A DNA stretch of 64,000 nucleotides from Cellulomonas gilvus ATCC 13127 (GTDB lineage: Bacteria > Actinomycetota > Actinomycetes > Actinomycetales > Cellulomonadaceae), in assembly GCF_000218545.1 (NCBI RefSeq), contig NC_015671.1, positions 186,001 to 250,000 of the forward strand, given 5' to 3'. The position numbers and the translations under genes were made by a program. The notes beneath the pieces are model-generated. The model saw only the letters and a list, made by a program, of their open reading frames with translations, did not search any database and was not told the DNA's origin. Every line of letters starts with the position of its first letter. The stretch's first letter is position 1. Shown piece after piece: positions 1 through 64,000 of the stretch.

Positions 1-91
1 CGGGCGGCGGCGGGACCGGCGGGAGGGTGGCGGGCACGGCACCGACCGTACGCGCGCGCGGGCGCCCCGCCGAGCGTCGTCGGCCGGACAC

Positions 92-144
92 GCGTCTCCA
101 CCCTGGGGTGGAGACGCACGGTCCTCCCCCTGCCCAGGGCAGGG
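92..144. promoter_or_regulatory. Two adjacent perfect palindromes upstream of the M15 peptidase gene
   Basis: Positions 92-117 form a perfect inverted repeat with 12-bp arms (GCGTCTCCACCC and its complement) around a TG centre. Ten bases later, 128-144 form a second one with 8-bp arms (CCCTGCCC, GGGCAGGG) around a single A. They lie about 100 bp before the likely start of the peptidase gene. No T-tract follows, so they look more like operator sites or RNA structure than a terminator. No regulator can be assigned. The rest of 1-236 shows no convincing gene. Confidence 0.5.
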
Positions 145-236
145 TGCGGGTCGGTCCTCTGGCGGAGACCCCCGCAGGTCACGTCCCGCCCACGGTCCGA
201 CGCGGCCGGACCCTGCGTCACGGGAACGTCGTCCTC

Positions 237-923
237 GTGACCCGACCGACCCGCACCGCACCCGGAACCCGCACCGCCGCCCGCACCGCCGCCCGCACCG
301 CGCACAGCTCCGCCGGCGGCGCCGCGGTGCCCGGAGGCGTGCTGGCGGCCTCGCAGGCCCACGAGCGGGCGAGGCAGCGCCGGCGCAGGTGGCGGGTCGG
401 GTGGGGCGTGCTCGTCGCGCTCGTGCTCGCGGTGGGGGTGAACCAGGCCGCACGCGTGGCCGCCGATGCCGTCGGACCGCAGGGGGGTTCGACGGCGGGC
501 GACCGCACGCACGGCGACGGCACGTCCGGCGGCGAGCATGCCGCGACCGGGCTCGACCCCGAGCTCGAGCGGCGGTTCGCCGCGGCGCAGGACGCCGCCG
601 CGGCCGACGGCGTCACGCTCGTGCTCAACTCCGGCTGGCGCTCGGCCGACGAGCAGCGCCGCATCGTGCGGGACGCCGTCGACAAGTACGGCAGCGAGCG
701 CGAGGCGCACCGCTGGGTCCTGCCCGCCCGGCACTCCGCGCACGTGCAGGGCCTCGCGGTCGACGTCGGCCCGCCCGAGGGCGCGCAGTGGCTCAGCGAG
801 CACGGCGAGGCCCTGGGGCTGTGCCGCACGTACGAGAACGAGCCGTGGCACTTCGAGCCGCTGCCGGCCGGCGCCGACACGTGCCCCCCGATTCACCCCG
901 ACTCGTCGTGGGGCTGGTCGTAG
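237..923 (+). CDS. M15 family D-Ala-D-Ala carboxypeptidase (VanY-like), membrane anchored
   Basis: Predicted zinc carboxypeptidase that trims the terminal D-Ala of peptidoglycan stem peptides outside the cell; 228 residues from the GTG at 237. An Ala/Arg/Thr-rich cytoplasmic segment is followed by one hydrophobic anchor (GVLVALVLAVGV, about residue 60), then the catalytic domain. The M15 signature SAHVQGLAVDVG (His and Asp zinc ligands) and the later EPWHFE motif (general base and third ligand) are both present, as is the upstream GWRS motif. The frame stays open to position 27, but the first 70 codons are low-complexity and cover the palindromic upstream region, so the internal GTG is preferred. 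It stands alone, with the TerD gene 69 bp downstream. Confidence 0.82.
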   Translation: MTRPTRTAPGTRTAARTAARTAHSSAGGAAVPGGVLAASQAHERARQRRRRWRVGWGVLVALVLAVGVNQAARVAADAVGPQGGSTAGDRTHGDGTSGGEHAATGLDPELERRFAAAQDAAAADGVTLVLNSGWRSADEQRRIVRDAVDKYGSEREAHRWVLPARHSAHVQGLAVDVGPPEGAQWLSEHGEALGLCRTYENEPWHFEPLPAGADTCPPIHPDSSWGWS

Positions 924-979
924 CACCCGGCTGGCGGAGCGCTGCGGGTGAACTTCCCGTGAGCCGCCGACGGCGGCTC

Positions 980-985
980 TAGCAT
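980..985 (+). promoter_or_regulatory. -10 element TAGCAT, leaderless start of the TerD gene
   Basis: TAGCAT ends 7 bases before ATG 993 and no ribosome binding site is visible. This favours ATG 993 over the in-frame ATG 984, which would lie inside the -10 element. Confidence 0.45.
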
Positions 986-992
986 GCCCCGC

Positions 993-3122
993 ATGGACGA
1001 GATCGTTCTGCGCAAGGGGGCCAACTGCGAGGTCCCGTCCGAGGTGGAGAGCCTGCAGGTCGTGGTGGCGTGGGACGAGCCGGACGGCGAGGTCGACGTG
1101 GATGCCGCGGCGCTGCTGCTCGCGGGCGACCGTCGAGTCCGCTCGGACGCCGAGTTCGTCTTCTTCAACCAGCCCGCGTCACCCGACGGCTCGGTCCGCC
1201 TGGTCGGACGTTCGAGCACCGAGTCGGGCTCGCACGAGCTGGTCCGGATCGACCTCGTCAGGATCGACCCGGAGGTGGACTGCGTCGCGGTCACGGCGAG
1301 CCTCGGAGACGGGGACTTCGGTTCGCTCGCGGGCCTGCGCCTGCGGATCCTCGACGCCGGGGGTGAGCCGCTCGCGAGGTACGACATCGACGACGCCGAC
1401 GCGGAGACGGCGTTCGTCTTCTGCGAGGTCTATCGACGCGGCCCCGGCTGGAAGGTGCGCGCTGTCGGGCAGGGGTGGGACTCCGGCCTCGCGGGCCTGG
1501 CGTCCGACTTCGGCGTCACCGTGGACGACGGCGTCGACAGCGACGTGCCACCCGTCGACGACGCACCGCTCGGCGAGGAGGCCGACGGCGCCGTCGTCCA
1601 GGTCGATGCCGCCGAGGCCGAGCCGTCGCTCGTCGAACCCGTGGACGGCGTACCGGACGAGAGCCTCGATCCGGACGGCGTCGCGCAGGTGATCGAGTTC
1701 CCGGCGACGCCGACCGGGCGCGTGCGCCCGACGCGCCCGCGTCCGGGCGTGCGGACCAGCAAGCGCGCCGCCGTCGTCGTCAGGCCACCGCGGCTCAAGC
1801 TCGCGGGCGCCGAGACCTGGCAGCCGTCGCGTCTGTTCTCCATCTCCGGTGTCGGCACCGCCGAGGAGCAGGAGAAGCGTGCGACCTCCGCACTCCTCGC
1901 CACGGTCATGGCAGTTCCCGCCTTCGGGCGCGCACTCAGCGCGCGGTTCGGGGCGCCAGCGGGACCTGTCGAGACGTTCCTCGAGGTGCCCTTCGGTCTG
2001 GGGGAGTCGACTGTCTACCCCGACGGGGTGCTGCGCGTCGCGCGCGGCGGGAAGCTGTGGACGGCCGTCCTCGAGGTCAAGACGGGTAGCGGACAACTCC
2101 TCAGGGAGCAGGTCGAGCGCTACCTCGACGTCGCGCGGCAGGAGGGCTACGACACCGTCGTGACCCTCTCCAACGAGATCGCGGCACATCCGGGCGAGCA
2201 CCCGGTGCTCGTGGACAAGCGCAAGCTGCGCCGAGCGACGTTGACCCACATCTCGTGGGCGGAGGTGCTGCACGAGGCGAAGTTCACGCTCCACCACCGC
2301 GGCGTCGGCGACCCCCTGCAAGCCTGGATCCTCCACGAGTTCATCCGCTACATCGAGCACCCGCGCTCAGGAGCCGCGACCTTCGAGGACATGGGTCCGT
2401 CGTGGGTGCCCGTCAGGGAGGCGATCCACGCAGGCACGCTTCGTGGGAGCGACAAGAAGGTTCCCGCGGTCGCGGCGGCGTGGGTACGGCTGGTGCGGCA
2501 CCTGTGCCTCCGCCTCAGCAGCGATCTGGGCGTCAACGTCGTCCCGTCCGTCGCGCGCAAGCTTGCCGGTGACCCGGCTGCTCACGTGCAGTCGATCGTC
2601 ACGCGGCTGGCATCGGAGGGTGCCCTCGAGGCGGTCATCAAGGTCCCGCTCGCCGCTGGGCCGTTGACCGTCACGGCCGACCTGCGCACCTCTCAGGTCC
2701 GGACGTCGGTCGCGGTCCGCGCGCCCCAGGAGGGCAACGGGCAGCGGCGGATCGCGTGGCTCCTGCGCCAGCTGAAGGACGCGCCCGACGCGCTCCTCGT
2801 CGAGGCGGTGTTCGCGGCGCGCACCGAGACGGCGTGCGAACAGCTGAAGGACGTGCGCGACAACCCGACGATGCTCCTGCCCGACAGGGGCGTGGAGATC
2901 AGCGCGTTCCGGCTCTCGCTCGCCAGTGCCATGGGGACCAAGCGGTCCGGCCAGCGAGGCGCTTTTGTGCCGAGCGTGACGAGTGCGGTGGAGGCGTTCT
3001 ACTCGTCGGTCGTCCAGCCGCTCAAGGCCTGGCAGCCGGCAGCGCCCAAGCTGTCCGAGGACGTCGAGAGCGAGGCGATCGAGACGCAGGAGAGCGAGGT
3101 CTCCGACGAGGCGATCTCGTAG
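993..3122 (+). CDS. TerD domain fused to a PD-(D/E)XK nuclease-like domain
   Basis: A 709-residue protein with three parts. Residues 1-180 are a TerD-family stress domain: AWD...VDVDAAALLL, EFVFFN, SPDGSV, ARYDIDDADAETAFVFCEVYRR and AVGQGWDSGL all match the family. The acidic loop that usually binds calcium (TG-G-GDDE type) reads STESGSHE, so metal binding may be reduced. An acidic, Pro-containing linker follows to about residue 270. The C-terminal part holds YPDGVLR, then LEVKTGSGQLLREQVERYL, which fits the D, ExK and Q positions of a PD-(D/E)XK nuclease (about residues 343-375), and then some 300 residues I do not recognise. TerD proteins are known from tellurite and stress-response systems linked to DNA processing; the nuclease activity here is inference. 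ATG 993 is chosen because TerD proteins start close to the xxIxLxKG motif. Confidence 0.8.
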   Translation: MDEIVLRKGANCEVPSEVESLQVVVAWDEPDGEVDVDAAALLLAGDRRVRSDAEFVFFNQPASPDGSVRLVGRSSTESGSHELVRIDLVRIDPEVDCVAVTASLGDGDFGSLAGLRLRILDAGGEPLARYDIDDADAETAFVFCEVYRRGPGWKVRAVGQGWDSGLAGLASDFGVTVDDGVDSDVPPVDDAPLGEEADGAVVQVDAAEAEPSLVEPVDGVPDESLDPDGVAQVIEFPATPTGRVRPTRPRPGVRTSKRAAVVVRPPRLKLAGAETWQPSRLFSISGVGTAEEQEKRATSALLATVMAVPAFGRALSARFGAPAGPVETFLEVPFGLGESTVYPDGVLRVARGGKLWTAVLEVKTGSGQLLREQVERYLDVARQEGYDTVVTLSNEIAAHPGEHPVLVDKRKLRRATLTHISWAEVLHEAKFTLHHRGVGDPLQAWILHEFIRYIEHPRSGAATFEDMGPSWVPVREAIHAGTLRGSDKKVPAVAAAWVRLVRHLCLRLSSDLGVNVVPSVARKLAGDPAAHVQSIVTRLASEGALEAVIKVPLAAGPLTVTADLRTSQVRTSVAVRAPQEGNGQRRIAWLLRQLKDAPDALLVEAVFAARTETACEQLKDVRDNPTMLLPDRGVEISAFRLSLASAMGTKRSGQRGAFVPSVTSAVEAFYSSVVQPLKAWQPAAPKLSEDVESEAIETQESEVSDEAIS

Positions 3123-3143
3123 CGAGCTCGGGTCCGGGCTGGT

Positions 3144-3149
3144 CCTAGA
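3144..3149. repeat. Left target-site duplication CCTAGA of the IS481 element
   Basis: CCTAGA directly precedes the left terminal repeat and is repeated at 4265-4270 directly after the right one. It fits the NCTAGN target and 6-bp duplication known for IS481. Confidence 0.85.
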
Positions 3150-4152
3150 TGTTCCGGCTCATGAGGTTGGTGACGCCTGCGTGGAGGCGTGAGGCCGGGG
3201 GCTGGTTGCCGGCGGCGGTGTGGCAGCGATGGTAGTTGTAGTGGACGTTCCAGATCTTGATCGCTGCGGCCCGCTCGGCCTCGGAGGTCCAGATGCGGGC
3301 GTAGAGGAGTTCCTCGGCCAGGATCCGGTTGTATCTCTCGACCTTGCCGTTGTGCCGGGGAGTGTGCGGACGGATCCGCTGGTGACGCGAGGCGAACGCG
3401 GTCACCGTCCGGGTGAACGCCTTGGCGGTGTAGTTCGCGCCGTTGTCGGTGACCACCCGGACCAGCCGGTTGATGCCGTGGGCGGCGAAGAACGCCCGTG
3501 CCCGGCAGAAGAACCCGATCGTGGTCGCTGCCTTCTCGTCGGGCAGGTGCTCGGTGTAGGCCAGTCGGGAGAAGCCGTCGACGGCGGAGTGCAGGTAGAC
3601 GTAGCCGGCGCGGGCGCCCTTGGTCTTGGCCCGCTGGGCGGCCTTGTCCGCCGCTGAGCCGCGCCCGTGAGCGCGCCAGCCGCCGCCATCGGGGATGCGC
3701 CCGACCTTCTTGACGTCCAGATGGACCATGTGACCGGGGTAGCGGGCGGTGATGCGGCCCGCGGTGCGGTTCATCGACCCGTCGGGGTCGATGTCGCGGC
3801 GCCGGCTGATGCCCAGGCGGACCAGCCACCGCCCGACGGTCGCGACCGAGACCTGGTGCCCGCGGCGGACCAGCTCGAGGTGGATCGCCCGGGCCGACCA
3901 CTTGTGCTCCCGGCGCCACGTCTCGATCAACGCGACCAGGTCGGGCTCGAGCTGGGTCGGGGACGCGTGAGGGACACTCGCCCGGTCGGCCAGCCCGACC
4001 TCGCCCAACTCGTCGAACCGGGCCTTCCACTTCGACAGGCACTGCCGAGAGATGCCCGCCTCGGCAGCGACGTGAGCGATCGGTCGGTGGGCGCAGCGGC
4101 GCACGAGCCGCAGCCGCCCTTCGGGGGTGAACGGGGCGTTAGCGTGGCTCAT
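3145..4152 (-). CDS. IS481-family transposase
   Basis: A 335-residue DDE transposase. An N-terminal helix-turn-helix segment (HVAAEAGISRQCLSKWKARF, about residues 28-47) is followed by an rve integrase core. The catalytic triad is visible: Asp in VHLDVKK, Asp in VVTDNGANYT and Glu in NGKVERYNR. The last codons run through the left terminal repeat and the TAG stop lies in the flanking CCTAGA duplication, so the target DNA supplies the stop codon. Length is normal for the family and no frameshift is seen. The start ATG is 86 bp inside the right terminal repeat. Confidence 0.93.
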   Translation of the reverse strand: MSHANAPFTPEGRLRLVRRCAHRPIAHVAAEAGISRQCLSKWKARFDELGEVGLADRASVPHASPTQLEPDLVALIETWRREHKWSARAIHLELVRRGHQVSVATVGRWLVRLGISRRRDIDPDGSMNRTAGRITARYPGHMVHLDVKKVGRIPDGGGWRAHGRGSAADKAAQRAKTKGARAGYVYLHSAVDGFSRLAYTEHLPDEKAATTIGFFCRARAFFAAHGINRLVRVVTDNGANYTAKAFTRTVTAFASRHQRIRPHTPRHNGKVERYNRILAEELLYARIWTSEAERAAAIKIWNVHYNYHRCHTAAGNQPPASRLHAGVTNLMSRNI

Positions 4153-4264
4153 CGAGGGGTAGGTCCTTCGCGCAGCAGTTGGTTGGTCGCACTTCCATCC
4201 TGCCGCCGGGGCCTACCCCTCCCTCACACCCCCAGCCGCGTCACCAACCTCATGAGCCACAACA
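3150..4264 (-). mobile_element. Complete IS481-family insertion sequence, 1115 bp
   Basis: The ends are near-perfect inverted repeats: 3150-3176 starts TGTTCCGGCTCATGAGG and the complement of 4238-4264 starts TGTTGTGGCTCATGAGG, matching at 25 of 27 positions. Both flanks carry CCTAGA (3144-3149, 4265-4270). The single intact transposase gene fills the element on the minus strand. Intact ends, intact transposase and a perfect duplication suggest a fairly recent insertion. It separates the TerD gene from the phosphotransferase gene without disrupting either coding sequence. Confidence 0.92.
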
Positions 4265-4270
4265 CCTAGA
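4265..4270. repeat. Right target-site duplication CCTAGA of the IS481 element
   Basis: Perfect copy of 3144-3149. Its CTA is also the complement of the TAG stop codon of the phosphotransferase gene, so the insertion fell exactly on that stop and regenerated it. Confidence 0.85.
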
Positions 4271-5231
4271 CGCCGAGCTCGTCGAGGGCGCGCAGCAGGT
4301 TGCCTCGGTTCGCGGAGTCGTACTCCGCCACCCAGTCGCCGGTGTAGGCGCGGGGCGCGATCTCGACCGTCATCACGAGCGCGAGCCACATGCGGGCCAG
4401 CAGTAGCCGCGCGGCACCGGACGGCGAGGTGAGGTCGAACGAGTCGTCGAGGTCCAGGCCGGGCCCGTCCCACATGGGGTCGGCGCCCACCACGTCGACG
4501 AGCGGGTCGCCCCACAGCGCGCGCTCGGGGTCGATCACGCCCGTGAGCGCGCCCGTGACGGGGTCGACGAACAGGTTGCCGGGCCACAGGTCGGAGTGCA
4601 CGAGGCGGGGCTCGGTGACCTCGTCGAGCGCGGCGCCGTGGCGGTCCAGCGCGGTGCGGATGCGATCGGCCGGGACGTCGACCGACCACCGCTGCGCGTC
4701 GGACAGGAGCGCCTCGACCATCGCGGTCAGCGCCCCGCGCCACGTGTCCGCCTGCAGCGCGGGGGACTGCGGGTAGCCGAACGTGGTTCCGGTGACCGCG
4801 GCGAACCGGCCGATGAGCGCCGCGAGGTCCCCGTGCGCTCGTGCCGTGCGTGGGTCCAGGCCGGCGGGGCCGAAGCCGGCGTCCTTCCACGGCACGCCGT
4901 CCAGGTGGGCCGCGACCACGACGTCCCCGCCGACCACCTCACGCGTGAAGTCCTGGTGCAGCAGCCGCGGGAGCAGGAGGTCCGGGTGCTCCGCGCCCAG
5001 CGCGTACACCTCGGCCTCGGTCCGCAGCAGGTCGTGCTCGTGCGTGAGGAGGCGGCCGGTGGCCACGGGTGCGGTCTTCACGACGACGCGCGTCCCGTCC
5101 TCGAGCGTGACGCGGTACGTCGTCGCGAACAGGCCGCCCTCGAGGCGGGTCGCGTCGGCCAGCGTCCCCAGCGGAGCGACCAGCCTGGTCAGGGCGTCGA
5201 GCGGGAGGTCGGGTGCGGCGTCGTCGGGCAC
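4266..5231 (-). CDS. Phosphotransferase family protein (APH/fructosamine kinase-like)
   Basis: A 321-residue small-molecule kinase of the APH/choline-kinase fold. The N-lobe lysine is in RVVVKTAP; the HRD-like catalytic loop reads LVHSDLWPGNLF and the metal-binding Asp is in GVIDPERALWGDP. The HxDLxxGN form and the following VIDPERA are typical of fructosamine kinase and aminoglycoside-phosphotransferase relatives; the substrate cannot be read from sequence. The GTG start at 5231 is preceded by TAGGCT plus six bases. The TAG stop lies within the IS481 target duplication, and the protein is complete. The MFS gene ends 10 bp upstream, but this gene has its own promoter-like element. Confidence 0.8.
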   Translation of the reverse strand: MPDDAAPDLPLDALTRLVAPLGTLADATRLEGGLFATTYRVTLEDGTRVVVKTAPVATGRLLTHEHDLLRTEAEVYALGAEHPDLLLPRLLHQDFTREVVGGDVVVAAHLDGVPWKDAGFGPAGLDPRTARAHGDLAALIGRFAAVTGTTFGYPQSPALQADTWRGALTAMVEALLSDAQRWSVDVPADRIRTALDRHGAALDEVTEPRLVHSDLWPGNLFVDPVTGALTGVIDPERALWGDPLVDVVGADPMWDGPGLDLDDSFDLTSPSGAARLLLARMWLALVMTVEIAPRAYTGDWVAEYDSANRGNLLRALDELGV

Positions 5232-5237
5232 CCGCGC

Positions 5238-5243
5238 AGCCTA
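5238..5243 (-). promoter_or_regulatory. -10 element TAGGCT, leaderless start of the phosphotransferase gene
   Basis: On the minus strand TAGGCT is followed by GCGCGG and then the GTG start at 5231. No Shine-Dalgarno sequence is present. Confidence 0.5.
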
Positions 5244-6515
5244 GGGCCGCGGCTCGTCCTCCGGGCCGGGACGTGCGTCCTCGACCTCGCCGGGTGCGGC
5301 CTCGGCGTCCTTGGCGGCGGCGAGCCCCGCGTGGTGCGCGGCGCGCAGCGTACGCAGGGACGCGACCGTCGCGACGGCCGCGCACGCGCCCGCGACCACG
5401 ACGACGACGAAGCCGCCGTGCGAGCCCTCGGCGTCGATGCGCGCACCCGCGATCGACGAACCGATGGACACGCCGACGCCCAGCGACGTCCCCACCCAGG
5501 TGAGCCCCTCCGTGAGGCGCCGCGCCGGGACCAGCTCCTGGACCAGGCCGTTGCCGTTGATCAGCGTGGGCGCGATCGCGAACCCGGTCACGAACATCAC
5601 GGCGGCGAGCGCCCACAGCGACTGCACCACGACGAACAGCGACACACCCGCGGCGAGCGCGACCATCCCGATGCCGAACCGCATCCACAGGGGTCGCACC
5701 CAGTGACGCGCGCCGTACAGGAGGCCGGAGACCATGGAGCCGGCCGCGAACACCGCGAGGATGAGCCCCGCCGCGGACTTGCGGTCGGCCTCCTCGGCGA
5801 ACGCGACGGTCGCGACGTCGGTCGCCCCGAAGATCGCGCCCATCGCCAGGAACACGACGACCAGCACGAGCATCCCGGGCACCGCGACCAGCGACCCGCC
5901 GCCGGAGCCGTGGTGCGGGACGGGTGGCGGCTCGGTGCGGCGCTGCGACAGGAACCAGGTGCCGCCGACCACGGTGGCCACGAGCGGCACCACGAGGCCC
6001 GCGGTGGGGGTCACGCCGGTGGCGAGGATGGTGGCCGCGGCCGGTCCGACGATGAAGACGACCTCGTCGAGCGCGGCCTCGAGCGAGTACGCGGTGTGCA
6101 GCGCCTTGGCGTCGCCCTGCAGCAGGTGGGACCAGCGGGCACGCACCAGCGAGCCGAACTGGCCGCTGATCCCCGCGACGACGGCCGCGGCCCACAGCAC
6201 GGGTTCGGGGGCGTGCGCGAGCAGCGCGGCGATGAGCCCGACGAGGCCGGTCCCGCACGTCGCGAGCGCCACGCGCATGACGCGGGCCTGCCCGTGCCGG
6301 TCCACCAGGCGCGCGATGAGCGGCGCGGTCAGCGAGGATGCGACGACGAACACCGCCGAGACCCGGCCCGCCATCGCGTAGGAGTCGTACAACGACGACA
6401 CCGCGAGCACGATCCCGATGCCCACCATCGAGATCGGCAGCCGCGCGACGACTCCCGCGACGGAGAACGCGAGCGCCCCGGGCCGCGCCAGCACTTCCCG
6501 GTAAGGCCCCAGCAC
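5241..6515 (-). CDS. Major facilitator superfamily transporter
   Basis: A 424-residue membrane protein with about 12 hydrophobic segments in two halves separated near the middle by a hydrophilic stretch with PPVPHHGSGGG. The loop between segments 2 and 3 reads LVDRHGQARVMR, an MFS motif-A-like sequence, indicating a proton-coupled or facilitative exporter; the substrate is unknown. The acidic C-tail (AEAAPGEVEDARPGPEDEPRP) is cytoplasmic. The frame also allows a GTG at 6521, but CAGGAT (6522-6527) followed by six bases points to the GTG at 6515 on a leaderless transcript. Confidence 0.8.
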   Translation of the reverse strand: MLGPYREVLARPGALAFSVAGVVARLPISMVGIGIVLAVSSLYDSYAMAGRVSAVFVVASSLTAPLIARLVDRHGQARVMRVALATCGTGLVGLIAALLAHAPEPVLWAAAVVAGISGQFGSLVRARWSHLLQGDAKALHTAYSLEAALDEVVFIVGPAAATILATGVTPTAGLVVPLVATVVGGTWFLSQRRTEPPPVPHHGSGGGSLVAVPGMLVLVVVFLAMGAIFGATDVATVAFAEEADRKSAAGLILAVFAAGSMVSGLLYGARHWVRPLWMRFGIGMVALAAGVSLFVVVQSLWALAAVMFVTGFAIAPTLINGNGLVQELVPARRLTEGLTWVGTSLGVGVSIGSSIAGARIDAEGSHGGFVVVVVAGACAAVATVASLRTLRAAHHAGLAAAKDAEAAPGEVEDARPGPEDEPRP

Positions 6516-6602
6516 CCGCACATCCTGTCATCCGGTCCCGACACGGACGTCCGTGCGCGCGGCCACCGGCCCCGGGCACCGACCGGTGGCAGGGTGGGGT
6601 GC

Positions 6603-6896
6603 ATGGTGGACGTGGTGGAGGTCACGCAGGAGGAGCGGTTCGAGGCGCGCCGGGACGGGGAGCTGCTCGGGTTCGCGGCGTACACGCTGGACCGGGGCAC
6701 AGTCGTGCTCACGCATACGGAGGTGTTCCCGGAGCACGAGGGGCAGGGCGTCGCGGGTGAGCTGGTCCGTGGCGCGTTGGACCAGGTGAGGGCCTCGGGC
6801 CGGGACGTCGTGCCGCTGTGCCCGTACGTCAGGGCGTGGCTGGGGCGGCACCCCGAGTACCAGGACCTGGTCCGCGCGGATCCCTCGAACGGGTGA
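6603..6896 (+). CDS. Small GNAT N-acetyltransferase (YjdJ type)
   Basis: A 97-residue minimal GNAT domain of the Acetyltransf_CG (PF14542-like) kind. HTEVFPEHEGQGVAGELVRGAL carries the acetyl-CoA pyrophosphate loop (Q-G-x-A/G), and the C-terminal VVPLCPYVRAWLGRHPEYQDLV is characteristic of this subfamily. It probably acetylates a small amine or protein N-terminus; the substrate is unknown. The start ATG has CAGGGT seven bases upstream and no ribosome binding site. It is transcribed away from the MFS gene and lies just before the LacI gene. Confidence 0.82.
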   Translation: MVDVVEVTQEERFEARRDGELLGFAAYTLDRGTVVLTHTEVFPEHEGQGVAGELVRGALDQVRASGRDVVPLCPYVRAWLGRHPEYQDLVRADPSNG

Positions 6897-6924
6897 CCAC
6901 AGGGCCGCTCACGGCCCGGTGGCT

Positions 6925-6936
6925 GTGAACGTTCCC
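6925..6936. promoter_or_regulatory. Candidate LacI-family operator (GTGAAC/GTTCCC)
   Basis: A near-palindrome with a central CG (GTGAAC then GTTCCC, one mismatch from a perfect GGGAAC/GTTCCC) lies 25 bp before the LacI-family start and about where a -35 would be for the TAGAGT element. LacI-family operators typically have this CG-centred form, so autoregulation is likely. Confidence 0.5.
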
Positions 6937-6946
6937 GGACACCGCC

Positions 6947-6952
6947 TAGAGT
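6947..6952 (+). promoter_or_regulatory. -10 element TAGAGT of the LacI-family gene
   Basis: TAGAGT ends eight bases before ATG 6961. The candidate operator at 6925-6936 covers the -35 area. Confidence 0.4.
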
Positions 6953-6960
6953 GCGAGGCG

Positions 6961-7977
6961 ATGGAGCCGAGAGCAACGCCGCGCAAGCGGCCGACGATCC
7001 GCGACGTGGCGGCCGCAGCCGGGGTGTCACGCGGCACCGTGTCGCGCGTCATCAACGGCGGCCACTGGGTCTCCCCGGAGGCGCTCGCCGCCGTCGAGGA
7101 GGCGATCCGCACCACCGGCTACAAGGCCAACCAGCACGCGCGCAGCCTGGTGACCGGCCGGTCCAACTCGGTCGCGTTCCTGCTCACGGAGCCCCAGCAC
7201 CTGCTGTTCGAGGACCCCAACTTCTCCATCCTGCTGCGCTGCGCGGCCAACGAGCTGGCCGCGCGCGGCATGCCGCTGCTGCTCATGGTCGCGGGCACGC
7301 CCGCCGAGCAGGAGCAGATGCTCGGCTACGTCGGCGCGGGCCACGTGGACGGCGTGCTGCTCATCTCCTCGCACGCCGGCTCGCCCGTGCTGCGCGAGCT
7401 CGTGGCGCAGCAGATCCCGACCATCGCGTGCGGCATCCCGCTGGGCTTCGAGTCGCGCGTGGGCTGCGTGGCCGCGGACGACCTGGGGGGCGCGCGGGTC
7501 ATGACGCGGCACCTGATGGAGCGCGGACGCTCACGCATCGCGATGATCACCGGCCCCATGGACACACCGGGCGGGCGTCTGCGCCTCGAGGGCTATCGCC
7601 AGGAGCTCGGGGACGCGTACGACGAGTCGCTCGTGGTGCACGGCGACTACACGCGCGCGAGCGGCGGCCGGGCCATGGCCGAGCTGCTCGAGCGTCGGCC
7701 GGACCTGGACGCGGTGTTCGCCGCGAACGACCTGATGGCCGCGAGCGCCATGGTGGTGCTGGCGGACTCGGGCCGCACGGTGCCCGACGACGTGGCGGTG
7801 GGCGGCTTCGACGACGCGGGCGTGGCCGTCACGGTCAACCCGAACCTCACGACGATGCGCCAGCCGTTCGAGCGGATCAGCTCGGAGATGGTCCGCCTGC
7901 TGCTCGAGGTGGTCGACGGCCACCCGCCGGCCGCCGTGACGCTGCCGGCCTCGCTCGTCGTGCGCGAGAGCACCTGA
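6961..7977 (+). CDS. LacI-family transcriptional regulator
   Basis: A 338-residue sugar-responsive repressor. The N-terminal helix-turn-helix and hinge are clear (TIRDVAAAAGVSRGTVSRVINGG, then VEEAIRTTGYKANQHARSL). A periplasmic-binding-like ligand domain follows, with AVFAANDLMAASAMVVL and VAVGGFDDAGVAVTVNPNLTTMRQP. The effector is unknown. ATG 6961 is preferred over GTG 6919, which would place the candidate operator inside the coding region. It converges on pgm, with a shared terminator between them; whether it regulates any neighbour is not shown. Confidence 0.9.
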   Translation: MEPRATPRKRPTIRDVAAAAGVSRGTVSRVINGGHWVSPEALAAVEEAIRTTGYKANQHARSLVTGRSNSVAFLLTEPQHLLFEDPNFSILLRCAANELAARGMPLLLMVAGTPAEQEQMLGYVGAGHVDGVLLISSHAGSPVLRELVAQQIPTIACGIPLGFESRVGCVAADDLGGARVMTRHLMERGRSRIAMITGPMDTPGGRLRLEGYRQELGDAYDESLVVHGDYTRASGGRAMAELLERRPDLDAVFAANDLMAASAMVVLADSGRTVPDDVAVGGFDDAGVAVTVNPNLTTMRQPFERISSEMVRLLLEVVDGHPPAAVTLPASLVVREST

Positions 7978-8006
7978 GGCGACCCGCACGCCCGAGGGGG
8001 CGGCGG

Positions 8007-8041
8007 TCGTCGTGCGCGCCGCCGACGGGCGCGCACGACGA
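8007..8041. terminator. Bidirectional stem-loop between lacI and pgm
   Basis: A perfect 14-bp stem (TCGTCGTGCGCGCC and its complement) with a 7-base loop sits between the two convergent genes, 29 bp after the LacI stop and 8 bp after the pgm stop. There is no clear U-tract. Confidence 0.6.
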
Positions 8042-8049
8042 ACCGCGGA

Positions 8050-9732
<1,683 letters not shown>

Positions 9733-9827
9733 GCGCCGATCTTCCCCCGGTCACCCCGCCCGCGCACAGTCCCGGAGTCCCATCCGTGGCGTCGCCGCCG
9801 GGCTGCGGACGTGGGCAGCCGGGCCGG

Positions 9828-9833
9828 TAGGGT
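9828..9833 (+). promoter_or_regulatory. -10 element TAGGGT of the DUF5926 gene
   Basis: TAGGGT followed by eight bases and ATG 9842; no Shine-Dalgarno sequence. Confidence 0.4.
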
Positions 9834-9841
9834 GCTGCGCT

Positions 9842-10666
9842 ATGGCCAAGGGATCTGTGGACTTCGTGCTGCGACCGTTCGAGGGGCTCCCGGGCGAGCC
9901 CGACTGGGTCGCGCTCAAGGAGGTCGTGCCCGCCGCGACGGCGCCCGCGCGCACCACCGCGGAGCACGGCAGCAAGGACGTCCTGATCACCACCGTGCTG
10001 CCGCAGGCCTGGCCCGCGCTGCACCGCGCGGACGGCGTGATCCTGCTGGCGCTGCAGACCTCGACGCACTCGGGCGACGCGAGCCGGGACCTGGCCGCCG
10101 CGCTGCTCGAGGCGATCGAGGTCGAGCCCGGCACCGCGGTCGAGGTGATCGGCCTGCCCGAGGCGGGCCCGCGCCTGCAGGACGTGCTGGACCTGAGCGT
10201 CCCGTTCGAGGTCACGGTGCACGACTCGTTCGCGTACTGGCTGGCCCCCGACGTCGAGCGCACGAGCGACCTCGAGGCCGCGATCCAGGACGCCGACGAG
10301 GGCATCATCGACACGGTCAAGATCCCCGGTGTCGAGGCGGCGTACTGGTGCCGCATGGGCGCCAAGGAGTTCCTGCGATGGGCGCAGCCGCACGACGAGC
10401 AGGTGGTGCTGGACGGCCTCGCCCGCCTGCACGCCCGGCGCGAGTCGGGCTTCGCCGGCGGCAAGTTCATCGGCTACTTCCGCTCGAGCGGTCTCGTCGT
10501 GCCCGTGTGGGAGCTCGCGCGCGGCACCGAGGCCGACGAGCTGGACGGCGCGATCGCGCAGTTCGCGCCGCGGTTCGAGGCCGCGCTGGCCAGCACCGAG
10601 CCGCTCGACGCGAACGAGCGCCGCGCCCGCGCGGGCCTGGTGGCCCGCCAGGTCACGCTGCGCTGA
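9842..10666 (+). CDS. DUF5926 family protein
   Basis: A 274-residue soluble protein with the features of the actinobacterial DUF5926 family: FVLRPFEGLPGEPDWVALKEVVPAATAPARTTAEHG at the start and PQAWPALHRADGVILLALQT soon after. No catalytic motif, signal peptide or membrane segment is visible, and the function is unknown. The frame extends upstream to 9689, but ATG 9842 has both the family's usual N-terminus and the TAGGGT element in front of it. Divergent from pgm; the methyltransferase gene follows 73 bp downstream on the same strand. Confidence 0.85.
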   Translation: MAKGSVDFVLRPFEGLPGEPDWVALKEVVPAATAPARTTAEHGSKDVLITTVLPQAWPALHRADGVILLALQTSTHSGDASRDLAAALLEAIEVEPGTAVEVIGLPEAGPRLQDVLDLSVPFEVTVHDSFAYWLAPDVERTSDLEAAIQDADEGIIDTVKIPGVEAAYWCRMGAKEFLRWAQPHDEQVVLDGLARLHARRESGFAGGKFIGYFRSSGLVVPVWELARGTEADELDGAIAQFAPRFEAALASTEPLDANERRARAGLVARQVTLR

Positions 10667-10739
10667 CGTCGCGGCTCACGTCGTCGGCCGCCCGCGCGTC
10701 TGCCTCATGAGGGGGCACGCCGGCGGGGAGGGGACGGGC

Positions 10740-11315
10740 ATGACGCAGGACGCGGTCACGACGGGACGCGTGCACACGTGCGTCGCGACGCCGCTCGGTG
10801 AGGTGGTGGTCGCGGCGCTCGACGGTGCCGTCACGCACGTGCGCCTGCCGTTCCGCGCAGCCGGCCTCGCGCCGGTGCCCCCGTCCGTGCCCGCGGCGTC
10901 CGTCGAGCCGGTGGGCCTGGGCGAGCGCGTGGTGCCCGCGGACGAACCCGTGCTCGCAGCCGCGGCCGACCAGCTCACGGCGTACTTCGCGGGGCGGCTG
11001 CGCGCGTTCGACCTGCCGCTGCGGCTGACGGGCACCGCGTTCCAGCTCCGGGTGTGGCAGGGGCTGCGCGCGATCCCGTACGGCACCACGACCACGTACG
11101 GCGCGCTCGCGGCGGACCTGGGCCTGGACCCGCGGACCACGTCCCGTGCGGTCGGCGCGGCCAACGGCGCCAACCGCGTCGCGATCGTCGTGCCGTGCCA
11201 CCGCATGGTCGGCGCCGACGGGACGCTGACGGGCTTCGCGGCGGGCGTCGGCACCAAACGTGCGCTGCTGGACCTGGAGCGCGGCACCGCCGGCCCCGAC
11301 GACGCGCTGTTCTGA
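10740..11315 (+). CDS. ogt: Methylated-DNA-[protein]-cysteine S-methyltransferase
   Basis: A 191-residue suicide DNA-repair protein that transfers the methyl group from O6-methylguanine to its own cysteine. The active-site motif VVPCHRMVG is at about residue 153, preceded by the DNA-binding segment IPYGTTTTYGALAADLG and the arginine-finger region SRAVGAANGANRVAI. An N-terminal Ogt-like domain is present. ATG 10740 has a strong GGGGAGGGG ribosome binding site; an in-frame ATG at 10707 is less well placed. The protein has the single-domain Ogt layout without an Ada regulatory domain. Confidence 0.92.
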   Translation: MTQDAVTTGRVHTCVATPLGEVVVAALDGAVTHVRLPFRAAGLAPVPPSVPAASVEPVGLGERVVPADEPVLAAAADQLTAYFAGRLRAFDLPLRLTGTAFQLRVWQGLRAIPYGTTTTYGALAADLGLDPRTTSRAVGAANGANRVAIVVPCHRMVGADGTLTGFAAGVGTKRALLDLERGTAGPDDALF

Positions 11316-11396
11316 CCCGCCGACCCGCGTGCCGCCGGATGGGGGACCGCGCGCGCGTGCTGTGCGCGGTGGCAGGGCGAGGGCGCGCGGCGTCGA

Positions 11397-11402
11397 TAGG
11401 CT
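11397..11402 (+). promoter_or_regulatory. -10 element TAGGCT, leaderless start of the glycosyltransferase
   Basis: TAGGCT plus six bases, then the GTG start at 11409; no ribosome binding site. Confidence 0.5.
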
Positions 11403-11408
11403 GGGACC

Positions 11409-12272
11409 GTGACCCCTCGCCCCTCGTCCGACCCCTCCACGGAGGGGGAGCCCGACCCGCGCACGCCCTCCGGCGACGAGCCCGGCAGGAGCCACTCCCG
11501 CAGCGGCACCACGCCGCGCGTGCGCCAGCGGGTCGCGGTGATCATCCCCGCCAAGGACGAGGCCCGGCGCATCGCGGCGACGGTCCGGGCGGCCAAGGCG
11601 ATCCCGCACGTGGACCTGGTGCTGGTGGTCGACGACGGCTCCGAGGACAACACGCAGCACGTCGCGCGTGAGGCGGGCGCGGTCGTGGTGCGGCACTCGC
11701 ACAACCGCGGCAAGGCCGCCGCGATGGAGACCGGTGCCGCGGTCGTCGCGATGCGTGACGCGCCCGACCGGGCGCCGCGCATCCTGCTGTTCATCGACGG
11801 CGACCTGGCCGAGACCGCGGTCAACACCGCGCCGCTGGTCCCGCCGGTGCTCGAGGGCCACACCGACCTGGCGATCGCCCTGCTCCCGCCGCAGCCGGGT
11901 GCGGGTGGCCGCGGCATCGTCGTGGGTGCCGCGCGTCGTGCGATCGCGGCGATGACGGGGTGGACCCCCACGCAGCCGCTGTCCGGCATGCGCTGCCTGA
12001 CGCGCGAGGCGTTCGAGGCGGCCACGCCGCTGGCCCGCGGCTGGGGCGTCGAGACCGGCATGACGATCGACCTGCTGCGCCAGGGCTTCCGTGTGGTCGA
12101 GGTGCCGTGCGAGCTGCGGCACCGCCCGTCGGGCTCGGACCTGCGCGGTCAGCTGCACCGCGCCGCGCAGTACCGCGACGTCCAGCTCGCGGTGAGTGCG
12201 CGGCGTGTGCGCGCCGCGGCGGGTTCCGTGAAGAGCACGGTGAGCCCTCCGCGTCCGCCGACGCACCGCTGA
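11409..12272 (+). CDS. GT2-family glycosyltransferase (GT-A fold)
   Basis: A 287-residue cytoplasmic glycosyltransferase. A hydrophilic, probably disordered first 35 residues precede the GT-A core: VAVIIPAKDEARRI (nucleotide-sugar binding start), LVLVVDDGSEDNT, the DxD-like metal site LLFIDGDLAET, and PLSGMRCLTREAFE with GWGVETGMTIDLLRQG, typical of GT2 enzymes acting on lipid-linked or surface polymers. It has no membrane segment of its own. The giant membrane protein starts 20 bp downstream, suggesting a shared role in envelope polymer assembly; that is inferred only from position. Confidence 0.85.
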   Translation: MTPRPSSDPSTEGEPDPRTPSGDEPGRSHSRSGTTPRVRQRVAVIIPAKDEARRIAATVRAAKAIPHVDLVLVVDDGSEDNTQHVAREAGAVVVRHSHNRGKAAAMETGAAVVAMRDAPDRAPRILLFIDGDLAETAVNTAPLVPPVLEGHTDLAIALLPPQPGAGGRGIVVGAARRAIAAMTGWTPTQPLSGMRCLTREAFEAATPLARGWGVETGMTIDLLRQGFRVVEVPCELRHRPSGSDLRGQLHRAAQYRDVQLAVSARRVRAAAGSVKSTVSPPRPPTHR

Positions 12273-12280
12273 CCAGCACC

Positions 12281-12286
12281 TACCCT
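12281..12286 (+). promoter_or_regulatory. -10 element TACCCT before the duplicated membrane protein
   Basis: TACCCT plus six bases (GGACGG), then ATG 12293. GGACGG is a weak ribosome binding site match, so either a leaderless start or read-through from the glycosyltransferase gene is possible. Confidence 0.35.
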
Positions 12287-12292
12287 GGACGG

Positions 12293-15200
12293 ATGCCCCT
12301 GCAGCCGCCCGCCACCCGTCCCGGGCGCGCCCGTCGCGCCCTGCGGGCGTGCCTGACGGGCGTGATCGCGTCGTTCGTCGCGGGCACGGGCCTGGTGGCC
12401 GGGGCCGGGGCGGCGCACGCCGACGAGGGCGAGCTGCGCGACGTCGTCGTCATCGGCGTCGGCGGCATGCACTGGTCGGACGTGGACCGGGTGGGCACGC
12501 CCACGCTGTGGCGCATGGTCGGCGAGGGCGCGGTCGGGTCGATCTCGGTGCACACGTCCTCGGCCCAGATGTGCCGCCTGGGCGCGTGGGAGACGGTGTC
12601 CGCGGGGCGGCGCGTGCCCCCCGTCCCGACGCGCGAGCAGCAGGATCCCGACGACGCCGCGACGCCGGGCTCGGACGCGGGCGACGGCACCGACGGCGGG
12701 ACGGGCGACGGGTCCGACGACGCGTTCGACGACTGCCGCCCGCTGCCGGGCGTGTCCGCCGCGACCGATGCCGTGGGGCCCGCGACCGTGCGCGGCTGGT
12801 CCGACCTCGCGGTGCCGTCGGACGACGAGCCCGCGGGCAGCTACGGGCGGCCCGGGACGGTCGGCGCGCTCCTCGAGGAGACCGGCCGGTGCACCACCGC
12901 GATCGGCCCGGGCGCCGCGATCGCGCTCGCGGACGCCAGGGGCAAGGTCGAGCGGTACGCGCCGACGCTCGGCGCGGTCGGCGACGACGAGCTGCGCGCA
13001 TGCCCCGTGACCGTGGTCGACGCGGGCGACCTGCCCGCGGACCGCACGGACCGCCGCGACGCGCTCGGCCTGCTCGACGACGAGCTGCGGCGCGTGCTGG
13101 CGGCGGTCGAGGACGGCACGGACGTCGTCGTCGCGGGGATCTCTGACGGGCCCGCGGGTGAGAGCGGGCTGCAGGCCATCGCGTCCTGGCGTGCGGGCGG
13201 CGGCACGATCGGGTGGCTCACGTCGTCCTCGACGCGGCGCACCGGGATCGTCACGCTCACGGACCTGTCGGCCACGCTGGTCGCCGCGGTCGGCGGGCCG
13301 TCCGCCGACCTGGACGGCGCGCCGCTCGAGGTCGGCCCGGAGCGGCGCATGAGCACCGATCGGACCGTCGAGAACCGCCGGTACCTGACCGAGATGACCA
13401 CGATCACGCCGCACCTGCTGCCGCTGCTGCTCGCGGTCGTCGGCGTCGTCGTCGGGCTCGTGCTCGTCGCGCTCCTGGTGCTGAGGCGCCGGCACGCGCG
13501 CCCGCCGCCCGCGCTGCGGCGGGTGACGGTCGCGGTGCTCCTGGTCGGGGCGTGCACGCCCGTCGGCGCCCAGCTCGCCGCGCTGTCGCGGTGGTGGGGC
13601 GCACCCGCACCCATGTTCGCGGCCGCGGCGTGGTGGGCGGTCGCGACGACCGCCGTGGCGCTCGCGGCGTGGGGCCTGTCGCGTCGGATGCCCGCGGGTC
13701 CGTGGCGCCTCGCGATCCCGACCGCGGCCCTGACGTGGCTGGTCGTCACCGTCGACGGGCTGACCGGCACCGTGCTGCAGCAGGGCTCGATCCTCGGCGT
13801 CACCCCCACGCTCGGCGCGCGCTACTACGGCTTCGGCAACACCACGTTCGGCGTGTACGCGGCCGCGAGCCTGGTGCTCGCGGCCGGCGTCGCGGCGCTG
13901 GCCCGTGCGGCCGGACGACGCGGGCTCGCGCTCGCGGCCGTCGTCGTGGTCGGCGTGGTCACGGTCGTGGTCGACGGGTGGCCCGCGTTCGGCGCCGACT
14001 TCGGCGGCGTCCTGGCGCTCGTCCCCGCGTTCGCCGTGCTGCTGCTCGGCGCGGTCGGGGGCCCCGTCAACGCGCGGCGGGCCGTGCTGTTCGGCGGCGT
14101 CGCGGTGCTCGTCGTCGCGGTCGTCTCGGTGGTCGACTGGGCGCGGCCGGGGCGCAGCAGCCACCTGGGCCTGTTCGTGCAGCGTGTGCTCGACGGCGAG
14201 GCGTTCGCGGTGGTGCTCGGCAAGGCCGCGGGTGCGTGGGCCACCGTCGCGCAGCCGCTCGGCGCGACCGCCGCCGTGGTGTGCCTCGCGGTGTGCGTGC
14301 TGCTCGTCGGCCCGCAGCGGTGGCGGCCCGCGGTGCTGCGGCGCGTGACGGCGGCGTGGCCCGGCCTCGACCGGCTGCTGCAGGCCGTGGCCGTGGCCGC
14401 ACTGGTGGGTTCGCTGCTCAACGACTCGGGCGTCGTGGTCGCCACCGCGGTGCTGGGCGTGGCCGGAGCCGTGCTGCTGGCCTCGCTCACCGCGGACCGC
14501 TGGGCCGCGCTGCCCGACGACCCCGCACCCGTGCGGTCCCCGCTGCGGCACATGCCCGCGGTCGTCGCGACGACCGGTGGCGGCCTGCTCGCGGCCCTGC
14601 TGCTGGTCACCGTCGTCGTCCCGCTCTCGGCCGCGGTGCCGGGTGCGGTCACCGCGGGCCGGGGCACGCCCGCGGTGCCGCAGGACGCACCCGTCGTGGT
14701 CGTCGGGACGTCGGGCGTGGACTGGTCGAAGGTGGACCGGACCGCGACGCCCACGCTGTGGGGTCTGCTGCGGGACGGCGCACCGGCCGGCGGCGTCACG
14801 CCCGGCGCGACCGGCCGCAGCGCGTGGTGCTCGTCCGGCGGCTGGCTCGCGCTCTCGTCGGGCCGTGCGGCGCTCGCCGGGTCCGCGCAGGACGGTGCGT
14901 GGCGCTGCGCGTCGTGGTGGGTACAGACCACCGCCGACGGCGGCGCGACCGTGCCCGGCTGGGCCGACCTGGTGGCGCTGCAGTCCGCGTCGGAGTTCCG
15001 CCCGCGCCTGGGCGCGCTGGGTGAGGGCCTGGCCGCGAGCGGGGGGTGCAGCACCGCGGTGGGTCCGCGCGCCGCGCTCGCGCTCGCGCTGCCGGACGGC
15101 ACGGTCCCGCGCTACCGCACGTTCGCCGACATGGTGGCCGACGCCCCGGACGCGTTCTCCTGCCCGACGACGGTCGTGGACGCGGGTTCCGCGACGCCGC

Positions 15201-16771
15201 CCGCGCTCGCCAAGGACGTGGCGGGTGACCAGGCCGGGCTCGACGCGCTGCGCGCCGTGGACGCGAACGTGGCCCGCGTGCTGCGCGCGGCCCCGGCGGA
15301 CGCGACCGTCCTGGTCGTGGACACGGGCATCGCGGGCCGGGGCCGCCCCGTGCTGGGCGTCGGCATCGGCGACACCGCGACCCGGTCGGGCTTCCTCACG
15401 ACGCCCGCCACGCGCTGGGTCGGCGTGATCCGCCTGCTGGACCTGCCGCTCACGCTGCTCACGCACGCGGGTGCGGTGGCCGGCGACGACTTCGCGGGAT
15501 CACCCGCTCAGATCGGCGCCGAGCGGCCGTCGGAGGTCGCGACGACCGTGCAGCAGCTCGAGGACCTCACCGCACGCGACCAGGCGCTGCGCGGGACGTC
15601 GACGCCCGTCACCACGCCGCCGCTCCTGCTGGCGCTGCTGGTGCTCGCGCTCGCGGCGCTGCTCGGGCCGCGCCTGGTGCGCGCACGGCCGGCGCTCGCC
15701 GAACGCCTGCGCCGTGCGGCCGACGTGGTGCTGCTGGTGCTCGCGACGCTGCCGGTCGCGTCGTTCCTCATCACCACGACCGCGTGGTGGCGCGCGGCCG
15801 ATCCCGACACCGCGCTGTGGGTCGCGCTGGGCGGCTGGGCCGCGGTGATCGCCGCATGCGTCGCGCTGCTGCCGCGGCGCCCCGTGCTCGCGGGCCCGGG
15901 CGTGCTCGCCGCCCTGACGTTCGGCGTGCTGACCCTGGACGCGCTGCTGGGCACGCCGCTGCACCGCGGCTCGCCGCAGGGACCCGCCGTGACGCTCGGC
16001 GGTCGCTTCTACGGCTTCGGCAACCCCACGTACTCGGTGTACGTGGTCGCGGCGCTCGTGACCGCGGCCGTGCTCGGGGGTGCCCTCGTGCGGCGCGGCC
16101 GGCGGCTGCTCGGCACGTGCGCCGCGGCCGCGGTGTGCGGCATCGCGCTCGTCGTCGACCTGTGGCCCGGGCTCGGGGCGGACGTCGGGGGCGGGCTGGT
16201 CCTGGTGCCCGCGAGCCTCGTCGTCGTCCTGGGCGTCGCGGGCGTGCGCGTCACATGGCTGCGGCTGCTCGTCGCGGGCGCGGCGGGCGTGCTGCTCGTC
16301 GGTGGGATCGCCGTGCTCGACTGGCTGCGACCCGCCGCGGACCGTACGCACCTGGGCGTGTTCGTGCAACGCATCGCTGACGGATCCGCGTGGGAGACCG
16401 TCGCGCGCAAGCTCGGGTACGCCACCGCGACCGTCACCACGGGATGGCTGCCGGTCCTCACGCTCGCGGTCCTCGTGCTCGTGGCGCTCGCCCTGTGGCC
16501 GGTCGCACGCGTGCGGGTGCCGGGCTGGCCGACGGTCGAGCGCGCCTGGCCCCTGGCCCGGCCGGTGGTGGTCGCGCTGCTCATCGCGGGCGTGGCCGGC
16601 GGGCTCGTCAACGACTACGGCGTGCGCATCGCCACGGTCATGCTCGTCACGGCACTTCCGCTGTTCGGCATGATCGGCCTGCGTGCCGCGACGCCCACCG
16701 GGCCCGACCTCACGGCGGGGCGTGACGACTACCCTGCGAGCACGTCGCCCGACGCCACGCACGCCCCGTAG
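12293..16771 (+). CDS. Large membrane protein with two tandem phosphatase-like plus multi-TM modules
   Basis: A 1492-residue protein built from two homologous modules. A signal-like segment (about residues 15-40) precedes module 1 (about 44-790); module 2 spans about 799-1480. Each module has an extracellular domain opening with VVVIGVGGMHWSDVDR or VVVVGTSGVDWSKVDR, then PTLW, GWxDL, a CxTAxGPxAAxAL block and C-P-T/V-VVDAG, resembling the alkaline phosphatase superfamily. About nine or ten membrane segments follow with matched motifs: RYYGFGN/RFYGFGN, VVDGWPAFGADFGG/VVDLWPGLGADVGG, HLGLFVQRVLDG/HLGVFVQRIADG and LLNDSGV/LVNDYGV. The catalytic residues of true phosphatases are not obvious. The function is unknown; an envelope polymer role is suggested by the adjacent glycosyltransferase. 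The frame is continuous, so this is one polypeptide. Confidence 0.75.
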   Translation: MPLQPPATRPGRARRALRACLTGVIASFVAGTGLVAGAGAAHADEGELRDVVVIGVGGMHWSDVDRVGTPTLWRMVGEGAVGSISVHTSSAQMCRLGAWETVSAGRRVPPVPTREQQDPDDAATPGSDAGDGTDGGTGDGSDDAFDDCRPLPGVSAATDAVGPATVRGWSDLAVPSDDEPAGSYGRPGTVGALLEETGRCTTAIGPGAAIALADARGKVERYAPTLGAVGDDELRACPVTVVDAGDLPADRTDRRDALGLLDDELRRVLAAVEDGTDVVVAGISDGPAGESGLQAIASWRAGGGTIGWLTSSSTRRTGIVTLTDLSATLVAAVGGPSADLDGAPLEVGPERRMSTDRTVENRRYLTEMTTITPHLLPLLLAVVGVVVGLVLVALLVLRRRHARPPPALRRVTVAVLLVGACTPVGAQLAALSRWWGAPAPMFAAAAWWAVATTAVALAAWGLSRRMPAGPWRLAIPTAALTWLVVTVDGLTGTVLQQGSILGVTPTLGARYYGFGNTTFGVYAAASLVLAAGVAALARAAGRRGLALAAVVVVGVVTVVVDGWPAFGADFGGVLALVPAFAVLLLGAVGGPVNARRAVLFGGVAVLVVAVVSVVDWARPGRSSHLGLFVQRVLDGEAFAVVLGKAAGAWATVAQPLGATAAVVCLAVCVLLVGPQRWRPAVLRRVTAAWPGLDRLLQAVAVAALVGSLLNDSGVVVATAVLGVAGAVLLASLTADRWAALPDDPAPVRSPLRHMPAVVATTGGGLLAALLLVTVVVPLSAAVPGAVTAGRGTPAVPQDAPVVVVGTSGVDWSKVDRTATPTLWGLLRDGAPAGGVTPGATGRSAWCSSGGWLALSSGRAALAGSAQDGAWRCASWWVQTTADGGATVPGWADLVALQSASEFRPRLGALGEGLAASGGCSTAVGPRAALALALPDGTVPRYRTFADMVADAPDAFSCPTTVVDAGSATPPALAKDVAGDQAGLDALRAVDANVARVLRAAPADATVLVVDTGIAGRGRPVLGVGIGDTATRSGFLTTPATRWVGVIRLLDLPLTLLTHAGAVAGDDFAGSPAQIGAERPSEVATTVQQLEDLTARDQALRGTSTPVTTPPLLLALLVLALAALLGPRLVRARPALAERLRRAADVVLLVLATLPVASFLITTTAWWRAADPDTALWVALGGWAAVIAACVALLPRRPVLAGPGVLAALTFGVLTLDALLGTPLHRGSPQGPAVTLGGRFYGFGNPTYSVYVVAALVTAAVLGGALVRRGRRLLGTCAAAAVCGIALVVDLWPGLGADVGGGLVLVPASLVVVLGVAGVRVTWLRLLVAGAAGVLLVGGIAVLDWLRPAADRTHLGVFVQRIADGSAWETVARKLGYATATVTTGWLPVLTLAVLVLVALALWPVARVRVPGWPTVERAWPLARPVVVALLIAGVAGGLVNDYGVRIATVMLVTALPLFGMIGLRAATPTGPDLTAGRDDYPASTSPDATHAP

Positions 16772-16782
16772 AAGGACGGTCC

Positions 16783-17724
16783 ATGCGCTACGCCTACCTC
16801 GGCCCCGCCGGCACGTTCACCGAGGCCGCGCTGCGCCAGGTCGCCTCCCCGCAGGACGCCGAGTACCTCCCGCAGGTCGACGTCGCGTCCGCGATCGACG
16901 CCGTGCGGGAGGGTGCGGCGGACTTCGCGGTGGTCGCGATCGAGAGCACGGTCGAGGGCGGCGTGACCGCGACGCTGGACGCGCTCGCGACCGGCACGCC
17001 GCTCGTCGTGGTGCGGGAGGTGCTCGTCCCGGTGCAGTTCGCGCTCGCGGCCCCGCACGGCACCGCGCTCGCGGACGTCCGCCGGATCTCGGCGCACCCG
17101 CACGCGTGGGTGCAGTGCCGTCGCTGGCTGGCCCACCACCTGCCCGGCGTGGTGCACGTGCCCGCGACGTCGAACACCGCACCCGCCGCGCTCATCGCGC
17201 AGGCCGGCGAGCGCAGCGCAGAGCTCGGCTTCGACGCCGCGCTGGTCCCGCCGCCCGCGGTCGAGACGTACGGCCTGCACGCGCTGGCCCGGGACGTCGC
17301 GGACAACCCCTCGGCGGTCACGCGGTTCGTCGTCGTCGGTCACCCCGGGGACGTGCCCGCACCCACCGGCGCGGACAAGACGACGCTCGTCGTCCACCTG
17401 CCCGACAACGAGGCCGGTGCGCTGCTGGAGATGCTCGAGCAGTTCGCGGCGCGCGGCGTGAACCTCTCCCGGATCGAGTCGCGCCCCATCGGGGACGCGC
17501 TCGGCCGGTACTCGTTCTCGATCGACGCGGAGGGGCACGTCGCCGACGAGCGCGTCGCCGAGGCGCTCATGGGCCTGCACCGGCGCTGCCCGCTGGTCCG
17601 GTTCCTGGGCTCCTACCCGCGTGCGGACGCGCTCGAGCCCACGGTGCACGTCGGCACCGCGGACACCGACTTCGTCGCCGCGCGCGCGTGGGTCGCCGAC
17701 GTGCGGGCCGGCCGCACCACCTGA
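16783..17724 (+). CDS. pheA: Prephenate dehydratase
   Basis: A 313-residue enzyme converting prephenate to phenylpyruvate in phenylalanine synthesis. The dehydratase domain starts YLGPAGTFTEAAL and includes AIESTVEGGVTATLDAL and the catalytic Thr-Arg-Phe in AVTRFVVVG. The C-terminal ACT domain, with KTTLVVHLPDNEAGALLEML and the LSRIESRP phenylalanine-binding motif, gives feedback inhibition. It is a monofunctional, no-chorismate-mutase form as usual in actinobacteria. GAAGGACGG is the ribosome binding site. It follows the giant membrane protein by 11 bp and may be cotranscribed with it. Confidence 0.96.
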   Translation: MRYAYLGPAGTFTEAALRQVASPQDAEYLPQVDVASAIDAVREGAADFAVVAIESTVEGGVTATLDALATGTPLVVVREVLVPVQFALAAPHGTALADVRRISAHPHAWVQCRRWLAHHLPGVVHVPATSNTAPAALIAQAGERSAELGFDAALVPPPAVETYGLHALARDVADNPSAVTRFVVVGHPGDVPAPTGADKTTLVVHLPDNEAGALLEMLEQFAARGVNLSRIESRPIGDALGRYSFSIDAEGHVADERVAEALMGLHRRCPLVRFLGSYPRADALEPTVHVGTADTDFVAARAWVADVRAGRTT

Positions 17725-17728
17725 GCGG

Positions 17729-18415
17729 TCAGGACGCGATGCCGCGCTCCACGGCGGCCGCGACCAGCGCGTCGCCGAGGCCCAGCACGTACGCGCGTGC
17801 CGCGTCGCCGGCACGTGCCGCATCGCCCGCCGCGAGCGCGACGACGACCGCCTCGCCCAGGCGTTGCGTCGTCGCGACGTCGGGCACGCCCGGGACGAGC
17901 GCGACCAGCCGCGTGAGGTGCGGCCGCAGCGACAGCAGCGTGCGCGTCAGGACGGGGTTGCCGCTGCGCTCGTGCAGCACGTCGAGAGCGGCGTCCGTCT
18001 CGGCGGCCCGCTGCGCGGCGTCGCCGGACTCGTGCGCCTTGACCGAGGCCTCGAGGTGCGCCGCCAGCATCGCGTGGTCGACCGAGCCCAGGCGGTCCGT
18101 GGCGCGCGTCGCGGCCAGCGCGTAGAGCGCGGCGACCACCTGCACCACGTGCTCGAGGTCCTCGCGGTCCAGGGGCGTGACGTGCGAACCGCGGTTGGGC
18201 TGGTAGACCAGCAGGCCCTGCTCGCCCAGCCGGTGCATCGCGTCGCGCACGGGGGTCCGGGACACGCTGAGCCAGCCGGCGACCTCCTCCTCGCGGACGA
18301 CCTCGCCGGGGGCGAGCTGGCCGCCGACGATCACCGAGAGCAGCCGGTCGTAGACGACGTCGGCGAGCAGCAGCCGGCCCGGTTCGGCCGCGGAGACGTG
18401 CGCGGGGATCGGCAT
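17729..18415 (-). CDS. GntR-family (FCD/FadR subfamily) transcriptional regulator
   Basis: A 228-residue regulator. The winged helix (LLLADVVYDRLLSVIVGGQLAPG, then VAGWLSVSRTPVRDAMHRLGEQGLL) lies in the first 75 residues. The rest is an all-helical FCD ligand domain with the usual Asp/Arg/His-rich helices, which often binds a carboxylate effector. The ligand is unknown. GGGAG precedes the ATG. It is convergent with pheA, only 4 bp apart. A palindrome at 18496-18510, 81 bp upstream, is a candidate autoregulatory site. Confidence 0.88.
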   Translation of the reverse strand: MPIPAHVSAAEPGRLLLADVVYDRLLSVIVGGQLAPGEVVREEEVAGWLSVSRTPVRDAMHRLGEQGLLVYQPNRGSHVTPLDREDLEHVVQVVAALYALAATRATDRLGSVDHAMLAAHLEASVKAHESGDAAQRAAETDAALDVLHERSGNPVLTRTLLSLRPHLTRLVALVPGVPDVATTQRLGEAVVVALAAGDAARAGDAARAYVLGLGDALVAAAVERGIAS

Positions 18416-18495
18416 CGCTGGCGCGCTCCCGTCGGGTGGTGGATGGACGCTGCTTCGAGGCTAGGTCGGCGGGTGCTTCGCACACAGGGACACAC

Positions 18496-18510
18496 GTCCC
18501 GGTACGGGAC
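18496..18510. promoter_or_regulatory. Palindrome GTCCCG-GTA-CGGGAC upstream of the GntR gene
   Basis: Perfect 6-bp arms around a 3-bp centre, 81 bp upstream of the GntR start and 24 bp downstream of the kinase stop. It could be a GntR operator; without a T-tract it is a poor terminator. Confidence 0.35.
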
Positions 18511-18533
18511 GCCCCCGCCCGGTCCTGCCGGCG

Positions 18534-19718
18534 TCAGGCGGGTGCCGCGACGCGCACGACGAGCGCGCCCGGATCGACGCGCGCGGTCACCTCGGTCACG
18601 CGTCCGACGATGTCCCCGTCCACCTGCGCGTACTCGCCCGCGGGCACCACCACGCGCACGTCGCGCGCACGCGTGTGGTCGATGCGCCCGATGCCCCGCG
18701 CGCGGCCGTTCTTGACCCCGACGCCCTGCAGCACCACCTCGCCGAACAGCTGCGCCCAGCCCGCGATGCCGGCGCGCGTGTCGATCGCGGCGACGTCGAG
18801 CCACCCGTCGTCGACCACCGCGTCGGGCAGCAGCGTCAGGCCGCCGGGCAGCCTCCCGCAGTTGCCGATCAGGAGGCTGCGCAGCCGGGTGGACGTGGTC
18901 GGCTGGTCGTCGATGCGCACGTGCACGCGGTTGCGCCGACCGTGCAGGTGGCGGATCCCGGCCACGAAGTACGCGACCCAGCCCATGCGTGCCTTGAGCC
19001 CGTCGTCCGCGTCGGCCACCATCGCGGCGTCGAACCCGAGGCCCGCGATCACCAGGAACAGGTGGTCGCGCTCGTCGCGCGGCCGGGGCGCCGCGGGGGC
19101 CGCGTCCGGTGCGCGGCGCGCCGTGGGCCGCCGGGGCTCGCGCGGGCCCTCCTCGTCGTCGTAGCGCAGCACGCGCAGCCAGCCCACGTCGATCGCGCGG
19201 TCCGCGCCGCGCACCGCGACCTCGAGCGCGGCGAACGGGTCGCCGATCGGCAGGTCGAGGTTGCGGGCCAGCAGGTTGCCCGTGCCGAGCGGAACGATCG
19301 CCATCGCGACGTGCGTGCCCGTGAGCACCTCCGCGACCGCGCGCACGGTCCCGTCGCCGCCGATCGCCACCACCAGGTCCGCACCCTGCGCGAGTGCGGC
19401 GCGGGCCTGGCCGCGGCCCGGGTCCTCGACCGTGGTCTCGAGCCACAGCGGTGCGGGCAGACCCTGGTCCGCGGTGGCGCGCTCGACCGCGTCCCGCAGC
19501 GCGGGCACGTCCGGCTTGGAGGGGTTGGCGACGAACGCGATCAGCTGGCCGCGCTCACGCGCGTCGCGTCCGAGCGCGCGTGCCCGGGTGCCCGTCGCGG
19601 GGGAGGAGTTGAGGTGCGCGAGCAGGTCGCGCCGTCGCGCCCAGGTCACGAGCGCGACCAGGAGGCCGACGACGACCGCCAGCCCGACGGCCACGGCCGC
19701 CCACTCGTGCCACCCCAC
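18534..19718 (-). CDS. Diacylglycerol kinase family lipid kinase
   Basis: A 394-residue membrane-attached lipid kinase. The first 33 residues form a signal anchor (VAVGLAVVVGLLVALVTW). The DAGK catalytic domain begins IAFVANPSKPDV; the nucleotide-binding signature VVAIGGDGTVRAVAEVL is near residue 122 and PLGTGNLLARNLDLP follows, as in DgkB/YegS-type enzymes. The C-terminal half has the second-domain motifs (GLGFDAAMV, RMGWVAYF, DGWLDV). It probably phosphorylates diacylglycerol or a related lipid. The GTG start has TAGGTT six bases upstream. Divergent from serS, with 107 bp between the starts. Confidence 0.9.
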   Translation of the reverse strand: MGWHEWAAVAVGLAVVVGLLVALVTWARRRDLLAHLNSSPATGTRARALGRDARERGQLIAFVANPSKPDVPALRDAVERATADQGLPAPLWLETTVEDPGRGQARAALAQGADLVVAIGGDGTVRAVAEVLTGTHVAMAIVPLGTGNLLARNLDLPIGDPFAALEVAVRGADRAIDVGWLRVLRYDDEEGPREPRRPTARRAPDAAPAAPRPRDERDHLFLVIAGLGFDAAMVADADDGLKARMGWVAYFVAGIRHLHGRRNRVHVRIDDQPTTSTRLRSLLIGNCGRLPGGLTLLPDAVVDDGWLDVAAIDTRAGIAGWAQLFGEVVLQGVGVKNGRARGIGRIDHTRARDVRVVVPAGEYAQVDGDIVGRVTEVTARVDPGALVVRVAAPA

Positions 19719-19724
19719 ACGCGC

Positions 19725-19730
19725 AACCTA
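19725..19730 (-). promoter_or_regulatory. -10 element TAGGTT of the lipid kinase gene
   Basis: Minus-strand TAGGTT, six bases (GCGCGT), then the GTG start at 19718. Confidence 0.45.
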
Positions 19731-19813
19731 CCGACCAGCCCCCACAGCCACCCGGTGTTTGTCCGGACGGCCGGACGGCCGGGTCGCGGGGGGAAAGCGG
19801 TGGGCGCGGTCGG

Positions 19814-19819
19814 TAGCCT
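19814..19819 (+). promoter_or_regulatory. -10 element TAGCCT of serS
   Basis: TAGCCT, six bases (GCGAGG), then GTG 19826. GCGAGG is too close to the start to be an effective ribosome binding site. Confidence 0.45.
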
Positions 19820-19825
19820 GCGAGG

Positions 19826-21106
19826 GTGATCGATCTCAAGCTCCTGCGCGACGACCCCGACGTGGTCCGCGCCAGCCAGGTGACCCGTGGTGACGACCCC
19901 GCCCTCGTGGACGAGGTGCTGGACGCGGACGCCCGCCGGCGGTCCGCGCTCACGGAGTTCGAGCAGCTGCGCGCCGAGCAGAAGGCGCACGGCAAGAAGG
20001 TCGCGCAGGCGCAGGGGGAGGAGAAGCAGGCGCTGCTCGCGCACGCCAAGCACGTGGCCGACCGCGTCAAGGCGCTCCAGGCGGACGCGGACGCCGCGCA
20101 GGCCAAGGCCGACGAGCTGCTGCGCCGCATCGGCAACGTGGTCGAGGACGGCGTCCCGGCGGGCGGCGAGGACGACTTCGTCGTGCTCGAGCACGTGGGC
20201 ACGCCCCGCGACTTCGCCGCGGAGTACGGCGCCGACTTCACGGTCAAGGACCACCTGGAGCTCGGCGAGGGCCTGCGCGCGATCGACACCGAGCGCGGCG
20301 CCAAGGTCTCGGGCGCGCGGTTCTACTTCCTGACCGGCATCGGGGCGCGGCTCGAGCTCGCGCTGCTCAACGCGGCCGTGGACAAGGCCGTGGGCCTGGG
20401 CTTCACGCCGGTCATCACGCCCACGCTGGTCAAGCCGGAGATCATGGCGGGCACCGGGTTCCTGGGTGCGCACGCCGACGAGATCTACCGGCTCGAGGCC
20501 GACGACCTGTACCTGGTCGGCACCAGCGAGGTCGCGCTCGCGGGCTACCACTCGGGCGAGATCGTCGACCTGTCGGACGGCCCGCTGCGGTACGCCGGGT
20601 GGAGCGCGTGCTACCGGCGCGAGGCGGGCTCGTACGGCAAGGACACGCGCGGCATCATCCGCGTGCACCAGTTCCACAAGGTCGAGGCGTTCAGCTACAC
20701 GCGCGTCGAGGACGCGCAGGACGAGCACCGGCGCATCCTGGGCTGGGAGAAGGAGATGCTCGACCTCGCCGAGCTGCCCTACCGCGTGATCGACACCGCG
20801 GCGGGCGACCTGGGCTCGAGCGCGGCGCGCAAGTTCGACTGCGAGGCGTGGCTGCCCAGCCAGCAGCGCTACCTGGAGCTGACGTCGACCTCCAACTGCA
20901 CGACGTTCCAGGCCCGGCGCCTGGGCGTGCGCGAGCGGACGGCCGACGGCCAGGTCCGCGCGGTCGCGACGCTCAACGGGACGCTGGCCACGACGCGGTG
21001 GATCGTCGCGCTGCTCGAGAACCACCAGCAGGCGGACGGGTCGGTGCACGTCCCGGTGGGGCTGCGGCCCTACCTGGGCGGGCTCGAGGTGCTGGAACCC
21101 CGATGA
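19826..21106 (+). CDS. serS: Serine--tRNA ligase
   Basis: A 426-residue class II aminoacyl-tRNA synthetase charging tRNA-Ser; two tRNA-Ser genes also lie in this window. The N-terminal antiparallel coiled coil (about residues 30-105, rich in Lys, Glu and Ala) is the tRNA-binding arm. In the catalytic core [13 protein letters not shown], motif 2 ([21 protein letters not shown]) and motif 3 ([16 protein letters not shown]) are present, with the serine-binding [13 protein letters not shown]. Length is standard. The start is GTG. It overlaps the HAD gene by ATGA, so the two are translationally coupled. Confidence 0.97.
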
Positions 21107-21900
21107 GCCGCACACGCCTGGTGGCCCTCGACGTCGACGGGACCCTCATGTCCTACGACGGCGTCATCTCCGACGGTGTGCGCCGGGCGGTGCTGGACCT
21201 GGTCGCCGCGGGTGTGCACGTGGTGCTCGCGACCGGCCGCGGCGCGCACTCGGCCGTGCCCGTCGCGCTCGACCTGGGCCTGACCGAGGGCTGGGTGGTG
21301 TGCTCCAACGGGGCGGTCACCGCACGCCTGGACGCCGACGAGGCCGCGGGCTTCGAGATCACCGACGTCGTCACGTTCGACCCCGGTCCCGCGCTGCGCG
21401 CGATCGCGCTCGAGCTGCCGGACGCGCTGTACGCGGTCGAGGACCTCGGCGTCGGCTTCCGCGTCTCGTCGCCGTTCCCCGCGGGCGAGCTGAGCGGGGA
21501 GATGGAGGTCGTCGGGTTCGACGAGCTCGCGGCGACGCCCGCGACGCGCGTGGTCATCCGCGCACCCGGCGCGAGCCCCGAGGAGTTCCACGCGATCGTC
21601 GAGCGCGTGGGCCTGCACGAGGTGGAGTACGCGGTCGGCTGGACCGCGTGGCTCGACCTGACCCCGGGCGGGGTCTCCAAGGCGAGCGCGCTCGAGGCCG
21701 TGCGGCGCAGGCTGGGCGTGGAGCCGTTCGCGACGGCCGCGGTCGGCGACGGCGGGAACGACCTGCAGATGCTCCAGTGGGCCGCGCGCGGGGTCGCCAT
21801 GGGCCACGCGCGCGACGACGTGCGCGCCGCGGCCGACGAGGTCACGGGCACGATCGACGACGACGGCGCCCTGGCCACGCTCCGCTCCCTCCTCCCCTGA
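21103..21900 (+). CDS. HAD-superfamily (Cof-type) phosphatase
   Basis: A 265-residue HAD subfamily IIB phosphatase, probably acting on sugar phosphates or similar small phosphoesters. Motif I is [11 protein letters not shown], motif II lies in VVLATGRG, the lysine motif III is in [12 protein letters not shown], and motif IV is [15 protein letters not shown]. The cap domain lies between motifs II and III. Its start ATG overlaps the serS stop. No transporter or partner is adjacent. The palindromic repeat pair at 21932-22001 follows the stop and may end the transcript. Confidence 0.9.
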
Positions 21901-21931
21901 CCCGCCCACCTGGTCGTCGGACACCGGTTCA

Positions 21932-22001
21932 CCCCGCCGAACTGGCGTCCAACCACCAGTTCGCCCCGCCGAACTGGCCTCCAACTACCAGTTCGGCGGG
22001 G
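21932..22001. repeat. Tandem pair of palindromic repeat units
   Basis: Two similar units in tandem. Unit 1 (21932-21963) holds CGAACTGG and CCAGTTCG arms with a 10-base spacer. Unit 2 (21964-22001) is a perfect palindrome with 14-bp arms, CCCCGCCGAACTGG and CCAGTTCGGCGGGG, around a 10-base loop. The two spacers, CGTCCAACCA and CCTCCAACTA, differ at only two of ten positions. They lie between the HAD stop and the LacI gene. They could terminate transcription, but the repeated, near-identical units look like a dispersed palindromic element. Confidence 0.7.
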
Positions 22002-22029
22002 GTGGGTGGGGGCGTGGGAGGATCGCCCG

Positions 22030-23031
22030 ATGGGGCACGGCATCGAGGACGTCGCCCGCGCGGCAGGCGTGTCCACCGCGACGGTGTCCCGCGCGCTGCG
22101 CGGGCTGCCGCACGTCACCGATGCGACGCGTGAGCGCGTCCGGGCGGTCGCGGCCGAGCTCGGATACGTCGCCACGCCGTCGGCGCGCTCGTTGGCCACG
22201 GGGCGGACCCGCACGATCGGGCTGCTCTCGCCGTGGGTCAGCCACTGGTTCTTCGCCAACGTGATCGAGGGCGCCGAACGCGCGCTGCGCGAGCAGGACC
22301 ACGACGCGTTGCTCTACACGTTCGACGTGTTCGAGCTGGGACCGCGTCGTCGCGTGGAGACGCACGTGCTGCGCGGCCGCGTGGACGGGGTCCTGGTGGT
22401 GGGGCTCCCGCTCGAGGACGCCGAGGTCGCGGACCTGGACGCGCTCGGCCGGCCGCTCGTGTTCGTCGGCGCGGGGCCCACGGACCGCTGCACGGTGCGG
22501 ATCGACGAGGTCGCGGTGGCGCACCTGGCCGTGCGCCACCTGCTCGAGCTCGGGCACCGGCGCATCGCGTACGTGAGCGGGCACCCGGACGACGTGAGCC
22601 CGTGGTCGGCCGCGGTGCTGCGGACGCACGGCTGGCGCGAGGCGATGACGGAGGCCGGGCTGCGCACGGACCTGCAGGTCAACGGCAACTTCGACATGCC
22701 GGGCGGGCGTGCCGCGACGCATGAGCTGCTGGACCGGCACCCGGACGTCACGGCGGTGTTCGCGTCGTCCGACGAGATGGCCATGGGCGTCGTCGTCGCG
22801 GCGCGGGAGAGGGGCCTGCGGATCCCGCAGGACCTCTCGGTGATCGGCGTCGACGGTCACGAGCTGGGTGAGGTCGTGGGGCTCACGTCGGTCGCGCAGG
22901 ACGTGCTCGCGCAGGGTCGGGAGGCCGCCCGCCTGGTGCTGCGCGTGATCGCGGGCGAGCCCGTGCCGGTGCGCGTGACCCCTCCGGTGCGCCTCGTCGT
23001 GCGGTCCTCGACGGGTCCCGCACCGGCCTGA
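22030..23031 (+). CDS. LacI-family regulator of the adjacent sugar ABC operon
   Basis: A 333-residue LacI repressor. The DNA-binding head reads IEDVARAAGVSTATVSRALRGLPHVTDATRERV, the hinge LGYVATPSARSLATGRT, and the ligand domain contains AVFASSDEMAMGVVVAARERG and LSVIGVDGHELGEVVGLTSV. GGGAGG eight bases before ATG 22030 fixes this start over a GTG at 22006. It directly precedes the importer operon on the same strand, and a CG-centred operator lies in the 141-bp gap before the binding-protein gene, so it is the likely sugar-responsive repressor of 23173-26524. The inducer is probably a glucoside, by inference. Confidence 0.9.
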   Translation: MGHGIEDVARAAGVSTATVSRALRGLPHVTDATRERVRAVAAELGYVATPSARSLATGRTRTIGLLSPWVSHWFFANVIEGAERALREQDHDALLYTFDVFELGPRRRVETHVLRGRVDGVLVVGLPLEDAEVADLDALGRPLVFVGAGPTDRCTVRIDEVAVAHLAVRHLLELGHRRIAYVSGHPDDVSPWSAAVLRTHGWREAMTEAGLRTDLQVNGNFDMPGGRAATHELLDRHPDVTAVFASSDEMAMGVVVAARERGLRIPQDLSVIGVDGHELGEVVGLTSVAQDVLAQGREAARLVLRVIAGEPVPVRVTPPVRLVVRSSTGPAPA

Positions 23032-23089
23032 CGGCCGTGACCGAATTGTGACGGTCCTGATGCGGGATCCGACTTGCGAGGTCTGTCCG

Positions 23090-23101
23090 TAAGCGCTTGC
23101 A
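23090..23101. promoter_or_regulatory. Candidate LacI operator before the sugar ABC operon
   Basis: TAAGCGCTTGCA has a perfect AAGCGCTT core centred on CG, with outer G and C also paired at 23089 and 23100. It lies 72 bp before the binding-protein ATG and matches the general LacI/CcpA-type operator form. Confidence 0.65.
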
Positions 23102-23172
23102 TGGCTGGCGACAGGACCCGATGGCGCGCCCTGGCGTGCTCGGGTCGTCCCAGCGACGATGTGGAGCGCTCG

Positions 23173-24549
23173 ATGAGGAGTTTGCGCAACCGACGCGGAT
23201 ACGCGGTGGCGGCGACCGGGGCGGCGCTCGCCCTGGTGCTGACGGCCTGCGGTGGCGGCGACGACGAGGACCCGAAGGGCGGCGGGGGCGAGACGAACGC
23301 CGACTGCGCCGCGTTCGAGGAGTACGGCGACCTGGACGGCAAGACCATCACGATCTACGCGGGCATCGTCAACCCGGAGGACCAGCCGTACGTCGACTCG
23401 TTCAAGCCGTTCGAGGACTGCACGGGCGCCAAGGTGGACTACCAGGCGGACAAGCAGTTCGAGCAGCAGATCCTGGTCCGCGCGCAGGCCGGCAACCCGC
23501 CGGACATCGCGATCGTCCCGCAGCCGGGCCTCCTCGCCCAGCTCGTCGCGACCGGGACCGTCAAGGCCGCGCCCGAGGGCGTGGCGGCCAACGTCGACGA
23601 GTTCTGGGGCGAGGACTGGAAGGCGCTCGGCACCGTCGACGGCACGTTCTACGCAGCACCGTCCGGCGCCAGCGTGAAGTCGCTGGTCTGGTACTCGCCG
23701 CAGGAGTTCGAGGCCAACGGCTGGACCGTCCCGACGACGCTCGACGAGCTCAAGACGCTGAGCGACACGATCGCGGCCGACTCGGGCCACAAGCCGTGGT
23801 GCGCGGGCATCGCGTCCGACGCCGCGACGGGCTGGCCGGTCACCGACTGGATGGAGGACATGGTCCTGCGCGTCGGCGGCCCGGACGTCTACGACCAGTG
23901 GGTGAAGCACGAGATCGCGTTCAACTCCGACGTGCCCACGCAGGCGCTCGACGCGGTGGGCGCCTACCTCAAGAACCCGGACTACGTGAACGGCGGCTAC
24001 GGCGACGTGTCGTCGATCGCCACCACGGCGTTCCAGGACGGTGGCCTGCCGATCCTCGACGGCCAGTGCTCGCTGCACCGCATGGCGAGCTTCTACGCCG
24101 CGAACTTCCCGAAGGGCACGGACATCTCGGAGAACGGCCAGATCTTCGCGTTCTACCTGCCCGGCCAGGCGGCCGAGGACAAGCCCGTGCTCGGCGCCGG
24201 CGAGTTCGTGACCGCGTTCTCCGACGACCCGGCCGTTCAAGCGCTGCTCGACTTCTGGAGCACCGACACCTGGGCCAACCTCAAGGCCAAGGCGAGCGCG
24301 GACCTGACCAACGGCGGCTGGATCACGGCCAACAAGGGCCTGGACACCTCGATCCTGGTCAACCCGATCGACGCGCTCTCGGCCGGCATCCTGCAGGACC
24401 CGAACGCGGTGTTCCGGTTCGACGGGTCGGACATGATGCCCGCCGCGGTGGGCTCGAACGCCTTCTGGAAGGAGGCGACGAGCTGGATCACCGGCCAGTC
24501 GACCAAGGACACGCTCGACAAGATCGAGGCGGCCTGGCCGTCGTCGTGA
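23173..24549 (+). CDS. Sugar ABC transporter substrate-binding lipoprotein (alpha-glucoside type)
   Basis: A 458-residue extracellular solute-binding protein (family 1) anchored by a lipid. The signal peptide ends at the lipobox LTAC (Cys about residue 25), followed by an acidic Gly-rich linker. The mature protein starts YGDLDGKTITIYAGIVNPEDQPYVDSFKPFEDCTG and contains PDIAIVPQPGLLAQLV and GSNAFWKEATSWI, resembling AglE-type alpha-glucoside binding proteins. The frame is open from 23074, but ATG 23173 begins a proper signal peptide. It is first in an importer operon with two permeases and no ATPase, so a shared ATPase of the MsiK/MalK kind elsewhere is expected. Confidence 0.88.
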   Translation: MRSLRNRRGYAVAATGAALALVLTACGGGDDEDPKGGGGETNADCAAFEEYGDLDGKTITIYAGIVNPEDQPYVDSFKPFEDCTGAKVDYQADKQFEQQILVRAQAGNPPDIAIVPQPGLLAQLVATGTVKAAPEGVAANVDEFWGEDWKALGTVDGTFYAAPSGASVKSLVWYSPQEFEANGWTVPTTLDELKTLSDTIAADSGHKPWCAGIASDAATGWPVTDWMEDMVLRVGGPDVYDQWVKHEIAFNSDVPTQALDAVGAYLKNPDYVNGGYGDVSSIATTAFQDGGLPILDGQCSLHRMASFYAANFPKGTDISENGQIFAFYLPGQAAEDKPVLGAGEFVTAFSDDPAVQALLDFWSTDTWANLKAKASADLTNGGWITANKGLDTSILVNPIDALSAGILQDPNAVFRFDGSDMMPAAVGSNAFWKEATSWITGQSTKDTLDKIEAAWPSS

Positions 24550-24554
24550 CGTGA

Positions 24555-24595
24555 CACCGGTGCCCCGGGGGCGGACCGCTCCCGGGGCACCGGTG
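24555..24595 (+). terminator. Strong intercistronic stem-loop after the binding-protein gene
   Basis: A perfect 15-bp stem (CACCGGTGCCCCGGG and its complement) with an 11-base loop in the 86-bp gap between the binding-protein gene and the first permease. It has no U-tract. Stems at this point are known to give higher expression of the binding protein than of the permeases, by partial termination or 3'-end protection. Confidence 0.65.
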
Positions 24596-24635
24596 CGTGC
24601 CCGTCCCGTCGTGCCCTCATCCGGAGGAGGTCGCT

Positions 24636-25610
24636 GTGGAAGCCGCCGACAAGCTGGTGCAGATGGTGGTCGCGCTCGTCGCGTTCGCCGCGGTCATCGG
24701 CGTGATCCTGCTCGTGGTCCACCTGCTCGAACGCCGCGGCGCGCGGCGCGTCGCCTGGTGGTTCATCGGCCCGACGATCCTGCTGATCGTCGTCGGCCTG
24801 GTCTACCCCGCCCTGCACACCATCTGGCGGTCCTTGTACGACGCCGCCGGGACGACGTTCATCGGGCTCGGGAACTACGCCGACATCTTCACGTCCGACG
24901 ACCAGCTGGTGGTGCTGCGCAACACCGTGCTGTGGGTGCTCGTCACGCCGTTCGTGGCCACCGTCGTCGGGCTGGTCTACGCGATCCTCGTCGACGGCGC
25001 GAAGGGTGAGGCGGCAGCGAAGGCGCTGATCTTCCTGCCCATGGCGATCTCGTTCGTGGGCGCGTCGATCATCTGGAAGTTCATGTACGAGTACCGGTTC
25101 TACGACCCGGCCGTCGCGAACAACCCGAGGCAGATCGGGTTCATCAACCAGATCATCGTGTGGTTGGGCGGGACACCCCAGAACTTCCTGCTGAACAGCC
25201 CGCTCAACAACTTCTTCCTCATCGCGGTGATGATCTGGATCCAGGCGGGGTTCGCCATGACCATCCTGTCCGCCGCGATCAAGGCGATCCCTGCGGAGAT
25301 CACCGAGGCCGCGCGCCTGGACGGCGTGTCCTCCCTGGAGATGTTCCGGTTCGTCACGGTGCCGAGCATCCGGCCCACGCTCATCGTGGTGCTCACGACG
25401 ATCGCGATCGGGTGCCTGAAGGTGTTCGACATCGTGCGGACCATGACGGCCGGCCGGTTCGGCACCAGCGTGGTGGCCGACGAGTTCTACACGCAGAGCT
25501 TCAGCGCCGGGAACCAGGGGCTGGGCGCCGCGCTCGCGGTCCTGCTGTTCGTGCTCGTCGTGCCGATCATCGTCTACAACGTGCGCCACCTGCGGAAGGC
25601 GGACCGATGA
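24636..25610 (+). CDS. Sugar ABC transporter permease, MalF/AglF type
   Basis: A 324-residue inner-membrane permease. It starts with an extra hydrophobic segment (LVQMVVALVAFAAVIGVILLVVHLL) before the six-helix core. The EAA loop that docks the ATPase reads EITEAARLDGVSSLEMFRFVTVPSIRP. The inserted extracellular region around YDPAVANNPRQIGFINQIIVWLGGTPQNF is typical of the AglF branch. GGAGGAGG sits directly before the GTG at 24636, which decides the start. Its stop overlaps the next start by ATGA, so the two permeases are translationally coupled as a heterodimer. Confidence 0.92.
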   Translation: MEAADKLVQMVVALVAFAAVIGVILLVVHLLERRGARRVAWWFIGPTILLIVVGLVYPALHTIWRSLYDAAGTTFIGLGNYADIFTSDDQLVVLRNTVLWVLVTPFVATVVGLVYAILVDGAKGEAAAKALIFLPMAISFVGASIIWKFMYEYRFYDPAVANNPRQIGFINQIIVWLGGTPQNFLLNSPLNNFFLIAVMIWIQAGFAMTILSAAIKAIPAEITEAARLDGVSSLEMFRFVTVPSIRPTLIVVLTTIAIGCLKVFDIVRTMTAGRFGTSVVADEFYTQSFSAGNQGLGAALAVLLFVLVVPIIVYNVRHLRKADR

Positions 25611-26524
25611 GCGCCCCCGACGTCACGCTGACGAAGAAGTCCGCGGCCACCACGCCGCGCCGCTCCACCGCCGCGGCCGCCAAGCAGCGGCTCTCCCGGC
25701 CGTGGGCGTCGCTGTTCGCGGTGGTGCTCGCGGTGCTGTGGACCATCCCCACGCTCGGGCTGCTGGTGACGTCCTTCCGGCCCGTGGCGGACATCAACTC
25801 GAGCGGCTGGTGGACGGTCCTCACCGACCCGACGTTCACGCTGGAGAACTACCGCAACGTCCTGTCCCCGGACAACGCGCAGTCGTTGGCCCCCTCGATC
25901 GTCAACTCCGTCGTCATCACCATCCCGGCCGTGGTGCTGCCGATGTTCCTGGCCACGCTCGCGGCGTACGCGTTCGCGTGGATGGACTTCAAGGGCAAGA
26001 ACGTGCTGTTCATCGCGGTGTTCGCGCTCCAGGTGGTGCCCATCCAGGTCACGCTCATCCCGCTGCTCTCGCTGTACGCGGACATGGACATCGCCGGGAC
26101 GTTCTGGGCGGTGTGGCTCTCGCACACCATGTTCGGCCTGCCGCTCGCGGTCTTCCTGCTGCACAACTTCATGCGCGAGATCCCCGCCGAGCTCATCGAG
26201 GCGGCGCGCGTGGACGGGGCCGGGCACGTGGTGATCTTCTTCCGCCTGATGCTGCCGATGCTCAAGCCCGCGATCGCGGCGCTCGGCATCTACCAGTTCC
26301 TGTGGGTGTGGAACGACCTGCTGGTCGCGCTCACGTTCGCGGGCTCGTCGCGCGACCTCGCACCCATGACGGTGTCGCTGCTCAACCTCACGGGCACGCG
26401 CGGCTCGCAGTGGTTCCTGCTCTCGGCGGGAGCGTTCGTCTCGATCATCATCCCCGCGATCGTGTTCCTGTCCCTGCAGCGGTACTTCGTGCGCGGGCTC
26501 CTCGCGGGCTCGGTCAAGGGGTAG
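25607..26524 (+). CDS. Sugar ABC transporter permease, MalG/AglG type
   Basis: A 305-residue permease, the second half of the membrane channel. A cytoplasmic, Lys/Thr-rich N-terminus of about 30 residues is followed by six membrane segments, and the EAA loop reads ELIEAARVDGAGHVVIFFRLMLPMLKP. The C-terminus RYFVRGLLAGSVKG is the usual MalG ending. The start overlaps the upstream permease stop. No glucosidase or ATPase gene follows; the operon ends here, and an EamA exporter with its own promoter-like element begins 60 bp downstream. Confidence 0.93.
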   Translation: MSAPDVTLTKKSAATTPRRSTAAAAKQRLSRPWASLFAVVLAVLWTIPTLGLLVTSFRPVADINSSGWWTVLTDPTFTLENYRNVLSPDNAQSLAPSIVNSVVITIPAVVLPMFLATLAAYAFAWMDFKGKNVLFIAVFALQVVPIQVTLIPLLSLYADMDIAGTFWAVWLSHTMFGLPLAVFLLHNFMREIPAELIEAARVDGAGHVVIFFRLMLPMLKPAIAALGIYQFLWVWNDLLVALTFAGSSRDLAPMTVSLLNLTGTRGSQWFLLSAGAFVSIIIPAIVFLSLQRYFVRGLLAGSVKG

Positions 26525-26571
26525 TCCCGACGAGGGTCGCGCACGCCCGGCGTGCGAGCGGCGGGGCGGGC

Positions 26572-26577
26572 TAGCCT
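26572..26577 (+). promoter_or_regulatory. -10 element TAGCCT of the EamA exporter gene
   Basis: TAGCCT, seven bases, then GTG 26585; no ribosome binding site. Confidence 0.45.
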
Positions 26578-26584
26578 GACGGGC

Positions 26585-27448
26585 GTGCCCGCCCCGCTGC
26601 TGTTCGTGATCTCGGGGCTCACGCAGTACGTCGGTGCGGCGGTCGCGGTGGACCTGTTCGCGCGGGTCGCGCCCGCGGGCGTCGCGTGGCTGCGGGTCGC
26701 GGTCGCCGCGCTCGTGCTCGTGGCGTGGCGCCGGCCGTGGCGCGCGCGGGCGACGTGGACGTGGCCCTCCGTCCGCACCGCGGCGCTGTTCGGCGTCGTC
26801 CTCGCGGGCATGAACGTCGCGTTCTACGTCGCGATCGACACGCTGCCCCTGGGCACCGCGGTCGCGCTCGAGTTCGCCGGGCCGGTCGCGGTCGCGGCGG
26901 TCACGGGCCGCGGGTGGCGGGACCGGACCGCGATCGTCGTCGCCGCCGCGGGGGTGGTGCTGCTCGCCGGCGTGAGCCTCACGGCGGGCCACGAGGCGGT
27001 GCGCGGGCTCGTCGCGATCGGGGTCGCGGCGCTGTGCTGGGCGTTCTACATCGTGCTCGGGCGGCGCGTCGCGACGGCCGCGACGGGCGGGCTCACGGGG
27101 CTGAGCGTCGCGATGGCCGCGGGCGCGCTCGTGCTCGCACCGTTCCTCGCGCACACCGCGGGTCCCGTGCTGCACGACGCGCGGCTCGCGCTGCTCGTCG
27201 TGGTGGTCGCGGTGTGCTCGTCGGTGGTGCCCTACGGGATCGAGCAGGTGGTGCTGCGGCGTGTGCGGCCCGCGACGTTCGCGGTGCTGCTCGCACTGCT
27301 GCCGGCCACCGCGGCCGTGGTCGGTGCGGTGATGCTGCGCCAGGTGCCGCACGGGCTCGAGGTCGTGGGTCTGCTGCTGGTCTCCGGGGCCATCGCGCTC
27401 ACGGCGCGTGCGTCGGACGCCGCCGAGGAGGCACCGCCTCCCGCCTGA
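26585..27448 (+). CDS. EamA/DMT-superfamily transporter (RhtA-like)
   Basis: A 287-residue membrane protein with ten hydrophobic segments arranged as two EamA repeats. The first repeat ends in LPLGTAVALEFAGPVAVAAV and the second in PATFAVLLALLPATAAVVGAVML, the typical paired helices of this family. It resembles RhtA-type threonine/homoserine exporters, though the substrate cannot be told from sequence. The GTG start is predicted from the leaderless -10 element. It converges on the Bpa gene, with one base between the two stop codons. Confidence 0.85.
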   Translation: MPAPLLFVISGLTQYVGAAVAVDLFARVAPAGVAWLRVAVAALVLVAWRRPWRARATWTWPSVRTAALFGVVLAGMNVAFYVAIDTLPLGTAVALEFAGPVAVAAVTGRGWRDRTAIVVAAAGVVLLAGVSLTAGHEAVRGLVAIGVAALCWAFYIVLGRRVATAATGGLTGLSVAMAAGALVLAPFLAHTAGPVLHDARLALLVVVVAVCSSVVPYGIEQVVLRRVRPATFAVLLALLPATAAVVGAVMLRQVPHGLEVVGLLLVSGAIALTARASDAAEEAPPPA

Positions 27449-27449
27449 G

Positions 27450-28001
27450 CTACAGGTACTGCCCCGTGCCGCCCGGCCCGTCCGCGCCCTCGTCGGACGC
27501 CGCCATGCCCGGCGGCCGCACGGCACCGGGCGGCAGCGCGCGGCGCATCTGGTGCAGCTGGGCCTGCGTGGCCATCTGCTGCGCGACGAGCGCGGTCTGG
27601 ATGCCGTGGAACAGCCCCTCGAGCCAGCCCACCAGCTGCGCCTGCGCGATGCGCAGCTCGGCGTCCGACGGCGTCGCGTCCTCCGTGAAGGGCAACGTGA
27701 TGCGGTGCAGCTCCTCGATCAGCTCGGGGGACAGGCCCTCCTCGAGCTCGTGGAGCGAGCGCTCGTGCACCTCGGCCAGGCGCGCGCGGGCGGCGTCGTC
27801 GAGCGGTGCGCTGCGCACCTCGTCGAGCAGCTGCTTGATCATCGTGCCGATGCGCATGACCTTGGCCGGCTGGGCGACCATGCCGCGCACGTCCTCGTCG
27901 GCGTCCTCGGGCTCGTCGGTCCCTCCGGGCTCGTCGGTCCGGTCCGCGGGCACGATCACGATGCGGGGCTCGTCGGGCGCGTGCTGCTGGTCGTCGCTCA
28001 C
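27450..28001 (-). CDS. bpa: Bacterial proteasome activator Bpa/PafE
   Basis: A 183-residue protein of the DUF2587 family, known in Mycobacterium as an ATP-independent ring activator of the 20S proteasome. After an acidic, Pro-rich N-terminus (about 40 residues) come the conserved helices, including VMRIGTMIKQLLDEVRSAPLD and LVGWLEGLFHGIQTALVAQQM. The last four residues are GQYL, the motif that docks in the proteasome alpha-ring pockets. This implies a 20S proteasome elsewhere in the genome. The frame continues far upstream, but only as antisense of the epimerase gene; the GTG at 28001 with GAGAAT six bases before it gives the normal family length. Confidence 0.9.
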   Translation of the reverse strand: MSDDQQHAPDEPRIVIVPADRTDEPGGTDEPEDADEDVRGMVAQPAKVMRIGTMIKQLLDEVRSAPLDDAARARLAEVHERSLHELEEGLSPELIEELHRITLPFTEDATPSDAELRIAQAQLVGWLEGLFHGIQTALVAQQMATQAQLHQMRRALPPGAVRPPGMAASDEGADGPGGTGQYL

Positions 28002-28052
28002 CGGGGCATTCTCACCGACGCGTGGGCCCACGGCCAGGGCGCCGCACGCCAC

Positions 28053-28058
28053 TAGGGT
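28053..28058 (+). promoter_or_regulatory. -10 element TAGGGT of the AGE epimerase gene
   Basis: TAGGGT, six bases (GTCCGC), then ATG 28065. The divergent Bpa gene has GAGAAT at 28008-28013, so both promoters share about 65 bp. Confidence 0.5.
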
Positions 28059-28064
28059 GTCCGC

Positions 28065-29297
28065 ATGGCCTGGCTGACCACCGCTGCTCACGCCCGCTGG
28101 CTCGAGGCGGAGACCGACCGTCTCCTGGAGTTCGGCCGCGCATCCGCGCTGCCGGGCGGCGGGTTCGCCCGCCAGGACGACGCGGGCCGTCCCACCGACG
28201 GACCGCTCGAGCTGTGGATCGCGTGCCGCATGACGCACGTGTACGCGCTGGGTCACCTGCTCGGCCGGCCCGGCTCGGCGGCGCTCGTCGACCACGGCCT
28301 GGCCGCGATCACGGGCGTGTTCGCGGACGACGAGCACGGCGGCTGGTTCGCCGAGGTCGAGCGGGACGGGACGCCGGTCACGACGACGAAGGCCGCCTAC
28401 CCGCACGCGTTCGTGGTGCTCGCGGCGTCGTCGGCCACCGCGGCCGGGCGCCCGGGTGCGCGCGAGCTGCTCGACGCGGCGCTCCAGGTCCAGGAACGGC
28501 ACTTCTGGGACGAGGCCGCGGGCATGGCGGTCGAGGAGTGGGACGCGGCGTTCGGCACGCTCGACGCCTACCGCGGGGTCAACGCGAACATGCACACGGT
28601 CGAGGCGTACCTGGCCGCCGCGGACGTCACCGGTGACCGCGTGTGGCTCGACCGCGCGGTGCGCATCGTCGGACGCGTGGTGCACGGCTTCGCGCGGGAC
28701 AACCAGTGGCGCATCCCCGAGCACTTCGACTCGGCGTGGACGCCCGAGCTCGAGTACAACGCCGACACCCCGGCGCACCCGTTCCGGCCGTACGGGGCCA
28801 CGATCGGGCACTGGTTCGAGTGGGCCCGCCTGACGCTCCACGCGCGTGCCGCGCTGCAGGCCCGCGGCGACGCGGTCCCGGACTGGATGCTGCAGGACGC
28901 CGTGGCGCTGTTCGACGCGGGCGTCGCCGAGGGCTGGGACGTCGACGGCGCACCCGGCTTCGTCTACACGGTCGACTGGTCCGGCGCTCCCGTGGTGCGC
29001 GAGCGCATGCACTGGGTGGCCGCCGAGGCCGTCGCGGCCGCGGCCGCGCTGCACACCGCGACGGGCGAGCCGCGGTTCGACGACTGGTACACCACGTGGT
29101 GGGAGTACATCGGGGCCCACCACCTGGACCGTGAGGGCGGCTCGTGGTGGCACGAGCTGGGCACCGACAACACCGTGTCCCGCACGGTCTGGGCCGGCAA
29201 GGCCGACCTCTACCACGCGGTGCAGGCCGCGCTCATCCCGCGCCTGCCCCTGACGCCGGTGATCGCCCCCGCGCTGGCCGCGGGCCTGCTGGGCTGA
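28065..29297 (+). CDS. AGE-family sugar epimerase/isomerase
   Basis: A 410-residue alpha/alpha-barrel enzyme of the N-acylglucosamine 2-epimerase superfamily, which also includes aldose-ketose isomerases (YihS, mannose isomerase) and cellobiose 2-epimerase. Conserved active-site segments are visible in order: RMTHVYALGHLL (Arg), NANMHTVEAYLAA (His), GHWFEWARL (His and Glu) and KADLYHAVQA (His). The spacing and NxxMH form look closer to YihS-type isomerases than to GlcNAc epimerase, so a hexose such as mannose or a derivative is the likely substrate. Cytoplasmic, with no signal peptide. Confidence 0.85.
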   Translation: MAWLTTAAHARWLEAETDRLLEFGRASALPGGGFARQDDAGRPTDGPLELWIACRMTHVYALGHLLGRPGSAALVDHGLAAITGVFADDEHGGWFAEVERDGTPVTTTKAAYPHAFVVLAASSATAAGRPGARELLDAALQVQERHFWDEAAGMAVEEWDAAFGTLDAYRGVNANMHTVEAYLAAADVTGDRVWLDRAVRIVGRVVHGFARDNQWRIPEHFDSAWTPELEYNADTPAHPFRPYGATIGHWFEWARLTLHARAALQARGDAVPDWMLQDAVALFDAGVAEGWDVDGAPGFVYTVDWSGAPVVRERMHWVAAEAVAAAAALHTATGEPRFDDWYTTWWEYIGAHHLDREGGSWWHELGTDNTVSRTVWAGKADLYHAVQAALIPRLPLTPVIAPALAAGLLG

Positions 29298-29319
29298 CGC
29301 CGGGCTGACCCGGGCCGGC

Positions 29320-30336
29320 TCAGGGCACCAGCAGCAGCTTGCCGAGCACCTCGCCCGACGCGAGGAGCTCGTGCGCCCGGCCCGCCTGCTCGAACGGCAG
29401 GGTCGCGTGCACCACCGGTCGCACGCGGCCGTCCGCGACCAGCGGCCACGCGCGCGCCCGGACCTCGGACATGATCCGCGCCTTGTCCGACGACGAGCGT
29501 GAGCGCAGCGTGGTGGTCAGCACCGCGCCGCGCCGCGCGAGCAGCTCACCGAGGTCGATCTGAGCGCGCCGGCCGCGCTGCAGCCCGATCACGACGACGC
29601 GCCCGTCGAGCGCGAGCATCGCGACGTTGTCGGCCAGGCCGCCCGCGCCCAGGACGTCGAGCACGACGTCGACGCCGCGGCCGTCGGTCGCGGCACGGAC
29701 CTGCTCGACGAGGTCGTCGGCGCGGTGGTCGAGCACGACGAGCGACCCGTCCGGGACCAGGCGTGCGACGCGCTCCACGCGCTCGCGCCCACCCGCCGTG
29801 GCCAGGACACGCAGCCCGAGCGCATGCGCCAGCTGGACGGTGACGCTGCCCACACCACCGGACCCGCCACGCACCAGGAGCGTCTCACCGGGCGTCGCGC
29901 GGCCCGTCTCGAGCACGGTCCAGGCGGTCGCGAGCGCCTCGGGAAGTGCCGCCGCGTCGTTCGTCGGGACGTGGTCGGGGACGTGCAGCGCCAGCTCCGC
30001 GGCAACGACGACCCGTTCGGCGTAGCCGCCGCCCGGGAGCAGCGCCGCGACGCGGTCACCCGGTTGCCACCGCTCGTCGGACCCGGGACCAGTCCCGCCC
30101 CGGGCGCCCACCGCCGCACCGACCGCACGCACCACGCCGGCGACCTCCAACCCCGGCCACGGCGGGGTCCCAGGTGGGGCGGGGTAGTGTCCCTCCCGCT
30201 GCAGGAGGTCTGCCCGGTTGATCCCGGCCGCCTCGACCTCCACCAGGAGGTCGGACAGGCCCGGCTGCGGATCGGGCACCAGCGCGACCTCGAGGACCTC
30301 CGGTCCACCCGGTCGAGTGATCGTGACGGCTCGCAC
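29320..30336 (-). CDS. NAD(P)H quinone oxidoreductase, PIG3-type zinc-independent MDR
   Basis: A 338-residue medium-chain dehydrogenase/reductase. The N-terminal GroES-like domain includes AAGINRADLLQREGHYP and PPWPGLEVAGVV; the Rossmann fold has the nucleotide loop LLVRGGSGGVGSVTVQLAHALG. No structural or catalytic zinc ligands are present, as expected for the quinone oxidoreductase/PIG3 branch. An insertion at about residues 76-86 (GARGGTGPGSDE) is longer than usual. The GTG start is preceded by TAAGGT and six bases. It is convergent with the epimerase gene and divergent from the conservon. Confidence 0.9.
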   Translation of the reverse strand: MRAVTITRPGGPEVLEVALVPDPQPGLSDLLVEVEAAGINRADLLQREGHYPAPPGTPPWPGLEVAGVVRAVGAAVGARGGTGPGSDERWQPGDRVAALLPGGGYAERVVVAAELALHVPDHVPTNDAAALPEALATAWTVLETGRATPGETLLVRGGSGGVGSVTVQLAHALGLRVLATAGGRERVERVARLVPDGSLVVLDHRADDLVEQVRAATDGRGVDVVLDVLGAGGLADNVAMLALDGRVVVIGLQRGRRAQIDLGELLARRGAVLTTTLRSRSSSDKARIMSEVRARAWPLVADGRVRPVVHATLPFEQAGRAHELLASGEVLGKLLLVP

Positions 30337-30342
30337 CCGGGC

Positions 30343-30348
30343 ACCTTA
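30343..30348 (-). promoter_or_regulatory. -10 element TAAGGT of the quinone oxidoreductase gene
   Basis: Minus-strand TAAGGT, six bases (GCCCGG), then GTG 30336. Confidence 0.5.
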
Positions 30349-30525
30349 CGACCGTTCAGGTGGGCCAGAGTGTCCCCATCTGTCCGTATCTTCCCGGGTG
30401 AGGTCCGTGGCAAACTCTGCGGCGGGCTAATGGTCGTAGGTCCAGAGGCCGATGTAGCCGCACGGGCAGCCTGTGGTCGCACCCCCCGACCACGAGGGCC
30501 CGCGTCAGGTGAGGAAGGAAAAGAG

Positions 30526-33500
30526 ATGCTGCGACGACTTGGCATTCGGGCCAAGGTGCTGGCCGTTCTGGCCGTCCCGATGCTCGTGCTCGCCTTGCTC
30601 GGTGTGTACATCTCGGCGACCTCGATCTCCGCCTGGCAGGACGCGCGCGGCACCCAGCAGGTGACCGAGACCCTCGAGGCCTACCAGCCGCTCGGGCAGG
30701 CGATCGACGGCGAGTTCGTCACGTCGATGACGACGACCGACCCGGACGCGATCGCGAAGGCGCAGGCCACCACGGACGCCGCGCTCGCGCGGGTTCGCAA
30801 GGTCACAGCCGACCTCGACCTCAGCCAGTTCCCGCCCGCACTCGTGCAGCAGTTCCGCTCGGTGCAGGAGGACTACGACACGACGCTCGTCAACGCCCGG
30901 ACCGCCGTGAACCGCGGTGGGTCGAGCTCCACGGTGCGCGCCAACTTCGAGACGATCGAGGACGGCCAGCTCGAGCTCGTCGCGCAGCTGTCGGAGACGT
31001 TCCAGAACCGTGACGTCGCGACCGCCGTCAACTCCTACCTCGCGCTGTCCACGCTCTCGACCGCACTGGTCGGCGAGCTCATCGACGGCATGACCCTGGT
31101 CTCGGGCAGCTACAGCCCCACGCTCGGCGGCGTCTACGGGGACACCGTCCAGCAGGTCGAGATCATGCGTGCCGACGCGGCCGCCGCCCTCTACCGCGTC
31201 TCCGGGCTCGACGCGACGATGCCGTCGAACCAGCCGAGCTCGGCGTTCATCGCGATGCGCACGCTGCTGTCCGCCGGTACCGCGGACACGGTCACCAAGG
31301 TGGACCCCGCCAAGTACGGCGCGGACATCGAGGAGCAGACCACCGCGCTGGTCGCGCTCGCCGGCCAGTCCATCGCACACGCGCAGGAGCTGGCGGCCGA
31401 CGAGGCCGCGGCCGCGCGCAACCAGGCCATCCTGACGATCGCCGCGACGATCCTCGCCGCCGCGGCCTCGCTGCTGCTCGCGCTCGTCGTCGCCCGAAGC
31501 ATCGTCACCCCGCTGCGACGCCTGACGTCCGCTGCGTCCGACGTGCGTGAGCGCCTGCCGCGCATCGTCGAGCAGGTGGCCACCCCCGGTGAGCAGCCGG
31601 ACGTGCAGCTCGACCCCATCCCGGTCACGTCCCGTGACGAGGTCGGCCGTCTGGCCCAGGCGTTCAACTCGATGAACGCGACCACCGTCCGCGTCGCCCA
31701 GGAGCAGGCGATGCTGCGTGGCTCGATCGCGGAGATGTTCGTCAACGTCGCCCGGCGCGACCAGGTGCTGCTCAACCGCCAGCTGTCGTTCATCGACTCG
31801 CTCGAGCGGTCCGAGGAGGACCCGAACACGCTGGCGAACCTGTTCCGCCTCGACCACCTCGCCACCCGGATGCGTCGCAACGCCGAGTCCCTCCTGGTGC
31901 TCGCCGGCATCGACTCGGGACGTCGCCTGCGCGACACCATGCCGCTGTCCGACGTGATCCGTACCGCGTCCTCGGAGATCGAGCAGTACGACCGGATCGA
32001 GCTCGACCTGCAGATCGACCCGCACATGCTCGGCTTCAACGCCCTGCCCGCGGCTCACCTGCTGGCCGAGCTGCTCGAGAACGCCACGGTGTTCTCCGAG
32101 CCCGAGACGCCCGTCACGGTCACCACCGGTGTGTCCGGCCAGTTCGTCGTGGTGCGCGTGCGCGACCACGGCCTGGGCATGACCGAGGACGAGATCCGCG
32201 CGGCCAACGCGAAGATCGCGTCGTCCGCCGCGGGTGACGCGCTGGGTGCGCAGCGCCTGGGCCTGTTCGTGGTGGGCCGCATCGCCCAGAAGCTGGGCGC
32301 CGCGGTGCGCCTGGCCAAGGCCGAGGGCGGCACGGGTACGGACACCACCGTGCTGTTCCCCGCCACGCTGTTCGCGAGCACCGAGACCGACACCTACGGC
32401 GCGCCGGGCGTCGCGCAGGAGATGGCGCTCGACGCCGCTGCCGCGCCCGAGGTCGCGCCCGTGGACCTGACCGCGCTGACCGACGGCGAGACCGCCCTCG
32501 GCCTGCCGCGCCGCCGCCGTGTCGAGGGCGAGGCCGAGTCCGGCGCGATCCCCGTGACGCAGGTGGGCCTGCCCACGCGAGGCGGCGGCGAGCTGCCCAC
32601 GCGTGGTGGCGACCTGCCCGCACGTCCCCGCAAGACGTTCGACGAGGACAACATCGTCCTCCCCGAGGCCCCCGCGGCGACGCTGTCGCCCGACCTGTCG
32701 ACGGCCGCACCCGACTGGCGCCCCGCCGCGCTCGAGTCCACCGGTGGTGGCCTGCCCAGCCGCAGCGGCCGCACGTCCGCGTGGCAGGCGCCCGAGCCCG
32801 TCGCCGACGAGCCCGTGGCTCCCGCAGCTCCCGCCTCGCCAGCCGCGCGTGCGGGTCTGTTCTCCGGCTTCCGTGGCCGCTCGGCCGCCGAGGGCGGTGT
32901 CCCCGGCCTCGCCGCGGACGGCGACGAGAACCGGTCCGACCAGGTGCGTGCGCCGTGGATGTCGCTCGGTGCGCACGGTCAGGCGCCCGCGCCGATCGTG
33001 GTGCCCGGCCTCGCCGAGGACGAGGAGCAGTGGGCTCCGCAGCAGGACTCCGGTGCGTCCGACGAGGCCTACCAGCCGGCCGCGTTCGAGCAGGGTGCTC
33101 CGCTGGGTGGTGTCGAGCAGGCTCCGGCTGAGCCCGAGGCCTACCAGCCGGCCGCGTTCGAGCAGGGTGCTCCGCTGGGTGGTGTCGAGCAGGCTCCGGC
33201 TGAGCCCGAGGCCTACCAGCCGGCCGCGTTCGAGCAGGGTGCTCCGCTGGGTGGTGTCGAGCAGGCTCCGGCTGAGCCCGAGGCCTACCAGCCGGCCGCG
33301 TTCGAGCAGGGTGCTCCGCTGGGTGGTGTCGAGCAGGCTCCGGCCGAGCCCGAGGCCTACCAGCCCGCTGCGTTCGAGCAGGGTGCGCCGCTGGGTGGCG
33401 CACACGCGGTGGATGCGCCCGCGCAGTACGAGCCCGCGCCGTTCGAGCCCGCCTCCTACGAGCCCGCCCCGTTCGAGCCGGCCGCCTTCGAGCCCGCCGT

Positions 33501-35229
33501 GCACGAGCCGGCCGCCTTCGAGCCGGTGGCCGACGAGCCCGCGGCGTACGACGCGCCCGCGTTCGAGCCGTCCGGCTACGAGCAGCACGTGCCGGCGGAG
33601 GAGACCGTCGCGGCACCGGCCGCGGCCCCTCAGTGGTTCGAGGCGCCCGCCTTCGAGGCTCCGGTGTTCGACCAGGCTGCCTCGGCGGCAGTCGTGGACG
33701 AGCCCGAGTCGACCGCCTATGACGCGCCGGCCGCCTACGAGGCCGCGGCGTACGTCCCGACGTACGACGCACCCGCCGAGCCGGCCGCGCAGACGCCCGC
33801 ATCCGACGAGCAGGCTGCGGCGCAGTCGCCCGTCGCACCGGCGCCCGCCCCGGTGAGCTACACCGCGTACAGCGGTTACGCCGGTTGGGCCGCCCCGACG
33901 CAGACGCCCGACCCGCAGGCGCCGTTCGACTTCGAGCGCACGCTCGACGAGGCGCGCGCGTGGCACACGGGTGCGCTGCCCACCGTGGCCGAGCCCGCGG
34001 CGCCGGTCGTCGAGCAGCCCGCGGCCGTCGCGGAGCCCGCGCCCGTCGTCGAGCAGCCGACCGACCAGCCCGAGCCCGTCGCGCAGGCGCAGGCCGAGCC
34101 GGTCGCGCAGGACGTGCCCGCGTGGGAGCCCCCGGCCTGGGAGCCCCCGAGCTGGGAGGCGCCGACGCAGCTCGTCGAGCCGATCGTCGAGCCCGTGCTG
34201 GTCGAGGAGCCCGTCGAGGCGTACGCGGCGCCGGCCGTCGAGCCGGTCCAGGAGCAGTCGTTCGCCGTGCCGGCGCTCGCCGAGGACCCGGCGGACGCCC
34301 CGCAGTGGGCCGAGACGACGCCCGCGTGGGGTGCGCCCGCCTGGCCCTCGCTGGCCGACGCGGAGGCACCCGCCGAGAGCCCGGCACCCGTCGCCGAGCC
34401 GCAGCCGCAGGCCTACGCCGCTCCGACGCCGGCACCCGAGCCGGTCGCCCCGGCCGTGTCCGCCGCTCCGGCACCGGCGTTCGGTGGCTTCGGCGCCACG
34501 GGCCTCGGCGACATGCAGGCGCCTGCCGCCGCACAGCCCGCGCCCGCCGCCGAGGACGACCGTCCCCGCAAGAAGTGGGGCCTGTTCGGACGTCGCAAGC
34601 CCGAGGCGGAGACCGCGGCACCCGCTGCCGCGTCGTTCGCACCGTCGCCGGCTCCCGTGGAGCCCGCGCCGGAGCCGGTCCGCACGTCGGCGTGGTCGGC
34701 CCCCGCCGAGCCGGCCGCACCGGCTCCGGCCGCGGCGCCGTCGTGGTCCGCCCCGCAGTGGTCCGCGCCGGAGGCCCCCGCCCCCGCCGCGCCCGAGCCG
34801 GTCGCGGCCGCGCCCGCCGCGGGCTGGGCACCGCCCGAGTGGGCCGCCTCGCGCCCCGCTGCACCGGCGCCCGCGCCGCAGGCCGCGGTCGACGTGCCGA
34901 ACCCGATGCTGCCGCCGTCGGTCGCGCCCCGCATCGGGACGCTCGACGACAACGTGGCGGCCATGCTCGCGCTGCGGTCGGACATCCAGGAGCAGGCCCT
35001 GTCGGAGCTCTCGCAGCTCTCGGCCTACCGGCCGGCCGCCAACAGCTCCGGCGAGCGGCTCACCAAGCGCGTGCCGACCGCGATCCCGCAGACCGCGGCC
35101 GAGCCGTCCACCGAGGCGCCGGTCCAGCGCGACGCGAACGAGCTGCGGAGCCGTCTGTCCAGCTTCCAGTCCGGAACGTCGCGCGGTCGCCAGGCCGCCG
35201 GCCCGAACGACACCCCGAGGACATCGTGA
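30526..35229 (+). CDS. cvnA: Conservon sensor histidine kinase with a ~950-residue repetitive tail (CvnA-like)
   Basis: A 1567-residue membrane kinase, first gene of a four-gene conservon. A membrane segment at about 10-30, an extracellular nitrate-sensor-like helical domain (about 35-295), a second membrane segment (about 301-324) and a HAMP region precede the kinase. The H-box-like RLDHLATRMRRNAESLLVLAG (His about 444), N-box LLENATVFSEP and G-boxes DHGLGMTEDEI and LGLFVVGRIAQKLGA are intact. From about residue 620 the protein is Pro/Ala/Glu-rich and low-complexity, with a 24-residue repeat at 847-958. A tail this long is far beyond the core kinase. GAGGAAGGAAAAG is the ribosome binding site. 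The signal sensed is unknown. Confidence 0.9.
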   Translation: MLRRLGIRAKVLAVLAVPMLVLALLGVYISATSISAWQDARGTQQVTETLEAYQPLGQAIDGEFVTSMTTTDPDAIAKAQATTDAALARVRKVTADLDLSQFPPALVQQFRSVQEDYDTTLVNARTAVNRGGSSSTVRANFETIEDGQLELVAQLSETFQNRDVATAVNSYLALSTLSTALVGELIDGMTLVSGSYSPTLGGVYGDTVQQVEIMRADAAAALYRVSGLDATMPSNQPSSAFIAMRTLLSAGTADTVTKVDPAKYGADIEEQTTALVALAGQSIAHAQELAADEAAAARNQAILTIAATILAAAASLLLALVVARSIVTPLRRLTSAASDVRERLPRIVEQVATPGEQPDVQLDPIPVTSRDEVGRLAQAFNSMNATTVRVAQEQAMLRGSIAEMFVNVARRDQVLLNRQLSFIDSLERSEEDPNTLANLFRLDHLATRMRRNAESLLVLAGIDSGRRLRDTMPLSDVIRTASSEIEQYDRIELDLQIDPHMLGFNALPAAHLLAELLENATVFSEPETPVTVTTGVSGQFVVVRVRDHGLGMTEDEIRAANAKIASSAAGDALGAQRLGLFVVGRIAQKLGAAVRLAKAEGGTGTDTTVLFPATLFASTETDTYGAPGVAQEMALDAAAAPEVAPVDLTALTDGETALGLPRRRRVEGEAESGAIPVTQVGLPTRGGGELPTRGGDLPARPRKTFDEDNIVLPEAPAATLSPDLSTAAPDWRPAALESTGGGLPSRSGRTSAWQAPEPVADEPVAPAAPASPAARAGLFSGFRGRSAAEGGVPGLAADGDENRSDQVRAPWMSLGAHGQAPAPIVVPGLAEDEEQWAPQQDSGASDEAYQPAAFEQGAPLGGVEQAPAEPEAYQPAAFEQGAPLGGVEQAPAEPEAYQPAAFEQGAPLGGVEQAPAEPEAYQPAAFEQGAPLGGVEQAPAEPEAYQPAAFEQGAPLGGAHAVDAPAQYEPAPFEPASYEPAPFEPAAFEPAVHEPAAFEPVADEPAAYDAPAFEPSGYEQHVPAEETVAAPAAAPQWFEAPAFEAPVFDQAASAAVVDEPESTAYDAPAAYEAAAYVPTYDAPAEPAAQTPASDEQAAAQSPVAPAPAPVSYTAYSGYAGWAAPTQTPDPQAPFDFERTLDEARAWHTGALPTVAEPAAPVVEQPAAVAEPAPVVEQPTDQPEPVAQAQAEPVAQDVPAWEPPAWEPPSWEAPTQLVEPIVEPVLVEEPVEAYAAPAVEPVQEQSFAVPALAEDPADAPQWAETTPAWGAPAWPSLADAEAPAESPAPVAEPQPQAYAAPTPAPEPVAPAVSAAPAPAFGGFGATGLGDMQAPAAAQPAPAAEDDRPRKKWGLFGRRKPEAETAAPAAASFAPSPAPVEPAPEPVRTSAWSAPAEPAAPAPAAAPSWSAPQWSAPEAPAPAAPEPVAAAPAAGWAPPEWAASRPAAPAPAPQAAVDVPNPMLPPSVAPRIGTLDDNVAAMLALRSDIQEQALSELSQLSAYRPAANSSGERLTKRVPTAIPQTAAEPSTEAPVQRDANELRSRLSSFQSGTSRGRQAAGPNDTPRTS
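33064..33399 (+). repeat. 72-bp in-frame tandem repeat in the conservon kinase
   Basis: Four complete 72-bp copies start at 33064, 33136, 33208 and 33280, and a partial fifth covers 33352-33399. Copies 2 and 3 are almost identical in DNA, while the last is more diverged. Each encodes 24 residues that begin EAYQPAAFEQGAPLGG and end in VEQAPAEP. Near-identity at synonymous positions indicates recent expansion, so copy number may vary between strains. Confidence 0.95.
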
Positions 35230-35299
35230 CCCCCACCATCGCCCCCGCCGTGGGGACGTACGAACCCGCAGTCGTCGACTGCACCAGCAAGGAGGAAGT

Positions 35300-35749
35300 G
35301 TGACCGCGCTCAGCACCGAGGCAGCCAACTTCGGCTGGCTCCTGGACAACTTTGTCCGGACCGTGCCCGGCACTCGCCACACACTTGTGGTGTCGGCCGA
35401 CGGTCTTCTCATGGCAATGTCGGAGCAGCTGGACCGCACCAGTGGCGACCAGCTCGCAGCGATCGTCTCCGGCATGTCGAGCCTGACCCGTGGCGCGGCG
35501 CGCCAGCTGCGTGCGGGGGAGGTGCGTCAGGCGATCATGGAGATGGACAACTTGTTCCTCTTCCTCATGAGCGTCTCGAACGGCTCCGTCCTCGCCGTGG
35601 TTGCCGAGTCCAGCTGCGACGTCGGCCTCATCGGATACGAGATGGCCATGCTCGTGTCCCGGACCGAGGCGACGCTGACCCCGCAGCTCATCTCCGAGAT
35701 GCGCGGCCAGCTCCCCGTCGACGGCGCCACCCGAGCCCCTGCCGTCTGA
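35300..35749 (+). CDS. cvnB: Roadblock/LC7 domain protein (CvnB-like)
   Basis: A 149-residue roadblock/LC7 protein, second gene of the conservon. The fold is recognised from NFGWLLDNFVRTVPGTRHTLVVSADGLLMAMSEQLDR and LFLMSVSNGSVLAVVAESSCDVGLIGYEMAMLV. Such proteins dimerise and act as partners or regulators of small Ras-like GTPases (compare MglB), here most likely the GTPase at 36121. AAGGAGGAAG directly before GTG 35300 sets the start. It follows the kinase by 70 bp and precedes the DUF742 gene by 13 bp, so the four genes form an operon. Confidence 0.93.
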   Translation: MTALSTEAANFGWLLDNFVRTVPGTRHTLVVSADGLLMAMSEQLDRTSGDQLAAIVSGMSSLTRGAARQLRAGEVRQAIMEMDNLFLFLMSVSNGSVLAVVAESSCDVGLIGYEMAMLVSRTEATLTPQLISEMRGQLPVDGATRAPAV

Positions 35750-35762
35750 GGAGCCCTACTCC

Positions 35763-36140
35763 ATGAGTGAGCACATCGAGTACGTCGCCCGGACGGTGCG
35801 GCCCTACGCCGTCACCGGCGGGCGCGTGCGCTCGTCTCGCTCCGACCTGCCGATCGAGGCACTGGTCGAAGCGATGCCGGACGCTGTGTCGAGCCAGGGT
35901 CTGCCGCCCGAGCGGCGCGCGATCCTGCAGCATGCCGCAAGCAACTACATCTCGGTCGCCGAGCTGTCCGCACTGCTCCACCTGCCGCTCGGCGTGGTGC
36001 GGATCCTCGTCTCCGACATGTCCGAGCAGCAGCTCGTGCGCGTGCACACCTCTCAGCCGGTCGAGGTCAACACCGGTGAGTCCCCCGCCCTGTCCCTGAG
36101 CGTGCTGGAGAGTGTTCTCAATGGCATTTCCGCCCTCTGA
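35763..36140 (+). CDS. cvnC: DUF742 protein (CvnC-like)
   Basis: A 125-residue DUF742 protein, third gene of the conservon. It opens with VRPYAVTGGRVRSSRSDLPIEALV, the family hallmark, and continues with a winged-helix-like region (RRAILQHAASNYISVAELSALLHLPLGVVRILVSDMSEQQLV). The molecular role is not established; in actinobacteria it is almost always found between the roadblock and GTPase genes. Its 3' end overlaps the GTPase gene by 20 bp, indicating translational coupling. Confidence 0.93.
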   Translation: MSEHIEYVARTVRPYAVTGGRVRSSRSDLPIEALVEAMPDAVSSQGLPPERRAILQHAASNYISVAELSALLHLPLGVVRILVSDMSEQQLVRVHTSQPVEVNTGESPALSLSVLESVLNGISAL

Positions 36141-36732
36141 CGCCGCGGTGGCCGCACCGGCCGGAACCGCTGGCGCCGTCGCCCCCACCGTCGTCAAGAT
36201 CGTCGTCGCCGGCGGGTTCGCCGTCGGCAAGACGACCTTCATCGGGTCCATCTCGGACATCGAGCCTCTGAACACCGAGGCCGCGATGACCGAGCACTCC
36301 GTCGGCGTCGACGACGCCGGTGGCGTCTCGGACCGCAAGACCACCACCACGGTCGCCATGGACTTCGGCCGCATCGCGCTGCCGGGTTCGCTGTGGCTGT
36401 ACCTGTTCGGCACGCCTGGCCAGGACCGCTTCCTGTTCATGTGGGACGACCTGGTCCGCGGCGCCATCGGTGCCGTGGTGCTGGTGGACACCGACCGTCT
36501 CGACCAGTGCTTCCCGGCGGTCGACTACTTCGAGAGCCGTGGCATCCCGTTCGTCGTGGGCGTCAACTGCTTCGACGGCGTCGCCAAGCACGCGCTCGAC
36601 GACGTGCGCGAGGCGCTGGCCATCCCGGCCCACGTCCCCGTGCTCTACACGGACGCGCGCTCGCGCGCGGCCACCAAGCAGGCGCTGATCTCGCTGGTGC
36701 AGCTCGCGATGGAGCGACTGCGCCGCCGCTGA
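36121..36732 (+). CDS. cvnD: Ras-like GTPase of the conservon (CvnD-like)
   Basis: A 203-residue small GTPase, fourth gene of the conservon. The P-loop is VAGGFAVGKTTFIG, switch I contains the Thr run DRKTTTTVAMDFGRI, the G3 motif is FGTPGQDRF (Gln retained) and the base-recognition motif is VNCFDG in place of NKxD, a usual variation in this family. It is predicted to cycle between GTP and GDP at the membrane with the CvnA-B-C proteins. ATG 36121 gives the typical MAF start; a GTG at 36112 is in frame. A stem-loop at 36751-36783 ends the operon. Confidence 0.94.
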   Translation: MAFPPSDAAVAAPAGTAGAVAPTVVKIVVAGGFAVGKTTFIGSISDIEPLNTEAAMTEHSVGVDDAGGVSDRKTTTTVAMDFGRIALPGSLWLYLFGTPGQDRFLFMWDDLVRGAIGAVVLVDTDRLDQCFPAVDYFESRGIPFVVGVNCFDGVAKHALDDVREALAIPAHVPVLYTDARSRAATKQALISLVQLAMERLRRR

Positions 36733-36750
36733 TCCGCGGCAGTCGTCGGA

Positions 36751-36783
36751 CGGCCGGTTCACCTCTTCGGGTGGGCCGGCCGT
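36751..36783 (+). terminator. Stem-loop terminator after the conservon
   Basis: Thirteen paired positions (CGGCCGG core with two G-T pairs, then CACC/GGTG) around a 6-base loop, followed by TTCGTCG. It starts 18 bp after the GTPase stop codon. Confidence 0.65.
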
Positions 36784-36847
36784 TCGTCGTCCCCGACGAC
36801 GAGCCGACCACGCCCGGCGCCCGCGCCGGTGGGCCATGATGGGGCGC

Positions 36848-37300
36848 GTGCCACCCCGGGTCGTCGAGAGTCCGCGCGTGTACGCGGACGGCTCTGCCCT
36901 GACGCGGTTCCTGCCCGGTGCGCCCCAGGGGCAGATGTGGCGCGCGTGGGCCGAGCGGTTCGAGCCCATGCTCCTGACCACGCCGCTCGGCACCACGGAG
37001 CTGCGCGGGACCGCGCGCACTCTCGGCGGCCAGGCCGTGCAGGACGTGGCGCACGACGTCGCCCGCCGGCTCGAGGTGATCCGGTTCTCCGACCAGGCCA
37101 TCGCCCGCGCCACCGACGTGGGCGGGGTCGCGACCGCGTACGTCGCGCTGCACTGCGGCGCGATGCTGACCCACCGCGACGTCACCGGCGTGGCCACCTA
37201 CGACGCGCACCTGGCGCGCCTCGGGGCGCTGTTCGGGCTCGTCGTCGTCTCGCCCGGCCTCCCGACGCGATGGTGGGAGCGCGACGCGACCCCGTGGTGA
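36848..37300 (+). CDS. PIN-domain-like protein
   Basis: About 150 residues resembling a PIN nuclease fold: an N-terminal acidic position in RVYADGSALTRFL, a second in LLTTPLGTTELRG, and a C-terminal ATYDAHLARLGALFGLVVVSPG strand-helix-strand typical of VapC-like proteins. Of the usual four acidic residues, at least three can be placed. No antitoxin gene is adjacent, so a toxin-antitoxin role is not supported. Several starts are possible (ATG 36836, ATG 36839, GTG 36848). CATGAT followed by seven bases favours GTG 36848 in a leaderless transcript. Confidence 0.6.
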   Translation: MPPRVVESPRVYADGSALTRFLPGAPQGQMWRAWAERFEPMLLTTPLGTTELRGTARTLGGQAVQDVAHDVARRLEVIRFSDQAIARATDVGGVATAYVALHCGAMLTHRDVTGVATYDAHLARLGALFGLVVVSPGLPTRWWERDATPW

Positions 37301-37361
37301 CCTCGCTCCCGCACCCGTGCGCTGTGGGAGACTCGTCGCGCCGCCGGCTCAGGCCGGCGCT

Positions 37362-37451
37362 GGAGGGCTGGCTGAGCGGCCGAAAGCGACGGTCTTGAAA
37401 ACCGTTGGTGCGGTGACCCCGTACCCAAGGGTTCGAATCCCTTGCCCTCCG
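37362..37451 (+). tRNA. tRNA-Ser (anticodon TGA)
   Basis: A 90-base class II tRNA. The acceptor arms GGAGGGC (37362-37368) and GCCCTCC (37444-37450) pair fully. The anticodon arm ACGGT-CTTGAAA-ACCGT has TGA at 37396-37398, reading UCA. A long variable arm (GTGCGGTGACCCCGTAC region) and the T-arm GGGTTCGAATCCC follow. CCA is not encoded. Confidence 0.95.
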
Positions 37452-37785
37452 CCGTACGTGCGTTCCCGCAGATCGGAGAGGGGGACGACGTGACCGTAGT
37501 CGCCGACGGGCCAATGACAGTGGGCGAGGTCGCTGAGATGCCCGTGGTGGATGGCCGCCCGACGGTTGGCGAGGGCGACGCAGAGCCGGCCGGCGGAACC
37601 CCGACGCACGAGGACCTCGGAAGGCGTTCCGCGGTCATTCGCTTGGCCTGCTCGACGACGCCGGCCGTGACCCTGCGGTCCATCCACAGCGAGGGCTCGG
37701 ACACCTCGTTCGGGCGGGGATCCAGCGTCGCTGGACTGGGCTTCGATCGGAGCGCTAGCGACACCGGAAGGCTGGTCGCCCGGCG
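37452..37785. other. 334-bp gap after tRNA-Ser, no confident gene
   Basis: A plus-strand frame runs from inside the tRNA to 37789 and ends in a GTGA overlap with the next gene, but its translation matches nothing I know. On the minus strand, two frames read in succession (RVTAGVVEQAKRMTAERL, then SEVLVRRGSAGRLCVALANR) look like a decayed coding sequence. Third-position G+C is lower here than in neighbouring genes. Probably a remnant; no function is assigned. Confidence 0.3.
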
Positions 37786-38343
37786 GTGACAGCGCGAACG
37801 TGGCACAACCGGCTGCGCGCGGTCCTGGGGGTTCTCGCCATCGCGGCTCTGAGCGCGGGGTGCAGCGCCTCCACGGAGCTGCCTTCTGGGTCGCTGAGGA
37901 TTGGCCCCGGTGGGGAGGAGTTGAACTGTCCCGACCCCGGGGTGCGCCACGCGCGCGCCCTCGGTGCGGTGTGGGTCAAGAACCTCGGCGAGTCGCCGAT
38001 CCGGATTCGGAAGGTCGAACCCGTAGCCCCGGTCGATGTCGAGGTCGACGGGGTCTTCCTGGTGCCCGACGGCGGCAAGTGGTACTCCGTCGCTGCGGAC
38101 GTCCCGCCGTCCGTGGCGCAAGATGACGACTGGTCGGCCGATGCGTGGGCGCGAAGGGTCCCGCTCCAGGAGGCAGTGCTCGAGCCAGGCGAGCTCTGGC
38201 AGATCGTCCAGGTCATGCGCACGCTCAGCGACGAGGCGAGTTTCGAAGCGACCCGGGTCGAGTACGACGAGGACGGAGTACGGAGGGCGGGGCAGGACCG
38301 TACCGCCATGTACATCATGGGAGATGCACGGTGCCTGAGCTGA
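37786..38343 (+). CDS. Hypothetical lipoprotein
   Basis: A 185-residue secreted lipoprotein of unknown function. The signal peptide (RLRAVLGVLAIAALSAGC) has a lipobox with Cys at about residue 26. The mature part is about 160 residues with an Ig-like or beta-rich pattern (GAVWVKNLGESPIRIRKVEPVAPVDVEVDGVFLVP) and ends DRTAMYIMGDARCLS; the second Cys may pair with the Cys in LNCPDPG. Codon use is less GC3-biased than in neighbours (several GAA, GTA, GCT codons), suggesting a different origin. It lies between tRNA-Ser and another orphan gene. Confidence 0.65.
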   Translation: MTARTWHNRLRAVLGVLAIAALSAGCSASTELPSGSLRIGPGGEELNCPDPGVRHARALGAVWVKNLGESPIRIRKVEPVAPVDVEVDGVFLVPDGGKWYSVAADVPPSVAQDDDWSADAWARRVPLQEAVLEPGELWQIVQVMRTLSDEASFEATRVEYDEDGVRRAGQDRTAMYIMGDARCLS

Positions 38344-38536
38344 GCGCGGCGGCTCGGGCGGCTCAGTGCGGCGGCGCGCGGCGTGGACCACGCATCCGGC
38401 GGTGCCGTGTTTCCGGCCGAGTCGCCTGCGCTGCTCACACCTGCCGAGCGAGGGCGAGTGGTGTCATGCCCACGGGCATCCACAGCGGTTGATGGGTGGT
38501 CGCGTACTCGCTCGACCCGCTGGCAGGATCGACTCC

Positions 38537-38971
38537 ATGCCCACGTTCCGGGTCGAACCGAAGGTGTCCGGCGAGCTCGGACCGGATGCCGTACTGAACA
38601 CGTCGACGTGGCCGCCGGTCGTCGAGTACTTCCAGTTCGCCTTCGACGCCTGGCGGGGTGAGGACATCGTCGAGACGTTCCCGACGTTCCTGGTCACGGA
38701 CCGGTTGCGCCGGGCACTCGAGAGCGCGTCGATCACCGGGTTGGTGTTCGGGCACGTCGACGCGTGCAAGGGAGAGCAGTTCGACATCCTGATGCGCGGC
38801 GAGGACGTCGATCTCGGGCAGTGGCACCGCATGGACGTCGTCGGCCGGCCGGACGCGGACGACGCCTGGCTGGTAGCGAACCACCTGACCGTGAACGAGC
38901 GATTGATGGCCTTGTTGAGCTCATTCGATCTCAACGGCTCGATCGTCACCGAGTCGCCCGAGGGCGGATGA
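38537..38971 (+). CDS. Conserved hypothetical protein
   Basis: A 144-residue soluble protein with no recognised catalytic motif. It begins MPTFRVEPKVSGELGPDAVL and contains WPPVVEYFQFAFDAWRGEDIVETFPTFLVTDRLRRAL and ITGLVFGHVDACKGEQF, a layout I associate with small actinobacterial hypothetical proteins and loosely with immunity-type (Imm11-like) proteins; the latter is only a guess. CAGGAT ends seven bases before the ATG, with no ribosome binding site. Codon use is less GC3-rich than average, as in the upstream lipoprotein gene. No toxin gene is adjacent. The 193-bp gap before it shows no gene. Confidence 0.6.
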   Translation: MPTFRVEPKVSGELGPDAVLNTSTWPPVVEYFQFAFDAWRGEDIVETFPTFLVTDRLRRALESASITGLVFGHVDACKGEQFDILMRGEDVDLGQWHRMDVVGRPDADDAWLVANHLTVNERLMALLSSFDLNGSIVTESPEGG

Positions 38972-39042
38972 GGGCCTCTCGAGAGAGGCGCGCGACGAAG
39001 GTCCTGAGAGCCCGACCAGGCGCGGCCCGGACGTCGGCACCC

Positions 39043-39405
39043 TCAGGACGCCGCGGAGCCGCGCAGGATCGAGGACATCTTCTTGCCGCGGGCGACCTCG
39101 TCGACCAGCTTGTCGAGCCAGCGGATCTTCTGCATGAGCGGGTCCTCGATCTCCTCGACCCGGATCCCGCAGATGAGCCCGGTGATGAGGGCGGCGTTCG
39201 GGTTGAGGTGCGGTGCCCGCTCGAAGAACGTGGCGTAGTCGACCTCGTCGTCGAGCACGCGGCGCAGGCCCGCGTCGTCGTACCCCGTGAGCCAGCGGAT
39301 CACCTCGTCGACCTCGGCCTGCGTGCGGCCCTTGCGCTCGACCTTCTGGACGTAGAGCGGGTACACGCTGGCGACGCTCATCGAGAACACCCGGTGCCCA
39401 GCCAC
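39043..39405 (-). CDS. DUF2200 family protein
   Basis: A 120-residue cytoplasmic protein of the DUF2200 family, recognised from HRVFSMSVASVYPLYVQKVERKGRTQAEVDEVIRWLTGY at the start and NPNAALITGLICGIRVEEIEDPLMQKIRWLDKLVDEVARGKKM at the end. The function is unknown; the C-terminal helices resemble a small all-alpha fold and have no catalytic residues I can name. The GTG at 39405 is chosen because the family starts shortly before the RVFSMS motif and CACAAT lies six bases upstream. Divergent from lppM. Confidence 0.85.
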   Translation of the reverse strand: MAGHRVFSMSVASVYPLYVQKVERKGRTQAEVDEVIRWLTGYDDAGLRRVLDDEVDYATFFERAPHLNPNAALITGLICGIRVEEIEDPLMQKIRWLDKLVDEVARGKKMSSILRGSAAS

Positions 39406-39497
39406 GCGGCCATTGTGCCTCCGGTGCGGCGCGCAGCACACCCACCCGACGGGCGTTCGGCTGACGCGGGCGGCGTGGTGCCGCAAGGATGGGGCAC

Positions 39498-40361
39498 ATG
39501 ACACCCCGACACAGACTGACCCAGCCTGTCGCCCTGGTGGCCGGCGCCGTGATGGTCCTGCTCGCCCTCTCCGGATGCATGAAGCTGGACATGGACGTCG
39601 CGTTCAACAAGGACGACACCGTGGAAGGCACGGTCGTCATGGCGGCCAGCAAGGCGGCGCTCGAGACCATGGGCGCGTCCTTCGACGACCTCGTCGGTGA
39701 CGAGGACCCCTTCGACGGCGACGCGACGTCCGAGCCCTACGAGGACGACACGTTCGTCGGCCGCACCTACACGCTCAAGGCCGTCCCGCTCGAGGACTTC
39801 GGCGACGAGACCATGAGCGTCACGCACGAGGACGGCAAGTTCACGGTCGACGGCTCGCTCCCGCTCGACATGGAGTCCGGCATGGACGCCGAGCAGCTGT
39901 CCGGCGCCGAGATCACCATCACGTTCCGCTTCCCCGGCCCGGTGGAGAGCGCCAACGGCCGCATCGACGGCAACGCGGTCACGTGGGAGGGCGAGCCGGG
40001 GACGACGCTCGAGATGCAGGCGGTCGCCAAGGACAGCGGCAGCTCGTTCCCGGTGCTGCTCGTGGTGCTGCTCGTCGTCGGTCTCCTGGTCGTGGTGGGC
40101 GTGGTGCTGGCCGTCGTGCTGGTCAAGCGCCGCTCGAAGACGCAGGCCGCGCCCGCGCCGTTCGGTGCCGCGCCGTACGGCGCCCCCGCGCCGGGTGCGC
40201 CGCCCGCCGGCGTCGAGGCCCCCGGAGCGCCGGTGCCCCCGGTGGCACCCGCGCCCGCCACCCCGCCGGCACCTGCCACCCCGCCCCCTCCGGCGGCCCC
40301 GCCCGCTCCGGAGACCCTGCCCGCACCCCAGCAGCAGCCGCCGGCTGCCCCGCAGCAGTGA
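39498..40361 (+). CDS. lppM: LppM-type lipoprotein with C-terminal membrane anchor
   Basis: A 287-residue envelope protein. The signal peptide ends in a lipobox (LLALSGCMKLDMDV, Cys about residue 25). The LppM domain (about 26-185) is followed by one strong transmembrane helix (FPVLLVVLLVVGLLVVVGVVLAVVLV) and a Lys/Arg stop, then a cytoplasmic tail of about 75 residues rich in Pro and Ala (PPAPATPPPPAAPPAP). This lipid-plus-TM layout is typical of actinobacterial LppM. ATG 39498 is preferred over 39489 because AAGGAT lies seven bases upstream. A terminator at 40383 follows. Confidence 0.8.
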   Translation: MTPRHRLTQPVALVAGAVMVLLALSGCMKLDMDVAFNKDDTVEGTVVMAASKAALETMGASFDDLVGDEDPFDGDATSEPYEDDTFVGRTYTLKAVPLEDFGDETMSVTHEDGKFTVDGSLPLDMESGMDAEQLSGAEITITFRFPGPVESANGRIDGNAVTWEGEPGTTLEMQAVAKDSGSSFPVLLVVLLVVGLLVVVGVVLAVVLVKRRSKTQAAPAPFGAAPYGAPAPGAPPAGVEAPGAPVPPVAPAPATPPAPATPPPPAAPPAPETLPAPQQQPPAAPQQ

Positions 40362-40382
40362 CGGTCTGACGCGACGACGCCG

Positions 40383-40416
40383 GGCCGACGCGCCGCCTCC
40401 GGGTGGCGCGTCGGCC
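40383..40416 (+). terminator. Stem-loop terminator after lppM
   Basis: A perfect 12-bp stem (GGCCGACGCGCC and its complement) with a 10-base loop. The next gene's -10 element TAGGCT (40417-40422) begins immediately after it. Confidence 0.65.
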
Positions 40417-40422
40417 TAGGCT
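40417..40422 (+). promoter_or_regulatory. -10 element TAGGCT of the RNB ribonuclease gene
   Basis: TAGGCT, six bases (CGGCGG), then GTG 40429. It directly abuts the lppM terminator stem. Confidence 0.5.
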
Positions 40423-40428
40423 CGGCGG

Positions 40429-41895
40429 GTGCCTCGTCGACGAGTTCGCCTCGCAGTCCCGTCCGCACGCCTGGCCGAGGTGGACCAGGCGGTCCGCGCA
40501 GGCCTGCAGACCCTTCGCGACGAGCTGGGCGTCCCCGCCGACTTCCCTGCAGCGGTTCGTGCCGAGGCGGCCGAACGCGCCGCCGCCGGTCCGGCGGACG
40601 CCCCGCGCGACGACGCGCGCGACGTCCCGCTGCTGACGATCGACCCACCCGGCTCGATGGACCTGGACCAGGCGCTGCACATCGAGCGCCGCGGGGACGG
40701 GTTCCGCGTCCGCTACGCGATCGCCGACGTCGCGTCCTGGGTGACGCCGGGCGGCGCGGTGGACGGCGAGGCGCGCGCCCGCGTCACCACGCTGTACGCG
40801 CCCGACGGCCGCACGCCGTTGCACCCTCCGGAGCTGAGCGAGGGCGCGGCGAGCCTGCTCCCGGGCCAGGAGGCTCCCGCGGCGCTCTGGCAGATCGACC
40901 TGGACGCCGACGGCGCGGTGGAGCGGGTGACGGTCCGCCGGGCCACGGTGCGCAGCACCGCGCGGCTCACGTACGACGAGGTGCAGCGGGCGATCGAGGC
41001 GGGCACCGGGCTCGCGGGCGACGACGGGCCCCTGGCGCTGCTGTGGGAGGTCGGCGAGCTGCGGGTCGCGGCCGAGCGCGCACGCGGCGGCATCACGCTG
41101 CCCACGCCCGAGCAGGAGGTCGACCGCACCGCGGACGGTGCGTGGGTGCTGACCAGCCGCACCACGCTCCCGGTCGAGGAGTGGAACGCGCAGATCTCGT
41201 TGCTCACGGGCATGTGCGCGGCGCGCCTGATGCTCGACGCGGGCGTCGGCGTGCTGCGCACGCTGCCGGATGCGCAGGCGGGTGACGTCGCCCGGCTCCG
41301 ACGCACCGCGCTCGCCCTGGGTGTGGACTGGCCGCAGGGAACGGCGCCCGGGGCGGTGCTGCGCACGCTCGACGCGGCCCGCCCGCAGCACGCCGCGGTG
41401 CTCACCGAGGCGACCTCGCTGCTGCGCGGCGCCGCGTACGTCGCGTTCGACGGCCAGGTCCCGGAGCGCGTCACGCACGGCGCGATCGCGGCGCCGTACG
41501 CGCACGTGACGGCGCCCCTGCGCCGGCTGGTGGACCGGTTCGGCACCGAGGTGTGCCTTGCGGTGAGCGCAGGTGAGCCGGTGCCGGACTGGGTGCGCGG
41601 CGCCCTGCCGACGCTCCCGGAGCTCATGGCCGCGGGTGATCGTCGGGCGTCCGCGTACGAGCGCGGATGCCTGGACCTGGTCGAGGCGGCGCTGCTGAGC
41701 GGCCGCGAGGGGCAGGAGTTCACGGGCGTGGTGGTGGACGTCCGCGACGACGGCCGCTCGGGCGTGCTGCAGGTGGCCGACCCGGTGGTGCACGCCAAGA
41801 TCGTCGGGGAGGGCCTCGAGCAGGGCACGCAGGTGCGGGTGCGGCTGGTGCACGCGGACGTCGCGACGCGCACGGTCCGCTTCGAGGAGGCCTGA
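40429..41895 (+). CDS. RNB-domain ribonuclease (RNase II/R family)
   Basis: A 488-residue 3'-5' exoribonuclease. The RNB catalytic site is clear: LTIDPPGSMDLDQALHIERRGDG, with the conserved Asp cluster that binds magnesium, then YAIADVASWV. APYAHVTAPLRRLVDRFG is the RNA-clamping segment. It is much shorter than E. coli RNase II or RNase R (about 640-810 residues) because the N-terminal cold-shock domains are missing; a short OB/S1-like part may remain at the C-terminus (FTGVVVDVRDDGRSGVLQV). This compact form is common in actinobacteria. It is convergent with the DHA2 gene. Confidence 0.9.
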   Translation: MPRRRVRLAVPSARLAEVDQAVRAGLQTLRDELGVPADFPAAVRAEAAERAAAGPADAPRDDARDVPLLTIDPPGSMDLDQALHIERRGDGFRVRYAIADVASWVTPGGAVDGEARARVTTLYAPDGRTPLHPPELSEGAASLLPGQEAPAALWQIDLDADGAVERVTVRRATVRSTARLTYDEVQRAIEAGTGLAGDDGPLALLWEVGELRVAAERARGGITLPTPEQEVDRTADGAWVLTSRTTLPVEEWNAQISLLTGMCAARLMLDAGVGVLRTLPDAQAGDVARLRRTALALGVDWPQGTAPGAVLRTLDAARPQHAAVLTEATSLLRGAAYVAFDGQVPERVTHGAIAAPYAHVTAPLRRLVDRFGTEVCLAVSAGEPVPDWVRGALPTLPELMAAGDRRASAYERGCLDLVEAALLSGREGQEFTGVVVDVRDDGRSGVLQVADPVVHAKIVGEGLEQGTQVRVRLVHADVATRTVRFEEA

Positions 41896-41924
41896 TCCGG
41901 CCGGAGCCGGCCCCGGACGCCAGA

Positions 41925-41966
41925 AGTCCCGGTCCGCGAGCGGCGGCGCCGCTGCGGACCGGGACT
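41925..41966. terminator. Bidirectional terminator between the RNB and DHA2 genes
   Basis: A 13-bp perfect stem (AGTCCCGGTCCGC and complement) continues, after one unpaired G, into a 6-bp inner stem (AGCGGC/GCCGCT) with a 3-base loop. It lies between two convergent stop codons. Confidence 0.75.
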
Positions 41967-41976
41967 CCGGGACCGA

Positions 41977-43533
41977 TCAGGCCGCGGCCACCGCGCCCTC
42001 CGTGGGCAGGTCGCTGCGGCGCGCCTGGATCAGCGTCACCGCGGCGACGAGCCCGAGCGCCAGGAGCCCGGCGCCCGCGAAGTACGCCACGTGGTAGCCC
42101 GCCACGTTCGCGGTCGCGATGGCGGCCGGCGAACCGGCGTCCTGCCCGGACGCGATGAGCTCCGCGAACTTGTCGGTGGTCGCCGTGAGCGCGAACGTGT
42201 TGAGCAGGGCCAGGCCCAGCGAGCCGCCGACCTGCTGCGACGTGTTGAGCACCGCGCTGGCGATGCCCGCGTCGTGGCCGCCCACCCCCACCAGCGCGGT
42301 GGAGGAGGCCGGGATGAACACCATCGACATGCCGACGCTCAGCACGACGAGCGCGGGCAGCACCGTGGTCCAGTAGTTCGAGTCCGGCTGGGTCCGGGTC
42401 AGCAGCAGCATCCCGACGATGCCGGCGGTGAGGCCGACCACGAGCAGCGGCTTGGGTCCCACGCGCGGCAGGAGCTGCGCGACGAGCCCGGCGACCAGGA
42501 TCAGCGAGACGCTGAACGGGAGGAACGCGAAGCCCGCCTTCATGGGCTCGTACCCCAGCACGTACTGGAAGTAGAACGTCATGAACAGGAACATCGAGAA
42601 CAGGCCCGCGCCCACCAGCAGGAAGATCAGGTAGGAGCCGCCGCGGTTGCGGTCGAGCACGATGCGCAGCGGCAGCAGCGGGTTGGCGACCCGCCGCTCG
42701 AGGAGCACGAACCCGACCAGGAGCGCGGCCGCCACCGCGAGCAGCGTCACCACCAGCGGGTCGGTCCAGCCGACCGCCTGGGGCAGGCCCGCGGCGTTCG
42801 TGGTCTGCTTGGCCGCCTCGGTGAAGGCGTACACGAGGACCACCAGGCCGACGCTCGACAGCAGCGCCCCGGGGATGTCGAAGTGGCGGTCACCGGTGGC
42901 GCGGGACTCACGCAGCACCCGGATGCCCACGACCGCGGTGACGAGCGCGATGGGCAGGTTCACGTACAGGCACCAGCGCCAGTCGAGGTACTCGGTGAGC
43001 GCCCCGCCCGCGAGCAGGCCGATCGCGGCGCCACCGCCGGAGATCGCACCGAAGACGCCGAACGCCTTGGCACGCTCGCGCGCCTCGGTGAACGTGACCG
43101 TGATGAGCGCGAGCGCGGCCGGGGCGAGCAGCGCACCGAAGACGCCCTGCAGGGCACGGGCGCCGAACAGCATGCCCGCGTTCTGCGCGGCACCGCCCAG
43201 GGCGGATGCCACCGCGAAGCCGATCAGGCCGATCAGCATCGCGCGCTTGCGGCCCAGGTAGTCGGCCACGCGCCCGCCGAGCAGGAGCAGTCCGCCGAAC
43301 GCGAGCGTGTAGGCCGTCACGCCCCACTGGACGTCGGCGTCGGCGATGCGGAGGTCCGCCCCGGCCGACGGCAGCGCGATGTTCATGATGGACGCGTCGA
43401 GCACCAGCATGAGCTGGGTGACGGCGATGACGGCCAGGATCCGCCAGCGTCGGGGATCGGGTGCGGACGTCTCCAGCGGCGGTGCCGCCGTGACCGGGGA
43501 CGTCGCCTTGGCGACGCTCACGGGCTCGGTCAT
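41977..43533 (-). CDS. DHA2-family (EmrB/QacA-type) MFS multidrug exporter
   Basis: A 518-residue drug:proton antiporter with 14 predicted membrane segments. Motif D1-like LDASIMNIALP in helix 1, motif A (GGRVADYLGRKRAML) in the 2-3 loop and the motif C-like GAISGGGAAIGLLAGGALTEYLDWRWCLYVNLPIAL in helix 5 are all present and define the 14-TM DHA2 group. The substrate is unknown. TTGGAG lies before the ATG. The 288-bp divergent region toward YchJ carries no adjacent regulator gene; the usual TetR or MarR partner is absent. Confidence 0.92.
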   Translation of the reverse strand: MTEPVSVAKATSPVTAAPPLETSAPDPRRWRILAVIAVTQLMLVLDASIMNIALPSAGADLRIADADVQWGVTAYTLAFGGLLLLGGRVADYLGRKRAMLIGLIGFAVASALGGAAQNAGMLFGARALQGVFGALLAPAALALITVTFTEARERAKAFGVFGAISGGGAAIGLLAGGALTEYLDWRWCLYVNLPIALVTAVVGIRVLRESRATGDRHFDIPGALLSSVGLVVLVYAFTEAAKQTTNAAGLPQAVGWTDPLVVTLLAVAAALLVGFVLLERRVANPLLPLRIVLDRNRGGSYLIFLLVGAGLFSMFLFMTFYFQYVLGYEPMKAGFAFLPFSVSLILVAGLVAQLLPRVGPKPLLVVGLTAGIVGMLLLTRTQPDSNYWTTVLPALVVLSVGMSMVFIPASSTALVGVGGHDAGIASAVLNTSQQVGGSLGLALLNTFALTATTDKFAELIASGQDAGSPAAIATANVAGYHVAYFAGAGLLALGLVAAVTLIQARRSDLPTEGAVAAA

Positions 43534-43821
43534 GGTGTCTCCAACAGGTCACGGGCGCGCGGGCGCGCCGAGGAAGGCAAGGGGTGGTGGGCGACGATGC
43601 CGAGTGGCGGTGCCGACGCTAATGAGAGGGTCTGACACGCCCGGTTCGTCCGGTGCGACGGCGGCTGACCCAGCGTCTCGTCGGACGGGGTCCAGAAGAC
43701 TCCCGGCGCCCGCGCGAGGTCAACGCAATTGGCTCACAGCAGAACGGTTGCTGCGAGCATCGACAGTGCGCCCACCTGCGGCGTCAGGCGTGCGGACCAT
43801 TGCCCGGACCATACTGACGCG

Positions 43822-44211
43822 GTGACCGCGACCCGCTGCCCGTGCTCGAGCGGGCTGACCTACGCCGAGTGCTGCGAGCCGCTGCACCTGGGCGCAGCCC
43901 GCGCCGGGACCGCCGAGCAGCTCATGCGCTCGCGGTTCAGCGCGTTCGCGGTGGGGGACGCCGCCTACCTGGTCCGCACGTGGCACCCGACCACCCGCCC
44001 CGCCAGTGTCGAGCTCGACGACGACGTCACCTGGTACCGCCTGGACGTGCGGACGACGAGCGGCGGCGGCCCGTTCGACACCCGCGGGACGGTCGAGTTC
44101 GAGGCGTTCCACCGCGGCCCCGGCGGCCGCGGCTCGCTCCACGAGGTCAGCAGGTTCGTCCGCGACGCCGACGGCTGGCAGTACGTCGACGGCGACGTGA
44201 GCGCGACCTAG
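43822..44211 (+). CDS. YchJ family protein (SEC-C motif)
   Basis: A 129-residue protein of the UPF0225/YchJ family. It opens with the zinc-binding SEC-C motif CPCSSGLTYAECCEPLH and continues with the NTF2-like domain (AEQLMRSRFSAFAVGDAAYLVRTWHPTTRP, then FEAFHRGPGGRGSLHEVSRFVRDADGWQYVDGD). The function is unknown. Starting at GTG 43822 puts the SEC-C motif at residue 6, as in relatives; CATACT lies six bases upstream and there is no ribosome binding site. The frame is open further upstream but has no family similarity there. Confidence 0.9.
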   Translation: MTATRCPCSSGLTYAECCEPLHLGAARAGTAEQLMRSRFSAFAVGDAAYLVRTWHPTTRPASVELDDDVTWYRLDVRTTSGGGPFDTRGTVEFEAFHRGPGGRGSLHEVSRFVRDADGWQYVDGDVSAT

Positions 44212-44253
44212 CGGGTATGCGGTGACGCGAGGGCGGCGCCCTGGGGCGGGAAC

Positions 44254-44766
44254 TCAGGCAGGTGAGGCACCGGGGTCGGAGCTCGGGACGGCGTAGTGCT
44301 CGACGAGCTGGTCGTAGCCGCTCCAGAACTCTTCGGCCGGCAGGTCCTGGCCGGCGAGGTGCGCCGCCAGGAACTGCAGGTGACGGTGCCAACCGGCCGT
44401 GTAGGACGCTGCGTCCTCCAGGCCCTCGTGGTGCACGGAGAGCGTCGCCTCGGACGTGGTTGTCTCGGTGATCTCGAACGTGACCAGGCTCGGGCGTTCC
44501 TCGGGGAAGTCCCACGTGAGTGTGAGCACGCGTGGCGGCTCCCACTGCACGACCCGATGCCGGGACCGGACGTCATCGTCGTGCCAGAGAGTGAACTCGC
44601 CCCCCGCGGGGATCGAGCCGACGTCCAGGCGCCCCAGCCAGCTGGGGGTGCGCGTGCCGGCGGTCAAGCCCTCCCACACCTGGTCGGACGGCGCCAGCAG
44701 GCGGCACCGCAGGTGTGCCGCTCCCCGTGCCACGTCGGCTCGGCCCTCGATCGTGAACTCACGCAC
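44254..44766 (-). CDS. SRPBCC (AHSA1-like) domain protein
   Basis: A 170-residue START-like/SRPBCC protein. The fold is recognised from RLLAPSDQVWEGLTAGTRTPSWLG at the N-terminus, EFTLWHDDDVRSRHRVVQWEPPRVLTLTWDF in the middle, and GWHRHLQFLAAHLAG at the C-terminus, the usual AHSA1/polyketide-cyclase-like pattern. It would bind a hydrophobic ligand in its cavity, but the ligand is unknown. The GTG at 44766 is chosen over upstream in-frame codons because CAGGAT lies six bases before it. It is convergent with ychJ and cotranscribed with nothing obvious. Confidence 0.8.
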   Translation of the reverse strand: MREFTIEGRADVARGAAHLRCRLLAPSDQVWEGLTAGTRTPSWLGRLDVGSIPAGGEFTLWHDDDVRSRHRVVQWEPPRVLTLTWDFPEERPSLVTFEITETTTSEATLSVHHEGLEDAASYTAGWHRHLQFLAAHLAGQDLPAEEFWSGYDQLVEHYAVPSSDPGASPA

Positions 44767-44827
44767 CCGCCCATCCTGGCGGCAGGCGGCGTGCGGGGCA
44801 CCCCGCGTCTCGCAGAATCGGGACCGG

Positions 44828-46132
44828 TCAGGAGCCCGCCGTGCTCCGGTACGCACGCATGCCGCCCTCGTGCTGGACGTACAGCGGTGCGGCGTCGAAG
44901 AGCGACGGGAGCAGCGACCGCGTCAGGTCGAGGTCGTCGACCTCCTCGAGCGCCTCACCGGTGGTCACGTCCAGGACGTACGAGCGACCGCCACCCTCGG
45001 CGAGGACCAGGTCGCCGCCGAGGCCGTTCACGATCTGCTCGACCCCATCGGTCACGTGCGTCACCGTGCCGTCCGCGCTGATGCGGTACAGCTCGGCCTC
45101 CCACGTCCCCGGAGCCGCCAGCGTCGCGAAGATCTCGCCGTCACGGCACACGCCCGAGGCCGTGCTGTCCATGACGAGCTCCTCGCTCAACGGCGTGCGC
45201 CCGAAGGTCTCACGGTCCAGGAGGTACGCCCTCCTGTCGTCGCCCGCCCGCACGCCCGCCTGGTCGACGAGCGGGCAGCCCTCGCCGGTGTCGACGGGGG
45301 TGAACATGCTCTCGTCACCCTCCACGCCGTCGACCGTGCCGAGCGGCGTGAGCTGGTCGTCGACGAGGACCCATCCAGGAGCGTCGGCGCGGCGCGCGAC
45401 GGCGCGCGTGGGCGACAGGAAGGCCTCCGGCAGGGGCGTCGTCGAGGTCTCGGCCGCGCCACCGCCCGCCCGCAGGATCTGGTTGCCGCGGTAGTAGTCG
45501 CCGTTCCAGAGCGTCGGGCCGACCGACACGGCGTCCGTCACGCCCGTCCAGGACGCCGACACCTCGCCCGTCGCGTCCAGCACCGTGAGCACGTCGCCCG
45601 CTCGGTACCACCCGGCGACGCGATGGTCTCGCGTGCTCTCGACGTCGTCCCCGACGCCACCCTCGAGCACGACGCCCATCGGCTCACCGCCCGGCACGCT
45701 CGCGATCGTCTCGAGCGTCTCGAGGTCCACCACGACGAACGAGTCCGTGGCGATCTGCGTGCACAGCATCGTCGCGTCGCCCGGCACGCAGTCGTCGGCG
45801 TAGGAGATGCCCTCGAGCGGCTGGCTGGCCAGTTCGGCGCCCGTCTCCGGGTCCAGGACGACGACGGTCGCGCCGTCGTCGCCGGCGAACAGCACGGTCC
45901 ACTCGTCGTCGGCGAGGCGGAGGTACTGCCGCACGTTCTGGCCCTCCGGGCCGGCGAAGTCCCACACGTGGGCGAACAGCGAGGCGTCGTCCGTGGGCTG
46001 CGCCGACGGCTCGGCCGACCGCGACTCGGCCGGAGCCACCGGCTCGTCGCCGCTGCAGCCGGTGATGCCGAACGCGAGAGCCGCCGTGGTGAGCACTGCT
46101 GCCGCGCTCCGGGCGCGGGACTGGACCGACAT
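44828..46132 (-). CDS. Secreted lipoprotein with beta-propeller-like repeats
   Basis: A 434-residue lipoprotein. The signal peptide ends ALAFGITGC (Cys about residue 26), followed by a Ser/Pro/Glu linker. The mature region has repeated blade-like strands such as TVVVLDPETGAELASQPL, SFVVVDLETLETIASVP, DVLTVLDATGEVSASW and RSYVLDVTTGEALEEV, resembling PQQ/YVTN-type propellers that bind partners rather than catalyse. Cysteines in DDCVPG, LCTQ, GCPL and VCRDG may form disulfides. AGGAGG precedes the ATG. Function unknown; it may sense or assemble something at the cell surface. Confidence 0.7.
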   Translation of the reverse strand: MSVQSRARSAAAVLTTAALAFGITGCSGDEPVAPAESRSAEPSAQPTDDASLFAHVWDFAGPEGQNVRQYLRLADDEWTVLFAGDDGATVVVLDPETGAELASQPLEGISYADDCVPGDATMLCTQIATDSFVVVDLETLETIASVPGGEPMGVVLEGGVGDDVESTRDHRVAGWYRAGDVLTVLDATGEVSASWTGVTDAVSVGPTLWNGDYYRGNQILRAGGGAAETSTTPLPEAFLSPTRAVARRADAPGWVLVDDQLTPLGTVDGVEGDESMFTPVDTGEGCPLVDQAGVRAGDDRRAYLLDRETFGRTPLSEELVMDSTASGVCRDGEIFATLAAPGTWEAELYRISADGTVTHVTDGVEQIVNGLGGDLVLAEGGGRSYVLDVTTGEALEEVDDLDLTRSLLPSLFDAAPLYVQHEGGMRAYRSTAGS

Positions 46133-46360
46133 CGGGGTGGTGCCTCCTCGGTGGACGCCGGGCAGGGTCTCCGCGCGGCCCGCGCGAGTCTAGGGGGCGA
46201 GCGTCCCGGGGTATGCGCCCGTGTCCACAGGTCACGACGTCGCGCGACCCCCGGCCGGGCGCCTTCGTCGTCGTGCGCACCCGCACGGCCCCGGCCGGCG
46301 CAGACACGCCCTAGTCCGATCGGCCCAGTCGCGCGCTCGCGGGCACGCCAAGATGGTCCC

Positions 46361-47653
46361 GTGCGCACCCAGCATCCGAGCTACCCCGACGCGGACGAGC
46401 TCGACCTCATCCGCCGGTCCGGCGCCGCCCTGCAGGTGGGCAAGCTGAGCCTGTCCGGTGGCACCGGCTCCTACCGGGTCAAGGCCTCCATGGCACGGAT
46501 CGCGCGCGCCATGGGCGTCGACCGGCACGAGGCCCACGTGACCCTCACGGAGATCACCACGACCTCGCACCGCGAGCACTCGTTCCGCACCGAGGTCGCG
46601 GAGGTCCGCGCGGTGGGCGTCAACGCCGACCGCCTCGCGCTCATCGAGCGCATGGTCACGCGGTTCGAGCGGCAGCACCAGGCCACCGGCAAGCCCGTCC
46701 CGGTCGACGAGGTGCTGGTCCAGGTGCACCAGATCGCGACCCGTCCTCCGCTGTACCCGGCGGTGCTCAACGCGCTGTGGTCCGCGATCGCGTGTGCCGC
46801 GTTCGCGTTCCTCAACAACGGCGGGCCCGTGGAGATCGGCGGCGTGTTCATCGCGGCCGGGCTGGGGCAGCTGGTGCGGCGGGCGATGCTGCACCGCGGC
46901 TACAACCCGTTCGGCGTCACCATGCTCGCCGCCGCGATCGCGTGCTTCAGCTACCTGGGCCTCGTCACGGGCCTGCACGAGCTGGGCGCGCTGACCACGC
47001 GGCACGAGGCCGGGTACGTCTCCGCGGTGCTGTTCCTGATCCCCGGCTTCCCGCTGGTCGCCGGCGCTCTGGACCTGGCCCGGCTCGACTTCTCCGCCGG
47101 CCTGTCCCGGCTCACGTACGCGCTCATGGTCCTGACGTCCGCCGCGCTCGCGGTCTGGGCGGTCTCGTCGGTGGTCGGTCTGCAGCCCGACCCGCCGCCC
47201 CCGCCGGACCTCGCCCCCGTGGTCCTGTGGTCGCTCCGGTTCGTCGCGAGCTTCCTGGGCGTCATCGGGTTCGCGCTCATGTTCAACAGTCCCTGGCGGA
47301 TGGCCGTGCTCGCCGCCACGGTCGGCATGGTCGCCAACGTCGGCCGCCTGCTGCTCGTCGACCTCGGCGTGGTCACGCAGGCCGCTGCCGCCGGCGCCGC
47401 GCTCGTCGTCGGCGTGCTGGCGCACTACCTGGCGCCGCGGCTGGACGTGCCGCGCGTGACCGTGTCCGTGCCGGCCGTCGTCATCATGGTGCCCGGCGTG
47501 CTGGCCTACCGGGCGATCTTCCACCTGTCCGACGGCCAGACGCTCGACGCGCTCGCGTACGGCGTGCAGGCCGCTCTCGTCGTCATCTCGTTGTCCATCG
47601 GGCTCGCGGTGGCACGCATGCTGACCGACCGGACTTGGGCGTTCGACCGCTGA
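46361..47653 (+). CDS. ThrE-type threonine/serine exporter family protein
   Basis: A 430-residue membrane protein combining the two ThrE domains. The N-terminal soluble part (about 1-135) includes LIRRSGAALQVGKLSLSGGTGSYRVKASMARIARAMG, the hallmark of the YjjP/ThrE domain; ten membrane segments follow in two groups (about 140-285 and 295-425) with LFLIPGFPLVAGALDLARLDFSAG and VPAVVIMVPGVLAYRAIF. Corynebacterium ThrE exports threonine and serine; substrate identity here is by family only. CAAGAT lies six bases before the GTG. The second tRNA-Ser follows 50 bp downstream. Confidence 0.88.
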   Translation: MRTQHPSYPDADELDLIRRSGAALQVGKLSLSGGTGSYRVKASMARIARAMGVDRHEAHVTLTEITTTSHREHSFRTEVAEVRAVGVNADRLALIERMVTRFERQHQATGKPVPVDEVLVQVHQIATRPPLYPAVLNALWSAIACAAFAFLNNGGPVEIGGVFIAAGLGQLVRRAMLHRGYNPFGVTMLAAAIACFSYLGLVTGLHELGALTTRHEAGYVSAVLFLIPGFPLVAGALDLARLDFSAGLSRLTYALMVLTSAALAVWAVSSVVGLQPDPPPPPDLAPVVLWSLRFVASFLGVIGFALMFNSPWRMAVLAATVGMVANVGRLLLVDLGVVTQAAAAGAALVVGVLAHYLAPRLDVPRVTVSVPAVVIMVPGVLAYRAIFHLSDGQTLDALAYGVQAALVVISLSIGLAVARMLTDRTWAFDR

Positions 47654-47703
47654 GGCCCGGGTTTTGCCGCACGGCGACCCGCCCGGGTAGCCTGTGCGCA
47701 CTT

Positions 47704-47797
47704 GGAGACGTCGCATAGCCAGGTCTAGTGCGCGGCCCTGCTAAGGCCGTGAAGGGGTCAAACCCTTCCGTGGGTTCAAATCCCACCGTCTCCGCCA
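47704..47797 (+). tRNA. tRNA-Ser (anticodon GCT)
   Basis: A class II tRNA including an encoded CCA (47795-47797). The acceptor arms GGAGACG and CGTCTCC (47787-47793) pair fully. The anticodon arm CGGCC-CTGCTAA-GGCCG has GCT at 47740-47742, reading AGC and AGU. A long variable arm and the T-arm GGGTTCAAATCCC are present. Confidence 0.95.
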
Positions 47798-47814
47798 CAG
47801 CTCGTTCGCGCACG

Positions 47815-48488
47815 TCACGGCTCGAACCGGTACCCGACGCCCGGTTCCGTCAGCAGATGGCGGGGCAGGGCGGGGCTCGCCTCGAGCTTGCGTCGCAGCT
47901 GGGCGACGTAGGCGCGCAGGTAGGCCACCTCGTCGACGTACTGCGGCCCCCACACCTCCTGCAGCAGCGTCCGCTGCGTGACCACCCGGCCGGGGGACCG
48001 CAGCAGAGCCTCCAGCAGGTTCCACTCGGTCGGTGTGAGGTGCACTCGCGCACAGTCGCGCTCCACGCGCCGGGCCGTGCGGTCGATCATGAGGTGCTCG
48101 GTCTGGAAGACGATGGCCGATCGCCGGGTGCCGCACGGCGCAGCGCGGCGCGCAGCCGGGCCAGCAGCTCGTCCATCCCGAACGGCTTCGTGACGTAGTC
48201 GTCGGCGCCGGCGTCGAGCGCGCGGACCTTGTCCTGCTGCGCGTCCCGCGCGGACAGCACGAGCACGGGGATGTCTGACTGACGCCGGACGGCCTGCACG
48301 ACGTCCAGGCCGTCGATGTCGGGCAGCCCGAGGTCGACGATCACGACGTCGGGCTGGGCGGTACGGGCGAGCACCAGGGCCTCGGCGCCCAGGCCGGTGG
48401 CGTGCACGTCGAAGCCGTGCACGCCGAGCGTCAGCTCCAACGTCCGGACCAGAGCCGGGTCGTCCTCGACGAGCATGAGGCGTGTCAC
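47815..48488 (-). pseudogene. kdpE: KdpE-like response regulator, frameshifted between receiver and DNA-binding domain
   Basis: Two frames together encode one OmpR/KdpE-type regulator. The receiver (GTG 48488 to the stop at 48087, 133 residues) has LMLVEDDP, VIVDLGLPDIDGL (phosphorylated Asp), VLSARDA and DDYVTKPFG, but ends in an unrelated RPSSSRPSTS. The next frame over reads AIVFQTEHLMIDRTARRVERD and gives the winged-helix output domain (VHLTPTEWNLLEALLRSPGRVVTQRTLLQEVW, down to 47815). One base is missing near 48115-48135 relative to a normal gene. The receiver stop overlaps an ATG (48090) by ATGA, so a separate 91-residue DNA-binding product could still be made. Two-component partner of the kinase upstream. 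Confidence 0.85.
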
Positions 48489-49594
48489 TGCGGCGCCACC
48501 GGCGGCCGCAGCGTCATGGTGAGACCTCCGCCGGGCGTGGTCGACGGGCTCAGATCCACGCCCATGGCCTCGGTGAAGCCTCTCGCGATGGCGAGCCCGA
48601 GCCCGACGTGCGACCCGGCGTCCCGGTCGTCCAGGCGCTGGAACGCGGCGAACACCTCGTCGCGTCGCTCGGGTGGGATGCCCGGACCGTGGTCGACGAT
48701 GCTCAGGTCGACGCCCGAGCGGCCCGTGGCCGCCCGGATCCGGACGCGCGTACCAGCCGGGCTGAAGCGCACGGCGTTCTCGACGAGGTTGTCCACGACT
48801 CGTTCGAGCAGCCCGGGGTCGACGAGGACGAGCGGCAGGTCGTCGGCGATCACGGTGTCCACGCTCGCACGGTGCTCGCCGAGCGTGGTGCGGGCGAGCA
48901 CCTCGTCGAGCGCGATCGGTCGCACCCTGGCGGTCACGGCGTCCGAGCGCAGACGGGTCATGTCCAGGAGGTTCGCCACGAGCCGAGCCAGTCGGTCGGT
49001 CGAGTCCTCGATCGTCGCCAGCAGCTGGGCGCGAGCGTCGTCCGGCCATGCGACGTCCGTCTGCCGCAGGCTGCTGACCGCGGCCTTGGTGCTCGCCAAC
49101 GGTGTCCGGAGGTCATGCCCGACCGATGCGAGGAGGGCCGTCCGTGCCCGGTCCTCGGCCGCCAGCTCGCGCGTGCGGGCCACCTGCGCGTCCAGGTCCT
49201 GCTGGTACCGCAGCCGGTCGCGCGCCGCGAGCTCGACGGTCGCTGCCACCACGACGGCGGCGACGGCGAAGACCGCCAGCTCGATCAGCGTGTCACCGCC
49301 CTCCACCGCCAGGGTGTGCAGGGGCGGCGTGAAGAACCAGTTCGCCAGGCCGAAGGAGAGCACCGCGGCGATCAGACCGGGAAGCATCCCGCCGACTGCC
49401 GACACCGCCACGACGCCGAGCAGGTAGACGAGGAGGATGCTGCCCAGCGCGACGTCGTCGCGAGTCGCGACGAGCAGCACGCTGATCACCGGCAGGCCGG
49501 CGCCGGCCAGGACGAACCCGGCGACCCGGCGACGGCGCGCGATCGCGCCGTGCACCACCAGCGCCGGGCCGCGGGCGTTCCGGCGGTTCGACAC
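48485..49594 (-). CDS. Short KdpD-like sensor histidine kinase (DUF4118)
   Basis: A 369-residue membrane kinase. DUF4118 with three or four short membrane segments (about 20-95, including SFGLANWFFTPPLHTLAV, a KdpD signature) is followed by a coiled linker, the HisKA H-box ASVGHDLRTPLASTKAAVSSL, the N-box LVDNLVENAVRF and the G-box VDHGPGIPPERRDEVF. It lacks the large KdpD N-terminal sensor and USP domains, giving a compact form seen in other actinobacteria. The stop overlaps the response-regulator start by GTGA. GAGCCT six bases before GTG 49594 supports that start. Probably responds to potassium or turgor, inferred from the trkH neighbour. Confidence 0.87.
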   Translation of the reverse strand: MSNRRNARGPALVVHGAIARRRRVAGFVLAGAGLPVISVLLVATRDDVALGSILLVYLLGVVAVSAVGGMLPGLIAAVLSFGLANWFFTPPLHTLAVEGGDTLIELAVFAVAAVVVAATVELAARDRLRYQQDLDAQVARTRELAAEDRARTALLASVGHDLRTPLASTKAAVSSLRQTDVAWPDDARAQLLATIEDSTDRLARLVANLLDMTRLRSDAVTARVRPIALDEVLARTTLGEHRASVDTVIADDLPLVLVDPGLLERVVDNLVENAVRFSPAGTRVRIRAATGRSGVDLSIVDHGPGIPPERRDEVFAAFQRLDDRDAGSHVGLGLAIARGFTEAMGVDLSPSTTPGGGLTMTLRPPVAPQ

Positions 49595-49667
49595 CCGGCC
49601 AGGCTCGCACACACCGCGACACGAGCACGCCACCACCGTCCGCACGTCGCCGACGCCGCGAGAACCC

Positions 49668-49685
49668 TGACGAAATCTTGATGCC
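49668..49685. promoter_or_regulatory. Possible KdpE-type direct-repeat site between the kinase and trkH
   Basis: TGACG at 49668 and TGATG at 49679 are spaced 11 bp apart around AAATCT, the most AT-rich stretch of the divergent region. Direct repeats one helical turn apart are typical of OmpR-family sites. Tentative. Confidence 0.3.
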
Positions 49686-49812
49686 GCTGAGCCAGGCACG
49701 GCCGGGGTGCACGGTTCGGGGCTCCGTAGGCTCGAACGTCGCACCCGGCGACCCTGCCGGCGCCGCTGGCCGCATCGGCCCGCGACCCCCCCAGCAGAGG
49801 CATCACCGGTCC

Positions 49813-51188
49813 GTGGCTGTCCCGCTCGGCGCGCTGCTCTGCCGTCCTCCCCGCCGTCGTCGGCTCGGCATCGACAACCCCGGGCGCACCGTCGTGGCCG
49901 GCTTCGCGCTCGGGATCGTCATCGGCGCGTCGGTGCTCCTGCTGCCGATCTCCCGCAACGGGCCCGGCGGAGCGCCGCCACTGGAGGCGCTCTTCACGGC
50001 GACCTCGGCGTTGTGCGTCACGGGGCTCGCTGTGGTCGACACCGCCACCTACTGGTCCGGGTTCGGGCAGGCCGCGATCCTGCTGCTGATCCAGGTCGGC
50101 GGTCTCGGGATCATGACGCTGGCGACGCTGCTCGGGCTGCTGATCTCACGCCGGCTCGGGCTCGGCTCGCGGATGCTCGCGGCCGCCGAGACCAAGAGCG
50201 TCGGCCTGGGCGACGTGCGCACGGTGCTGCTCGGTGTCGCCAGGATCAGCCTCACGGTCGAGGCGATCACCGCGATCGTGCTCACCGTCCGGTTCGCCAC
50301 TGCGTACCACCATCCGTGGGGCACGAGCGTGTGGCTCGGGGTCTTCCACGCGGTGTCCGCGTTCAACAACGCGGGTTTCGCGCTGTTCAGCGACAGCCTC
50401 ATCGGCTTCGCCACCGACCCCTGGATCTGCCTGCCGATCGCCGCCGCGGTCCTGCTCGGCGGTCTCGGGTTCCCGGTGATCCTCGAGCTGCTGCGGCAGC
50501 ACCGGCGCCCGAGGCGGTGGAGCATCCACACCAGGCTCACGCTCGTGATGACCGCGATCCTGCTGCTCGGCGGGACGCTGTTCATGACCGTCGCCGAATG
50601 GTCGAACCCCCACACGCTCGGCGCGCTCGACCCGGCGGGGCGCGTCCTTGCGGGTTTCTTCCAGGCCGTGATGCCCCGGACGGCAGGGTTCAACAGCGTC
50701 GACACCGGCTCGATGAACACCGGGACGCTGCTGGGCACTGACGTCCTCATGTTCATCGGAGGTGGCAGCGCCGGCACGGCCGGCGGCATCAAGGTCGGGA
50801 CGTTCGCCGTGCTGCTCCTGGCGATCATCGCCGAGCTGCGCGGCGACCGGACGTCAACCTGTTCGACCGGCGGCTGACTGCCCCCACCATCCGGCAGGCC
50901 CTCGCGGTGGCCCTGCTCAGCGTCGCCGCGGTGGTCGCCTCCACGATCGCGATCGCGATGACCAGTCGCTACAGCCTCGACCAGATCCTGTTCGAGGTCG
51001 TCTCGGCCTTCGCGACCGTCGGGCTGTCCACCGGCATCACCGCCGACCTGCATCCGGGCCACCAGCTCGTCCTGGTCGTCGTGATGTTCGCGGGGCGGCT
51101 CGGACCGGTCACCCTGGCGTCCGCGCTCGTCCTGCGTGAGCACGGGCGGTTGTTCCGGCGTCCGGAGGGACGGCCGCTGATCGGCTGA
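49813..51188 (+). pseudogene. trkH: TrkH-type potassium uptake protein, frameshifted near the C-terminus
   Basis: Two overlapping frames encode one TrkH/KtrB channel. Frame 1 (GTG 49813 to the stop at 50877) holds three of the four pore loops: ATSALCVTGLAV, HAVSAFNNAGFAL and QAVMPRTAGFNSVD, plus GGGSAGTAGGIKVGTF. It then breaks down to DRTSTCSTGG. The adjacent frame continues with DVNLFDRRLTAPTIRQALAV, the fourth pore loop VSAFATVGLSTGIT and the final helices, ending at 51188. One base is missing near 50850-50860. A product without the fourth pore loop should not conduct. No trkA gene follows. Divergent from the kdpDE-like pair. Confidence 0.87.
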
Positions 51189-51298
51189 CCGCCGCGCGCG
51201 CCAGACCCGCCGTAGGGCTGCGGCGGGGGACCTCGGTCCGTCGCCCGACCCCCGAGCGCGGGTCACGCTGGCGGGACAGGGGCCGAGGAGGTGACGCG

Positions 51299-52354
51299 AT
51301 GGGTGCGTGCGAGGCGGCGACCGGCGGTGCGCCGCCGCACGTCGTGCGGCTCGCGATGCCCGACCTCGAGGCCGCTCGCCGCTGGCTCGACGCGGCACCG
51401 CACCTCCCCGCTGGTCCGGTGCGTGACGTGCTGGCGCACCAGCACGACGACGGCAGCTGGGGCGTCGCCGGCCACGCGAGCCGGCGCGTCCTCACCACGT
51501 TGTGGACCGCGGGAGTGGTGGCCGACCTCGACGAGCTCGGCGAGGTCCCCGGCGAGAGCCACTCGCTGTCCCAGGCCGTGGCCGCCGCGGCGGGGTTCCT
51601 GGGCGCGCACGCGACGACCGACCGCGGGGTGTTCTCGCGCAACGGCCGCGACGACGGCGTGCTGGCCTGCTACGTCGCGCTGGCGGCGGTCTGCTTCCTG
51701 CGCGGTGGCAGGCTCGACCTCGCCGAGCCGCAGGTGGACTGGATCCTGCGCTACCAGGACGTGCGCGTGGCGGGTCGCTCCCCTCGAGGTGAGCTCCCCG
51801 TGTACGTGCCGTCGCTGGCGACGCGGTACGGCGGGTGCCTGGCCGCCACGAGCTGCGTGATCGGGGTGATCAAGGCCGGGCTCGCCCTCACCAGGTGGCA
51901 GGAGCGCGTGCCGGTCCGCGGTGGAGCTCGAGCCCGTGAGGTCGCCGAGCTCCTGAGCCTCGTCCGTCAGGCGCTGCTCGACCGACGACTGATGCTGGCG
52001 AGCGACCGGACGATCCTGCCGTTGGGGCGCGCGGGTTCGCCCAGCGACTGGCTCATGCCCACGTTCCCGCTCGACTGGCGCACCGACCTCACCGAGGTGA
52101 TCGGTGTGGTCGCGGGAGCCGGCGGCGTCGACCGACGGGTGCAACCGGCGCTCGACCACCTGACAGCCACCCAGATCCCGGGAGCGGGATGGCCCCTGAC
52201 TCGCGGGTTCTGGCCGGAGGGGTGCGCCGCGGTCGAGCGGCGGGGCGCGCGCAGGTCGAGCCGTCTGGCCACCACGCGCGTGCTGCGCGCACTTGCGCCG
52301 CTCGCGGAGGGGAGGAGTTCCGCCGCTCTCGACGCGCGCGATGTTAGTCACTAA
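51299..52354 (+). CDS. Terpenoid-cyclase/prenyltransferase-fold (alpha-alpha toroid) protein
   Basis: A 351-residue soluble protein with the alternating helix pattern of the squalene-cyclase/prenyltransferase toroid. QW-like repeats are visible: HQHDDGSWGVAGHASRRVLTTLWTAGVV, GRDDGVLACYVALAAVCFL and ATQIPGAGWPLTRGFW. The catalytic DxDD motif of hopene cyclases is not seen, and length is about half that of a full cyclase, so it may be non-catalytic or act on an unknown substrate. GAGGAGGTGA is a strong ribosome binding site. The TetR operator begins within its last codons, and the TetR-ABC operon follows directly. Confidence 0.6.
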   Translation: MGACEAATGGAPPHVVRLAMPDLEAARRWLDAAPHLPAGPVRDVLAHQHDDGSWGVAGHASRRVLTTLWTAGVVADLDELGEVPGESHSLSQAVAAAAGFLGAHATTDRGVFSRNGRDDGVLACYVALAAVCFLRGGRLDLAEPQVDWILRYQDVRVAGRSPRGELPVYVPSLATRYGGCLAATSCVIGVIKAGLALTRWQERVPVRGGARAREVAELLSLVRQALLDRRLMLASDRTILPLGRAGSPSDWLMPTFPLDWRTDLTEVIGVVAGAGGVDRRVQPALDHLTATQIPGAGWPLTRGFWPEGCAAVERRGARRSSRLATTRVLRALAPLAEGRSSAALDARDVSH

Positions 52355-52362
52355 CATCGCGC
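52336..52362. promoter_or_regulatory. 27-bp perfect palindrome, TetR autoregulatory operator
   Basis: Arms GCGCGATGTTAGT and ACTAACATCGCGC (13 bp each) around a single C. It covers the TAACAT -10 element and ends two bases before the TetR ATG, so binding would block its leaderless promoter. The TTAGTCACTAA core fits TetR operators. Confidence 0.8.
52352..52357 (+). promoter_or_regulatory. -10 element TAACAT of the TetR/ABC operon
   Basis: TAACAT lies inside the palindrome, seven bases before ATG 52365; a -35-like TCGACG sits 17 bp upstream at 52329-52334. There is no ribosome binding site. Confidence 0.55.
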
Positions 52363-52364
52363 CC

Positions 52365-52955
52365 ATGGGACGCCGACCGAGCACGCGTGAACGTCTGCAG
52401 GCGGCTGCACTCGACCTGTTCCTGGCCCAGGGGTACGAGGAGACGACGGTCAACCAGGTCGCCCAGGCGGCCGGCGTCTCCCACATGACGTTCTTCCGCC
52501 ACTTCCCCACGAAGGAGGACGTCGTCCTGGACGATCCCTACGACGAGGTGATCGCGGGAGCCGTGCGCGCCCAGGACCGCGGGCTGCCCGTGGTCGAGCG
52601 TGTCCGGTGCGGGATCCTCGCCGCGTGGGCTGCACTGCCGGAGCCGAGCGCTGCCCAGGCCCGGGCGCGCGTCGGCCTGGTCGCCCGGACTCCCCGGCTC
52701 CGTGCGCGAGCGGCGGAGAACAACCGCCGTACCGCGAGCCTGATCTGCGAGGCCCTCGTCGCCGACGGAGCGGCGCCGGTGGACGCGGCCGTCGCCGCGG
52801 CCGCGTGCCTCGCGGCGCTCATGGAGGCGCTGCTGCTCTGGGGTGCACAGCCGGACAGCGGCGATCTGGGGACGCTCATCCGGCGCGCGCTCGACGTCCT
52901 GGCCGTGGGCGCCGACGCGGGCGGACGCGCCGTCGCGAGCGCAGGCCCGGCGTGA
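52365..52955 (+). CDS. TetR-family transcriptional regulator
   Basis: A 196-residue repressor. The helix-turn-helix domain reads TRERLQAAALDLFLAQGYEETTVNQVAQAAGVSHMTFFRHFPTKEDVV (about residues 7-54). The C-terminal ligand domain is all-alpha and includes VGLVARTPRLRARAAENNRR, found in many actinobacterial TetR/AcrR proteins. A 27-bp palindrome overlaps its promoter, implying autoregulation. The stop overlaps the ABC ATPase start by GTGA, so it also controls the two downstream ABC genes. Inducer unknown. Confidence 0.93.
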   Translation: MGRRPSTRERLQAAALDLFLAQGYEETTVNQVAQAAGVSHMTFFRHFPTKEDVVLDDPYDEVIAGAVRAQDRGLPVVERVRCGILAAWAALPEPSAAQARARVGLVARTPRLRARAAENNRRTASLICEALVADGAAPVDAAVAAAACLAALMEALLLWGAQPDSGDLGTLIRRALDVLAVGADAGGRAVASAGPA

Positions 52956-53734
52956 CCGTGGTTCCCGCCGGCACAGGCGCCGCCCCGGCCGGCCGGCCGC
53001 TGCTGCGGGCATCCGGGCTGGCGCGCGCCTTCGGCGACGAACGTGCGCTCGACGGCGTCGACCTGTCCGTGCGGGCAGGGGAGATCCACGCGCTCGTCGG
53101 GCTGAACGGCGCGGGCAAGTCCACCCTCATGCGCCTGGCGCTCGGGATGCTGCGGCCGGGTGCGGGGACCGTCGCCGTGCGGCACCCCGACGGCCGGATG
53201 CTGCCGCCCTGGCGGGCACCGAAGGAGCTGTGGGCCGGGGTCGGGCACCTCGTCGAGACGCCGAGCGCGTACCCGGAGCTGACGGTGGTGCAGGCGGTGA
53301 TCTGTGCCGCGCGCCTGCGCGGCCTGGAGCCGTCCGCGGCCGCCGCGGCCGCCGCGGACGTGGTCGACCGCCTCGCGCTCACGCACTGGGCCGGCCGGCG
53401 GGCCGGGGTGTTGTCGCTCGGCAACCGCCAGCGGCTCGGCCTGGCGTGCGCGAGCGTGCACCGTCCGGGCCTCCTGGTCCTCGACGAGCCGACCAACGCG
53501 CTCGACCCGTCGGGTGTGGTCGTCGTCCGGCGATGGCTGCGTGAGGCGCGTGACGCCGGTGCAGGGGTCCTGGTCTCCAGCCATCACCTCGACGAGGTGG
53601 CCCGCACGGCCGACCGGATCAGCGTCCTGCACCACGGGCGGGTGATCGGCGGGCTGCCTCCGGGTGGCGTCGACCTCGAGCGGCAGTTCTTCGCGATGGT
53701 GTACGCCGTCGATCAGGCGGAGGGCCGGGCATGA
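52952..53734 (+). CDS. ABC transporter ATP-binding protein
   Basis: A 260-residue ATPase subunit of a DrrA/CcmA-type exporter. Walker A is GLNGAGKST, the Q-loop lies near VGHLVETPSAYPELTVVQAV, Walker B is GLLVLDEPTNALDPSG, and the H-loop is VSSHHLDEV. The signature reads LSLGNRQRL, where LSGGQ is usual, with Leu-Gly-Asn in place of Gly-Gly-Gln as in several exporters of this subgroup. It starts with GTG overlapping the TetR stop and ends ATGA with the permease gene. Likely exports a drug, lipid or antibiotic-like molecule. Confidence 0.93.
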   Translation: MTVVPAGTGAAPAGRPLLRASGLARAFGDERALDGVDLSVRAGEIHALVGLNGAGKSTLMRLALGMLRPGAGTVAVRHPDGRMLPPWRAPKELWAGVGHLVETPSAYPELTVVQAVICAARLRGLEPSAAAAAAADVVDRLALTHWAGRRAGVLSLGNRQRLGLACASVHRPGLLVLDEPTNALDPSGVVVVRRWLREARDAGAGVLVSSHHLDEVARTADRISVLHHGRVIGGLPPGGVDLERQFFAMVYAVDQAEGRA

Positions 53735-54501
53735 TCCGCGCGGCGTGGGAGGTCGAGACCCTCAAGCTCCGGCGGTCGGCGGTCGCGCGGACCACGGCCG
53801 CCGTCCTGATTCTCGGCACCGGTGCGGCCACCGCGCTGTTCACCGCGGTGGGCCTCGGCGGCGGCGACGGGCAGATGGCCCTCAAGGTGCGACCGATGCT
53901 GCAGGGCGAGGGCTGGCACGCCTACCTCGGGATGCTCGCCCAGATCCTGTCGGTCGCGACGCTCCTCGCCGTGGGTGTCGTCGCCGCATGGACGGTCGGG
54001 CGTGAGTTCGCCGAGGGCACGGTCACCGGGCTGTGGGCGCTGCCCACCTCACCGGCGTCCGTGGTGCTCGCCAAGCTCGTTGCCGTCCTGGGCGGCGCGG
54101 TGCTGTGCGGGTTCGCGGCGGTGCTGGTCTCGATCCCCCTCGGATGTGCCATCGGGCTCGGGGCGCCCGGTGCCGACGCCGCGCGCGGTGCGGGCCGCGC
54201 GCTCGTCGTGACGCTGCTGACTGCGCTGCTGAGCCTCCCGGTCGCGTGGGTCGCGTCCCGCTGGCGGGGATACCTGCCGGGCGTCGGCGCGTTGCTCGGC
54301 CTGGTCGTGGTCACGCAGATCGCGACCGTGGCCGGAGCGGGCGCGTGGTTCCCGTGGGCCGCACCCGGCCTCTGGGCCGGGATGGGCGGGAGCGAGGCCG
54401 CCGCGGACGTGACCGGCCTCCAGCTGTGGGCGGCGGTGCCCGTCGGAGCCGTGGCTCTCGCGGCGACGACGATGTGGTGGTCACGCGCCGAGCTGTGCTG
54501 A
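53731..54501 (+). CDS. ABC-2-type transporter permease
   Basis: A 256-residue membrane protein with six hydrophobic segments: one near the N-terminus (VARTTAAVLILGTGAATALFT), then two pairs around GMLAQILSVATLLAVGVVAAWTVGREFAEGTVTGLWALP and AKLVAVLGGAVLCGFAAVLVSIPLG, and the final WAAVPVGAVALAATTMWW. The WTVGREFAEGTVTGLWALPTS loop is typical of ABC-2/DrrB-like permeases that dock the ATPase. It overlaps the ATPase gene by ATGA, so the two are coupled. Last gene of the TetR operon. Confidence 0.88.
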   Translation: MIRAAWEVETLKLRRSAVARTTAAVLILGTGAATALFTAVGLGGGDGQMALKVRPMLQGEGWHAYLGMLAQILSVATLLAVGVVAAWTVGREFAEGTVTGLWALPTSPASVVLAKLVAVLGGAVLCGFAAVLVSIPLGCAIGLGAPGADAARGAGRALVVTLLTALLSLPVAWVASRWRGYLPGVGALLGLVVVTQIATVAGAGAWFPWAAPGLWAGMGGSEAAADVTGLQLWAAVPVGAVALAATTMWWSRAELC

Positions 54502-54819
54502 GCCGGCTGGTCCGCCGCGCACCGGGCCACGCGACAGACGCTCGAGCCAGCTCACCCGTCCGGCCTCTCTGCCGCCGACGCGCTGCCCCGGCGCTGGCGC
54601 GTTCAGCTGCCCGTGGCGGACGGAGCGGCTAGAACCGACACAGGACGCGCGCGTTCCCGAGTCCGAGCTCGCCGTACGCGTCACCGCTGGGGTTGTGCTC
54701 GATGCGAAGCCCGGCGGCACGTCGCACGGGTCCACGCTCCCTCCGTCTGAGGTTCGTCCGCCCGACCGTAGTGCGCGCGGGCACGTGCGCGGGGCGATTC
54801 GAGCGGACGAGGCGGCCCC
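54502..54819. other. 318-bp gap without a confident gene
   Basis: Between the permease stop and the VOC stop. A minus-strand frame ends near 54629 with RIEHNPSGDAYGELGLGNARVL, which reads like the C-terminus of a real protein, but no start with family similarity is seen upstream, where it overlaps the VOC gene in another frame. It may be a remnant; no regulatory site is evident. Confidence 0.3.
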
Positions 54820-55182
54820 TCAGCCGACGCAGAGGCAGAACGGGTGACCCGCGGGGTCGAGGAACACGCGGAACGACTCGCCCGGCTGGTGCTCGGCCTT
54901 GGTCGCGCCCAGCGCGAGCACGGCTGCTTCGCCGGCGTCCAGGTCGTCGACGTCGAGGTCCAGGTGGAGCTGCTGCGGGACGTCCTGGCCCGGCCAGCGG
55001 GGCGGGGTGTACCCCTCGACCTTCTGGAACGCGAGGCTCTGGCCGTAGTCGGCCCGGATGTGCGCCCAGCTGCCGTCCTCCTCGGCCTCGACCGTCCAGT
55101 CGAGCAGGCGGGCGTAGAACGTGGCGAGCGAGGCGGGGTCCGGGCAGTCGAGGACCGTGACGGGGTAGCGCGCGATAGCCAT
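54820..55182 (-). CDS. VOC-family (glyoxalase/bleomycin-resistance-like) protein
   Basis: A 120-residue vicinal-oxygen-chelate protein. It begins ARYPVTVLDCPDPASLATFYARLLDW and continues GQSLAFQKVEGYTPPRWPGQDVPQQLHLDLDVDD, then DPAGHPFCLCVG, matching the subfamily in which a His and Glu pair may chelate a metal; here the second half has HLDLDV and FCLC, and not all metal ligands can be assigned. The substrate is unknown. TACCGT lies seven bases before the ATG and there is no ribosome binding site. Confidence 0.88.
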   Translation of the reverse strand: MAIARYPVTVLDCPDPASLATFYARLLDWTVEAEEDGSWAHIRADYGQSLAFQKVEGYTPPRWPGQDVPQQLHLDLDVDDLDAGEAAVLALGATKAEHQPGESFRVFLDPAGHPFCLCVG

Positions 55183-55189
55183 GCCGCCG

Positions 55190-55195
55190 ACGGTA
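55190..55195 (-). promoter_or_regulatory. -10 element TACCGT of the VOC gene
   Basis: Minus-strand TACCGT, seven bases (CGGCGGC), then ATG 55182. Confidence 0.4.
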
Positions 55196-55237
55196 GGCCC
55201 GCCCTCCGACACGCACGCATCGCGGATCCGGGAGGGC

Positions 55238-56032
55238 TCAGGCGCGGGGCGGGATCCGGAGGTACGGAACGCGCAGCGTCGGACGGAAGCCGAGCGCGAC
55301 CGCCAGGCGCAGCGATGCGACGTTGTCCTCACGGCACGACCACACGGGCGTCAGACCGCGGGCCAGCAGGTCCTCGATCATCGCCGCGGCAGCGGCGGCG
55401 GCCAGCCCGCGGCGGCGCCAGGCGGCGGCCGTCTCGATGCCGACCTCCACCTCGTCGGCCACGCGGTAGGACGTGAACGCGATCGCGCCCACGGTCTGCG
55501 CCGACGCGACCACCCAGCCGCCGCCGCGGGCCAGGAACGTGGGCGCGTCGGGCCAGAACCCGCTGGGCACCACGGCGCCGGGCAGCGTGAAGTCGGCCGC
55601 CGTCGCGGGGCGTGCGCGCCACCCGGACGGAGCCGTCAGCCCGAGCCGGGCCGCCGTGAAGGCCGCGCGGTCGAACGCGAAGTTGACGCGCGTGTGGGCC
55701 ACCACGCGGCCGGGGCCGGCGTGCTCGTCCAGCGGCACGGCCTCGAGCGCGGCCACCCAGTCGACGTCGCTGCGGGGGTCCACCTGCAGCCATTCGCCCG
55801 CGGTGCGTGAGCGCAGGTGGGCCAGCACGTGCTCCACGGCCTCGTCGACGGCCTCGCCCCACACCAGCGACATGCCGTACGGGTGCACGGCGTGGAACGC
55901 GCGGGGGTGGTCGTGCCGGTCTGACCACAGACCACCGGCGACGGTGCCCTCGACGACCGCCCGCGCGAAGCCGACGTTGAGGGGGACCGCGTCGAGCTCG
56001 CGCGCGGCGTGGCGGTGCAGCGGTGCGGGCAT
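55238..56032 (-). CDS. GNAT-family N-acetyltransferase (two-domain)
   Basis: A 264-residue protein. The N-terminal half (about 1-130, with HAVHPYGMSLVWGEAVDEAVEHVLAHL) resembles the first domain of the GNAT_acetyltr_2-like (PF12746) proteins. The C-terminal half carries the acetyl-CoA fold: EVEVGIETAAAWRRRGLAAAAAAAMIEDLL (R-R-G-L-A loop), then SCREDNVASLRLAVALGF. The substrate is unknown. GGAGG precedes the ATG. It is divergent from the membrane protein/XRE pair. Confidence 0.87.
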   Translation of the reverse strand: MPAPLHRHAARELDAVPLNVGFARAVVEGTVAGGLWSDRHDHPRAFHAVHPYGMSLVWGEAVDEAVEHVLAHLRSRTAGEWLQVDPRSDVDWVAALEAVPLDEHAGPGRVVAHTRVNFAFDRAAFTAARLGLTAPSGWRARPATAADFTLPGAVVPSGFWPDAPTFLARGGGWVVASAQTVGAIAFTSYRVADEVEVGIETAAAWRRRGLAAAAAAAMIEDLLARGLTPVWSCREDNVASLRLAVALGFRPTLRVPYLRIPPRA

Positions 56033-56115
56033 GTGCGGTCCTCCCGGTGTCGTCGCAGGTCAGGCTCGCACCCGTGCGGGAGGGGGGTGCCCGACGAAGG
56101 TCCCCGACGCCGAGC

Positions 56116-56135
56116 ATGTCAAAGATTGTTGACAC
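56116..56135. promoter_or_regulatory. Operator copy 1 overlapping the -35 of the membrane protein/XRE pair
   Basis: ATGTCAAAGATTGTTGACAC is an inverted repeat (TGTCAA and TTGACA). Its right half is the -35 element TTGACA (56129-56134), followed after 18 bp by TACGGT (56153-56158). A second copy lies 47 bp downstream. Confidence 0.7.
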
Positions 56136-56162
56136 GGCCTGTGCCGCGGTCCTACGGTCGGC

Positions 56163-56182
56163 ATGTCAAAGATTCTTCACAT
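56163..56182. promoter_or_regulatory. Operator copy 2 over the transcription start of the pair
   Basis: ATGTCAAAGATTCTTCACAT matches copy 1 in 17 of 20 positions and forms an imperfect inverted repeat. It covers the expected +1 and the region before ATG 56193. Two sites flanking a promoter suggest tight repression, probably by the small XRE protein of the same operon. Confidence 0.7.
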
Positions 56183-56192
56183 CGGAGCAGCC

Positions 56193-56714
56193 ATGCAGGA
56201 CGCGGTGCACGACCTCCCCGGCGACGACGAGCCGGTCCCCATGACCACCACCGAACGGTCGGTCTGGGCCTACCTGGTCGCGGTGGTGCTCACCTCCGGC
56301 GCGTACCTCCTCTACCTCGGGGTCCAGCTGGCGCGCACGCCCGCCCACGAGATCGAGTGGGTGGTCCCGATGCTGTGGACGCTGGGCGCGTCGGTGGTCG
56401 GCTCGATCCTGCTGACGATCGTCGGCACGATCGTCGGGAGCGTCACCGCGACGATCGGGCGGGCGGCCGCGGGGCGCACCGAGCACCACGCGCCCGTGGT
56501 CGAGTCCGGCACGGACGCGCGGGACGACGAGATCGGCCTGCGTGCCCACCGCGCGCACATCGGCGTCCTCGCGGCGGGGTTCGTCTGGGCGCTGGTGCTC
56601 GCGATGCTCGACGCCGACACGTTCTGGATCGGCAACCTGCTGTTCGTGGTCGGCACGGCGGGCGCGCTCGTCGAGACCACCACCAAGCTGCGGCTCTACC
56701 GGCGTGGCTTCTGA
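56193..56714 (+). CDS. Four-helix membrane protein paired with an XRE regulator
   Basis: A 173-residue integral membrane protein of unknown function. Four hydrophobic segments are seen: VWAYLVAVVLTSGAYLLYLGV, VPMLWTLGASVVGSILLTIVGTIVG, IGVLAAGFVWALVLAML and FWIGNLLFVVGTAGALV; the loop between the second and third is hydrophilic and acidic (VVESGTDARDDEIG). An in-frame ATG at 56163 lies inside operator copy 2; ATG 56193 has a GGAG ribosome binding site six bases upstream and is preferred. The stop overlaps the next start by TGATG. It resembles DUF2178-type membrane proteins that pair with small HTH regulators. Confidence 0.75.
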   Translation: MQDAVHDLPGDDEPVPMTTTERSVWAYLVAVVLTSGAYLLYLGVQLARTPAHEIEWVVPMLWTLGASVVGSILLTIVGTIVGSVTATIGRAAAGRTEHHAPVVESGTDARDDEIGLRAHRAHIGVLAAGFVWALVLAMLDADTFWIGNLLFVVGTAGALVETTTKLRLYRRGF

Positions 56715-56950
56715 TGGGCCCCAAGCCCACGCGCGTCACCAACCGGATCCGTGACCTACGGATCGAGCACGGAGAGCTCACCCAGGCCGAGCTGGCGCGG
56801 CGCATCGGGGTGACCCGCCAGACCGTCATCGCGATCGAGCACGGCCGCTACTCGCCGTCGCTCGAGCTCGCGTTCCAGATCGCGCACGTCCTGGGCCGTC
56901 CGCTGGACGACGTCTTCCAGTACGTCGCGCCCGACGAGACCGCCCGCTGA
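56714..56950 (+). CDS. Small XRE-family HTH regulator
   Basis: A 78-residue single-domain repressor. The HTH is TNRIRDLRIEHGELTQAELARRIGVTRQTVIAIEHGRYSPSLELAFQIAHVLG, ending FQYVAPDE, as in YgzD-like regulators that accompany small membrane proteins. The start overlaps the upstream stop, so it is translationally coupled to the membrane protein. The twin TGTCAA/TTGACA-type sites before the operon are the likely targets, giving autoregulation. Confidence 0.92.
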   Translation: MGPKPTRVTNRIRDLRIEHGELTQAELARRIGVTRQTVIAIEHGRYSPSLELAFQIAHVLGRPLDDVFQYVAPDETAR

Positions 56951-57086
56951 CCCGGGCCGCACGCACCCACTCCACGCACCCACCCCGCGCACCACCCCGG
57001 CGCCCGCGCCGCCACGCGAGCCGGTCCGGCCACGGTCGCCGTGACCGCCGTCCGTCATGCCCACCCATCGTCACCGGGAGCACCAC

Positions 57087-57785
57087 GTGAACGCACACCT
57101 GATCCGGACCGCCCGGCTCACCGGGCTCGCCTACCTGGGCCTCGCCGTGTTCGGCATGCTCGGCTACCTGGGGGTCCGGCAGCGGCTCTACGTCCCCGAC
57201 GACGCGACGGCGACCGCCGCCAACCTGGTCGACCACCAGACGCTCGCGCACGTCGGCACGGTCGCGGACCTGACCGTGGTGGTGTGCCAGGCGCTCGCCG
57301 CGATCGGCTTCCTCGCGCTGTACCGCCGGACCCACGCCGTGGCTGCGGCCGCGGTCGCCGCGTTCGGGCTCGTCAACGCGGTCCTGATCCTGGTGGCCAC
57401 CGTGTGCACCACCGCGGCCCTGCACGTCGCGCTCGCCGAGCCCGGCACGTACGCGCAGCCCGAGCAGGCCGTGCTGCTGCTGCACGACCTCGCGGAGCGC
57501 GCGTGGGGCCTCGGCGGCCTGTTCTTCGGGCTGTGGCTGGTGCCCATGGGTCTGCTCGTGCTGCGTTCCGGCCGGCAGCCGCGCCCGCTCGGCTGGGTCC
57601 TGGTCGCGGGGGGCGTCGGCTACGTGGTGAGCACGTACGTCACCGCGGTCGCGCCGGACCAGACGCTCGTGGCCACGGCGCTCACCGCCCTCGCGACCGT
57701 CGGCGAGGTCTGGATGGTCGGGTACCTCCTGTGGCGGGGGGTGCGGACGGGCGCACGCACGACGAGCGCGGCGATGGCGGGCTGA
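57087..57785 (+). CDS. DUF4386 family membrane protein
   Basis: A 232-residue membrane protein with about six hydrophobic segments. It starts NAHLIRTARLTGLAYLGLAVFGMLGYLGVRQRLYV and contains HVGTVADLTVVVCQALAAIGFLALYRRTH and LGGLFFGLWLVPMGLLVLRSG, all typical of DUF4386. The function is unknown. GGGAG six bases before GTG 57087 sets the start; an ATG at 57057 is in frame but lacks a ribosome binding site. Monocistronic, followed by the metallophosphoesterase gene 153 bp downstream. Confidence 0.85.
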   Translation: MNAHLIRTARLTGLAYLGLAVFGMLGYLGVRQRLYVPDDATATAANLVDHQTLAHVGTVADLTVVVCQALAAIGFLALYRRTHAVAAAAVAAFGLVNAVLILVATVCTTAALHVALAEPGTYAQPEQAVLLLHDLAERAWGLGGLFFGLWLVPMGLLVLRSGRQPRPLGWVLVAGGVGYVVSTYVTAVAPDQTLVATALTALATVGEVWMVGYLLWRGVRTGARTTSAAMAG

Positions 57786-57938
57786 GCCGCGCCCCGGGGG
57801 CGGCGGGCCCGCTCCGGACACGTGCGTCGGGGACTCGGCATCCGCAGGACACCCGCAGGTCGCCCGGGCGCGGGCAGCCGTTCATCCGTGCTGGTGAGGC
57901 TGCGCGGCGGACCACCCCCGACCCCGAAGCGAGTCCTC

Positions 57939-60900
57939 ATGCCCCCGCGCGCCCCCGGGGCGCGGCATCTCGCCGCGCTCGTCTCCGCGACCCTCGCCGT
58001 CACCACGCTCACCCTGGCCGCCCCCGCGGTGGCAGCACCGGACCTGCCGCCGCTGCTGATCACCGAGATCAACGTCGACTCCTCGAACCGCCCCAGCGCC
58101 ACGGGGACCAGCATCGACGCGTGGGAGTACGTCGAGGTCCACAACACCACGTCCGCGGCGATCGACCTGACCGCGGACGGGTACTCCGTGGTGTACCGCA
58201 GCGGGTCGACCGAGAAGGTGCTCACCGTGCCCGACGGGACGGTGGTGCCGGGCCACGGGACCGTGGTGCTGTGGGCGTACAACAGCGGCCTCTCGGGTGC
58301 GGCAGCGCTGTCCGACGACGACTTCCGCGCGTTCTACGCGGGCAAGGGCGTCACGGGCGACTACGCGCTGGTGCGCCTCACGGGCCAGGACGGCCTGAAC
58401 AACGGTGGCACGACGATGTGGCTGCGCCGGACGGTCGACGGCGTCACCTCGGACGTCGCGCAGGTGACGTGGACCGCCGCGGACAAGGGTGTGGACCTGC
58501 CCGTGCTGTTCGGCGTGCCGCCCCAGGGCAGCGCCGTGCAGCCCGTGTTCGCGCAGCAGCAGGCGCCCACCCCGGGCGTCGTCGTCCCGGAGCAGGTGGG
58601 TGCCACCGCCCCCGAGCCGGACCCGACCGGCGACCCGTCGACCGACCCGACCACAGACCCGTCGACCGAGCCGACCACCGAGCCGACGACGGAGCCGACG
58701 ACTGACCCGACCACCGACCCCACGACGGAGCCGACACCCGGCCCGACGCTCCCGCCCACCGACCCGGACCTGCACGCCCCGATCCTGCAGGTCACGGAGA
58801 TCGCCCCGGACACGGCCAACGTCGCAGGTGCCGACGCGTACGAGTTCGTGGAGGTCTACAACGGCTCCGACGCCCCGGTCGCGTTCGACGACTTCACGCT
58901 CGCGTACCTGTACGTGGACGCCAACGCGGTGCAGACCAGCTCGGCGCTGTGGCCCGCGACGCCCACGGACCCGGTGATCGCGCCGGGCGGGACGCTGGTG
59001 CTCTGGATCAAGAACGGCGCCAACGACGCGCTGCGCGCGGCGGACTTCAACGCGCAGTTCGGCACCGACCTGGTGCCGGGCACCGACCTGGTCGAGGTCC
59101 GCTCGGGCGGCATGGCCAACGCGGGCCCGCGCGGCATCCAGGTGATGACGAACACGGGTCAGGACGTGAGCCGCGCGTACTGGTTCACCGACGCGCAGAC
59201 CACCGCCACCACGGCGATCCAGTACGCGTGGAACCCGGCGCCCGGCGCGCACCTGTGGACGCCGAAGGACCCGACGGGCTCGGAGCAGACGCTCGTCGGC
59301 CTGGCCGCGCCGACGCCCGGCCGGGTCAGCCCGGGGCAGGTGCCCGCGGGCCTCGTCGCGACGCCGCAGGACCAGACGCCCCCGGTGGTCGAGGACCTGA
59401 CCGGCGGACCCGAGGCGCCGCAGGAGCCGGGTGCGCTGGACGTGCTGCTGGACGTCCAGGACGACCGGCAGGTGCGGACGGTCGCGCTCACGATCGACAC
59501 GGACGTGGACGAGCCGGTGACGCACCTGCTCCAGGCGAGCGCACCGCACCGGTACGCGTACGCGATCCCCGAGGTGGACCTGTACGGCAAGGAGTGGGTC
59601 GAGTACCGGGTCCGCGCGACCGACGGCACCCGGACCACCACGTTCGGCCCGGTCCGCGTGGACCTGCGTGACGGTGAGCCCGACCCGGTCCGGCTGGACG
59701 TGACCGAGGGCCAGCACGTGGGCGGCGAGACGCGCGTCGCGGCCACGACGGACGGCGACCCGGCCGCGCTGTCGCTCGCGATCGACGGCGAGCCGGTGGC
59801 CGCACCCGTGCCGTCGCTCGAGCGCGCGCCCGTGTTCGCGTTCGAGGCGACCAGCACGGACGCGTTCTTCCGGAACGGCATCAAGCTCGGCGACCAGGTG
59901 CTCACGGTCTTCGACGAGGGACTGTACGGCCGCACCGAGACGGTCACCGCGCAGGTGCCCGTGGAGCAGGTGCGGCAGGGCCGCGAGCTCACGGTCGGCA
60001 TCTACGCGGGCACCAAGGCGTGGCCGCAGCCGGACGTGAACGAGAACAACGACGACTTCTCTGGCAAGAACATGCGCCTGGCGCTGCCCGACGGCCGCGT
60101 GCTGCGGCCCACGTCCTGCGCCGTGGCGGGCGAGGCGGTCGGCGCCGAGCTCGCGACCGTGCCGTGCCCGGACCCCACCGAGGCGATCGGCTTCAAGGAC
60201 GCGACGCTCGTCTACATCCTGGCGACGTTCACGCTCCCGGACGACGCGTTCACGTCCCTGGCGCACACGTGGGACACGACCGCCACCACCGACGGCGCGC
60301 ACACGCTCACCGCCACGGCGGGCACGGGGTCGGACGCGACGCGCGTGACGCGCACGGTCGTCGTCGACAACACGGCCCCGCAGATCACGACCCCGCTGGT
60401 GGACGGCCGGCTGTACCGCGGCGCGTTCACGATCGACGCCTCCGCCACCGACGCGGGATCGGGTGTGGCCGCGCTCGACGCGACGCTGGACGGCGAGCCC
60501 GTCACGCTGCCGCACGCGACGTCCTCGCTCGCGCTCGAGACCGGCGACCACGTCGTCGTGCTGACCGCGCGTGACGCGCTGGGCAACCGGGCGAGCCGCA
60601 CGGTCACGTTCCGCACGCCCGACGAGCAGCCGGCCGCCGAGCAGCTGACGCCCGCGCCTGGCGCGCAGGTCCGCCCCGGCGGTGTGGTGCTGCAGGCGAC
60701 CCCGACGAGCCCCGAGGGTGACGCGCTCGACGTCGAGCTCCGCGAGGGGCACACGTTCGCGCCCGGCGACCCGGAGGTCACGGTCTCCTCGGGCAGCACC
60801 GGCGTCGCGGCGGGTGAGGACCTGGCCGGCACGCCGCTGGCCGCGCAGGACCTCGAGCGCCTGGTCGGCACGGACGGGCTGAGCGTCCCGGTGAGCTCGA

Positions 60901-63125
60901 CCACCGCGTTCCCGTACCAGCTGTTCACGGTCGAGGTCCCCGCCGACGCAGGCGCCGACGCCGAGGTCCGCGTGGCCTGGGCCGGCTCCGCGAACGCGGG
61001 CGCCAAGGTGCTGCTGTACGTGCGCACCGCGGCAGGCCGCTGGCAGGAGATGGACCGTCACCTGACCACGGGCGGCGGGGCCACCGACTTCACGCTCGAT
61101 GCGCTGGTGCCCGTCGCGGACCACGTCGTCGACGGCCGCGTCACGGTCCTGGTGCAGCACTCCGAGGGCTTCGCGGGTGAGGTGCGCTCCACGCGTGCGA
61201 CGGCCGTCACGCCGTACCACCCGGACGCGACACCGCGTGACCAGTACGACTTCACGATCGCGTGGGAGTCGGACACGCAGTACTACAACGAGAGCCCGGA
61301 CTTCTACCAGCACCAGCTCGACATCCACGCGTTCCTGCTGGCGCAGCGCGACCCGCTGAACCTGCAGTACCTCATCCACACGGGCGACATCGTCGACGAC
61401 TTCGACCAGCCCGAGCAGTGGGCGCGGGCCGATGCGGCCTACCGCCAGCTGGATCAGGCGGGGCTGCCGTACGGCGTCCTCGCGGGCAACCACGACGTGG
61501 GCCACCACGCCGACGACTACACCGAGTTCTCCCGGTACTTCGGCGCGTCCCGCTACCAGGACAACCCCTGGTACGGCGGCCAGCTGCAGGACAACCGCGG
61601 CCACTACGACCTGGTCACCGCGGACGGCGTGGACCTGCTCCTGCTGTCGATGGGCTGGGGCCCCGGCGACGAGCAGATCGCGTGGATGAACGACGTGATC
61701 CGGCGCTACCCCGAGCGCAAGGTCTGGATCAACCTGCACGAGTTCATGCTCACCACGGGTGGCCTGGGCCCGATCCCGCAGCGCGTGATGGACGAGGTGG
61801 TCGCCACCAACCCGAACGTGTTCGCGGTCAGCTCGGGGCACTACCACGACGCGTACACGCGCACCGACGAGTTCGACGACGACGGCGACGGCACTGCCGA
61901 CCGCACGGTCTACTCGATGCTGTTCGACTACCAGGGCCTGCCGCGCGGCGGCCAGGGGTACCTGCGGCTCCTGCACTTCGACAACGACGGGCAGCGCATC
62001 GTCGTGCGCACGTACTCGCCCTCGCTCGACGACTTCGACTCCGACGACGCGTCGCTCAACTCCCCGGCCGGGATGCAGGACTTCACCATCCCGTACGCGG
62101 CCGTAGGGCTGACCTCGAGCACCAAGACGCTCGCCACGGACTCGTTCCGCGCGGACGTCCTGACCTCGAAGGTCATCGCCTCGTTCGAGGACGTGCCGTC
62201 CGGGACAACCGTCTCCGCGGTGTGGGACGTGCCCGCGGGTGAGCACGGCTGGTACGTGCTCACCACGGGCCCGCACGGCGGCGTGGACCGCTCCGCGGTG
62301 CGCACGTTCGTCGCGACCGAGCCGCCCGTGGTCCCGGGTGCCCCGACGCCGACGATCACGGGCACGCCCGCGGTCGGCTCGACCCTGCGCGCGGTCGACG
62401 GCACCTGGCCGGCCGGCACCACCGTGACCCGGACGTGGCTCGCGGACGGCACCCCCGTCGCGGGCGCGACGGGCCCCACCCTGCGCCTGGCCCCCGCTCA
62501 GCAGGGCAAGCGCATCACCGTGCGCGTGACCGGTGCGCTCGCCGGGCACACCTCGGTGACGCGCACGTCGGCTCCGACCGCGCGCGTCGCCGCCGGTGCT
62601 CTCACCGCACCGCGGCCGACCGTCGTCGGCAAGGCGCGGGTGGGGGTGCGGCTCACGGCGCGTGCCGGCACCTGGGGTCCGGCGCCGGTCACGCTGCGCT
62701 ACCAGTGGTTCGCCTCCGGCACCGCGATCCGCGGCGCCACCTCGGCGACGTTCACGCCGAAGGCCGCGCACCTGGGCAAGCGGCTCACGGTGCGCGTCAC
62801 GGGCAGCCAGCCGGGCTACGCCACGGTCTCCCGGACCTCGGCCGCCACCGCGGCCGTCGCGCGGGGCACGCTGACCGGCGCGCGCCCGACTATCGCCGGC
62901 ACGCCCGCGGTGGGTCACCGCCTCGTCGTGCAGCGCGGTGCGTGGACCCCCGGGACCACGTTCACCTACGCGTGGTTCGTGGACGGGAAGCGGGTCTCGA
63001 CGAGCGCGACGTTCACGCCCACGTCCCGGCACGCGGGAGCGCGCGTGAGCGTGCGGGTGACCGGCACGCGGCCGGGGTACGCGCCGCTGACCCGCACGAG
63101 CGCCACGGTCGCCGTCCGCCGGTGA
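57939..63125 (+). CDS. Large secreted metallophosphoesterase with two lamin-tail domains
   Basis: A 1728-residue surface or secreted protein. A signal peptide (LAALVSATLAVTTLTLAAPAVAAP) precedes lamin-tail domain 1 (about 30-195, LLITEINVDSS), a Thr/Asp/Pro linker (about 228-275), lamin-tail domain 2 (about 280-455, ILQVTEIAPDTANVAGADAYEFVEVYN) and some 600 residues of Ig-like and beta-rich modules. The phosphoesterase (about 1103-1375) has IAWESDTQYY, HTGDIVDD, LAGNHDVGHH, NLHEFM and SGHYHDAY, supplying the two-metal ligands. Three C-terminal repeats of about 90 residues (PTITGTPAVGSTLRA type) end the protein. There is no LPXTG motif or C-terminal TM segment. Substrate unknown. Confidence 0.85.
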   Translation: MPPRAPGARHLAALVSATLAVTTLTLAAPAVAAPDLPPLLITEINVDSSNRPSATGTSIDAWEYVEVHNTTSAAIDLTADGYSVVYRSGSTEKVLTVPDGTVVPGHGTVVLWAYNSGLSGAAALSDDDFRAFYAGKGVTGDYALVRLTGQDGLNNGGTTMWLRRTVDGVTSDVAQVTWTAADKGVDLPVLFGVPPQGSAVQPVFAQQQAPTPGVVVPEQVGATAPEPDPTGDPSTDPTTDPSTEPTTEPTTEPTTDPTTDPTTEPTPGPTLPPTDPDLHAPILQVTEIAPDTANVAGADAYEFVEVYNGSDAPVAFDDFTLAYLYVDANAVQTSSALWPATPTDPVIAPGGTLVLWIKNGANDALRAADFNAQFGTDLVPGTDLVEVRSGGMANAGPRGIQVMTNTGQDVSRAYWFTDAQTTATTAIQYAWNPAPGAHLWTPKDPTGSEQTLVGLAAPTPGRVSPGQVPAGLVATPQDQTPPVVEDLTGGPEAPQEPGALDVLLDVQDDRQVRTVALTIDTDVDEPVTHLLQASAPHRYAYAIPEVDLYGKEWVEYRVRATDGTRTTTFGPVRVDLRDGEPDPVRLDVTEGQHVGGETRVAATTDGDPAALSLAIDGEPVAAPVPSLERAPVFAFEATSTDAFFRNGIKLGDQVLTVFDEGLYGRTETVTAQVPVEQVRQGRELTVGIYAGTKAWPQPDVNENNDDFSGKNMRLALPDGRVLRPTSCAVAGEAVGAELATVPCPDPTEAIGFKDATLVYILATFTLPDDAFTSLAHTWDTTATTDGAHTLTATAGTGSDATRVTRTVVVDNTAPQITTPLVDGRLYRGAFTIDASATDAGSGVAALDATLDGEPVTLPHATSSLALETGDHVVVLTARDALGNRASRTVTFRTPDEQPAAEQLTPAPGAQVRPGGVVLQATPTSPEGDALDVELREGHTFAPGDPEVTVSSGSTGVAAGEDLAGTPLAAQDLERLVGTDGLSVPVSSTTAFPYQLFTVEVPADAGADAEVRVAWAGSANAGAKVLLYVRTAAGRWQEMDRHLTTGGGATDFTLDALVPVADHVVDGRVTVLVQHSEGFAGEVRSTRATAVTPYHPDATPRDQYDFTIAWESDTQYYNESPDFYQHQLDIHAFLLAQRDPLNLQYLIHTGDIVDDFDQPEQWARADAAYRQLDQAGLPYGVLAGNHDVGHHADDYTEFSRYFGASRYQDNPWYGGQLQDNRGHYDLVTADGVDLLLLSMGWGPGDEQIAWMNDVIRRYPERKVWINLHEFMLTTGGLGPIPQRVMDEVVATNPNVFAVSSGHYHDAYTRTDEFDDDGDGTADRTVYSMLFDYQGLPRGGQGYLRLLHFDNDGQRIVVRTYSPSLDDFDSDDASLNSPAGMQDFTIPYAAVGLTSSTKTLATDSFRADVLTSKVIASFEDVPSGTTVSAVWDVPAGEHGWYVLTTGPHGGVDRSAVRTFVATEPPVVPGAPTPTITGTPAVGSTLRAVDGTWPAGTTVTRTWLADGTPVAGATGPTLRLAPAQQGKRITVRVTGALAGHTSVTRTSAPTARVAAGALTAPRPTVVGKARVGVRLTARAGTWGPAPVTLRYQWFASGTAIRGATSATFTPKAAHLGKRLTVRVTGSQPGYATVSRTSAATAAVARGTLTGARPTIAGTPAVGHRLVVQRGAWTPGTTFTYAWFVDGKRVSTSATFTPTSRHAGARVSVRVTGTRPGYAPLTRTSATVAVRR

Positions 63126-63129
63126 ACGA

Positions 63130-63174
63130 CGACGCCCGCTCGCCGCACCCGGACGGGGCGGCGAGCGGGCGTCG
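63130..63174. terminator. Bidirectional terminator between the metallophosphoesterase and yqeY genes
   Basis: A perfect 17-bp stem (arms 63130-63146 and 63158-63174, CGACGCCCGCTCGCCGC and complement) with an 11-base loop between two convergent stop codons. Confidence 0.75.
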
Positions 63175-63182
63175 GTGGTCGG

Positions 63183-63638
63183 TCAGGCCAGCGCGGCGCG
63201 CACCAGCGTGGACAGCTTCTTGCCGTCGGCGGCCAGGCCCGCGCGGGACGTGGCCTCCTTCATCACGGCGCCCATGTCCCGCATCGTGCTGGCGCCCAGG
63301 TCCGCGACCACGGCGGTGACGAGGGCCGCGAGCTCGTCGTCGGACAGGCGTGGGGGCAGGTACGTCTCGATCGCGTCGGCCTCGGCCGTCTCGGTCGCGG
63401 CGCGCTCCGGGGCGTTCGCGGCGGCGTAGATCTGCGCGCTCTCCCGGCGCTTCTTGACCTCGCGCGCCAGCACGCCGAGCACCTCGTCCTCCGTGAGCTC
63501 GCGCTGCACGGAGCCCGTCCTGGTCTCCGCCCGGACCTCGCCGATGACCTGACGCAGCACGCTGGTGCGATCGGCGTCGCGGGCCTTCATGGCGGCGGTC
63601 AGGTCGGCGGTCAGACGGTCCAGGGTCGGGGTGCTCAT
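63183..63638 (-). CDS. yqeY: GatB/YqeY domain protein
   Basis: A 151-residue protein of the YqeY family, related to the tRNA-binding tail of GatB. It reads LDRLTADLTAAMKARDADRTSVLRQVIGEVRAE at the start, ELTEDEVLGVLAREVKKRRESAQIYAAA in the middle and MRDMGAVMKEATSRAGLAADGKKLSTLVRAAL at the end, the standard layout. The exact role is unknown, though a link to tRNA-dependent amidation is inferred from the family. ATG 63638 has CACCAT six bases upstream; an upstream in-frame start lacks family similarity. Confidence 0.94.
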   Translation of the reverse strand: MSTPTLDRLTADLTAAMKARDADRTSVLRQVIGEVRAETRTGSVQRELTEDEVLGVLAREVKKRRESAQIYAAANAPERAATETAEADAIETYLPPRLSDDELAALVTAVVADLGASTMRDMGAVMKEATSRAGLAADGKKLSTLVRAALA

Positions 63639-63766
63639 GGGTCCATGGTGCCGCCGTGGTCCCCGCTGGTGCACGCGAGTTACCGGCGTGCGCACCGTCA
63701 CGGCCCATCGGTTTGGGCGTGAGGCGCGCTGACCTGTATCGTCTACCCCGGCCCCGATGGGGTCAT

Positions 63767-63839
63767 GCGCCCGTAGCTCAATGGATAGAGCATCTGACTA
63801 CGGATCAGAAGGTTGGGGGTTCGAGTCCCTCCGGGCGCA
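63767..63839 (+). tRNA. tRNA-Arg (anticodon ACG)
   Basis: A 73-base tRNA. The acceptor arms GCGCCCG and CGGGCGC (63832-63838) pair fully, with discriminator A. The anticodon arm TCTGA-CTACGGA-TCAGA has ACG at 63800-63802, probably read as ICG for CGU/CGC/CGA. T-arm GGGGTTCGAGTCCCT is normal. CCA is not encoded. Confidence 0.96.
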
Positions 63840-63846
63840 CGGTGTG

Positions 63847-63886
63847 AGGCCCCGATCAGCACAGCGTGCCGATCGGGGCCTTTCTC
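63847..63886 (+). terminator. Rho-independent terminator after tRNA-Arg
   Basis: An 11-bp stem (AGGCCCCGATC and complement) with a 13-base loop that contains a smaller GCAC/GTGC stem, followed by TTTCTCG. It starts 8 bp after the tRNA. Confidence 0.8.
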
Positions 63887-63901
63887 GTGCCGGCGGGTCG
63901 G

Positions 63902-63907
63902 TATAAA
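63902..63907 (+). promoter_or_regulatory. -10 element TATAAA of the final gene
   Basis: TATAAA, six bases (GGGCGC), then ATG 63914. AAAGGG is very close to the start, so a leaderless transcript is likely. Confidence 0.5.
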
Positions 63908-63913
63908 GGGCGC

Positions 63914-64000
63914 ATGCATCGCATCGCCAGGGGGCCTGTCCTCGTCCTGACCGCAGCGCTCGCGCTCGTCGCCGTACCTGCCGCCGCGGAACCGGTGGCC
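63914..64000 (+). CDS. N-terminus of a secreted protein (cut by the window end)
   Basis: Only 29 codons lie in the window: a basic start (MHRIARG) and a hydrophobic core (PVLVLTAALALVAVPAAAEP) with an AAA-like cleavage site, so a Sec signal peptide. The rest lies outside the window and the function cannot be stated. Confidence 0.6.
   Translation, partial: MHRIARGPVLVLTAALALVAVPAAAEPVA

Follow-up and report, generated by a model that had tools for sequence, protein, structure and literature searches.

A predicted PD-(D/E)XK nuclease with an N-terminal TerD domain, encoded by an accessory gene of Cellulomonas gilvus

What would a protein do in which a TerD domain is joined to a nuclease? The question was raised by an open reading frame in a window of 64,000 nucleotides, which corresponds to bases 186001-250000 of the single-contig, 3.53 Mb genome of Cellulomonas gilvus and has a GC content of about 74% locally. 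The frame is genuine and encodes a protein of three parts, namely a TerD domain, an acidic and then basic linker, and a conserved module of about 430 residues (Table 1). Residues are numbered according to the 709-residue form. An earlier reading of the DNA alone (the sequence-only reading) had described a clear TerD domain, a long acidic linker and the motifs YPDGVLR and LEVKTGSGQLLREQ of a PD-(D/E)XK nuclease-like region. The TerD domain and both motifs were recovered in the present analysis, and the acidic part of the linker contains 19 Asp or Glu and no Lys or Arg. The conserved module had no match in Pfam, NCBIfam, PHROGs or PADLOC, and a profile search with the C-terminal part alone, which the sequence-only reading had proposed as a check, returned no match in these libraries and no relative among PDB sequences. 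The family is as yet undescribed in annotation libraries.

Table 1. Positions in the window of the TerD-nuclease gene, its domains and its flanking features.
Feature	Position	Strand	Details
VanY/M15-type peptidase gene	339..923	+	left flank of accessory insertion
TerD-nuclease open reading frame	984..3122	+	709 aa from start at 993; 712 aa from alternative in-frame ATG at 984
TerD domain	1002..1511	+	residues 4-173; degenerate Ca2+-ligand positions; Pfam PF02342, E = 1.7e-43
Linker	1524..1778	+	acidic residues 178-242, then basic residues 243-262 with VRTSK motif
PD-(D/E)XK nuclease domain (predicted)	1824..2363	+	residues ~278-457; AF2 model, structure matches, invariant residues
Active-site codons	2022..2081	+	D344 2022-2024, E361 2073-2075, K363 2079-2081; invariant in 76/76 homologs
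YbjN/T3S-chaperone-like domain (likely)	2370..3047	+	residues ~460-685; AF2 alone, pLDDT 88; structure matches
IS481-family element	3145..4269	-	beside the gene, not part of the protein; 32-bp inverted ends
APH/fructosamine-kinase-like (phosphotransferase) gene	4266..5231	-	right flank

The TerD assignment was made with the Pfam profile (148.7 bits against a curated cut-off of 25.3) and by comparison with PDB sequences (3ibz, 7.5e-32; 2kxt, 1.1e-26). In Klebsiella TerD, Ca2+ is bound by residues 40-42, 78, 79 and 89, and by residues 29, 82, 84 and 88 (PMC8779313). Positions 78, 79, 82, 84 and 88 are altered in the window TerD and in fused homologs. D78 was replaced by R, K, T, S or N, and N79 was altered, in 29 of the 29 fused homologs compared, and the G82/G84/D88 region was shortened or altered with loss of D88. 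The full set of ligand positions of a canonical Ca2+-binding TerD was found neither in the window TerD nor in the fused TerD domains, whereas four canonical TerD domains encoded in the same genome keep it. Because most of the ligand positions have been lost, the metal signal that the sequence-only reading had offered as a possible input is unlikely. The fused domain shares profile and sequence with canonical TerD and TerE of ter operons (KP-TerD, 2KXT), but differs from them in these positions and in lying outside any ter operon.

No ter gene adjoins the TerD-nuclease gene, as had been noted from the sequence, and the ter cluster of the genome lies about 525 kb away. This ordinary cluster, at 713-717 kb of the genome (L001-L005), consists of four TerD genes and a gene for a TerC-like membrane protein. 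Other TerD domains were observed in the same genome. One stands behind a DEDDh/RNase_T exonuclease and a BRCT domain at about 554 kb (L007 1474-3285, minus strand) and is of a degenerate subtype. At 3.285-3.287 Mb (L003/L008), a double-TerD protein precedes a TerD protein that is extended by a long stretch at its C-terminus; the part of this stretch that was read had no Pfam match and appeared putatively ATPase-like by eye. Two of the three TerD domains at 3.29 Mb are degenerate as well.

The conserved module was modelled with AlphaFold2 (AF2) using an alignment of 11 sequences as input (pLDDT 84, pTM 0.82; model residue = protein residue minus 262). In the model, D344 (model residue 82) directly precedes strand 83-89, E361 and K363 (99 and 101) lie where strand 92-100 ends, Q373 (111) lies where helix 109-122 begins, and E294 is within the first helix. 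The predicted order of secondary-structure elements is that of PD-(D/E)XK nucleases and matches many entries of the superfamily. For the nuclease part, VIA-align ranked AF1548 first (Z 8.8, rmsd 3.3, 115 aligned), followed by FokI, AspBHI, EcoT38I, BspD6I, MspJI, Card1, Can2, McrC, BamHI and Hjc (model residues 16-195), with Z-scores that are moderate and reach at most 8.8. Foldseek gave probabilities of 0.95-1.00 to several PD-(D/E)XK entries for the nuclease half, but with E above 1e-3. Single homologs weakly matched VRR_NUC, Tox-REase-7 and TnsA_N.

Residues E294, R296, E331, P343, D344, E361, K363, Q373 and Y377 were invariant in 76 of 76 homologs, as scored over 77 aligned rows wherever a letter was present. 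The motif is not a chance one, since these homologs span about 35-78% identity. The set of active-site residues is intact, and D344, E361 and K363 occupy the proper strand positions of D...(D/E)xK in the model. A PD-(D/E)XK fold is thus well supported by modelling, and its active-site motif by the alignment. The nuclease-like domain proposed from the sequence stands up on both points on which it had been staked, the predicted model keeping the nuclease core and the catalytic residues not varying among homologs; of its residue numbers, E361 and K363 are right and D343 should read D344. Fold and active site are common to the protein and the superfamily (AF1548-like, type IIS, modification-dependent and McrC-type members), from which TerD-nuclease differs by belonging to no Pfam, NCBIfam or PADLOC family, by a distinct C-terminal domain and by the TerD domain in front.

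About 300 C-terminal residues had been called unrecognised. This is true of the libraries, but structural comparison divides the region into the end of the nuclease fold and a likely YbjN/T3S-chaperone-like domain. Residues 453-685 were folded alone by AF2 (pLDDT 88, pTM 0.84), and the top structure matches were mostly YbjN or T3S chaperones (Z 5.0-7.4), including YbjN 6VU7 (Z 7.4), 2PLG, Spa15, AmyR, ExsC, SicP and SycE. 1YB3 and 2A8E (Foldseek 8e-4) were matched as well. The fold is likely rather than proven, because the Z-scores remain below 8. While this likely fold would be common to the domain and to YbjN/T3S chaperones (YbjN 6VU7, AmyR, Spa15, DR1245), the domain has no detected sequence similarity to them, is fused to a nuclease and has extra N-terminal helices. 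The Deinococcus protein DR1245, homologous to YbjN and T3S chaperones, crystallised as a dimer and binds the SSB-like protein DdrB (PMC3575483), which suggests by analogy a role in dimerisation or peptide binding for the C-terminal domain.

Residues 280-709 were used as the query in homolog searches. Within the same family, 22 of 200 genomes had a homolog (8 of 25 genera); the figures were 57 of 394 for the class (23 of 138 genera) and, in a profile search, 19 of 396 for the phylum. The distribution of homologs over Actinomycetota is patchy, and the nearest named ones are from Cellulomonas. Most are chromosomal; others come from large plasmids of Rhodococcus and Streptomyces (11 records), some of them mobilizable. 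Phage and viral collections yielded no homolog at the sensitivity used, which speaks neither for nor against defence.

Two forms were distinguished, a stand-alone form of ~440-480 aa, starting with M-x-EESWHEARLIPTSGI..., and a TerD-fused form of ~670-760 aa. A single branch separated them in each of two trees (SH-aLRT 97 and 95). All deep-branching homologs of the rest of the phylum were stand-alone, with the root resting on an outgroup picked by the analyst. The stand-alone form is probably ancestral on this comparison, and the one-branch split together with the stand-alone deep branches fits a single gain of TerD. The tail after the folded domain contains SSQD in 38 of 38 stand-alone actinomycete homologs (e.g. 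L035, L036 and L037) and in 0 of 21 fused ones, the linkers of which carry VRTxK-type (16) or VTT(K/R)K (5) motifs instead. Deeper stand-alone homologs have no SSQD within their last 60 residues. No genome with both forms was found, but only about two were expected by chance (an estimate), so mutual exclusion is not claimed.

The position of the gene was compared between genomes. In the related genome G155, the VanY/M15 peptidase and phosphotransferase genes are 3 bp apart (L161 1491-1495); in the window, the same junction (923-4266) holds 3,342 bp with the TerD-nuclease gene and the IS481-family element, and in genome G161 it holds different genes. The TerD-nuclease gene is therefore an accessory insertion at a variable junction. 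At its outer end, the IS481-family element shares bases with the stop codon of the gene for the kinase-like protein. Over 56 loci no conserved operon partner was found, and recurring neighbours were generic or due to synteny among close relatives.

Defence genes were found near some homologs. On Rhodococcus plasmid pLP337 the order is a SIR2 protein (PDC-S65), cyclase, E1-E2, JAB, NucC, a two-gene pair and TerD-nuclease, so that TerD-nuclease lies in one array with a type II CBASS that includes NucC; on Rhodococcus pRZP3 it is followed downstream by a CBASS operon that likewise has a cyclase and NucC. The pair and TerD-nuclease recur jointly on pR8L1 at 84-87% identity. The pair found directly upstream of TerD-nuclease on Rhodococcus plasmids encodes a coiled-coil protein and, as its second member, a BnzB-like protein (L077 6688-9026; L043 6635-8973) and is possibly a Bunzi-like defence system. 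One further homolog locus contains MzaC/MzaD-like genes. In a PADLOC scan at 1e-10, 86 families were matched among 143 neighbour proteins and 7 among a simple control set of 113 proteins, a difference that is not taken as proof, because the matches come from few loci and from many overlapping models of the same few proteins, some of them generic. Outside the Rhodococcus plasmids the association with defence is weak. TerD-nuclease itself matched no described anti-phage family in PADLOC at E up to 1.

With a probability of about 0.5, the protein is a conditional DNA endonuclease in a single polypeptide, of the kind used in biological conflicts, and is regulated by its TerD and chaperone-like domains. 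The unchanging catalytic residues, together with a gene that some genomes have and others lack, point to a probable conditional nuclease, perhaps one for defence. The PD-(D/E)XK domain would be the catalytic part, as its predicted fold and conserved active site indicate. The fold of the C-terminal domain suggests that it would most likely dimerise the enzyme and/or grip a linear peptide, and so either hold the enzyme off or dock it on a target. The TerD domain, apparently added once to an older stand-alone nuclease, would be a ligand- or protein-binding regulator and probably no Ca2+ sensor. In view of the complementary distribution of the SSQD tail and TerD, it may stand in for a trans partner that the stand-alone form would recruit via this tail. 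Given that the gene is accessory and patchy, keeps no particular neighbours and occurs at a variable junction in the chromosome as well as on large plasmids, the most likely role would be in conflicts with foreign DNA, where the protein would work alone as a defence or abortive-type nuclease. A wider proposal is tentative, and we would bet against it rather than for it: that the family comprises new Actinomycetota single-gene conflict nucleases with a chaperone-fold gate, in which the trigger input was swapped once, from a partner in trans recruited through the SSQD tail to a metal-independent TerD in cis.

The same patchy accessory distribution, with the empty junction in a relative, the large plasmids and the lack of a repair-gene neighbour, argues against a stress-induced nuclease that repairs or processes damaged DNA of the cell itself and is linked by TerD to the chemical-stress response. 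We consider this unlikely, while giving it some weight for the exonuclease-BRCT protein fused to TerD in the same genome, for the partnership of DR1245, which has a fold like that of the C-terminal domain, with SSB-like DdrB in Deinococcus (PMC3575483), and for the chromosomal location of most homologs, without defence neighbours. This last location, and the absence of a linked antitoxin, partition or transfer partner at the 56 loci, make it improbable that the nuclease serves a plasmid or mobile element, in maintenance or in the exclusion of rival elements, as the 11 plasmid records (mobilizable ones included) and the IS element adjoining the window gene might suggest.

Some nucleases of the Card1/Can2 type cut RNA too, and Card1 and Can2 are among the structure neighbours; these neighbours are mostly DNA endonucleases, however, and RNA in place of DNA as the substrate is judged quite improbable. 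A nuclease fold without catalytic activity, used for binding only, is hardly credible, with every catalytic residue invariant in all 76 homologs, down to ~35% identity.

According to PMC3710099 and PMC11090510, the latter of which treats TerY-P, Anantharaman et al. (2012) proposed a coupling of TerD with DNA processing and restriction. Later papers regard TerD as a domain that may sense by binding a ligand, and mention an anti-phage system that has McrBC and depends on TerD (PMC3710099, PMC7159879, PMC7824862). The conditional nuclease favoured here has the coupling of TerD to DNA processing in common with the Ter-dependent stress and DNA-processing systems, to the extent that the proposal of Anantharaman et al. 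(2012) is cited, but has no adjacent ter genes, TerY-P or McrBC. Its architecture was not found in the literature searched, a scope outside of which Anantharaman et al. (2012) lies.

It has long been asked what TerD domains sense or do. The natural joining of TerD to an apparently intact nuclease, with a surviving stand-alone relative, makes possible a direct test of activity with and without TerD, ligands and the SSQD tail. If the family is defensive, it would add to the known systems a single-gene one that is not yet listed and that soil actinobacteria commonly carry (present in 57 of the 394 class genomes sampled).
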